Of a DNA stretch of 64,000 nucleotides, positions 1-64,000 are shown piece by piece (position 1 is the first letter of the stretch; the number at the start of each line of letters is the position of its first letter). The position numbers and the translations under genes are program-made. The notes below the pieces were generated by a model, which worked only from the letters and a program-made list of their open reading frames with translations, was not told where the DNA came from and searched no databases. Source of the stretch: Tubulanus polymorphus. Taxonomy: Eukaryota; Nemertea; Palaeonemertea; Tubulaniformes; Tubulanidae. The stretch spans positions 1,116,001 through 1,180,000 of the forward strand of contig NC_134028.1 of assembly GCF_964204645.1 (NCBI RefSeq), written 5' to 3'.

Positions 1-383
1 ATTGCAGTCTCTATGGCTATAAGGGCTTCAAAAATCATAATTATTGATGTAAACGTACATTATCTATCTTCCAGGCTTCAAATGAATTCCGTCGAACGCA
101 GAATTTACTAGAAATTTCTTTATTCTACGCGTCAAAATAGAAATTTTCTAGACGTTGACCACCATTTTGAATGTACTATGTACTGACACGAACATAACGA
201 AAATCAAAGTCATTGACTGGTTGCCGGTTGAATTCTGCGCCACCACCCAAACAGTCGCGGTCAGTGCCCACGGCTTGCATCTAGTCTAGGATGGCTCCTA
301 TCCCACCAAGGGTTCCTAGACGGCCATTCCGAGTGCTCGAACCACAGAATATAAAACGAAAACTCAATTTCCATTGGTCCCAG

Positions 384-389
384 TTTATT
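384..389 (-). terminator. candidate poly(A) signal of the SLC38A10-type gene
   Basis: The plus strand reads TTTATT, so the minus strand reads AATAAA. I found no other AATAAA between this site and the stop codon at 1384. It lies about 1 kb after the stop. Cleavage downstream of it is an inference. Confidence 0.4.
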
Positions 390-518
390 ATAAAACACTT
401 TGAAAACACTTACATATCATCACTAAACCAGAGTAATGAATAAAAATATATACTGAATATTTTACAAATACACAAGAGAGGAACATTTATATATTATTAT
501 GTCTGAAGCGGGTAAAGC

Positions 519-659
519 CACAGGGACTCGTATCAGAGTTGTAGGTAATGTAAAAACGATAATCTGTTAATCCAATGTATAGTATATATAAAATAACTAT
601 ATACTATACATTGGATTAACAGATTATCGTTTTTACATTACCTACAACGAGTCCCTGTG
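519..659. mobile_element. foldback MITE with 8-bp target-site duplication (hAT-like)
   Basis: This 141-bp element starts CACAGGGACTCG and ends CGAGTCCCTGTG. The two halves are almost perfect reverse complements of each other, except for an extra ATCAGAG block in the left arm. It is flanked by the direct repeat GGTAAAGC at 511-518 and 660-667. An 8-bp duplication and termini containing CAGGG are typical of hAT-superfamily non-autonomous elements; the superfamily assignment is an inference. It contains no ORF. Confidence 0.85.
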
Positions 660-1383
660 GGTAAAGCACAAAAATGCCTGAATTCTAAGAGATTTCAAAG
701 TCTGGGCACGAAATCTTATTTAACAGAGGTTTAGCCTAGCTGGTGCCAGAAAACACTGGGAGGAATGAACGCTTTTTGCTGCTTCAACTTATGAATTACC
801 ATCAAATGTATGAAACAAATGGATTGACATAGAACAACAGTTCCTATTTACATACATTGAATAATCAGCAGTTTTGTAATGCAAAGTTATACATATAGAA
901 AAAAACTACGTTTATCACAGAGCATCACAATATTCATTACATCAGGGATCCATTCACAACGTACAAAGATTCACCACTTTCCCTATATACACCTTGTTAA
1001 ATTTCGCTTACATAATTCATTAATGGCCTCTGATCAATATTCTTAGCACAGCGTGAAAAATCTGCTGGATTGTCACCAGCAGAAAGAGATAAGTCACTAT
1101 TTCACATGTATTTCTTGAGGAATCTTCTTTTTTAAAATCCAAAATTATGAAATTAAAATTTAGGCAGGTCTCAATTGAATATATTCCAGTTGATCAAGTA
1201 CGGATTACAAACTCTCTATCGGCTGCTACTATCAGGTTTACAGATTACTCTATTCTGGAATAGATAGAGCGTATTCTAGTCAAAACAAGTACACCATCAG
1301 GAGAATTGCGAAACCCGGTAGAGACCAACCTGAACATCATCAGGAACAGTAAACAATGGATGGATGAAGATGAGATAAAACTA

Positions 1384-4300
1384 TCAATGTTGAATCGGTT
1401 CATGTTTTGCAGCGTCACCTACGTTATTATTATTAATGTCTTTATTCGATAAATCGACAGGTTTTAAACCGTGTATTTTACCCGCACCATCCTCCGCAGC
1501 TGCACCTGCTATATTCGGTGCAGCGATATTGTTTTTATTCGTATCACCAATTTTGTTGATGTCGTTATTTAAGATTTTCTGAGCTTCGTTGATGATTTTT
1601 TCTTGCGCTTGCATTTTCTCAACGAGTTTCTGATTTTCTTGTATATTTTTCTGAATAGCGACTTTCGTAACTTGTTGCTGTTTGTCGCCGTGGGCTGCGA
1701 CGTCCTGTTTGATGACTTCCTCTGCAATATTCTTCTTAACGGGGTTCTCAACAACCTGCTGAACTACTGGGTTAGCCGGTTTGACCACTCCTCCAAGATT
1801 GACCCCTCCTGCCTGATTGACCGCTGCTGCAGGATTGACCGCTCCTGCTGGATTGACCACTGCTTCCTCGTTGACCGCTCCTGCCTGATTGACCACTCCT
1901 GCAGGATTGACCGCTGCTGCAGGATTGACTGCTCCAGCAGGATTGACCACTCCTCTAGGATTGACTGCTCCAGCAGGATTGACCCCTCCTGCAGGGTTGA
2001 CCACTCCAGCCGGATTGACCCCTCCTGCCTGGTTGACCACTCCAGCAGGATTGACCCCTCCCACTGGATTGACTGCTGCTGCTGCTTGGTTCCCAGCAGC
2101 AGGATCAATCTAAAAGGAAAATGTTTTTGTTCAAATCAAAAGCTGATGAGACGAGTAATAAATACCATCACACTATATATAAATAGTTATTATTCATACT
2201 GTGATCATTAGCATTATTAATATATTGAAATCTGCGGCAGTTTGTGTAGTATAGATTATACTTGGGCAGTTCATTAGTCTCAAACCTCCACAGGGTCTAG
2301 TATTCAATCTAGTAAACAGTCCCGGGCGGGGTTCACACCTCCACAGGGTCTAGTATTCAATCTAGTAAACAGTCCCGGGGTTCACACCTCCACAGGGTCT
2401 AGTATTCAATCTAGTAAACAGTCCCGGGGTTCACACCTCCACAGGGTCTAGTATTCAATCTAGTAAACAGTCCCGGGCTGGGTTCACACCTCCACAGGGT
2501 CTAGTATTCAATCTAGTATACAGTCCCGGGCTGGGTTCACACCTCCACAGGGTCTAGTATTCAATCTAGTAAACAGTCCCGGGGTTCACACCTCCACAGG
2601 GTCTAGTATTCAATCTAGTATACAGTCCCGGGCTGGGTTCACACCTCCACAGGGTCTAGTATTCAATCTAGTAAACAGTCCCGGGGTTCACACCTCCACA
2701 GGGTCTAGTATTCAATCTAGTATACAGTCCCGGGGTTCACACCTCCACAGGGTCTAGTATTCAATCTAGTATACAGTCCCGGAGTTATTGAGTTTAACAA
2801 ACCTTTTCATTTTCTTTATGGTCCTCTTTATGTTGTTTTAATTCCTTCAATATCTGTTTCTGTTCGACCAATAGTTGTTTTTGTTCTTCTTGTTGTTTTT
2901 CTAACTTTTTAATCAGTTCGTGTTGTTGCTCTTCTAGAGGCTGAACGATCAAAATACAATAACAATCAGTAAACACTAACGAGCCGATCGTAAACAGCTT
3001 TATTCTTGAGGCTTACCTTTTTCTCTTCCTCATTTTTCTTCGCCTCTGGTGGCGCCTTAAGTCCGAGTTTAGCTTCCGTAACTGGCTCCTGTTTATCTAT
3101 AACAACATCCTTCTAAAAATAAACAATGACAACGAATGCCTTAAAAACTGATTTCAAATTTCAGACTTGAACAGAGTACCGGTATATATAGCCTATTGTA
3201 GAATTTTGAGGTTGTAAGTTTTACCAAATAGTGACCATCCGTTTTCAGAGTTAAGCAGGGTCCACAGTGACCACTAACTGAACTCTAACAACGGTATGAT
3301 CAGTTTATACGACCGATGTATGATCAGGGATTGTAAAACTTACAAGTTTTTCATTTGGTTTCTGATCTTTTTCTGACTCATCTGGCGGGTGCGGTATCAC
3401 TGGTTCCAGGCGTTTTTCGTTTCCTGCATCCACTGCAACTAAAAATCAAATCAAAGGTCAGTTTCTAAATTTCAAATTTCATCAAGAGATCCGTACAGAT
3501 GATATATACCTGGTTTTTCTTCAGGTTTTGCTATTTTCTCGACTTCATTCTTTAGTTGTAGGTCATTCTGCTGTTTTAAGTCTATATGAAATTCAATATA
3601 GTTATATTAGACTGATAATGAGTGAAAGGTTACACGTAGAATACAGAAGTCTATTTTCTATAACTCTTAATGTAAACTTCCCTATCACTTCTTGAACTAT
3701 CTCATAGTTGCCAAAGAGCTATTACAAAATCAGCCATTGTTCAAAACTGACCAAAGAGTATTGAGAATGAAGTTGTTCGCATTTCCAGCCGATCACGAAC
3801 CGTGTCATCACGTACTGTGTGTCACAGTGCAATAAGAAGGATAATCTATGAGATAACTCGTAGGGGCAATGATGGAGGAACTGGAATAATGAGATATCGC
3901 CCAGCCAGCAGCAAACATGTCATTCATGTTACCTGGTTTATTTCTGACTATATCAGCAGGATTGGTAATCGGTGGTTGTTGAATTGGAATGTTGTCTGGT
4001 TTGTTGTTATTAGGTTGTACGGGGTCTTGCTGTGATTTATCATGCGACATCAATGTAGTATATGTACTAGCTAACAGTAACGTTACTCCCAGAAACAAAA
4101 CAAACTGAAACAACAAGAGTTTTTAATTTACTGAGCCATTGAGATTTTACTCAATGTAGCCATTCAGTACAGTTCACTCCTTCCTCTTAACACGAATGCA
4201 TCTGGTTGCAAAGAACTTTTTGAGTCTAATGTGAAGCGAAATTATTATTTACATCATAATTTAGTTTCCATTTACCTGTGCTGAAGATTTACTGATTTTA

Positions 4301-6807
4301 CTGTTTGACATGACACTGATGAACATAATAGCGGGAAATATAAAACAGATCAGTGAACCCATCGTTGAACCGGTTAAACCAAGTATAAACTCAACTGCAA
4401 TTACAAAACAGTCATCAGTTACAGAATGAGTGTCACTAACATTCATATAGTTGGATCGTTTTATAAATTCTAAACGTCTTTTTTCCCAAAAACTTACCCT
4501 TAGGCACCATTATACCAATAATGAGCGTAAGACCTATGATAGCGAGCGTAATAATTCTAAACTTTCCCTCAGGAATACGAACAACTCCACCGATATTTTC
4601 ATGATGGTGAGCTGGTTGCTGAAACGAGACGAAACCAAAATCAATCGAGATATCGAATTACTGCTATTGTACTTTTCGCATTATTGCATCCCTCGTTTGA
4701 CAAAATGTATCAGAGTTTATCGGAGCACTTACCTCAGCAAATAGTAATGTATATATACTAGCCCTGCACGGGAAAATGCATAACGGGAAACTGACAGCAA
4801 CCGACAAAACGAAACCAAACTTTATTGCTTCAGAAATTATAGTCGGTTTAAAATGCATGAGAATATCTCCTAATATCACCTGAGCGTCACAGTACGCGAT
4901 ATAACCAAAAAATCCAACCTATAAATAGATAACCGGTTATCAGAAATGAATATTTCTACCAATACTGATTGGTACAGGGTCCCTACAGATCGGTCATTCC
5001 TGGATATAAGGAGTTTTCAAGGAGAAAACTTCAAGGAAGTGTCTGCATCACTTTCATATCCCAATTACTGTAGATTCCGCCAAAATCACAACTAGGCCTA
5101 TTCATCTCAGTAAACCATCAATTTGGTGGTTTTGTAAGCACAATTTTATCCTTACATTAACTAAACTTAGTTTCTAATTTGGTAACCACCTAATTGGGTG
5201 AAGGAAAACTCCTGGTCCCAAGTGGACCGAATACGGCGTACTAGGTCAGCTACTATACCACTACAAACATTTCTAGTTGCTTATTTCTCAACGTTGAAGG
5301 AGTTTTGGGCACTTTTAAAAGCATTTTCTGTTAAGGAGGAGTTTTAAGGAATCGAGGAGTCGTAGGAACTCTGTAATGTGAATTGATACTTACAGCGAGA
5401 TACACAGAAGTACACATGCCGACCGCACTGCGTATTATACTGTTCATCTGTTTTAAAGATGGATCTGGCAGTGCATCGTACATTACAAATAACTGACTAC
5501 AAAACCAATAGTTTAAACGCAAATATTACATTTAAATTCAATGAAAATCAATGAGGAATAAATGAATTAATGATCAATACTTACGTCTGGCATCCGAACG
5601 CCAGAGCAAATATCGGGACACAACGAAAGACTCCCTCCGGTCTCCAGAAATTCACTTTATTTATCCACGCTCCCGACCAGATCTGAGGGAACGCGCTGCC
5701 AAATATCTACAGATAATTACAACAATTAGAAACTATTCACTTAATAACTTAAAGGAATAACTTATAACTTAATTTTATGAAGTCAACCAAAATTCTCTTT
5801 TTCTTACCTGCGCGACAAAAACGGAATAAAATCCGATAGAAAGCGCGCTAACGTTGTTCAAACTTTCGATGTTTCGCAATAGACCCAACGGTGCAACGAC
5901 GCAACACGCTAACACTAAAAGCAGGAATGCACGAAGGGTCTGCGTATTCTAGAATATAGAAAACGATCATTGATAAAAGAATTCGATGACATGAAATCTT
6001 TAAGATTTGAGATTTATTTTACTTACTGGAACACTAAAAGCTTTACTGATGATATTCGGCCCCAAATCACCAATAATAACATGGAATGCTATCATCGAAC
6101 CAATCAGCATACCAATAGTACTAAAATCATTAACAACAACACCATTCGAATTAAACTTAGGAAATATTTGAAAACTTGTCAATTTCCAATTATTCTTTCT
6201 CTTACCAAACTTCCACAGCAAGTTTTCCGGCAGCACCAAATGTATGCTGAGCTACAAGGCAAAAATCAAAACTAATGCGATGTTTTCAAAGGGTCGGTAT
6301 ATTAGATGTTTTTTTACCGTAACTCACCTAAAAATTCGTATGATCGTCTTTTCGAAGCGAATGCGGCACGCATGAGTAGAGTGCAGGAGATTTCAGTGAT
6401 TGTCGCGCTTCCTAATAGTAATATCGTGCCCAGTATAATACCAACCTACAATTCATTTAAAACACAATCCACAAGTGTAAGTTAAACTTAAATCTAAATG
6501 GACTTATTTTGACTGAGGTTTCATGAACTCAAAAGCATATTTGAGGAGTAGGACCAGTTGCTGGAAACTTGGTGAAAGTTAAGCGATGTATTGCCATGAT
6601 GACAATTGAAATAGCATTCCTCCACGGCAGCTATCTCTAAACCACTAACCACCAACTGATTAATGAGCAACTAGATAATGATGCTAGGGGAATGTTTGAA
6701 TGTATTACCTGATGAAAACAGAATGGCATTGCCAGCACACTGACTCCTATAATGCTGTTCCCTAAATTGATAATATACGGCAATGACCCAGCCATTCTTA
6801 ATCTCAT
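1384..6807 (-). CDS. SLC38A10: SLC38A10-like sodium-coupled neutral amino-acid transporter, 16 exons, about 815 aa
   Basis: Exons in transcript order: 6709-6807, 6328-6445, 6206-6251, 6027-6120, 5808-5948, 5585-5706, 5394-5496, 4733-4918, 4498-4618, 4276-4394, 3933-4104, 3510-3581, 3344-3438, 3017-3112, 2803-2940, 1384-2109. All junctions are GT-AG and phases agree. Residues 1-401 form the AAAP-family membrane core. Hallmarks are SIIGVSVLAMPFCF, SMIAFHVIIGDLG, GVFRCVPIFALAF, DPSLKQMNSI and GLTGSTMGSLICF, each lining up with vertebrate SLC38A10. Residues 402-528 are a polar tail, 529-574 a Gln/Glu/Lys-rich coiled coil like that of vertebrate SLC38A10, and 587-688 a VNPAG repeat. The first ATG is at 6807; a second in-frame ATG at 6795 (MAGSLPYIIN) matches the usual family start better. 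An acceptor at 6834 implies an upstream non-coding exon. Transport substrate is known only from the family. Confidence 0.92.
1768..2073 (-). repeat. coding 18-bp minisatellite (XVNPAG hexapeptide array)
   Basis: In the last exon of the SLC38A10-type gene, 17 consecutive six-residue units read mostly (G/V/A)VNPAG, with variants NQAG, NPRG, NEEA and NLGG. Because the period is divisible by three, the array is also open in several other frames on both strands; those readings are shadows. The unit is rich in Val, Asn, Pro and Ala, suggesting a flexible, disordered stretch of the cytosolic tail. Confidence 0.9.
2283..2782. repeat. intronic minisatellite, about 49/54-bp period, about 10 copies
   Basis: Units read CACCTCCACAGGGTCTAG then TATTCAATCTAGTA and CAGTCCCGGG, followed by a short variable joint (GGTT, CTGGGTT or CGGGGTT). 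Copies are nearly identical and alternate AACAG with TACAG. The array fills most of the intron between exons 15 and 16 of the SLC38A10-type gene and stops about 20 bp before the end of exon 15. Near-identity of copies suggests recent expansion or homogenisation. Confidence 0.95.
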
Positions 6808-8322
6808 CTCTTCTTCTTTATAGTCTCAATTAACTGTAAAATACAAAATACATTTTCAATCATCGCCAGTGGAAGGAATTAGGGGGAAGGGAACTCCAGA
6901 GAGGTCGGTCTTTATTCAAAATCAACTGAACAGTTAGACTGATTCCCGCGCGCACAGGCCCAGCAAACAACAGTTTTAAATGAATGAATAGAACAAACTA
7001 GATTTGCGTCAAGGGTTCTTAAACATCTACCTAAATGATGCGGAACAGATGAAATAGTGACAAGAGCAGAACCACCAAGAGGCAAGACACCAAAATTCTT
7101 CTTCGACTTCGTCGTCGTCGTTCGGTGAATTTTGTTTTGCTACTCCTCCTCCTAGCTTTTCTTATCACTGTTGCTGCTCACCTCAATAATGTGAAAACAT
7201 CCCTCACAGCATAAATCATCAGTTTCCAGTGATTATCAGATACTACGTCATGTTTGAAATATATCTGTCACAACATATGAACTTCGCAATCCAAATAGCA
7301 GTGACACGAAGTAAACACCGTACGGTGGCGCCATCACAGTTATTTTGCCGGACACCGACACGGACATTTTAAAGCAGAATGATTGTGCCTCGGCCCGACT
7401 AACCGGACTCTCTGCGGTCGTGTTGACTCCTCCATTCATTATTCAAGTACGCTCAAGTATGACTGACATGCACAAAATAAATACGAGTGAATTTTTTTCA
7501 AGACCGGTTTTTTCTGAGAAGGTTAACAAGTTTTGGCCCACCCACTGATTCCAGGGAAAATTAGTGTGCCCTAGGCGCAAAAAGCCGGCCCGATCGCTTT
7601 GTAGCGGGGGCCGGCGCTGTGGGACGGAACAACCAGTTCATAAGACTCAAATACGAATAAGTATCAAACAAACAGGTGCCAAAGTAAATAGCTATGTGAA
7701 TTTTACCTTATTTGGTAATGTTCTGATTTTTATTTGCTCGTGGTCACAATCACTCGAACTCAATCGGACTTTCCGTGATAAGATTACGGCGCGGCGGGGT
7801 CTTACTCCAGTTGTTGAGTGCCTGGAAATCAGAGATAGAGTCGTCGAAATGATTGAGATGTTTCACCGTGGACAACTAACTTGAATGTTATTGCTGATTG
7901 AACAAGCCCTTATCTCAAAGCCCAGAAAGAAAATTTAACCCAAATTCAATTTTACTGCGGTGGTCGACTGAGACCGAAATTGTCTTAATAAGAAAATTAA
8001 TTTAAGCATCCAAATAATTTCAGCTTCAACTGCGGCATCTAAAGCCAAAGGAGACGTTAAAATGTCGCGTGAACATATTTCACGATTTAAACATTAAACA
8101 TAATTCGCATTGAACTACAACTAGACTTCTAAAGAGCTGAACTATTGCATACGACTTAGTTCGACGAAGCTCGCGGTTCATGAGTCTGACTTCACAATGA
8201 GCGGGTTCGTGTTTAGCCATGAGTGAATACGTAATTGTACTGCTTAATTCCTTAATTGAACTGGCGTGATTTTCCAATACTAATAATAATCGATGCCTAG
8301 CATTGGTGATTCATCGAGATGT
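6808..8322. other. divergent intergenic region between SLC38A10-type gene and actin
   Basis: This should carry the promoter and first non-coding exon of the minus-strand transporter gene and the distal promoter of actin. Short open frames are present but show no recognisable protein, splice sites or codon bias. A GC-rich hairpin lies at 7584-7615. I could not place a transcription start for the transporter. Confidence 0.5.
7584..7615. repeat. short GC-rich inverted repeat
   Basis: GCCGGCCC at 7584-7591 pairs perfectly with GGGCCGGC at 7608-7615. The inner bases GCT and AGC can extend the stem. It is an isolated GC-rich patch in AT-rich surroundings. Function is unknown and there is no target duplication. 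Confidence 0.5.
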
Positions 8323-8332
8323 CCATATAAGG
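8323..8332 (+). promoter_or_regulatory. CArG box 1 of the actin promoter
   Basis: CCATATAAGG is a perfect CC(A/T)6GG serum-response-factor site, about 100 bp upstream of the TATA box. Paired CArG boxes are a hallmark of animal actin promoters; SRF binding here is inferred. Confidence 0.8.
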
Positions 8333-8374
8333 AGATCGTTCCTGGAATCAGACGCCTTGGATTAATACCGGTTC

Positions 8375-8384
8375 CCTTATATGG
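8375..8384 (+). promoter_or_regulatory. CArG box 2 of the actin promoter
   Basis: CCTTATATGG is a second perfect CC(A/T)6GG element, 52 bp downstream of the first (start to start) and about 43 bp before the TATA box. Confidence 0.8.
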
Positions 8385-8426
8385 AGCGATCCTCGGTTAC
8401 TCACGTGCCGGAGACGTAGCGCGTAC

Positions 8427-8434
8427 TATATAAA
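8427..8434 (+). promoter_or_regulatory. TATA box of the actin gene
   Basis: TATATAAA lies 97 bp before the start codon at 8524, placing transcription start near 8455-8465 and giving a 5' UTR of about 60-70 nt. I see no convincing 3' splice acceptor between here and the ATG, so a 5' UTR intron is not needed. Confidence 0.75.
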
Positions 8435-8514
8435 GCACAATACAATCGTAGAGGCGTTGCCAGACACGAGCTCGACAGTGTGCAGTTATTATCCGTGGAC
8501 ATCCCGTTTGTTAA

Positions 8515-10224
<1,710 letters not shown>

Positions 10225-10656
10225 ACATGATCTCATGAGTTCCGACGCGGCTCTGAACTCAGCGCATTTCATGACACGCGATCGAGGAGATTGTAGTAAT
10301 TCTGTGATGATAGAAAAAACAGAACAGCGAATTCAAACAATCAGTTATAAATCTCTCTCAAACTCAACTCTGATTATCTCCGTGTGAAGAACATCAATTT
10401 TATACGAACTTGATTTTTATATAGAAACCGAATGACTTGAAACTAATGTGATTCCTGACTAAGCTACTTAAACATGTCTCAAAACCCGGCGAGTGATTTA
10501 CAATTAACTCTCTTTAAATACAATGATAACTTGTAGGAATTTGAATCGATTCATTGTTGTTTCATTTTGTCGAGCATTTTGTTGTATTTTTTAAATGATG
10601 ATGCATTTAGATTAAAATGCCTGCTGTAATTCTTGCTAAACAATTTTGTATTCTTC

Positions 10657-10662
10657 AATAAA
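10657..10662 (+). terminator. poly(A) signal of the actin gene
   Basis: AATAAA lies 433 nt after the actin stop codon and is followed by a T-rich tract, as expected for a 3' end. The intervening sequence is the 3' UTR. Confidence 0.75.
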
Positions 10663-11500
10663 TTTGTTTTATTAATTTTATTTCGAGTTCATTCCGTTTT
10701 CGAGTTTAATCAGGACTATGGGGATTGATGATTTTGTGTATACAGTCGACACTAATGAGATTCAAGGAACCACAAGATTTTGCCTTCTATATCTTATATT
10801 TGTTAAGGCTTAGATGTTCAAACAATTATCCATCACGTTTCAACCCCTTCACTTCAGACCTTGACAATTGGAGAAATGTAATTATCAGAAATCTGGCATT
10901 TGTAGGAAATTTAGGAGAATTCGTAGAATGTTTCAGAGTGAGGGGGTGGCAAGGTACCACCTATCCTATTGCTGCAACCTAACATCAGATCGAAGGTTCA
11001 TTCATGATCAGACCGAGAACCAAACCACCAGTAGTATATCAGAAATCCAGTAGATGGCGAATGCAGCTGCATCATCACCTCAGAATAAGTCTAACCATGG
11101 ACGTATAAACTAGATTTCTAGTTCATACGTCCATGGTCTAACACCGACCTCTAAAGTCTATTAAACCAAACCTGATGAATTTTACAAATATTTCATAGAA
11201 CAAACAAGTAATTATGATCAGATATACAAGTTGCATTATCATAAATAAATAATAATATAAAATCTACACAAATGACAATCACTTACATCTCTCTTCATTC
11301 AGTATTATCAGCAGACGTGGGGTAATTAAATCAAGGAGCAAAGATCGAACGAATTACCTTATCAAATGTAGATAGATATGAATTGTTTTGGCAGGTGATC
11401 CCAAATCGATGCCCTCCTGTAGTTAGGTCTGGGAGACGGCCTCCCTGAGTTAAGAGTAGATATTACAATCAGTTTAACCAATAAAGGTTCGCTAACATTT
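10663..11500. other. intergenic region between actin and the DECR2-like gene
   Basis: The two genes converge here. I see no coding sequence with support. The region holds the 40-bp palindromic element at 11096-11135 and the 3' UTR of the minus-strand reductase. The minus-strand motif AATAAA (TTTATT on plus) is not clearly placed just after the stop codon. Confidence 0.5.
11096..11135. mobile_element. 40-bp palindromic micro-element, copy 1, with 7-bp direct repeat
   Basis: The element starts CATGGACGTATAAACTAG and ends with its reverse complement around a 5-nt loop; the arms differ at one position. It is flanked by GTCTAAC at 11089-11095 and 11136-11142, a 7-bp duplication. A related copy sits at 49758-49789 with a different 7-bp duplication. 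It cannot encode anything and would have to be moved in trans. Confidence 0.75.
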
Positions 11501-14500
11501 TTAAAGATTTGATTTCATGATGTTTTCAATGTCAAACATGCTGTTTGGAGACGATAGATTTTGTCCACCGTCGATGACGACAGTTTCACCAGTAATTAAT
11601 GATCCTCCGTCTGATAACAAGAACAACACGGCGTTAGCAATTTCATTTCTCTTTCCGGCTCGTTGTAACGGAATGTTTTTCATATACATATCAAATATCT
11701 CTCCTTTCAGTTGCTTTCCACCTGAAATAACAAATAATTCAGTATTTAGTGTAAGTTTTCAACAACTGAGGCCAGTAGAAGTCGAGAGCTGGTTAATGTT
11801 AACTATCAGTCACTATATCAGTAACGCACTGGTAAATTTTAAACATCTTGAGGTACACACCACACCACGGTATTCAACTGCACACCACAGTGATAACTAG
11901 CTGACCATATGCAGTTGTTTGGCCCGGCTGCCCTGCCACTCAACTATCATTTCTACCTCTTACCTAGTTTTCTGTAACCTTCCGTATCCGCAATAGGACC
12001 TGGAGCCACACCTACTACACGAATTCCAAGTGGTCCCCATTCACATGCCAAATGTTTCGTCAAAGCATCTAAAAAAACATAAAAGTTTCATGGTCATGGA
12101 ATTCTGAAGAATGGACTGTGATGTGTGAGGCATGCGATCACTTATGAAGGTCATCATTTCAAATGAAACAGTAGCATGCATCAAATCAATGACGAATATC
12201 CAGCAAACTACTAAACTACATAGGCCTACCTATTGCAGCTTTTGCGGCACCAGCATGAGCCTGTAATACATTGCCTCTGTAGTGCAATGTTGCCGAAATA
12301 TTCAGGATGACTCCTCCATTTTTCTGAAAAATACAAAGCCAAGAAATATCATAGCTATTAGTCAATGCTCTCAACACAGTACCGCTCAACTTTTAGTAAA
12401 CATTTTCTTCAAATGGATACCGTAGAAACCTAATAAAATGACCCCTCGGCGTATGGGTAATTCTATAGAAGAATGAAATGACTATTGATACATGTTTAGG
12501 AGGACCTGGTAATCAAATTTGAAATACGTAAATATTGGTTTTCAATCTCGGTCCCGGGTAGGGGGACAATAGTATAACACAAAAACCTCTTAAACTCATT
12601 GAAAACCACTCAGACACTCGCACAGACGAAAAAATTAAACATGAATAGTATTTATAACATATATATCCGTCAACAGATGTCACTGTCTGACGAAACCGGT
12701 ATGAAACACATTGTTTTTCGAATTTCTCTTTAACTGCAGTCGCGTATTTCATGAATATTGATTTGAAGAGGGCTGCACCACCTGTGAACGCACAATACTC
12801 TCTATAGCTCTGCAATAGCTTCCATATATAGGAACCCGCTCCACCGCGCAGGGTCATCACGAACAAACGGATATCGCGTTTTTGTCACGGACCAGACACT
12901 CGAAGGGTGTGTCTGTATTTACCGCGATTCGTGACTCTTATTCGTGGCTTATATCGAAAACAACTCGGATATCGATCTGGTTTTTAGGATTTACGCGTAC
13001 ATCTGATCGAAAGAAATTAAAATTGACGTAATAGTGAATTATCGTCTTTATTTATTGGAATGTATTCAACACTTCTGTAGAAACGAAAGGATATTTTAAG
13101 ACACACGCATCATATGGATGAGTTTGCGTAAACAAATACTAATCTTCTAGATGACTCTGCAACGCTGTATTTTATACCACTGACTACGAGTGAGATGTAA
13201 TGACTAATAAGACACAAACGAAAACAATGCACATATACTCGAGAGTTCGCTTAGAAAACAATCGAAAACCTTCCGAGTGTTTTAACGCCGAACCACACTG
13301 GTGCCGAGTGGTGAGATGGTAGACCGGAAAAAATAGAACGCGGAACCTATAAGCCAGAGTGTACTAGCAGCATCACTCTCTCTTCATACATAGAGACATG
13401 GAGAGGTCGCTGGCTTATTACAGGGAAACCTGAATCCAAATCATTTGTGATAACTACTTGTATTCAACGCATGAATACATTAACAGTATAAGTATGACTG
13501 CATGAAAGAGAAAACAAAGCATTGTGATATATACTTCAAATCATTCCTTGAAAGTTTTGACGGTTTATAAGTCTGTGATTCGGCGCGATTTCAATATGGA
13601 TAAAATCGATAATAATAATGGTTTGGAAACGTTGGACATCGACGTCAAACAGAAACTATTGAATCGGTTAAAACAGAACAGTTCGCCGCGATGCTTCGAT
13701 AAGATGACAAACCTGGAGGATAACTTACTACGAGCGGTCAGTACGAAATTCGACAAGATACACGAACAGAAACTGGAGGCGATCGGGATCCTCGAAGAGT
13801 TGAAACTACACGAGGACAACAGCATCAACAGCGAGAAGAATCGTCTGGCGAAAGAGCGCGAAAATAAAGCCGAACGAATCGAGAAATTAGAGAGGAACGT
13901 TCACGAGTTGAAACAATCGGTAGAATTTCATTTCAAATTGACGAGTATAATGCGCTGGAAAATAGACGGGTTGAATAAAGAGCTCGACGATACATCCGAC
14001 AAAATGGACGATTTATCGTCCGATTATTACGACATCAAACGCGAGCAAATCGAAGAGAAACTTCACAGCATGAAAAACAACCTGATCGTTTTCGGACTTT
14101 ACGAAGCGAATCACGAAGTGACAGAGAACGCCGTGCGTAATTTCTTCCAGGATCAGTTGAACGTTCGTTACGCTCATATGATAGAACTGTGCGACGTTTA
14201 CAGATTCGGTAAAATTGGCGGCCATCGCCCGCGTCCGATTCTCGTTAAATTCCAACATTTCCGCGACCGCGAACACGTGAAACGAATGGCGCCGAATTTA
14301 CGCAACACGTCGTACGCGATCAGCGAACAATTCCCGAAAGAAATCCAGGAATATCGGAAAAAGTTGTATCCGGTGATGAAAGAGGCGCGGCAACTCAACT
14401 GTAAGGTCGTGCTACGCGTCGATTGTTTGTGGATCGATGGTGAGTTATACGACGGCGCCGGGCCCGCGCCCATAGGGCTCAATAACGACTGGGATTATAC

Positions 14501-17500
14501 GGGCAGTAAGCCGTACTACCCGGGACGTAATCTAACAATGGATTACCGCGGTAGCGTACAAGATTTATCATATCACACAGACGATGATAACTATTACTGA
14601 ATTCTACTGATCTCAGAGAAATTGGGACCAAAGGAAAGAAAATCCTCATGATGAAAGATTTCAAGAGGGTATCGGACAATTAGGGAATCTTTCACTCAAG
14701 AATCTGATGGCTTGAAGGAAATGTGTTTTATTATATCAACCATCCAGGATTGTGCTTAATTCATGTGCGTGTGATTTTTTTTGAATCTATGTAGTATAAT
14801 ATATGAACAGGCAGGCTGTGTTATACAGTTCGGTGTGTGTGCAGTGGTTTAGACGGTTACAGTAGAGAATTCATAAAAACCATTTGTAAAAATCATTAAC
14901 CATTTCGTAACGGGTGATGGGATGGTTGCTTCTATTTGGGAAACATAGCGGGCCTGTATTTCCAGACCCCAGTAATATAATAAGTTTATTTAACCTATTC
15001 ATTTATGTAATTAGCTTCATCGAATCGATGAAGCAATAACTAGAAATTCTCATGAAAATATTCATTGAATATTAATCATCATAATCATCGATATAGAATC
15101 GGCAGCGTGATGGTGAACCATATCACATTCTAGGCTCATGTTTTATTTTTGAATTTCAGACGCATTTTTTTGCGCGAAATTTCAGTCTAAACACAAAATG
15201 TACCTCGTATTATTTACATCGGAGGTAATTATCGGGTCTGTGGATTTCTAACGAAGCTAGCTATGTTTAGCTTTACTGTTTCTAATTAACAAAAACCGTT
15301 CTTTCTTTGCTTTCATTGCGTTGATAAGTTAAAACATTCGTATAAACACACAAGAAAATACAGTCAGACTCAAGCTTTACGTAGTAGAAAATATTAAGAG
15401 AAATTCTTGATTCTCTGAAACTAGATCCCTAATCATTGAATGTGGGCTTTAATATGAACGCACCAGTACAGTGCGCGTTATAGATACATAGATTACCCTG
15501 GACTGTGCTGCTGATTTTATAGAACATAATTGTAATCTATAATCGATAAATCTATTCTCATTGAAGCAGCTGTATTTTATCATGAAATATATTGGTAATT
15601 TCCATATGAATACACAACATACAACACGAAATACATCTCCTATTCTCTACGTTCCACGGAGCAGAATATCTAAACGACTAACTTGTTTAGTTGAGACCAG
15701 TTTTTATCTATAATTTTCAAGCAAATATGACTTTGTAAGAAACAAGTGGTTTTAACGCCTGTAGCGGGCGGAGGGAGGGAGAAACCAATCTGCGTTCAGA
15801 GATATCAGCTCGCTTTGCAGCAGACGCTAAAAAACAGACAACATTCTTTCAGTGTTTAGTAATGTATTTTATACGTGGTTTTTGAATGACTTATGAAGTG
15901 AAAATAGCAATAATCTACAAATACTGTTAACTGCTGATATCGACGACATAAGAAATCAAATACAAATTTGAATTTCAAAAAAATGTGCCCGAAATTTCAA
16001 ACATTGAAGTATCGGTCACGATTAAAGCCTTGAAATGAAACAAAATGCCACTTTCCTCAATTCAGGACATGACTTAATCAATAACTGATAAGATACTGCC
16101 TAAAAATATATAGAGCGAAAACTTTGAACCTTTCGAAAAATATTGTTGTTGTAAAAGGGGTTTGAACGTGTGTAGTTATTATAATGATCACTATGTGATC
16201 GGGACTGCTATCAATCTCATGCATAATGTTCCTACTTCTATGTTACTATGTACTGTAAAATGCAAAATATATATCAATAGAAAATAGACCAATCTATTTT
16301 TTCACGGAATCAATATCATAAAATGCGCTCGACTCCTTTTTGCGAAATAAAAACCAGGTTATTTTACGTTGTTCTATCGTGTGTGCATTATTGCGTATGC
16401 TTCACTATTCATCATAGTCGAACTCGTTACTTCAGAAAACTGCCGGAAATCTCGGAAAACTGTTTCAACCAAAATTCTGTTGTATTTCCAGTGAATTATT
16501 GATCCCGGAGTTACACAGAAACCCTGAACCCAGTTCTACAGTAATCCTGAACCCAATTCTACAGAAACCCTGAACCCAGTAACAGAGAAACCCTGAACCC
16601 AGTCTTACAGTTGACTCTTCAATTAAAATTAGCTTATTTCCTATCTACTAACAATACAGTGAAATCTATGAAAGCTACAGAACTGGATCGTGTAGAATCA
16701 ACTGAAGTTGCAGCAGTCGGCCGAGTGTTATACAGGGGATTCTATTTCAATAATTGTGTAATCGGGGTTTAATTAATCTAATTTTGTGAATGGTCTATAG
16801 TTCATATGAAAGCTTGAACGAGAACATGCGGTCTGCAGTATGTAGGCTATCAGGTCTATACAATAGTGAATTGCTGAAACTCATTCCAATAATTGTCCGA
16901 AAACTGTGAAATCTATTAATAAATCAACTAGTAAGGCGACGAGCACAAACTACTAACACTCTGATGGCCTGTATATTATAAACAATAGTAATCTAGTTCA
17001 TACTACAACAGTCTCGTACGTATATGCAATAATTGTCAGTTAGTCTATATTTCATCTCAATGAAATCATTCTCTCGATGTCAATCATGTTTTATAATCTA
17101 CGTAAATGGACTACACACAAAAACTCCAGCTCATATATTCATGACGTGATGAGTTCTAAAATTTCAGATGTAGATTTTTCAGGTATTTCTATATGAACAT
17201 ACAGTAACCACACATACATACATATACACAGTGAACTGTACAGCAGTCACAGCTGTTCATGTAACTGACACTAACTATTGATCATTCAATATGACACAGC
17301 TTGCTCTTGTAGCGACCCCCGACCCGGGATTCTTTTACATATCGATATCATAGGAATCAGAAATTTCAAACGGACAGATGCAACAAAACAGGTCTAAAAT
17401 ATGGACACTGCATGTACTACTTACAGTACGTGGGCTTATTAGGTCAGCGAATCCAGATCCCTGATATTTCCCGGGGCCCTTGAACAAAAGTTCCTCAATC

Positions 17501-19540
17501 AAATTACGAGATATCCTCGGTATAAGTATAAACTCAATAGGTTCCTAGTGTCACTCATATCCAGCAAGGACAACAAGTGACCATGAACTCTAAGTCTCAG
17601 TTCGATGGTCTGTAAAAAAAGAAGAACCCACGGGCCAGCTTTCTGGACTAGTGTCATCTTTAGCACAGGGGTTAACTCAATTTGTTATTATCAATTCAGT
17701 TCACCCCAGGGTGAATTCAAAAATATCTACTTGGTAATGAATGATTTCTTCAAAACGTGATAAGTTTGTTCTACACATACCTGCATATACTTATCGAAGA
17801 CAGCCTTCGTAACATTGAAAGTTCCCATTGTGTCGATTTCCATCACTGTTTTAAAGGCATTAGACGACATGGACGCAACCGGACACAGAAAATTCCCAGC
17901 CGCATCTTAAAAATAGAGTTAAACACTTTATAGAAATCAGCGCAGCACTATTTGTAAGTTCATCATGTTATACTAAGTAGCACTTATGAGGGATCATTCA
18001 GCGGGTTAGTGGTTCAAAATGGGCAAATGTGTGTTTTGAATGATCCCTTATGGTATCACGTGCTGGAGAGCCTGTTATGGTTTCAGCCATCATTACGATA
18101 GTTGAATACTAACATTATCTAAATGAATTCAGAGAGAATTTCAAAAAGTCTATTCATTAAATGACAAATACTTACTGTTTACTAGATAATCAATTTTGTT
18201 GTATGTTTTCAATGTTTCATCAACTGCATTTATAACATCTTCAGGCTGAAAACGATCATTGGTTAACGCACTTTCTCTCTCGCATGATTCAACGTCAAAA
18301 TTAGTTTGCTTTCATCGATTCAAATGCTGTACCGGTTAAACTTACCTTCCTAACATCCATCTGTATCGTGTGACATTTCTGACCAGTTGTAGATTCTAAC
18401 TGTTTAGCTGCATTTTTCAGTTTCTCCAGATTTCGACTAGCGATGGCTATATCGCATTTGTGCCTGCAGAAAATACATCGCATCTCTCAGAGACTGGATG
18501 GAAATGGTTTAATTAAGGGCTAAAGATATACATACTTCATCAGCTGTTCAGCTATTGTATATCCAATACCGGATCCACCACCAGTAATCAATGCCACTTT
18601 ATTCCTGAATAATAAACAATTCATCATCGTCCTCAAAAATTACTGATCACTTACAAAAAATCTGATAAAATTAGGATATCTCTAGTATCTTATATATTTT
18701 AGGATATTTTTTAGTCATTAAATGTATCCTTACTTAAATAGGTCATCTTTGAAAATTGAAGCGCTGCTACATCGTTTAGCCACAGATTGAGACATCCTAG
18801 CTGTTAAATAAATACAAGCATGTCATTAAAAGATGTAACAGGGCCACATCCGCAATATATCCATCGATTGAATATGCAATATAGAAATATGACAATATAC
18901 TCCACAGCATTTAATTCTTGATTTCTCAACATGCAAATATCCATGGATCGAAACTTTTTTGCCTCAATTAGGTTGTACATTATAGTTAAACTAATTGGTA
19001 AAAAATCGGCCAATTATTTCTAGTTGATGTCATAAAATAAACAAACTGTCTATGATCAACACTCGTACAGTACAGCACTTTTACCAAGTGAAGTATGGGC
19101 CTTAAAACTAGGAAAGCACCATCACAAGAATTCTCCAAGACCAAAGAGCAGCTCACTCCTCCAGACTAAATGAGAGCTCAACAAAATAGGCTGCTACTAA
19201 CAAGTACAGCCTGACAGAACTGACCTAGCTTCTTAATTTCTTAAATTTTTCATAATCATATTTAATGATTGTCTTATAAAGGCGCTTGTGTAATCCGAGG
19301 CCAGACTGAACTGAAAAGCCTGAAGGAAGGGTCAATAAAGAGAGTTTGAATTTGGTCTTCATGTGTTTATGACACTATTAAACGTTGTCAACTCGTTTTA
19401 ATCCTCATTCATAATTCTCTAAATATCAATACACTAAAATCTATTTCAAAACCTGACTACATTTAACACATACCGGCAGCAAAAAACGATTTATTGCCGA
19501 AAATCTGCGCGCTTGAAATTCGTAACACGGACGCGGCCAT
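11501..19540 (-). CDS. DECR2: 2,4-dienoyl-CoA reductase, DECR2-like, 9 exons, about 311 aa
   Basis: Exons: 19474-19540, 18734-18800, 18536-18604, 18346-18463, 18176-18245, 17781-17905, 12230-12323, 11964-12068, 11501-11721; all phases agree. The protein is a short-chain dehydrogenase with the NADP-binding TGGGSGIG at residues 52-59, [11 protein letters not shown] near 130, [15 protein letters not shown] and VAPGPI. The stretch HAGAAKAA lacks the classical SDR Tyr, exactly as in DECR2. The family reduces 2,4-dienoyl-CoA with NADPH during beta-oxidation of unsaturated fatty acids. Best match in memory is peroxisomal DECR2 (FLCP, NAFKTVM, TFNV). Oddly, residues 1-40 look like a mitochondrial presequence (Arg, Ser, Ala, no acidic residue before 42), while the C-terminus is SNL, a non-canonical peroxisomal PTS1. 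The 5.5 kb sixth intron contains an opposite-strand gene. Confidence 0.9.
13596..14600 (+). CDS. LINE ORF1-like (L1 transposase_22-type) protein, intact single exon, 334 aa, nested in DECR2-like intron
   Basis: The start is the ATG of MDKIDNNNG at 13596; the frame is open upstream to 13524 but has no ATG there. Residues about 40-155 are Lys/Glu/Leu-rich and predicted coiled coil. An RRM-like block begins KNNLIVFGL at 160 and continues through the basic RPRPILVKF segment. It is followed by the C-terminal-type block YPVMKEARQ and WIDGELYD, and a Tyr/Asp-rich tail ending DDDNYY. This order is that of LINE ORF1 RNA-binding chaperones. There are no internal stops, codon usage is balanced and GC is higher than in flanking DNA. 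No reverse transcriptase follows in the 3 kb downstream. It may be a domesticated ORF1 gene, or a young 5' fragment of a LINE. No terminal duplications were seen. Confidence 0.75.
   Translation: MDKIDNNNGLETLDIDVKQKLLNRLKQNSSPRCFDKMTNLEDNLLRAVSTKFDKIHEQKLEAIGILEELKLHEDNSINSEKNRLAKERENKAERIEKLERNVHELKQSVEFHFKLTSIMRWKIDGLNKELDDTSDKMDDLSSDYYDIKREQIEEKLHSMKNNLIVFGLYEANHEVTENAVRNFFQDQLNVRYAHMIELCDVYRFGKIGGHRPRPILVKFQHFRDREHVKRMAPNLRNTSYAISEQFPKEIQEYRKKLYPVMKEARQLNCKVVLRVDCLWIDGELYDGAGPAPIGLNNDWDYTGSKPYYPGRNLTMDYRGSVQDLSYHTDDDNYY
14601..17780. other. non-coding part of the large DECR2-like intron
   Basis: AT-rich sequence with no supported exon on either strand. It contains a small tandem repeat at 16514-16610. 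It may hold the 3' UTR of the nested ORF1-like gene, but no clear end was found. Confidence 0.5.
16514..16610. repeat. short tandem repeat (ACAGAAACCCTGAACCCAG), about 4 imperfect copies
   Basis: Units of about 22-25 bp read ACAGAAACCCTGAACCCAGT with small insertions. They lie inside the large intron of the reductase gene. Confidence 0.7.
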
Positions 19541-19784
19541 ATTGGATTTATCGAAGATTCAAATTCAAATGACTTTATTGAACCACAAAGTAATATACAT
19601 AAGACAGACATACAAGGTCTAATGCGAGAAAAATTATAGCCCTATAATATGTAATAGATGAAATCGAAGTGACGGACGCCTCGTCACAGCTTGATTAAAT
19701 TTTTCATGTAAGAAATCATAGCGATTCGGGAAAACAACCTCAGATAAAACTAACTCCTGAAAGTAACTGTAGGAATCTGAAAGT

Positions 19785-19869
19785 AACTGTAAGTTTTGAT
19801 TCATTTCTGAAATTTGGGCTTATTTATAATATAAGCCCAAATTTCAGAAATGAATCAAAACTTACAGTT
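19785..19869. repeat. perfect inverted repeat, 39-bp arms, 7-nt loop
   Basis: The left arm 19785-19823 and the right arm 19831-19869 are exact reverse complements, separated by TTATAAT. Just before the left arm, CTGAAAGTAACTGTA occurs twice (at about 19758 and 19777). I found no flanking target duplication. It lies about 245 bp upstream of the start codon of the reductase gene. It is probably a foldback element or a replication-error palindrome. Confidence 0.85.
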
Positions 19870-20635
19870 TAAACTTAAAGAATCAAACCTCATAATTTTC
19901 TAATCTTATATTATAAGATCAAATGAAATTAGATTTTTTAATTTTTGCGAGAAAAAAACTTGAACAATTTCTTATAAATTATGTCGATCGGAACCACTGT
20001 CTGCTAAACAGATTATTCTTTCGATTTAGAAAAAGTGTCATTTTTTAATGGTTTAAAACTCTTTGTGAAACCATAATGTAAAACCAGGACATTTCTATGA
20101 AGGAAACTGAGAGGGGTTTTTGCAATATTGAAGAATTTTAACCTGGTAGTTAATTTAGAAATTAGCTCCATTTGGATATAATAAAAGGAAGACGAGATGA
20201 TTACAACGCATTTCTTAATTACCTTCAAAGAGAAAAAAATCGAATACCCGTTGAAACGCACAAATCGGAAAATTATTTTCTCCTAAAAAAAAATCGAATT
20301 GGCAGGAAATGCGAATGTCAGTATAAAAATTGATTGCTCTTGCGAAAAATATACATTTCTTTTTTAATCCGCCGGGAATACGGTTCAAAATAAGCAGTGC
20401 CGTGGCCAGCGGTACCGAATTCCTCATTTGGTGAAGAAGGCCGGGGCGGAGTCTGTTTTTGCCGACCGCGATGTTGCTGCTGCTGCTTTCAGTGAAGACT
20501 TTTTGGATATCACAGTCTGAAAACTTCAAAATTAATCTGTAAGATTGGATTAGAACTGACTGAATAAGTTGAATTTAAGACTGTTACTATCTCGAGGACA
20601 AGTGTCTGATGAATTGTGTGTTTTATATTTTGTAG

Positions 20636-20769
20636 TCTTATAACATGGATAATTTGATGCCTGTTTCGTTCAGTTTAACTGAATTGTATCTGTCTTACAA
20701 CAAGTTGGATAGTTACCCGACGTGGCTTAATGAAAAACTGCCTCACCTCACGACTTTATACCTAAACAG
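20636..20769 (+). pseudogene. isolated leucine-rich-repeat exon, possibly a gene fragment
   Basis: After a strong acceptor (TTTTGTAG), a frame reads through LTELYLSYNKLDSYPTW and LPHLTTLYLNR, which are two LRR units of the LxxLxLxxNxL type. The exon ends at AACAG before GTCGGT, a weak donor. No neighbouring exon with a compatible frame was found on the plus strand. It could be one exon of a gene I failed to complete, or a relic. Confidence 0.4.
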
Positions 20770-21201
20770 GTCGGTACTCAGAATATTCATCTTAGTACTG
20801 GAGAGTTACCTCATTAATATTCATGAGTTGATGATAGTGCGCTGTGCTATTCGCTCCTGTTGCTAAGGGAATTTCAGCTATTTGCAACTCGATCGATCAA
20901 CGCGGTTCATTGTTAAACTATTCATCGACCCAATCTTGTTCGGAATTTCATGAAATAAATACATTCTGAAATAACCCGATCCATAAGTTACCTTATTTTA
21001 GTTAGTGGAATGCCGGATTTTAGCGTGACGTAATTCTACTTCCGATTTCCCCATGAACTTCAAACCGGACGTCAAGTGACGTCATTTTTTTCTGACTTTG
21101 TCAGCTAGTCAGAATCGGTTAAGAAAACACTTTGTAGTATCCACATATACGCGTTTACCAAAGGGACGTCTTCCGGGCGCCCGGCGTCCGTCTATAAAAT
21201 T

Positions 21202-21880
21202 ATTACCCTAGTGTTGGCCTGATCAATCAACGCAGTAACCCTAGTCTTGGCCTGATCAATAAACGCAGTAACCCTAGTGTTGGCCTGGTCAATAAACGCA
21301 GTAACCCTAGTGTTGGCCTAGTGAATAAACGCAGTAACCCTAGTCTTGGCCTGATCAATAAACGCAGTAACCCTAGTGTTGGCCTGGTCAATAAACGCAG
21401 TAACCCTAGTGTTGGCCTAGTGAATAAACGCAGTAACCCTAGTCTTGGCCTGATCAATAAACGCAGTAACCCTAGTGTTGGCCTGGTCAATAAACGCAGT
21501 AACCCTAGTGTTGGCCTAGTGAATAAACGCAGTAACCCTAGTCTTGGCCTGATCAATAAACGCAGTAACCCTAGTGTTGGCCTGTTTAATAAACGCAGTA
21601 ACCCTAGTGTTGGCCTAGTGAATAAACGCAGTAACCCTAGTGTTGGCCTAGTGAATAAACGCAGTAACCCTAGTGTTGGCCTGGTCAATAAACGCAGTAA
21701 CCCTAGTGTTGGCCTGCTGAATAAACGCAGTAACCCTAGTGTTGGCCTAGTGAATAAACGCAGTAACCCTAGTCTTGGCCTAGTGAATAAACGCAGTAAC
21801 CCTAGTGTTGGCCTGTTTAATAAACGCAGTAACCCTAGTGTTGGCCTGGGACAGGCAACCAGTCTACCCTAGTGTTGGCC
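21202..21880. repeat. 33-bp minisatellite with 99-bp higher-order period, about 20 copies
   Basis: The unit is AATAAACGCAGTAACCCTAG followed by TSTTGGCCTRRTS. Variants differ at the CTTGG/GTTGG base and at the GATC/GGTC/AGTG/GTTT joint. In the first part, three variants rotate in fixed order (a 99-bp super-unit, about four times). With a period of 33, long frames are open on both strands (NKRSNPSVGLV on plus); these are not genes. The array ends about 250 bp before the DHRS7B-like start codon. Confidence 0.95.
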
Positions 21881-22128
21881 TGGAAAGGAAGTTACCATGG
21901 TTGCCCTGATGTGGATATTCTCGGAGCCACCCATTTCTCGCGAAACCTGCAAAGGCGACCCTGCGATTGAACTTTCTTATCTTTTTTCGAGCTGTTAGGT
22001 ATGTGTATGTTCAGGTAACTTAAGAAATAAAAGTTTTTCCATACATATATATTAAAGCTTCCATTTGAGTATTCAATCGTTGACATACTGTTAAACTTGT
22101 TATATTTGACAGCTGAATTTCAGTGAAG

Positions 22129-23795
22129 ATGCATTTCTGTTGCTGCCCGTGTTTGACAACAATTCTTCCAGCCTCAATACTGGCGATTGTCATCTATAAA
22201 TGGATGACCAGAAAGCGTACATCAGTTACAGGAAAGCTGGTCTTCATCACAGGAGCGAGTTCTGGAGTTGGAAAAGGTAAACCGTCCATCGCCGTGGACC
22301 TGAATCACACTCTGCAACATTTCATAAATTCTAAACCTTGTTGAAAACATTTTTCAGCTTGCGCATTTTTATTCCACAAACTCGGAGCCAAAGTGGTTCT
22401 AGCTGCCAGGAATATCGATGCATTGATGTCAGTCAAAACAGATTTAATGAAGAAAAATGATGTCAGTTTTTCTAATAGCTCTATCCTATATATACAATTC
22501 CAGGAATGTTGAATTTTGATGATATCAAATTGATTACAGATGAATGAACCAATAGTTGTCCAGTTGGACCTGTGTGATATCGAGCAAATAACCGAAGTGG
22601 TGAAGAAAGTTGAAGATGAACACGGTCCTATTGACGTTCTAGTGAATAACGCTGGTATGAGTTATAGAGGTGAAATCATTGATACCGATATCACCGTCCA
22701 CCAGAAACTGATGCATGTCAATTACTTCGGTCATGTGGTTCTTACTAAGGGTACGTTTACTTATAGAGAAAGTTTGATGTTATTGACGATTAAAACAATA
22801 ATAGCCCGCCACAGTAGAAATATCGATATCGACCGTCTAGTGCTGCCCCCTACGTGTAACGATAGCGGGAAGAACTAATATAATACTCACTTGCCTATCA
22901 TGATTTATGTTTGAAATGTTTTTGTTTTATTGCAGCTGTCCTTCCTGCTATGATTAAACAGAAATCTGGTCATATCGTAGCAGTTAGTAGTGTACAAGGG
23001 AAGCTTTCGATACCGTTCAGATCAGCATGTGAGTTTAGTTTACACCGACACATCTTGAGTCCGTGTTGTAATGAATGATAGGATATCACTATTCGGAAGG
23101 GTTTCTTATTAAAACCCGGGTTTTGCGGAACATTCTGCATTGAACCCGTGTTTTGAGCGTAGCATAGATGTACAACTCAAGTCTTAAGGAGCATATTAGT
23201 TTATAGTTGAAATTGGAGTAAACTTCTCCTTCCATTCTTAGAGTGTGTGAAATGTTTATATTCTTGTGAGGTTAGTTACTGCTGTATCTTTGCACTGAAT
23301 CAATGAGTGTTTTTCGTTTTAGATTCTGCGTCGAAACACGCGACTCAAGCGTTTTTTGACTGTTTACGAGCTGAAGTTGCCCATCATAATATACAAGTGT
23401 CAGTCGTCAGTCCTGGCTACATCAAAACTAATTTATCACTGAACGCAATGACGGGAGATGGTTCATCTTACGCCAGTAATTAATTACTCATTATTTCGAT
23501 TTTTTAGATGTTAAAAATGCTTAGAAATCTTTACAATTTGTTTTCATCATAAATCAGTTAATTTTATCTGTTTTGCACTTTTCCAGTTGAAGATGCGACC
23601 ACTGCGTCTGGGATGGAACCATCAGTAGTTGCTGAGTCTATCGTCGACGCGATAGAGAGAAGTAAATATGATTTGATATTGGCCCCGATTCATCATCGAC
23701 TCGTCGTCTATTTCAGATCATTATTTCCTGCTCTCGTTGTTTATATTATGAATTTAAGAGCTGCTAAACAATTCAAACTGAAAAATAAATCATGA
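22129..23795 (+). CDS. DHRS7B: DHRS7B-like short-chain dehydrogenase/reductase, 6 exons, about 305 aa
   Basis: Exons: 22129-22276, 22358-22461, 22540-22750, 22936-23028, 23323-23475, 23587-23795; all junctions keep the frame. The introns all start GT. An N-terminal hydrophobic segment (about residues 9-25, with the Cys-rich CCCPC before it) should anchor it in the ER or peroxisome membrane. The Rossmann motif TGASSGVG is at 41-48 and NNAG at 119-122; the catalytic Ser is near 172, and Tyr186 and Lys190 are in [18 protein letters not shown] and [10 protein letters not shown] are diagnostic of DHRS7B. The family reduces acyl-dihydroxyacetone-phosphate in ether-lipid synthesis in mammals; that role here is inferred. 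The ATG follows TTTCAG by five bases, suggesting an upstream non-coding exon. The 33-bp minisatellite lies just upstream. Confidence 0.92.
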
Positions 23796-23896
23796 AGTTT
23801 TTAGATACGTATAATGTTTATGATATTCGGTGTTCAGTGTTTATTTCAACAAGAGGAGTCGGGGTACGATATAGTAATCTGGTCATTGACTGACAG

Positions 23897-26309
23897 TTAT
23901 GGCTTCAAATCATGAGGAAAAAAAGCATTTCTTTGTTTATCTCCTGTGAACTGAACAAGTACTGAGTGTGGGCACTACCACGGGCCCGGGCTGACTCCAA
24001 GACTGATGAGACACTGTCCAGACTGGAAGTGTTCTATACATTATGAGACATGGTTCAGACTTGACATTACATGACATTCCCATCTGTTCTACTAGACTGA
24101 ATATTGGTGGTCAGGAACTACCAGAAATATTTCTATCAAGTGTGGTATCGTACGTCTTTATCTATTAGTTCCTGATTTTTCTACTAGATGGCGAGGGTGT
24201 GTCGTGATAAAAGCGTACGACGATCCACACAAATATCTCGCCAAACTATTAGTTCCACGAAATTCTAATAGATGGCAACAAGTGTCCCGCCATTGATTAG
24301 AAAGAACTTTGAGATTGAGAAATATCTCATTGAGTTTCCGCCAAAATTCTGTCGCTATTAGCTACGATACCGAGCTAATAATCATTGTTTACCGATCGAT
24401 AAGGATAGATATACGAAAAAGAAAGAAGAATGTACAATATGTAATTCTGGTGCAATTGGTGATGAATACCATTATCTAATGATCTGTCATTCTCACACCA
24501 GGCTGAGAAGAAGATACCTAACAAGTTACTATTACGAAACTCTAACCGAGCTAAAATATTACGTTATTGAATAAGAAGAAACCGAAATTATTAATGAATA
24601 TCATAAAATGTTCTGTAAATATTTTGTTTCCTACATAGTGTATTAATATGCATGTGTTTCTATATCCTTACAATTGACATTGTCAAGATGAATGAATAAA
24701 GTTAAAGTTAAAGAATCTTATCATCTTATATTAATTAATTAGTTTGCACCAGGGAAACGACTTGCCGACCTAAGTGATGCATTTGAGTGAACTCCAGATA
24801 GAACGGTCTCATAAAAAACATGATCTTCTACCACAGAATATAGCGCCCTAAAATAATGATTTTAAGGGGTGCCACACGATAACTAGCTCCTTGGTGAGTG
24901 GTTTCGTCCAATATCAGATATTCACCTACTGCAGCATGAAACATCACAACCACAGATGAACAAACAGACTTCATATATTATGTATTACTTTTATTAGATA
25001 AATAGGGATATTCAATGGCTTCAAATCATGAGGAAAAAAGCATTTATTTGTAAATATCATGTTTACTGAACAAGTACCGGTACTGAGTATGAGAGAACTA
25101 CCGCAGGGGCCCGGGCAGATACCATCCAGACTGATAGGAGACCGTCCAGACTGGAAGTGTTCTATGCATTATGAGACATGGTTCAGACTTGTTACATGAC
25201 ATTCTCATTTGTTCTATTAGACTGAAGATGGGTGGTAAGAACTATACCAGAAATATTTCTATCATGTGTGGGATTTTGCGTCTTTATCTATTAGTTCCTG
25301 AATGTTCTACTAGATGGCGAGGGTGTGTCATCATAAAAGCGTACGACGATCTACACAAGTACCTCGCCAAACTATAGTTCCACGAAATTCTAATAGATGG
25401 CTACAAGTATCACGCCATTGAATGGAGACAAATAAAGTTATCTTTTCTTATCTTAATCAATTAGTTTGCACCAGAGATTCATGATTATGCATTTGAGCGA
25501 ACTCCAGATAGTTAGAACGGTCTCATAAAAAGCATGATCTACCACAGAATATCGCGCCCCAAAATGATGATTTCAAGGGGTGCCAAAGGATTTAACTAGT
25601 TCCTTGATTAGTGGCCTCGTCCAATGTCAATTATTTACCAGCCTATCACCTAATAGATGAATAGGAATATTCAATGGTTTCAAATCATGAGGAAAAAAGC
25701 ATTTCTTTGTAGATATCGTGTGTACTGAACAAGTACTGAATACTGAGAGCACCACTACCGCAGTACTCAGAACGCATTATGAGACATGGTCCAGACTTGT
25801 TACATGACATTCTCATTTGTTCTATTAGACTGAAGATGGGTGGTAGGAACTACCAGAAATATTTCTATCAAGTGTGGGATTTTACGTGTTTATCTATTAG
25901 TTCCTTATTGTTCTACTAGATGGCGAGGGTGTGCCGTCATAAAAGTGTACGTGATCTGCACAAATATCTCGCCAAATTATTAGTTCCACGAAATTCTAAT
26001 AGATGGCAACAAGTGTCACGCCATTCAATCAATTTGTTTGCATCAGGACCTAAGTGATTATGCATTTGAATGGACTAATGATAGTTAAAACGGTCTCATA
26101 AAAAACATGACCTTCTACCATAGAATATAGCGCCCTAAAATAATGATTTCAAGGGGTGTCACACGATAACTAGCTCCTTGATGAGTGGCCTCGTCCAATA
26201 TCAGATAATCACCTACTGCAGCATGAAACATCACAACCACAGAATATACAAGATGAACAAACAGACTTCATATATTATGTATTTTTTATTAGATAAATAG
26301 GGATATTCA
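23897..26309. repeat. tandem triplication of a roughly 650-bp segment
   Basis: Three units start ATGGTTTCAAATCATGAGG or ATGGCTTCAAATCATGAGG at 23897, 25015 and 25674. They end at the shared AGGGATATTCA or AGGAATATTCA. Unit 1 is longer because of a LINE fragment; units 2 and 3 are about 655 and 636 bp. Each unit includes two motifs with TAGATGGC and a block GTTTGCACCAG. Divergence among the copies is moderate with small indels. No coding potential is shared. Confidence 0.85.
24302..24713 (+). mobile_element. 5'-truncated non-LTR retrotransposon (LINE) 3' end, degenerate
   Basis: The plus strand from 24377 reads NNHCLPIDKDRY, then CTICNSGAIGDEYHYLMICH with a C-x2-C-x11-H-x4-C knuckle. This is the conserved end of ORF2 in CR1/L2/I-like LINEs. 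The frame is broken by an upstream stop at 24359 and a frameshift near 24525, after which KPKLLMNIIKC continues in another frame. The sequence ends in AATAAAGTTAAAGTTAAAG, a typical 3' microsatellite tail. It sits only in unit 1 of the triplicated segment. Confidence 0.75.
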
Positions 26310-29033
26310 ATATACAGGTTTCTGTTTCGTGTGATTAAGATTGCACTTTCTCTGTACAATAGGGAGTATAATAATATAACATAATTACACGGGACAGAAC
26401 GGAAGACAAATAGAGAGGAGAATTAATAGTTCATTTAACCATCTAAAACACAAGTCAATTTAACAGAGCTTTCATTTTTTACAAGTTTTAACCTTTGTCT
26501 AAACTATAAACGTAGTGGTTTATTTTCGTAGTTTCAAATCCGTTGATTTAGATGGTTAAAAGCGACGTGTGTAAATAAATAAAAAATTCATGTGAATGAA
26601 ATGAAAATATTCTCTCAATTTCAAACATAAATTTTGCTGATGCGATGATAACTAATAATAATTTTCTCTCATATTTTTTACTGATAATAAACGCAATTAA
26701 TCGCAATTTGATGACAATTACTCTTAAACTTGTGGTTTGAAGACAAATTGCGGGGATATAAATTTGCTTGGCTGGTTTTCATTTCATTGACTGTCTGTAC
26801 ACGATAATGTGAGGCTAACGAAACAATTTTGCTCATGTGGAACAAAACATAGTTTTTTACAACTTGAAAATCGATGCATATTTTATCATTATCGCATTGC
26901 ATATAAAGAGAAGCCATGAATTACGTTTGCAAATAAAAAATCACACTTAAAATAAATGTCGTTTTTCGGCTAATTATGAGTAATGACATAAAATTGTAAC
27001 TTTTCGAATGGTAGCAGTAAATCTGAAAATAGAATTCGATTAAACACTGGTTAATATTGTTGTATCTGTTTTCATGTTTTACAGTTCAGCCAGTGCATTA
27101 GTTAATAGTTCAGATTTACATAGAAACAGCTTCTAATTTCAAATAAATCACAGCAGTCTGAATTCATCGCTAATTCAACCAGTAGTTCAATATATTCCCC
27201 GAGTTCATAAGCCATTGGTTTTTAATTCATCTTATTTTCAATCACTACGCACATAACTCTCGATCAATGTAAACGAAATGGAATTATCTTATATTCAGTC
27301 ATCGCCGGAACGTGTTTACAATTCAAATAGCGGATACAATAAAGAGTGCTGTGGAATCTGTCTAAAAATTTGCAAAATGAAAATTGCCAAATAAAATTCA
27401 AACGGTTTTACATATGATTCAAACAAAAAGGATGAATGACAATGGATATGTGTATATTCAATATAATATATATTTATATATATATATATATGTATATAAT
27501 GTATATATATACCAACAATTGCTGCCAATGCAATAACTACAATGCACTTTTTATTATTCCAATAGTTTCGCTTTTTTATTTGCTGTTTTTCTTAATCATA
27601 ATCGCTGCAGAACTTATAATAGATATGTTGTAAACAGAAATTTTGCACAATCAGTGAGCGCCGCACGCCGTGTGGTAGAGATGTCTGATCGGTAGAAAAT
27701 ATACTCTAGTTTATAATATATAAAATCTTAATATCGTTTATAAAATTCCATAAAACATTTTTGTCATCGTCAATTTTTCTTCCGAGACACAACCGTATTT
27801 TGTAAAAGAAAATCACGTATCAGGTGCTGCTAATAAAAAAACTCAATTGATAAAAACAATATTCGATCTAAAGTACAGGCTGGTATAATTTTACAAGCTG
27901 GTATAATTTTGCACATGAAACAGAGTCTTAAGATTTTTTATCTACGTTGTGCTTAGAAAACACGATTCATGATTTATTTTTCTAAAAATACGCTTCTCCA
28001 GGTAGCGATATTATTACGATTACAACAAACATGGAAATAAAATACATGTTGCCGAAAAGCTTTTCAATTCGCCCAAAATTTCGTAGTCATAAAATGGTCG
28101 TATCTAAATATCTATACAAACTTATTGCGACAATTTGAAACAGAACATATTATTGCATGATTAGGAAATAATTCAGATCGGTAGATTTTTCAAATAAATG
28201 CATTGGGTGTGTTGAAGATTTTAATTAATCTATGCTGACCATAGCAACAACTGGTTTCATTTTCAGTTAATTCAAACTCACTTTTAGGGTTTGAGAGCGA
28301 GAGGGGGGAGAGTATGGTGTAATCGAACAAGATGAAATGATGAATATTCATGAGATAAATAAATGATTGACAGCTGAGAAATCAATATAAAGAAGTGTAC
28401 AAAGGAATTATACAGCAGAAGATTGATTATCCTAAAACAGCAGAAGGTACAATATACGTTAAGCGCACTGATGTCTGAGGCTGCTGCGCTTTTCCTTAAA
28501 GCCTTAAAACGGGAAATCAAAATCATGCCTATTCTAATCGGGTTAGTAAGGATTGAGGAACTGCTCGAAATATAAAAGCTACTTTAATCGGTTCGAATAT
28601 TTCTGCAAACTGACCAGTAAGAACTGAGACCAATTAAATCGGCTAAAACTCATCCTTAACTTCCGATTGAAATAAATATAATCTGATGACCAGAGTTTAA
28701 TGATTAAGATTAGCTTAAGGAAGTCTCAGGCGAATATCAGTAAGGTGTGAAACCCCACGTACAGCGTTTCATAATCATAACAATATCTCTTATCATTATT
28801 CATGTACATTTTTCTCAGTTTCTTTGTTATGTACACGTTGAATATATGTACAAAATTCTCATATAAAAATACGCATTTTTACGAATGCAGGACTATTCAC
28901 AAATCGGTCATTTGGTTGCCGAGCGACGAGCTAACACATCGCCCGCAGCAACGGTGTAAATATGATACGACATAAAATTACACCATGATTACAATAAATA
29001 CATTTATGCGATTACGTCAATTTACAATACCAT

Positions 29034-29036
<3 letters not shown>

Positions 29037-29081
<45 letters not shown>
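29037..29081. repeat. (AAT)n microsatellite
   Basis: About 15 uninterrupted AAT triplets. Confidence 0.95.
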
Positions 29082-29082
<1 letters not shown>

Positions 29083-29268
29083 CAGCCTTTACTCCGCACT
29101 TAAAACAATCACTGCGGATCACCTTGTACAAAATGACACACGAACCCTTTGGATTCAATTTAAAATCATTGACATGATTGTGATCGATCGTCCAGTTAAG
29201 TAGAAATAAATAATTTGACCTTAAAAACCATTTACAACTATTTGTTATATTGATCCGTCTGATAAACA

Positions 29269-29400
29269 CGGTCATCAAGAGAGAATGTCTTTGCCCGTGT
29301 CCATCAGCGACCATCAAGAGAGAATGTCCGTGCCCGTGTCCATCAGCGGTCATCAAGAGAGAATGTCTGTGCCATGTCAATCAAGAATGTCTGTGCGTAT
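29269..29400. repeat. 39-bp tandem repeat, about 3 copies
   Basis: The units contain GGTCATCAAGAGAGAATGTC followed by YGTGCCCGTGTCCATCAGC. The last copy is shortened. Confidence 0.85.
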
Positions 29401-29659
29401 GTCCGTGCAATTTCAACGCAATACTTTCGTCCGTTCGTTCATTTGTATGTACAACAATATCATAGAACATACACAAATACAATCAGCATATATTATATAT
29501 TTACAAACAATTTCATTTTAGAAAATTTTTCTCTGTATTTTTATACGTTTGTGACGACTGACAATCGAATTAATGACACGTGACACGCGATAGTTTGTAG
29601 TGTTCTCTCTCCCGTAACGGCGAGTTCTTCTTGCGAGCGAAGGGCGTGGTGCGGCACGT

Positions 29660-29665
29660 TTTATT
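29660..29665 (-). terminator. candidate poly(A) signal of the ZMIZ1-type gene
   Basis: TTTATT on the plus strand is AATAAA on the minus strand, about 315 nt after the stop codon. It is one of several possible signals further downstream. Confidence 0.3.
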
Positions 29666-29977
29666 CAACAAATAACTTATAACATTCGACGAGTTTTAGA
29701 ACGCCACGACACTCAAGACATCGAAACAGGCGTACCCCTGTCTCCTACCCCAGGCTGTCTTAGTGACTTTATTATGTTAAAACATCAGCATTTCAGTGCG
29801 GTGAATTCTTCGCTTGATTACGAACATTTGAGTTTTTTTTCTCATTTTTCGCGAGTAAAATATTTTCGTAATAAAATCCATTGCAGTTTTGGTGTAAATG
29901 GCCACATTAAGTGTTTGTTTTTTAACGTATCATTTGTTTTTGGCAAGTACGACGACGACGATAAATATATGAAATCT

Positions 29978-37072
<7,095 letters not shown>

Positions 37073-38527
37073 CTGTAAATATACAAACGAAAACTATTCA
37101 TTAATTCATCGACAAATCTTTGAAAAAACTTCAACCAACTATTTGGAGGAAAACTATAACAGAAATTGTTTTCCTATAGGGAATAGTGGACATATCAATT
37201 TGTAATGATGACGATTTCGTAGATGATACAAAAATCTCATCAGATGCAATCATGTTCTAATCAGTACATGACCCAAATATTAGATCTACATGATGCGCAT
37301 TAATTAGCTGAATGGATTTTAACACCTTCCATGAAATCCAAACATGAATCGAACAAAATCTTTGTTTGATTTCAACACTGCTGTTAGTTCAGCTTATTTC
37401 AACAGTTACCCACAAAATCGGTGTTTGTCCGGTAAGGGAATGTGGACTTGTGCAATTTTAATTAAACACTCAGTCAGTCACTAGCACAGTCATTGAATAT
37501 CGATCCACTTTTTAAGATTTGAAACAGGACCTAAATTTCAACCATAAATAAATCATGAAACATGGTATATATTTCATACATCCCTCCCGACACCTACAAT
37601 GCGCAATCATATCTCATTTCAGTCAATAATTCTTGTATATATTAATAAGTGTTCATGATAGAAACTTCTTTCAGCGTCTAAATTTAGTCGCGATCTGGCC
37701 AGAGGGGTGTCACTTCTGGTTATAAAAAAGGAACAACGCCTTAATATAATTCAACTAACAACCATCAACAAAGTGGTATCCAGTTTATACGCTTTAAATT
37801 ATAAATATAAAGACAAAATAGGTTAAGATTAACTTCATAACTACCTTCCAATGAGAGCAATAATATTTTAGATTACTTTCCGATCATTCCTCTACTTGGA
37901 AATGTAAAAATACACTACTAGTCCAATGAGGAAGTTATGCTTTTAAATGACTTGAGTAAAACCAGTATGTAGGTAAGGGATAAATTCATCCGTGTTTATC
38001 ATCAAGATTTCCCCGTTAATGGATTTCCCCACGACGGATGATAAGATACGTGACATCACAATAACGCATGTCAACGAGTATCCATGTACGCAGTCAACAC
38101 CGAGCGAAATATAACACTATATTATTATAACTGATATAATAAATGGTGTGTTTTAAACGCGTCAGAACAAATAAATACATCTTCTGCAGCTTAATGATCA
38201 ATACTTCTCTCGCTTACGGCTGGAAAAAATGAATTTCATACACGTGCGAAGGTATCCAGTCGTATACAATTATAATCAATGATAGAAAACACTACTGAAA
38301 TATTTCAAGTGAAACGTTTTGTGAAAATAAATAACTGAATCGCGATTGAGAAGAATCAAAACGATCACTGAAAACTTACGTCATAAACGTTCGTGACGTC
38401 GCGCTATTAAATACCATTATTTATTGTTAGATATCGACGTACATCGCCATAACGACAATGACTGTTATTAAGAATCGGGTTTAAACCAATTACTGATTGG
38501 GAGTGGATACTGACGTTAGCGCCACCA

Positions 38528-38556
38528 CGCAGCAGCAGCAGCAGCAGCAGCGGCGG
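38528..38556. repeat. (CAG)n/(CGG) microsatellite
   Basis: About eight CAG or GCA triplets run into GGCGG, in a GC-richer patch. This is not in a supported reading frame. Confidence 0.85.
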
Positions 38557-39859
38557 TATCGGTAATCGAGATTTTTTTATTTACGTGCGCCCGTGCTTCG
38601 TCGCTGCACTGACAATTAATCAAGTAAATGATCTCATTACACAGTGCTCCACTCTCAGGGAGAATAACTGTTTTGCGAGACAATCAACCGACGACGCAGT
38701 CTTAAACAGATTTGAATAATTGCTCCGCAGTTCCTAGAAGCAGTTACCATGGTGATGATGGTAGCGGCCGCTCGCTGTTTAAGGTGGTGAAGAGCTACAG
38801 TAACATCTATCGACGATGACTGCTGCTCGCTCGCGCGCGTTCGATCAATCTGTAAAATCTTGATAAAACCTGTCCCGATACACGATACACGGTCTATTCA
38901 ATACTCAGTGTATATCGATTCCCTGTAACCGGTCGGTGGCATTTTGCCATATTTTGTAATTAATTTGTCATAAGACTCCGATGTAAGAAAGAAGACAAAT
39001 CACTATTCAGACGATACTTCTATACACAAATAGGAAAGCAATAATAAGTTGATTTATTCTAATGATTTCTCTGCACTCTATTTCAACGACCGATCGACAA
39101 CCCACACAGCGTAATATCAGTTTCCAACCTACGCGACGACGACTTACTACTCTTTGACACCGGTTAAAATCCCGACAGCATTCAGCATTTCCGAAAACAC
39201 AAATCATCATCGGGGTGCAGTTGATTACGGCTGATTTAAAGCGTAGGCAGGCGCGTGGAGGCGGTTAAACTGACAACTGAGATGATCTGTGACATACCAA
39301 TCTTCTCATAAACTTGTCATTAACTTAAATGTCTTTGCGAACCTTCATAACGAACTCTGTACGTTGACTCAATAGAATAATTAACAGATTACATACATGA
39401 CAATGTTTCTCAACTAACAATTGGATAATTTAACCTCTTAGAAAATCTGTATAATTGGGCAGAAACCACTCCACTATTAACTAACCAAATGATTTATTAC
39501 ACTTCGTAGAACCAACAAAAACCTTTCTATTTTCAATTGTATTCAAATAGAGAGTATTTGTAGATTGGCCTTCACAACACAAGTGGTGAACAGAAGTCAC
39601 AGATGACTGACACGATGCATGTTAACAATAATACCCACCACATCCAAGCTGACCTCTAAAGCCAGTACATGTTCACGACTGGTAAATTACATAAGTGATT
39701 GTTGTATCGATCACCTGAACAACAAGTCAATATCATTGACCATCTATTCAGCTAGTGCTGCCACCTAGAAAGAAGCTTTATAAATCTAGTACGTGATATC
39801 CGATATTGTTTCACCGATTTTGTACGATCAGAGAATGGATTAAAAAGCGACCCGTAACC

Positions 39860-39950
39860 GGGACCATTTTCCATTATAGAAATAGCATTGAAAATCTATC
39901 TAGAGGGACCATTTTCCATTATAGAAATAGCATTGAAAATCTATCTAGAT
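39860..39950. repeat. tandem duplication, 45-bp period
   Basis: Two identical copies of a segment beginning GGGACCATTTTCCATTATAG and ending CTATCTAGA. Confidence 0.9.
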
Positions 39951-42900
39951 ATCGTTACAGTGACATAACGCAATTATCCAACAACTGAGTCTTAAAACAT
40001 CAGTGCACACTGATATCTATCTATGTACTGTGTTTGGTATTGATCAAACATGATATTAATCGCTCAGTGTTTCTCCCTGCTGCCATATATATATATACAC
40101 TGATGTTCATTCCTATCTCTACTGAGTGGAGACTTGTACGTTGTTTAATTGTGGAATGAATCTCACAGACAGATGGTTTAATAGCGCACGCACGCGAGGA
40201 GATGATGTCTCTCGATCTGTGCCTTCGAGCCATTGTCATTTAATATACACAGCGTTGTCGTCGTGAGGAAGGGTTTTCCTTTCATTATTATTTTGTTCTC
40301 GCGGCGATATCAGAACTATTGAAACTTAGTACATCTTCGGCGTTATTACCGATGACTACTTTACCACGAACACCTCCAGCATATACACCGGCGTAGAAAG
40401 GTCATCTAATAGATCAAATCACTGATTCCGGGCAAATTTAAGTTACTAGTGAACTTTTTCAACACACATCAATTTCTATTGTCTTGAAGAAGATGTAGAA
40501 AGGTGCGTGATCTAGCAGTGTCCTTTTGTGGGTAAATAAGACAGTGTGTTACATTGTTAGGAGGAGTCGAGGGAATGGTTGCTAGGCACTTGATGAGCAT
40601 TCTTTGATCAAATGATATCATTTTTATCTACCGATGATCTGATTGGGCTCTGATTGGACTCACGACTGAGATGCATTTTTCAGTTTAGCCGCGATTATTC
40701 AAATAAAATAGGCGCCGATTCTTTTCAGACTCAAACCCAAGTGTCACACGTGTAACAACCACTTAGTCGAGAAGATCCACAAAATACTTGAGAAATTCCG
40801 CAATTATTCAGCAAAAAAAATTAAAGTTCTTGGATAGAAATGTGTATATAGTACGCCTGATGTTTTTAGCCGAAACATTGCTCGAAATATATTCATATAC
40901 ACTGGTATTCAAGAACGTTTCATCTGTTACTGAATTTACTGCGAGATTTCTCTAATGTAAGAACCGAATGTTCATCAGTGAAATGATCACAAATGATTAT
41001 TTTAAACTCGGTTCAATCTATAACTATGTATCGTCATCACTCTCGAGGTTTACGACTGGAGGTAACATATTATTTCTACCTATCACCGACGAATGGACAT
41101 CGACTTGACGACCGTCGAGGGACGAACGAACGAACGACATCGATGCTATAAAGCGGCCATTAGTGCAGCATGTGATGTGTAATGAGAGTCGACTATCAGA
41201 GAGTCTTCTCTAAACTATCGATATTTAAATATTTAACATATCGAACGCTACATTCACCGAGCAAGTAGTTTATCCGCATGAAGTCGACGTAACAGTTTTT
41301 GCTGCCGATTCAATAATAAGCTACAATAATCACACGTTCTATTTCACAAAAAACTCCACCTTTTTCTCATCATTTACAAGAATCTGATTACCGAAAAATT
41401 CATCAGAAATAAAGATCACAGCTTGTAAAATATACGGGGAGATGGTTTATAATTGAACGATAAAATCTGCTGCTGTCGAGTGTTGAGTGGAATAGCGGGG
41501 CACTGAGTACATAACATCGGTCGTCATAAACAATTCAACACCAGAAACATTTGACAGCATTACATCCTCTACCGAGAAACAAGGTATCAACACTAAACTA
41601 TAAAATTGCCATCAAGCTTGCAGCTAATTAGATATATTCAACCTTACGTACCCGTTGTTCAGCGGGACCAGAGGTAATGCGTTCCTGAGTAAAATCTAAT
41701 CTACATTTGTAAGTTGTTTACAAAGTTTATCCTAAGTGAAGTGAAAGAAGAAGGCATTAATTTGATGAACCTCGAAGGAAATAGTTTAGTTAGAGGCTAT
41801 TATAGCTTCGACAGTAATTCGGGAAGTCTGGTTTATAATAACGCGACTTCTATTTCTCAGATCGAGCTCGCTGTAAGGAACATACAGGGGTTTAATCGCC
41901 ATCATTTTTTTCTATCTCGTTCATATCGCGTGTGTGTCTCTAGCTGAAATATGTCACGGATGAAAATAAATCATCATCGCCGGCTCGCGGTGTATTAAAG
42001 CCGGTAGGTTGTGCATTGAGTTAACTCGCTATTGACAATCCGCACAGGTTTGCGCGGATAATTGCCTGCACGGAGCAAGACGTTTCTGATTGATGCGATT
42101 CTGCCGTTCTTATTATTGATCGAAAGAGAAGAGTGGCAAGAGAGCACACACATTCACCGCTGCTAACATGACACCCGCATCGCTGTGCCACCGAGAAAAA
42201 CATACTCTTGTAAAGGCCGCGCTTTGTTATTGCGCGCACACGGAAAATGGCTTCCAATTGGCGAAAATATGGCACTAGTCATCTCTCTCCGAGCTGAGCA
42301 CCTAACTGGCTATTTAAGCGCGTAATATCAACAATCCGATAAACGATAAGAAAGCCATTAAAATACCACCTCTCACCAAACAGTTTATTCAGCAATCACT
42401 GCAGAGAAAAACAGAGTTTCAAATCACTGAGGATCGGGGTAATTACGCTGACAACTAATATCAGGTCAGAATCCACACAAATGAAAGATGGTGTCACGAG
42501 TAACGAGCTGAAAATGAACGCACTCGATCTCATCTCAATTATAGTTATCGATATAATTCACAGATTTTCAGATATCAGACCAAATTATGAGATATCAATA
42601 ATAGATTCGAACGATCAGTCTACCTGGAACGATCATTTTGAGGAAATCGAATAGATAAGCGTCAAATCAGGGTCAGCACAGGTTTTATATACAATAGGAT
42701 TTCCACAAACTGCGGCATCATCAAAACACTTCATGGAATCAGGAATAATGATAATACAGAATCTATTCCACGAAAATCTCATTTTTTAATGATACCGGAA
42801 ATATATAGTCGGTTGTCACTTCTGCGTAATTCTGAGAACAAGTCGCTGAGACACAGCGATGGAACATACTACTTCAATCATTTCTCTCTGCAAATAACAG

Positions 42901-43106
42901 AAGCCGAAGGTCATAAAACCATTGATGATGCTCGGATCGTTGAGAGATTGTAGTGAATGGATTTTCAGTACTATGATCAGCAGACCGTAGTTGATCTTTC
43001 CTCTTAAGTAGATGTATGACGTTTATCATGCACTAATGCATCAACTTCCTGCTTTTGAACATCACTGTACTGAACATTACTGCACTCTCCGGCGCTGTTA
43101 CATAAT

Positions 43107-43165
43107 TGTTTATGAGATCACTGTTCATGGGTTCACTGTTCATGAGATCACTGTTCCTGGGACCA
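43107..43165. repeat. 15-bp tandem repeat, about 4 copies
   Basis: Units read GAGATCACTGTTCAT, with GGTTCAC and TTCCTGG variants. Confidence 0.75.
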
Positions 43166-46100
43166 TTTTTAAGATGGCTGGTTTTCTTCCAGAGTGGTAT
43201 TGCTTTTACTAACAACTTTCACCACTCCACTATTTCCCAAAAATCTGATAAAATATTTCTAATATCGTTACGATTCGATAAGACCAACTAAGAATGAACA
43301 GGTACGCCATCTGGTGGGATACCAATTCTCTATTTCGACGAGTACATCGCAGAACTCTACAGGAAATGACCACCCCGTAAATTGGGTTATGTTTAAACAA
43401 TCATTTCATTATGAAATTAAGTCACTAAACAGTGAATTCAAATCAAGAGGCACCGACTCTAATCACAGTTAATGCGCTTTAACATCACAGATGTTTTAAC
43501 TACACCACAAATGCGCAACAATAGAACCAATAATATGCAAATTTGATTACTGGTTGCCGTTGGTAATGTATGAATCTGTACTAAGAGTTAATAGAGCACA
43601 TGTCGTTGCGGCGGTTGTCGTGTGAGATATATCTGTATTTATATAATACACTGATATTAATCAATCTAATATTCTGCTACTCGGTAACCATCATCAGTAC
43701 CGGAGTGAGCTAGCTACTGTCACCGCGCCGCCTCGCGTGGCGTAAATCGCCACTCTCACTGTTCGATCTGATTGCTCAACTCTAGTGTATGTCATACACA
43801 ACAACAGGTTTACCAACGATGTGGACATTCGATAAATTAGATATTAAGGCTGCGTCTATGAATTCATTGTTTTACTATGAAATGTACGCATGCTCTGATG
43901 ACATATTCAAACACATTACTGCAATCTCTATAAATTCATATTGTTTATGTATTTTCGAAATCCAATGTTTTTTACATAATCTACTAATAAATATTTGACC
44001 TTATATTCGAATAATTCACAACTGAACGTCGAAACCATCGTATTTCGAAAGCGTCTTGAACTAGGGACATATTTCGTCGGTTGTGATGTGTATATTATTA
44101 CTTCACGCCGATTACAACTGATTTGACGTGTGAACTGAACTTTGATTTTAGCGTACCCTCTATTTAACGGTGTCTGTCTGGCTGGTTAACAACTACTTAT
44201 AGCAAATCGAATACAGCATAATAATTTGATGTATAGGAGTTGATTAAATCAAAATGACAGTTGGTGACAGAGAACTGTAGCATCTGTACTATAAATACAG
44301 TGCAATAACAGATAGAATGCCATCATCGAGTCGATAGCGTTTAGTAGCGAGTAACAGATTGCGAGTATTTGGCAAATAGTTTTAACATGATGAAGTCACA
44401 AGATAATTTCAACAATAGACAATTGATATTCACAACTGGAAAATTCTAACAAAAGCGTCAGTCTAAGTCTCTCATAAATCTAATAATCTTAATAAGAATC
44501 GCCACACTATGATATATCGATAGAGATCCACTAATTAGTAACGCTTCGAGACATTCAAAGAATGCTGGATTATTTCGAGATATTTCATTTATTCGATTGT
44601 ATTCCGATTAAGATTTACACTTCAAAACCATAAAGGTATATAATCTTAATGATTACATTAGGAAGGTGTCACTGATTTCAGAAACAGACTGAACGCAACC
44701 AATTGAAAAAGGACAGGGAAACATAGTACAGAGAATAACAAATCCCTTTCATTATCAATAGATTGGAAGCACACCAAAGGAAGTCAATATGCACCATAGG
44801 GCTTACATAGATAATACTAGACAGTTGTCAAGTGGTCTACCATTATCAGGCATAATATACCAATAACAAGCAATTACAGTAAAGAATGTACAAGATAGTG
44901 ACGTGCCTGGCACCGGTAAATGTGAAGCCAATAGTGACAGCGTTTACAAAATCGGCATTCACTGTTTAGTTCTCTGGAGTTCAGTACAAATTGGCCCTTT
45001 GACACGTAATTACATAGTCTATTCAAGGAAATAAACCCACGAGCACACCGCGCCAATTTATACCGCCTTAACAACAAATAATACCATCGAGTGCTATTAG
45101 GAAATCAAAAGACGCGATTCAAATATTGAAAGGCGATATTAAGCGCTAAAGGTAACAATGCACCTAACAGAACGAGTACAGTTTACTTACACAGCGAGGA
45201 GTTCCGCAGAAGTACCGTTAATATCCATGGTTGACATGACACTGGTGCTGCATTACATCGCCAAGGAAACAATAACGTTTATTGGTATGATTGTTACTAC
45301 GGTATCACAGCCGCACGCCTCAGTCGAGAGCAGTGAGCGAGTCGTTCTAATCAATATCAATGAACAGCCAATGCATTCTTATGAATATTCACGTCGACCT
45401 CTGAACTTCGAGGCCACGTGGAGAACAAACACGGTACTTAACTTACAAATCGAGCAGCATCAAGCTCTCACGGATCAAGCCGGTGATTTGGAAGCGTGGT
45501 AATGTGGCAGTGCGGTGTCAGCGATCATAGTCTACTAATACCTAATAACAACCCGGTTTACTCTCATACGTTCAGCCCTTCCTTACAGTTCTATTAAACC
45601 ATTAACAACGTGTGGATTTCAAACAGATGTTCACTACAAATGACACCGGTGGCTTCCATGATTGTCAAAATGTCATATATGTCTCTAAGTCTAGTGATTA
45701 TTCACAACTCGCTACGAGATAATTGAAACATGAAATATATTTCCTTTTAGTTCACGATTGATTCTCGTTGTTTTGACTTTATCCTAAAAGTCATATTCAG
45801 CGGGTATACTTATAAAGAATAGTTAGAATGTATACAATCAGACTTAACTAATGATAAGATGGTATCAGTACTAATTCAGTATTCCTGACTATCGGAATAT
45901 CATCAAAATGTCAAAAATTAAATAAAGAACGAAATGCTACTTTTTTAGACTTATGTTTCTTTCAGAATGCGGGAAATAAGAAAATTAGCTTATTGTCATT
46001 ATTCAGATTTACGAACGACTAAATTTCATTTTCTCTGTAGTAGACCTACCTAACCTTGAATCGGCCACAATTATGATTCACCCAATCAATCGACCAATTA

Positions 46101-48587
46101 ATACATACATCATGTTTGTCAAGGTTGACTTAATTAGATTTATCACGAAGGAACTGATGTCATCTCTTCACAAACTCAAGTGATAAGAATATCAAATAGT
46201 ATGTTTGTGGCAAGGTTCGTAAAAAAAAAAAACTTTCGTCAATTTCTAAGTAGTTTTCCCCATTTTTTCAGGTCAAATATAAGTGAAATTCATTTTCTGA
46301 ATTGTTTTCACACCTGCACAACTTGATGAAATAACAAACAACATTCAATGCATTGTTCAGGAATTTTAAAAAGATCAAGTGAGACTCCTTACAAGAAGGT
46401 GCTGCCATCTACAAGTCAATAGGTAAACTAGTTAGTGTACTGTTATTTTCCACAAGTTACCTAAACTCATTCTCTAATGTGTGGCACGGTGCACATTTTC
46501 ACGCAAATGAATTATCACAAAATAATCAAATCATTTCGATATATTGGATCCTGAATAAGACGATCACTGATATAATGAATATATATCACACTTGACATAT
46601 AGCGCTATTGTGTTCTTTCTTCTCTCATATTACCGGCCTCAATACTGGATCAATATCGCCGTATTTACTTAAACAAATTTCTATTATCAACACTCCAGGC
46701 GACCAAAACAGTTCATTAAGTGCAACTGAACAATTTTCGATCTATCGAATACCAAGATTATCATTAACCATTTGTACATATAAAAACAGAATGTGAAATG
46801 TAAATTGATTCCTATTGAAGGACTCCGTTAGTTAATACAGGTTGATAGAAATTACTATTTTAAACGAATCAAATACTATTGTTATCAAAGAAAATATGAA
46901 AATTCTAAATCGAATGAGAAAATATCAAGCGGATAGAAAGAATCTTTTCTAATTAATAGCTGCTGCAATCCTGATATCGAAGGAAAAAAAAAAAACATTC
47001 TAAACCTTTTAGGAAGTATCTCAATCACGATAAAGGAAATTTTCCATAAAACTGATTAAAAAAATAGAATTACCATTTCTGCGATTTGTCCGTAGAATAT
47101 AATCTTTTAGCAGCCGTAATCAAAGACAATTTTACTATAAGTAATTGAAAAGACTCGACAGCACTTTCAGTACAGATATAATAATACCACTGATACACAC
47201 ACACATATATATACACATAGTCAATTCAATTCCATTCATTCTTCTATTGATCATGATTTATTATTTGGAAGCATGTTTAAGTAAATAGAGATTAGAACGG
47301 ACAAAGTGAAGCGCACTGATCTGTATAGAGCCTAATCTTATTACAAAATAAAGAGGTGTCAAGTGCTAAAACATTTCTAGAACTCGAGCCGAATATCTGA
47401 CATAAACAATAGCCATATTACTAGCATATTACTCTTCAACAAAATTCGCCCAAAAAAAAAAACAAATGAAAATCTAAGCAGGTACTTCAAATTAACAATA
47501 ATCTACACGCAATTTACACTTAAAATGCCTTCACAGTAAGAGTTAATAAACGTAGTTCAGCCCTAGTAAATACAATCAATTATAAAGCAATATTTTGACA
47601 GACACCTGCGTAACTAACAATACTGTGAACGTTCAAAAATAACAATTATATCGATGATGATTATATGTTTGAACTGCTGATAATGTAAATACAATTGATA
47701 AGCACTTATCGCATACCATATATCAGCTGCAACTTAGGATTATAACGCAAGCGCGTACCGGGGTAAGCATCAGAGAGATAACAGCGAGATATTATCTCAT
47801 AATGATGAAAATGAACAGGTGGACAGGTAAAAAATGTTCTAATTCTTTATTTTATGAACTGAATGTTCAGTAGGTAAAGCGCAAACTATCGGCACTCCTG
47901 ACTACGATATATTTGTCTATTGATGACACATGACATTTCACAGAATTATCAGAAACGCAGCCCGCGCTGCAACTGGAATTTGATAAATCGACTCATGACA
48001 TTCAGAATTAATTCATTCACAAAGGTATCATTCAATCATATATCGCAAGCGCCAAAACTATGTAGGTGTATCGCACCAGTGTAGGTGTCTGTCTGTAGAG
48101 AGAGAGATCGGTACATCAATTCAATCCTACGAAATTCCGATGATTTATTTACTCGCTAGTTTTCTTTTCTTATCGAGGTTGGCTGCGGTTTTTTGTTTAT
48201 TTATTTGTATTACAAATAGACAACATCGGGATCAGTATGAGAAAACTATAAATGCAGCAGTCATCTCGATCAATTTGTATGGCTATCACGCACTACAGGC
48301 TTTGCAATTAATGGATACAGACTATCTGACCTTTCTGGTGAGAACCAGTACCATACAGAAGTGACTAATTACTTGATGCACTATTGACTAGTTTCGCCTC
48401 TGATTTATTTATACCGTTTTCTTTCTGTATTTCTATATAATACAGGTGCGTATATCACAGCGCTGGCGAGAGAGCGGTGAGAGCGGTGAGAGCAGTGAGA
48501 GTGGGGTAAACTCAGTATATACAACAACATAACACCCGATTTGTCTGAACGCCTTCGAGCTTATTCACGAGAAATTGTATCAAAATA

Positions 48588-48614
<27 letters not shown>
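48588..48614. repeat. (CT)n microsatellite
   Basis: About 13 CT dinucleotides. Confidence 0.95.
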
Positions 48615-48619
<5 letters not shown>

Positions 48620-48928
48620 CTACTCTCTTCGCCTAGTGATGATTCTAAACCGCCAGAGGTGACCAATTTACGATTTATGATCAGCAGCGGGTAGACTACA
48701 CCGAGTCAGCTATATGATCATCTCGATGCGCTGGTAAAGCAATCTGAATTGATAAACAGCATTATGAAATGTTGCCACTTGACTTGATATTGCAGCAGCA
48801 GCAGCAGCAGCGTGTGGATAAAACTTAAATATATCAAATAAAACAATAACACAGTAGGAAACCAACTCTTGTCACTGTCAATAAACCACTGACAATATCG
48901 AGATACCTTAAAACCCCAGGGGCCGGTT

Positions 48929-49030
48929 GCACAGTCATGGCTTAGACTTAAGACCAGTCTAAGACCAACTTAGTTCTATAGACCAGTCTTAAGATTTAAG
49001 CCCACTTTTTGACTCAAGTCACGACTGTGC
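48929..49030. mobile_element. imperfect terminal-inverted-repeat element, about 102 bp
   Basis: Left end GCACAGTCATGGCTTAGACT matches the reverse complement of the right end, GCACAGTCGTGACTTGAGTC, at 16 of 20 positions. The interior has a further CTTAAGACCAGTC / GACCAGTCTTAAG pairing. No target duplication was found. It may be a decayed MITE. Confidence 0.55.
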
Positions 49031-49757
49031 TTAAAACCGATGATGTACATGCTACAATAAGATATTAGACTGACTCACCTGCTAAATGTGACCGTTCTAT
49101 CAAACTCCGCTATTCATTCCTATCTGATTCCTATTCGATATATTTATGTTTATCACTGACTTCGAGATAATCACGTAAAACAGCGTTCAAAGAAAAAACT
49201 ACAATTCCGACATTGTAATTTCGATCTATGCACTTGATTTCCGAGAAACGTTTTTTTACTCACTTCACGGTGAACTAGGTATACATGTATACTCGATATA
49301 AAATCATTATTCCGCAGAAATGTATTTCTTTATCAATGACACGATGGGTTTTTTATGTTAGTGATAAGAAACACAGGTTTCCTTGTATTGAGCTATATTT
49401 GCGGAACAACTTCCGTGTGTGAGATGAGAAACAATTAAGTAATGACTAGACTGTGAAACTGCAGATCATTCCAGACGTATGGCATTGGATGAGGGACAAT
49501 TTTCTAATTTTAAACGGTTTTGTCCTCGGCAAAATTTCAGGTTTCTGTCAATGAATTTGAAATTGGTTTCATTTCAAAATATCGCGCAATTTGTTAACAC
49601 AAATCTATGACACTGTACTGATTATAACATCATGACCTAAATAGAAACATTTAAGCATCCAAACCATTTCTAATTAACAATTCTAATAGAATTTTATCGA
49701 AATCCCATAAAATTAAAGTAAAAATATGCTTTTAAAAATATATCGCCTGCTTTAAAT

Positions 49758-49789
49758 CATGGACGTATAAACTAGATTATACGTCCATG
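49758..49789. mobile_element. 32-bp palindromic micro-element, copy 2, with 7-bp direct repeat
   Basis: It starts CATGGACGTATAAACTAG, identical to the first 18 bp of copy 1 at 11096, and ends TATACGTCCATG. It is flanked by TTTAAAT at 49751-49757 and 49790-49796. It is a shortened version of copy 1, with 12-bp arms and an 8-nt loop. Confidence 0.75.
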
Positions 49790-49797
49790 TTTAAATC

Positions 49798-49865
49798 GAG
49801 CAGCAACCACAGACAGTTGGGTGATAACAGGTAGCTGGGTGATCACAGATAGTAGGGTGATCACC
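49798..49865. repeat. short tandem repeat, about 3 copies of 22 bp
   Basis: Units read (AC)AGTTGGGTGATAACAGGTA and variants with GGGTGATCACAG. They start just after the micro-element. Confidence 0.65.
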
Positions 49866-51350
49866 ACTGCTGATTAATTTTAAGTCATTATCTGCTGAAT
49901 TATCTCATAAACGTAGAGAACAATGTTGGGTGTGGCCGCGATGTTAAGATTCCATTGTTTTTTTCTAGAGTCGACGAATTGTTTCGATCTTTATCGAAAA
50001 TGCTGCGAACCACGGAGTTGATGTGAATACCACATACCCATCACGTACCGTGGTGATTTTAATTAAAACACAGCAGATATCAATTACTCGACTATGAGCT
50101 GCTTCTGCTGCTTCTGCGACTAAATATTCTATTTTCAGTAGATGATAACCTTGGTAAAACCAAACGCGGCGATGATGAAAACCGATAACTACAGACAATA
50201 ATAAATCATTTGAAACAAAAACTTCTCTCGCAGTGTCGTCGGCTGTGTCGTCATTGACAATATCTTCACGAATTACCGCAGCGTTCAAAATATAATACAG
50301 ACTACAATATTGTTTTTAAGTTAAACGACGCGCTTGGCAGATTGAAATGACCATCATCTTGTTTCATTTACACAAAAAGAACTGAAGTTTTGAAGATAGA
50401 ATGAATGTGTGTGTGTGGGTATAGTTTACCCGTGTGAAGACGTTTTCCACTGATTTCCGTTCGTTTCTTTGTTTTCGGCGACAAAAGCTCGAAACGTCGT
50501 TTGAGAGAAAGAAAAAAAAAAACTCTTTTGACGAATCGAACAATTAGCGAACTTTTCATCGGACAATAGACGTTTTTATGAAGCCATCTTGGCCATCAGC
50601 GGGATCATCGCGTCGAACAAAGACGCTCGCGACGACCGATTGTCAGACGGACGACAGCGACGACGCTTTCATTCGAAATTTAACGACAATCTGCCCGACG
50701 ATGATTTAATGACACGTTCATTTGTTTAATAATGAAACGGCGTAGACACCTACGAACACCTACACGACTGTAACACACTCGAGAAGCTCGATTAGAGATT
50801 GATTTACCGGATAAAATGCCACGGTCGAATCAACTTTAAATAACCACGGTACAGGATCGTGAAGGGATGTTCATAAGTCACGAACTACCGTGGCTACTGA
50901 AGCACGAATGAGAAGTGGCTACGAATCTGAATTCTCCTCAAAAGAGAGAAGAGATATTAGAATAGATCAATCAGAAAATCTCAAAAGTCTGGTGACTTTC
51001 TTCACTCGAAGATTCAACAATGGGCAGAATTGAGGTAGCGAGATTCTCGGGAGCGGAGAATGAACGGGTTCCTCGGCAACTGTGCATTGTTATAAATTCG
51101 ACTACACAGTCCATACATGCCGCATGTATCAAAGACCGGGTCAACATCGGACAATAGACGATCATGGACAATAGTCAAACACTAGTCAAACACGTGCACA
51201 GTAGAAGCTGGTTCATCGATGGCAATATGGCTGCCAAACATCATTCATACACTAAGGGTATACAATCAACTGAAAGTCGCATCAAATTCATTCACACGAA
51301 AAGAGAAAAGACTTTTTCAAATCCTATATAATCATAACATAGTAAAGAGA

Positions 51351-51500
<150 letters not shown>

Positions 51501-54500
51501 CCACCCGTACTCCGCTCTACTCTGTCAACTCCTGTTTACCTAATACGACTCTACGAATATTTGTTTATATTCTACAGATAAATCCCTTCGTAACGATATA
51601 AATAATTCATATAAGTAGAAATGAAGAACTAGACAAAATTAATCGCGTTGTGAACTACTTACATTATCAACATTGTAAGTCCATTGTTTCCGTGTTAAGT
51701 CAATTCAATTCAATAAACTCAGTTCAGTGGCAGGTTTTAGGCGGGAAATCTAACTCCATTGAGGATGTGATACGTGCAATTAACGCTGCTTATACGTGCA
51801 ATTAACTTAGATCTTCACAAGTTGCAACTCCTGAAATGCCCATCTAAAACTGGGCCCGGTTTATCTATATATATTCCTGCTTCTTGCTTCTAGTCCTGTG
51901 TATGCGCTTATGTACAACTAGCTGTATACATCATAAACCTATAGTAATCATAGTACAAACATCGGCTACATTGCATAATTGCTTAGGAGAGCCAGGCGCT
52001 TTTATTGGGGCTATTTTGGTCATCTCAAAGTACAAAGGACTTAAGATTGTCACATTATGTTAGTCACCCCACACAAAAAGCACAATAAGAAATAGATTGA
52101 CCTACAATAGCTACCTGGCAGTCTACACAAAGGCAAACTGTGGTTCCCGAGGGTATTGTTTATGAAAGCTGCCCATTGGAGCCTATCATAGACATGAATT
52201 AAATCTACACACATTTCACTATGAACCTATTGTCCACCTGTTTCTTGTATGTTTAGGTTCGGAACATATGCGCAGCAATACGAGATCTTAACTTCTCTCG
52301 ATGACTTTCTTTTAATAGCGACATACGATATCTGGTCTCCATGAATATATTTATGACGGATATCCTTTTTTTCCCCCAAAAAAATCCCATAACTTTCTTC
52401 TCGCACCGGAAACTGTTGGTGACATGATAATGCGCGACAATAGCCGGGCCATATTTAGGTTGTAGCATAGTCGATGTACTTTGACGAAAGCCAACAATTG
52501 ACTGCATAGAATCGCTTCTAAAGTGACAAAGTGATAAAGCCATCCACTATTTCTAAACATACGTGAATAGGATACAAGTGAGAGGTGCCCCCATTGAGAA
52601 CAGTCTCACAGACCTCAGAGAGCGAAACCATCAGCCTTTTCACAATATACATATACATAAGCATCTTCTCATATCAATAGAAGTATAATTGCCTCGAGGT
52701 ACTAACGAACTGATGGGACAGTTGAGACTGAGTGAGAAACTGAATCATGAAGACAGTTTTCGAGTAAGAGACTGAATCATCGATATAATAAAAGAACCCT
52801 CGATAGATAAACTACGTATGTTCTCATTGTAAAAGGAAGGAGACATCGTATCTGCCCTCACTGTGAAAGTTATTGATCATGAAATACTGATAAGTTACAA
52901 ACTCCAAAATTACTTATAACAATGAATACTTTAAACTGGCCATCATTGAATAGTATGAAGACAAGCGGAATCTAACTGATGAATGGTGTGAGTACCGAAA
53001 TCACTTAAACAGGAAATTTCACTCGAGATATGATCACTAGTGATTACAGACAGTGGCTGAATATCGGATATGAACGACTAAACAAAAATCGCTTTAAAAA
53101 CGACAAACGATATCATCGACGCCTCGAGTGAAATCCTCCGCCGAATAATGGATACAGAGTTCAGCGTCATTTAAGAATCGACGCCGCCGTTGACAAACGA
53201 GATCTCGTAACGATATTCAAATCGCGCCCACCTCGCGTTCCTCGCTGTTTAATACCACAAGATCCGTGGAGACCCACGACGATCAAAATAGTAACAAACC
53301 GTAAGAATATTTTCACAGGAAACCTGTTGAGCTCGTAATTTAAATTACGTGGACGACACTAAATGTTCTATAAAACGCTGAATTATACGTATAATCTTTT
53401 CTCAAAGGAAGAAACACTTTTGTCAAAAAAGGAAAAAACACAGTCAATTAAACGATTCTTTTGATTGACATGTTTTTCTATTAAATGCCACCATGTTCGC
53501 GGGTCATGGGAAATGAAGGTTCTTTTTTTAGAATTGTCCGTTATATTCAGGTTTATATATTTAGCTGTGATAGCTTCGGTCGGCGATTTAAATTCAAATC
53601 TATTTCATATGATTAATCAGTGGTAGTGTATTTGGATCGATTGCCGAGTGAAGCATCAGTAGATTTATACGAGAAACTGACTATTAGCTAATGAATGTAC
53701 ACTTCAGCTAAAATCATGGACACAGGCATAAAATAGAGAGTAGACATCCTCTTTCAATTAATATTATACCACTTAATACATCTCACAAGGCTACAGAATT
53801 AAAATATCTGTTGAAATTCCTTATGCATCGTATAGGTTTAATAGTAGAGATCGGCTAAACATGAAAGCATCTTTATATCTTAATCAATGGCACTTAGTGA
53901 GAAGACAAACAAACTAAGCTTTTAAGGTTTTTCCTCGGTAATTTGAAGGTAATTTGACAGAACAGACTGTAAGACTTTCTCAGTTACTATCCACGTTGTA
54001 TGTTGTGGGTACATCTAAATATCTTTTCAATTGAAGTTCACTTTTTTTCCTCTATTCTCCAGACAATAAAAATGTAGACCTTTCAAAAAAGAGAGTTTGG
54101 CGACACTGACTTATTTAAGGTGAAAATTATCATTTATCATGTTCTTTACAATTCTGTGACCCGGATTCACATTATTCGTGCTTACACACATTCTGAGCAT
54201 TCTCCTAATACACGCTAGACTTATACTCGCGACCAACGGACCACACTAGCAGGCTAGAGACTAGGATTTCCCGATTTTATGAAAAGTGAAAAGCTACAAG
54301 AAATGTTTCTTCGTAAAACTCAATAGAAAACATAAATTCTTCTTTCTCGTTACAAAAAACTCTTTGTAGAAGCGCAAATAAAAGATCGGGCGAAACTTTC
54401 TTTCTTACAACCAGAAACTGGCCTCATTTTTTAGTCGAGCTTTAGAAATTGTATCTATCAATGAAACACACTTTCTGGCGCGTAACCGAACATGCGATAT

Positions 54501-55388
54501 ATCAAAATCCCCTGCTATCCCCTATTGTTTTTAGCGTCCAAAAATTAGGTTTCCGTAGCATTAATTGGGAGCCAAAAAACTCAGCGAGGTCACTACACAT
54601 CTCATTTGCTATATAACATTTATTTGCTAGTGATATGACATGTTTGCCGACGAGTTATTGTAGATTTTTTTCATGTAACTTGAAGAGTTGCCAATTTGTT
54701 TTATGTACTTTTTTTTATGAAACCACATACACGCATACTTAGCACAACGTATGATTATGCAAGATGAAATCTAGGTGAAATCTAGGCATTTAATAAGTGG
54801 CGTAAGGTTCTGCTGATAAAAGCCGAATTAGCACAGTCAATTTTCGCCACAGGAAAGGTATTCTATAATTTACAACGTGCCCACTCAACGCTATCATTTC
54901 ATAAATAGTTTTTTCACTAGTCTTTCATTGAGAATAATGACCTAAGGGCTGCCTGTAAGCTGCCTGTAAGCAGTCACAATAGCTACAAACAAACTCCATC
55001 AATGACCATCATTGCGTCCACTGACAAGCATATGCCCTGAACAAACTCGGCATATAAAAACCATTAACAAACACCACTTATCAACATTACAACTCTTATT
55101 ACTATATCATAGCATGCGTTCAAAGTACCAAAACAGATCAGGAAACGTCCACAGATCAGACCAGACCAAACTACTTGTTTTCACCAAAAATGAGGGTAAT
55201 TTGACTTCGGAAAATGTAGTATTGTTTCATTGAAAATGAACAAGAAATTATCATGATTTTGAGATTATTTTGATGTTCATGGTAAGAGTAGAAAATACCC
55301 TAAAATAGTTGACATAGTCAGGTCGGCCTTACAAATATGGATGGTGCCAACTGTGAAACCAAGAAACGTAATTCTAAAAACCCTAGAG

Positions 55389-55427
55389 GCAGCAGCGGCG
55401 GCAGCAGCAGCAGCAGCAGCAGCAGCT
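55389..55427. repeat. (GCA)n microsatellite
   Basis: About 12 CAG-type triplets with GCGGCGGC interruptions. The poly-Ala frame on the minus strand has no exon context. Confidence 0.9.
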
Positions 55428-56840
55428 AGTTTATAAAGCAGGATGGCTTCACAATTTATCATCTAGTCAATGATCACTTCTCGTTATTTATAGTGTAATT
55501 TAGGCATCAAGGTTTTTCAGTATATAATTATTGTGAATAATTTTGTTGTAATTCCCAGCACAGCTGCTCTTAAAAAAAACACCCTTAACATTGATGCGTT
55601 AATATTTATCAGGTCTAGTGGAGAGCCATGTGACTGAATCACTGAATAAATCATTCATCAGAAATGACCATTCCGCGAGAACAGACCAGAATATCGTCCT
55701 CATTTTAGTGCGACCCGTCGAGCGATCGCGGATAATCACACCCTAATCCAGGCATCTTGGCCTTTTAGTTCACGACAAGTTATTCAATTAGCAGATCGAT
55801 ATATGGCATACAGCACTGACTGTCACCAGCCCGTGTGATACACAGATAGGACTACCACGCCGATATATCAACTCTCTGATTCTACTAGTCTCAACACGCA
55901 TTATGTGATGATTTGATAGCAAGCAGAGGGTAATCAATGTGCAGTCTACAATACTGCCATGTAAATAATGTAATCTGTCTAATGGCTCTAATGATTCGGC
56001 CGCATAATAAGCTTTCTACTCCTGTACGCTCTCCCTCTCCTCTCTCTCTAAACTCACTCGATCAACTTAACTACACATCATCAACTGTAATATCGACATT
56101 CTTCAGATTAAAATAAAAATCATATATTCATAATTTTGTGCATACGTTCGCGGCATACAAGAGGCAACAATTTAAAACCAATCCTCGCAGGGTATTATCT
56201 ATCATATATCAATTAAAAAATACAGCTACATAACCTCCTCACCTAGTACAACTCACAATACACGATCAATGCTTAATCTGTGATACGTAAACGTATCAGA
56301 GAACATCGGTGAACAGGGATCAACGTTCAATGAAAAATATCGGCTTAATTGATTTAGAATTGAATCCAAAAACAATTATGGATAATTTGAATGGCTTGAC
56401 GTGTAATAAACATTGATAGATACATCAATTCTGTCATACAGGATGACACTGTCCAAGAGAGCGTCGACCGGTAGTAGACACCGTTGATTAGTGATATATG
56501 TATGCACAACAATCTCGTAAACTGACACCGAAGTTCATGAAGTCAAAGCTATTTCCATCCAATTATACGGGAAAATAGGAATGAAGTAGATAATCTATTG
56601 ATGAATGAGCTACTAATAAATAACAGGGTCTTACACATCAGCCAATCCAATATAAGCCGATGTTTCACTGACCATCGGCCAAAAATTATCTGATTTAATC
56701 AGAATATATCATCAGTTGGGGCTGTATCTTAGAGAGAGGTGATCCTTGCATCACTAGTCACCAGCAAGAATGACAAGACACCAAAAATTCAAATTCCTTG
56801 ATTATCAAGAATAACTATAGATTCCCTGATTTCTAAAACA

Positions 56841-57004
56841 CCTGAAAATAGCAGATGAAGAATATCTCGTGAAGGATACAAGAAGACTTAGAGACAACAC
56901 AAAACACCCGATGACGTAAAAAAACCCTGAAAACAGCGGATGAAGAATATCTCGTGAAGGATACAAGATGATTTAGAGACAACACAAAACACTCGATGAC
57001 GTAA
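56841..57004. repeat. tandem duplication, 85-bp period
   Basis: Two copies begin CCTGAAAATAGCAGATGAAG and CCTGAAAACAGCGGATGAAG. Both end in GATGACGTAA and differ at only a few positions, so the duplication is young. Confidence 0.9.
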
Positions 57005-59880
57005 TCATGGGAAATTTCACAACGATGAAATCTAATCGTTTCTTCATTTCATTCCTCGTAATAAGAAAGTATACAATATCCTGACATACAGCGATAACCT
57101 CTAAACTTCATAGAGTAGAGAGAAACTTTCACAGCATCGAATCGTGAATCTGTATTAATACTGCGTCTTCGAGGAGCTTCGCATAGTTCTGGAGCGAGTA
57201 AAAAATTCATACACCTTCTTTTAAACCAGAACCCGAGAAAAAAAGCGTGAACAATATTCTCTATCCTCGGTAGAACTGACTCCTTACTGAATAACATAGT
57301 TATCTACGAGATGATCGAATACATTTAATGCTGCTCCTGAAAACTACTTTACAACTACTACGGTTTTTTTTTCAAATGACTGATGAACAAATGCAATGAT
57401 TCTTTAATGAGTTGTTTTTGTTGTCTAAGTTTCTTCAGATCATCAATTATTTTGTGAATAACAAGAGTAAAACTAAACCAATTGACAGTAATCGCCATTT
57501 TAAATCATCTTGTTTTGCTCTTTAAGTTTTCCCTTGACAAATGAATTTGTTTTCCACTGGCTTCTATCTACCATCAATGAACAGTATATCCATAACTAAA
57601 ACTTGTTCTCTAATTTTCCGTATAAAATAATCGGATTCCTCATTCCTCATTGTTGAAACAATCAGTCACAACAATATGATCGACTGTAGAGAGAGAAGTG
57701 ACTGCAGCAGTATTCAAACAAAGCGTCTACGAGCAAGTAGGTCAGTTATTTCAGTAAACAGCTAGACAGGTGCTTCACCTGACCCCCAGTCAAGCATTCA
57801 GTCAGTAGCCATAAACAATGTATAGACTACAAACTACATCTCAACTGATGATGATTCTTCAGTTGAGTTTTGCACAGTGTCACATCGCCCTTCCATTCCT
57901 TCCTCTAACGCAATAAGCTCGCAACTGTCAAATACTAATTGATATGATCTCTCCTCGACTAATAGAAATTAGCCGACCATAATTACACCAAACAGACCTG
58001 AAACAGACAATTAGCCATCTCTTGCTGACTGAGAGAAATACAATGCTCAGATTATTGCCCATTTGAGTAGTTTAATACGCTGTACCTACAAATATATCCG
58101 ATACAATGCCAAGAATCTCAAACATGATATCCTACGTTAGAATACCTTCAGAAATTCCCTATATCAGACTCTAGTTGAAGTTTATCCGAAGTCGAAAGAT
58201 AAAAATACTCGTATTAATAGAAGTTATGTATCAATACAAGCCGACAGCAGTAGTTTACTTTCACCGGCTACGTATTACACAAATACAACTCACTGAAATC
58301 AATTATTAAGCCCCATATAATTCATCAACTTCTCTCTCTCTCTGTCTCATACTCAAGAGTTCTATAATTCCCTGTAGTACATTAGAATACGAACGACTGT
58401 ACCATTCAGTTTGCTTTGTAATCCAATAACGTGCAATGATTTTTACCCTAAGCCCTCGATGAGTGGAATATGCAATAATGACAATATTTGTTAAACCACA
58501 TTAAACTCTTATAAGTTGCGTGAACATACACTTACCCAGGTAAATCCCTCCATTGCGCAACCATCAGAGCCACTTAGCGGTGAAGAAGTTTGTGTCTAGT
58601 AATGAAACTTAGCCACTGCGATCGGTTCCAACAACTGTTTTCAAGTACTAATTGTTTTGTAGTCGGTACTGATAATAGTTTTATATAAAGTAACTTCCAA
58701 AGTTTCGCTAGTTTCCAACTTTGTACGCGAGTTGTATATTAGCCATGAGTGCGATCGGAACACAGTTAAAATGGCAAATGGGCCTTTTATACGTTAGCTT
58801 GTCTGTGAATGAATGAACAATAGACTGAGCACAACACACACACACTCACACACACCAACCCAGCCTGATGAATATTTATGATGTGGAAACTTATAACCGA
58901 CGCATATTTTCGAAAGTCATTTATTTCCGTTACGCGTTGTATCTACGTAACGGCTTAACGTTTCAACACTGAGCAAACTAAACCGTTCAGGACGTACGAC
59001 CCTAAACCGCTAAACGCTTCATTAGAATCTCAGATATTGATTGAATTGTGATTTGTTTCGCGTGAAAATAAGCGTCGTTTGATAATTCGTTGTAGAAGCG
59101 CGTGGCTATTTTTAGCCCAGGGTAGTAGCTCGGGGAACATGTGTAGCGAAAGGTAGATCCCGGCACAAGAACAAAAACATCACTTGACCTAGGTCGATAA
59201 ATATACATCCATCCAAAGAACATGTCGGGGATCATTGAGGGGGCATCCCATTCACTAACCACCGTTCAAACAATGTAAATTTATCTTTTAATCTGTCGTA
59301 GTATTAAAATGAATATCATAAATTATCATACAGTCTGTTGCCCCTAATACCGACTCAAATAATCTATTACAAATTAACTACAATAAATGAAAACAATTTT
59401 TCGAAAAATTTCAATTTCTGCTTTTGTCGCATCAAAATAAATCGGATTCTCACGGAAAAATAATTTCAACTTCGATTTGATTTGGATGAAGTAAAAAAGC
59501 TAAATTTCAGAAATTTTTCAATATAAAAATTTTTGTTTTCCCGTTTTTTCTAATTGTTTATTTCATAAATGAAAACGATCTGAATAAAACAAAAGCTGGC
59601 GTTGAATTCACTCTGAAAATGTGGATCGGTATGTGAACGGTTTAATCATTATTTTTTTAAAGTAAAAGTAACTGCTATTTGTGAGGCAGATGACACACTT
59701 GTCAATAAACCAACAAACTCGTTAAGCGCGAGCCTCCTGATTAGCAGATCTATTGTTTAATTAACAGCGTAAACAAAGCTACTTAGAGAGTCAGCAAGTT
59801 GAACCTGTGTAATGCGTTCTCAGTGATTGTTGGAATACAACATTCTCTCACCCGGGGGAGAGAAGAGACTAACGCAGTAA

Positions 59881-59933
59881 GAGAGAGAGAGAGAGCGAGA
59901 GAGAGAGAGAGCGAGAGAGAGAGAGAGAGAGAG
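59881..59933. repeat. (GA)n microsatellite with GC interruptions
   Basis: About 26 GA dinucleotides interrupted by two GAGC steps. Confidence 0.95.
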
Positions 59934-61224
59934 CCAGCCGAGAGAATGCTCATCAGATTGGCTTTTATTTCTGTTGAAAGTCAACATGCGCGAATTTCAA
60001 TCCACGTCCAACTCGTAACTAATTAGCGACTGTAATTAGGACGAGAATTGATTAAGTTATAGTCAGTCACAATCTTCACTATCCGCACCGAGAGCATTAT
60101 TTATCACTGTTTCGATGTCAAGATAACGAATTAAATACGTTGCGAAAATAAGAAGTTTTCGCAATAATCAGCGGCAATAAGTAAGACTGATCGGGGAGGC
60201 AGTTGCTTGGCAACAATGATGACAGTTTTAATGAAGTAAGATGGTATGTAATAATCAAGTGACTGAACATGGCGAAATCTGATCTCTCAATACTCATAAC
60301 GATATCGATTCACAGGTGGCGCTACCGGACACAACTAGTGAAAATATCATTTTTTCCATCGACGCGTTTAGAGCCTTATTTACGGAACAAAGAAAATCGA
60401 GCATTAAATTGAACGGTCTTTGTGTTCGACCGCCAGTTCGTATAAACAGCAGTTTCTTTTATCAATTTCAATAAAGCGTTCAATCTTTATAAATAAATGA
60501 ATAAATGGAACGTTCGTAACGCCGGCGTGCGATGTTTTTAAAAGCCGAATTTCTGAAAAGTAAACGTTTCAATTATCGCGACGAGATTAAACCAGATTTT
60601 AACGCGATTCAATACAGAGATATTTGAAAACCAGATCAATTTTTAGACTACGTATGAATTGGAAACGTTTGTTTATTCTGTTAAGGACTGGCACACATAT
60701 CTATAACAATCAAACTCGCGCCGAGATTCAACCCAACGACCAATGACGGTTCATCGTTAGATTATTTTTTTGGTTTATTCAAATCTAGGTCGTAACGATT
60801 CAACGTCGCACGCCTATATATTTGAGGATCATTTTTTTTTCTATTTTTCTATTTGCATACACGCAAACTACGTTGGCCGGCGCTAGTATTTTTTGAAAAC
60901 TTCTTTTATCGAGTGGCGTACTACATAGACACCAGTGGTATGGGGTATCCGTCATTACTTTTATACAAAAGAATGTCACAAGGCCAGGTGTCGAGGAAAA
61001 TGTTGTATTTTTACCATTTGAAAAAAGCCAGCGGGCGGATGCCCTGCTTTCAAACAAGCTACAATAACTTTCACCCAAAAATACAAAACATGACAAAGTG
61101 ACCCAATTATTTTTTCAATAAGGGAATCTTCAGATTGATATTCATCCGTTCTATGATAACATATTTATCTTATGAAATCAAACCCATAAAAATGTGATTT
61201 GATAATCAGAAAATGAGAATAGAG

Positions 61225-61342
61225 CCACCACACCTGACTGGTCACCAGCCGCCACACCTGACTGGTCACCAGTCGCCACACCTGACTGGTCACCAGTCAC
61301 CTCACCTGACTGGTCACCAGTCACCTCACCTGACTGGTCACC
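61225..61342. repeat. 24-bp minisatellite, 5 copies
   Basis: Units read CACACCTGACTGGTCACCAG plus TCGC; the last two copies have TCACCT instead. Each carries the self-complementary motif TGACTGGTCA. Confidence 0.9.
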
Positions 61343-61393
61343 ATACCACTGGCCTCATACAACACAAACTTCCAAACATCATTAGGTAACTCA

Positions 61394-61463
61394 GGTCTAT
61401 GGTCTAGTGGTAAGAGTGCTGGACTGGCGGGCATGAGGTTAGCGGTTCAAATCCCATGACACG
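61394..61463 (+). mobile_element. tRNA-derived SINE head (A and B boxes)
   Basis: A box TGGTCTAGTGG at 61400-61410 and B box GGTTCAAATCC at 61444-61454 are spaced as in a tRNA gene. The expected acceptor stem does not pair, so it is not a tRNA gene. The sequence continues past the tRNA-like part, as SINEs do. Confidence 0.65.
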
Positions 61464-61504
61464 CTAGGGTTAGGGTTAATAAATACACGTAGGGTTAGGG
61501 TTAA
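61464..61504 (+). repeat. two short TTAGGG-type telomere-like blocks
   Basis: CTAGGGTTAGGGTTAA and TAGGGTTAGGGTTAA are separated by ATAAATACACG. They directly follow the SINE head and are probably part of the SINE body or a micro-duplication, not a true telomere. Confidence 0.7.
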
Positions 61505-62351
61505 GCGAGGTGAATGGGGTTTGCAAAGGCTAAGTGCCCAGGGCTCATTTCATTTGATTTTTAGCTCATTTTTGGAGCTTTCTCCTTAGATTGACAGTTG
61601 TTGAGAACATTATCTTCACTTATTGCTACTGACCTTTTCAATTTCATACATTGCCCTTCAAAAACATTCAAAAGTTAAATGTCACCCCCCCCCCTCCAAC
61701 CGGTTTTAAAAAACAATTACTTACTATACACGTTAAACATAGCTCAAATAACAACAATTTTAGTTTTTTGACATTTATGTCCAGATGATATTTATGTCTT
61801 TACGATTAGAAAAAAAATGTGAGAAAATAACTGTATTGAGAATTTCATGAAGGACGTTTATAAGTCGACGGCAACGTTCATGATCAGAGAAACAAGGGAA
61901 AAAAAGAGTCACAAGCGAAGAAAATAAGTGAACAAAACTGACGAGCGAGCGAGCGAGCGAGTGAGCGGGAGTCTTACGCAGCCAACGAGAAGATTCATTT
62001 TCCCAGGGGGTTAAATTTCGTTGACGAATGTCGTGATGACTCAAAACACTGAACGAACGAACGACGATGAAAACAACGAGAGCAGCGAGAGCTGATCGCT
62101 CTGATCGCTCGCTCGCTCGGCGCTGCTTCGCGGTATTCTCATCATTCACCGGTTAAAAATGTTCATTCGATTACCATGCCAACTGTCAGTCATCGTTTAC
62201 GCAAAAAAGAAGAAATTGTTTAAAAATTGGTCACAAACAAACAACGCTAATCGATAGGTGATTATATTCATCTATAATTTATAATTAATGATATATATGT
62301 TAACATTAATATTAAAGAAAACCAAGGCCCCGGGTCAATGAAACTCAGGTG

Positions 62352-62448
62352 CAGTTCCACAGTTCCGAGTTAAGATTTGACTCTTGAGTTAACTCATCGA
62401 AAATGAACTAACTTTTACTCAAACTCATAACTCATAACTGTGGAACTG
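62352..62448. mobile_element. 97-bp sequence with 13-bp perfect terminal inverted repeats
   Basis: CAGTTCCACAGTT at 62352-62364 is the exact reverse complement of AACTGTGGAACTG at 62436-62448. The interior is rich in AGTTAA and ACTCA and partly self-complementary. No target duplication was seen. It is likely a small MITE. Confidence 0.55.
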
Positions 62449-62804
62449 GATCCAGGTATTCAGTAACACCTCAGTGAAGAGGTTGAGACTAGATATTATA
62501 GGTTTACAAACTAACTGACTATCTAGGCTCTCATTAGTTATATCTTAATGCTCGCTTATAGCAAATGATTCTAATCTCAAATTCACTTTCCAGATTCATA
62601 GGAATATCGAAGGTTTACCGTAAACTAGAGAGATTGTTAGTAAAACTTCAATTTACAGCCAATCATCCCAGAGACAATTCTCCAGGGTAACATAGCTGAA
62701 ATTATGTAGATACATTAACGGCTTTTGGCTTAATGCAAGATGACACCGCAAAACAGCCCTGGTGACATGATGAAATATATCATTCAATTGACTTTTAATA
62801 GCAG

Positions 62805-64000
62805 GAATTCACAGGTCCCATACGATACCTTCATCGCTTACCCCCGTGCATAAACAGAATTCACAGGTCCCATACGATACCTTCATCGCTTACCCCCGTG
62901 CATAAACAGAATTCACAGGTCCCATACGATACCTTCATCGCTTACCCCCGTGCATAAACAGAATTCACAGGTCCCATACGATACCTTCATCGCTTACCCC
63001 CGTGCATAAACAGAATTCACAGGTCCCATACGATACCTTCATCGCTTACCCCCGTGCATAAACAGAATTCACAGGTCCCATACGATACCTTCATCGCTTA
63101 CCCCCGTGCATAAACAGAATTCACAGGTCCCATACGATACCTTCATCGCTTACCCCCGTGCATAAACAGAATTCACAGGTCCCATACGATACCTTCATCG
63201 CTTACCCCTACCCCGCCCACCCCGTGCATAAACAGAATTCACAGGTCCCATACGATACCTTCATCGCTTACCCCGTGCATCAACAGAATTCACAGGTCCC
63301 ATACGATACCTTCATCACTTACCCCTACCCCGCCCACCCCGTGCATAAACAGAATTCACAGGTCCCATACGATACCTTCATTACTTACCCCTACCCCGTC
63401 CACCCCGTGCATAAACAGAATTCACAGGTCCCTTACGATACCTTCATCACTTACACCCCCCCCCCGTGCATAAACAGAATTCACAGGTCCCATACGATAC
63501 CTTCATCACTTACACCCCCCCCCCCCCGTGCATAAACAGAATTCACAGGTCCCATACGATACCTTCATCACTTACCCCTACCCCGCCCACCCCGTGCATA
63601 AACAGAATTCACAGGTCCCATACGATACCTTCATCACTTACCCCTACCCCGCCCACCCCGTGCATAAACAGAATTCACAGGTCCCATACGTTACCTTCAT
63701 CACTTACCCCCGTGCATAAACAGAATTCACAGGTCCCATACGATACCTTCATCACTTACCCCTGTGCATAAACAGAATTCACAGGTCCCATACGATACCT
63801 TCATCACTTACCCCTACCCCGCCCACCCCGTGCATAAACAGAATTCACAGGTCCCATACGATACCTTCATCGCTTACCCCCGTGCATAAACAGAATTCAC
63901 AGGTCCCATACGATACCTTCATCACTTACCCCCGTGCATAAACAGAATTCACAGGTCCCATACGATACCTTCATCACTTACCCCTACCCCGCCCACCCCG
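62805..64000. repeat. 52-bp minisatellite reaching the window end, about 22 copies
   Basis: Each unit contains AATTCACAGGTCCCATACGA, TACCTTCATCGCTTACCCC and CGTGCATAAACAG. The first eight copies are identical. Later copies carry an extra CTACCCCGCCCACCC block or C-tract changes, and CACTT replaces CGCTT. The array continues past 64000. Open frames across it are repeat artefacts. Confidence 0.97.

Follow-up and report, generated by a model that had tools for sequence, protein, structure and literature searches.

Short palindromes flanked by 7-bp direct repeats are scattered through the genome studied here, and each is very probably the footprint left by the excision of a P-superfamily DNA transposon, an event that we infer from one assembly. 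That single natural assembly holds 570 such palindromes of a narrow size class, distributed over four P-like families, while the corresponding controls total three. In the window's family and in one of the others, most of the sites examined keep their flanking duplications, and the stretch of transposon end that is retained is near-fixed in length, at 18–19 rather than 17 nt, with many ends shorter.

The window, that is, the whole stretch of 64,000 nucleotides that was analysed (contig C4, positions 1116001–1180000), contains two of these palindromes (Table 1): one of 40 bp at 11096–11135, composed of 19 + 2 + 19 nt and lying between perfect GTCTAAC repeats, and one of 32 bp at 49758–49789 between perfect TTTAAAT repeats. 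The preliminary description had reported both palindromes and their 7-bp repeats at these positions, and the sequence bears this out. When sought in the window with up to three mismatches, the 18-mer with which the palindromes begin is matched four times, by both arms of each palindrome, against a chance expectation of 0.06 on average; none of 100 shuffles reached four. The window also carries two perfect hairpin palindromes unlike P-like ends (538–648, with 51-nt arms and a 9-nt loop, and 19785–19869, with 39-nt arms and a 7-nt loop), as well as tandem arrays at 62805–63984 (units of about 52 bp), 21205–21883 (about 33 bp) and 2280–2786 (about 49 bp).

Table 1. Parts of the two palindromic sites in the window (window coordinates; TIR, terminal inverted repeat)
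Feature	Position	Strand	Basis
Left 7-bp target-site duplication GTCTAAC	11089–11095	.	Exact copy at 11136–11142
Outer 19 nt of one transposon end, retained (CATGGACGTATAAACTAGA)	11096–11114	+	Identical to positions 1–19 of the 38-bp TIR of L124
2-nt junction TT between the two retained ends	11115–11116	.	CTAG-ATTT-CTAG join recurs at locus L014
Opposite end, outer 19 nt retained, one substitution (A to G at position 12)	11117–11135	-	Sequence
Right 7-bp target-site duplication GTCTAAC	11136–11142	.	Sequence
Left 7-bp target-site duplication TTTAAAT	49751–49757	.	Sequence
Outer 19 nt of one transposon end, retained	49758–49776	+	Sequence and L124 TIR
Opposite end, outer 13 nt retained	49777–49789	-	With the left part, the recurrent 32-bp form CTAGA/TTATACG
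Right 7-bp target-site duplication TTTAAAT	49790–49796	.	Sequence

Both a genome-wide search for the shared end and a test of its copies for flanking duplications had been called for, and the 268-Mb assembly (77 contigs) was searched accordingly. With up to two mismatches allowed, the 18-mer has 1402 matches (719 + 683) and its reversed control 8 (6 + 2); for the exact 12-mer CATGGACGTATA the corresponding figures are 860 (437 + 423) and 30 (15 + 15), a ratio by which about 3.5% of the 12-mer matches may be due to chance. One hundred listed places of the 12-mer resolve into 84 sites, which on scaling up gives an estimate of about 720 sites for the window's family, an extrapolation from contigs C1 and C2. 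Our site table leaves out 5 of these 84 and has 80 rows for 79 sites, 77 from the genome and 2 from the window, with L016 entered from both strands and with L067, L076 and L086, whose flanks are identical, counted once. A 7-bp repeat, sought with at most one mismatch after a CATG end (itself with at most one mismatch) and within 190 bp, accompanies 51 of the 80 rows and is exact in 43. The suggestion of a dispersed family with genuine 7-bp target-site duplications is thereby substantiated: the window's two palindromes are not the only copies in the genome, nor are the other copies devoid of flanking duplications.

Among the 29 rows without a repeat by this definition are one-sided joins and repeats that are displaced or have more than one mismatch. 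At L003 and L013, one end is intact and the other is eroded into the duplication; L016, L068 and L078 have shifted or diverged repeats, and at L024 and L027 the sequence continues like that of the larger element described below. The 51 repeat-flanked palindromes range from 20 to 137 bp in length, with a peak at 32 bp (14 rows). The duplications favour T at position 2 and A at position 6 (72 of 86 each, the 43 duplications having been counted on both strands, so that the preference is symmetric by construction), and the target preference of the window's family is palindromic and GTYNRAC-like. L031 and L077 have similar flanks and, to judge from these, may represent one event. One short scar-like sequence occurs at L067, L076 and L086, and because its left flanks are identical over 150 bases at all three places, it was copied inside another repeat or duplication. 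In the filler of L099 the motif GACGTATAAACTAG recurs in altered form, and the two outer 7-mers of this scar match in inverted and not in direct orientation.

The larger element with the same ends that the preliminary description had proposed to look for is present in several copies (L123, L124 and L125). L124 is a whole copy of 1147 bp with a 38-bp inverted repeat, both of its ends reading CATGGACGTATAAACTAGAAGGACGGCGCACCAGCCTA, and is flanked on both sides by CTTATAC; in L125 (1216 bp), where the flanking repeat is GTTTGAC, the right end lacks 2 bases. Two further pairs of facing ends, read as ends only, were located: one on C6, with a spacing of 1.19 kb and GTCGAAT on the flanks, and one on C7, with a spacing of 1.21 kb and flanking 7-mers that agree in 6 of 7 bases. 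A domain search of the genome for the P transposase (PF21787) gave 20 matches, as against none in 14 control genomes, and for two of the 20 an exact 18-mer end lies about 2 kb further out. The longer copy L123 starts with CATGGACGTATAAACTAGAAGGAAGGCGCACCA, the same end as that of the palindromes, and its broken coding region yields pieces scoring above the cut-off for PF21787 (1.4e-6) and PF21788 (2.5e-5) and below it for PF21789 (5.5e-5) and PF12017 (8.1e-4). P transposases carry a THAP domain at the N-terminus; none was matched in the seven L123 pieces searched for it. As a right end of L123, C2:10108760 is not supported, its flanking 7-mer not being shared.

Short terminal inverted repeats beginning CA..G are the rule in the P superfamily. 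Repeats of this type in L124, P-type transposase domains in L123 and duplications of 7 bp place the parent element in this superfamily, the link between the transposase and this particular end running through one copy, L123, with a broken frame and an unsupported candidate right end. The first 688 bases of L123 match 18 stretches at 13 places. A 23-mer that runs past position 18 into the element has 41 matches with up to two mismatches, 14 of them exact (control 0); the matches include several short remnants (L133, L134, L136 and L137). Scar ends thus outnumber element ends by about 30 to 1 (1402 matches of the 18-mer against 41 of the 23-mer, in searches that were not equally strict). L131 (C7:12850572, plus strand) and L132 (C7:12881403, minus strand) lie 31 kb apart in opposite orientation, with the same element end and the same 12-base flank, which suggests an inverted duplication.

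In the proposed sequence of events, a larger element with inverted repeats of about 38 bp beginning CATGGACGTATAAACTAGA would have inserted and duplicated 7 bp of its target. A P-type transposase would later have made a staggered cut, on one strand at the element boundary and on the other some 18–19 nt inside, so that each chromosome end would have kept a 3′ tail of about 18–19 nt of transposon sequence, and the host would then have sealed the break tail to tail, without putting the element back. The tails carry the self-complementary CTAG near their tips, and annealing there could account for the common 32-bp forms: with tails ending in CTAG or CTAGA, CTAG pairing would give CATGGACGTATAAACTAGTTTATACGTCCATG, and retention of the terminal A unpaired would give the form seen at 49758. 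Limited copying would lead to forms with filler, such as the 40-bp copy at 11096, and trimming to shorter and one-sided forms. Three parts of this account are drawn by analogy: that the cuts were made by the family's own transposase, the polarity assigned to them, and repair through microhomology or polymerase-theta-type end joining.

The extent of the retained ends is consistent with such a cut. In 92 ends taken from loci L017–L100, agreement with the larger element is 84–87% over positions 13–16, 78% at position 17 and 73% at position 18, and then falls to 50% at position 19 and 12% at position 20; the palindromes keep only the outer 17–19 nt, and a single end matches beyond position 19. Position 19 carries A in 46 of the 92 ends, pointing to a 19- rather than an 18-nt cut in the window's family, and T in 32, a base expected there wherever the join makes a perfect palindrome. 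One-base microhomology, which may be present at some joins, blurs the deduced stagger of 18–19 nt by about one base. The match ends at positions 12 to 14 in 27 of the 92 ends, and such shorter retained ends probably come from trimming or mutation. The pattern CATGGACG-N8-19-CGTCCATG, which describes the window's family, occurs at 164 sites (control 1), and at the 50 listed the longer end measures 18 nt in 14, 19 nt in 16, 20 nt in one and 22 nt in one; one scar that keeps 22 nt is L137.

If the palindromes are scars of cutting and joining, other P-like families should show palindromes ending at a similar distance, whatever the sequence of their ends. Three further P-like families do show similar palindromes. 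Family A, represented by L103 (the G000:C4:10193313 region), has a 33-bp terminal inverted repeat, CAGGGAAGTGTGATGAGATGGAATACGGACGCT, the duplication GTTCTAG and an open reading frame with PF21787; 133 palindromes of 24–35 bp carry both of its 8-base ends exactly (control 0). Of the 20 sites examined in this family, which alone among the three supplied data on duplications at palindromes, 17 have an exact 7-bp repeat, and none has a repeat of any other length from 4 to 10; two of the 20, L144 and L145, have common flanks and, on that basis, may be one event. The longer end at the 50 listed sites, with a G-to-A variant of the end allowed, is most often 16 nt (16 sites), followed by 18 nt (12) and 19 nt (9), and never more. 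The L103 reading frame (1291–3144, minus strand) has a match below the cut-off to the zinc-finger domain zf-AD (PF07776; 1.1e-5, 26.0 bits, cut-off 28) at its N-terminus, the place of the THAP domain in P transposases.

In family B (L105), with the inverted repeat CAGGGAGGTGGGAGTGAATGG... and the duplication ATATGAC at the element, the 58 palindromes (control 0) keep a longer end of exactly 18 nt at 23 of the 50 listed sites and nothing longer at any of them. The third family, represented by L108, has the inverted repeat CATGGACTCTAAAACGAAGGG..., whose first seven bases are those of the window's family, and the duplication GGTAAAC; it comprises 215 palindromes (control 2), 8 of the 50 listed reaching 18–20 nt, with ends that are more varied and in many cases unlike the end of that copy. 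At the 50 listed sites of each of these three families the kept ends are thus at most 20 nt, under search patterns that limit total length to 35 bp and would still let one end keep up to 27 nt. A retained length set by sequence and not by distance is unlikely to apply, since families A and B, with ends unlike those of the window's family, stop at a similar distance; the ends of A and B resemble each other somewhat. That the window's family might be A or B itself was rejected, their ends beginning with CAGGGAAG and CAGGGAGG.

What lies between the retained ends bears on the view, taken in the preliminary description, that the 32–40-bp palindromes are tiny mobile elements. On such a view they would be ultra-short MITEs for which a P-like transposase acts in trans. 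Their dispersal, their common ends and the exact 7-bp duplications would all suit such elements, as would the occurrence of one perfect 32-bp sequence, CATGGACGTATAAACTAGTTTATACGTCCATG, at 10 of the 50 listed short sites of the window's family and of one sequence at 16 of the 50 listed in family B. However, length varies among the repeat-flanked rows, and the 50 sites of the window's family comprise 30 different sequences, with no single interior shared by all. Six joins recur, at 10, 6 (a 29-bp form), 4 (the 49758 form), 2, 2 and 2 sites, which makes 26 sites, and the other 24 are unique; recurrent joins are expected of repair at favoured microhomologies, and a small mobile element would show them too. 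Beyond the retained ends, the joins vary through microhomology, filler or erosion. The filler resembles the tails, with a mean longest shared run of 6.84 against 4.23 after shuffling (reached in none of 2000 shuffles) across 19 fillers, but some of these are mutated right arms, which inflates the figure, so we give this likeness little weight. Further against mobile elements of this size, the shared part breaks off at a near-fixed point, which lies about equally far in where families differ in their ends, similar palindromes occur in three other P-like families, and erosion runs into the duplication at L003 and L013. The palindromes also lack the internal sites that P transposase binds next to its 31-bp repeats, as set out in passages of PMC7776569. 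Taken together, these observations make the MITE explanation very improbable.

No better placed, and marginally the less probable of the two, is the idea that the palindromes are internally deleted, non-autonomous copies, a few perhaps still mobile, which arose when gap repair was aborted following excision. A few longer remnants that keep more than 19 nt of the end would fit: L133, L134 and L136, of about 61–77 bp and without an exact 7-bp repeat, are what aborted gap repair might leave, and L137 could be added to them for its 22 nt. For most sites, the sharp step after position 19, beyond which only the one end in 92 continues, argues against this origin, and the joining of tails explains them without repair synthesis. 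An origin by chance, or from unrelated palindromes whose flanking repeats are a coincidence, has next to no probability: the window does hold other perfect palindromes, but the four families number 164, 133, 58 and 215 sites against 1, 0, 0 and 2 for the reversed patterns, and the repeat is of exactly 7 bp at those 17 of 20 family-A sites.

Returning to excision footprints, one of them, L012, lies in a short palindromic repeat whose family, CTTGGAGTAATCATTTGAAATGATTTCAAATGATTACTCCAAG, has matches at 26 other places in the genome. Relative to its flanks joined with one CTTGGAG (240 bases), its own site has 39 extra bases (32 + 7), and in the 50 further rows at the 26 other places none has more than about 8. 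Most of these matches begin a few bases from the duplication, and 11 rows at 9 places extend at least 5 bases past it. This lends modest support to an older repeat having been interrupted at L012; short alignments might end at the insert, and the comparison does not tell excision from insertion. The joined flanks of 37 footprints and of the two window sites, compared with the examined loci and the window, gave no footprint-free copy crossing the join, the only exception being a weak self-palindrome at L008.

To our knowledge, scars of this kind have been known only from induced laboratory excision, and in the open-licence literature searched (titles and abstract openings) we found no report of natural, genome-wide P footprints. 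The mechanism is already known; what appear to be new, within the searches made, are its abundance in a natural genome, the 7-bp/18–19-nt geometry and the families themselves, that is, P-like families with 7-bp duplications, a deduced cut of 18–19 nt (17 in Drosophila) and scars that far outnumber the elements. More tentatively, we suggest that P-like transposons could be largely self-erasing in this lineage, their breaks being mended mainly by microhomology-type joining of the 18–19-nt tails and not by copying back, so that each family would dissolve into hundreds of scars; the window's family has about 720 estimated sites against the 13 places matched by the start of its coding copy. If this doubtful possibility were true, cut geometry and germline repair could be read from the scars. 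The number of palindromes in one natural assembly would itself allow us to work out, without experiment, where a transposase lineage cuts, which targets it prefers and how its breaks are repaired. Annotators are also warned that a short palindrome between duplications in an animal genome may be the exit wound of a transposon and not a miniature mobile element.

The closest known counterpart is the P element of Drosophila melanogaster. Its transposase leaves 17-nt 3′ single-stranded tails, and the element inserts with 8-bp duplications, as described in passages of PMC7776569. Excision junctions recovered in flies with the P{wa} assay consist, in the account given in parts of Chan et al. 2010 (PMC2895639), of the duplication, the 17-nt tail in whole or in part, a microhomology or templated insertion, the inverse tail and the duplication again, which is the same anatomy as that of the sites described here, and their ends likewise start with CATG. 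The differences lie in the dimensions and the setting: an 8-bp duplication, 17-nt tails and induced laboratory excision in the fly, compared with 7 bp, 18–19 nt and hundreds of sites here. Galileo, Newton and Kepler of Drosophila likewise belong to the P superfamily and make 7-bp duplications, and the Galileo consensus GTAGTAC resembles the GTYNRAC-like preference of the window's family; the inverted repeats of Galileo are unusually long, whereas those of the elements reported here measure 33–38 bp (portions of PMC2775673). The zebrafish Pdre2/THAP9 P-like elements show that animals other than Drosophila have such elements; their inverted repeats likewise start with CA and some of their copies are internally deleted, but they differ in having, according to sections of PMC10983969, 13-bp inverted repeats and 8-bp duplications.
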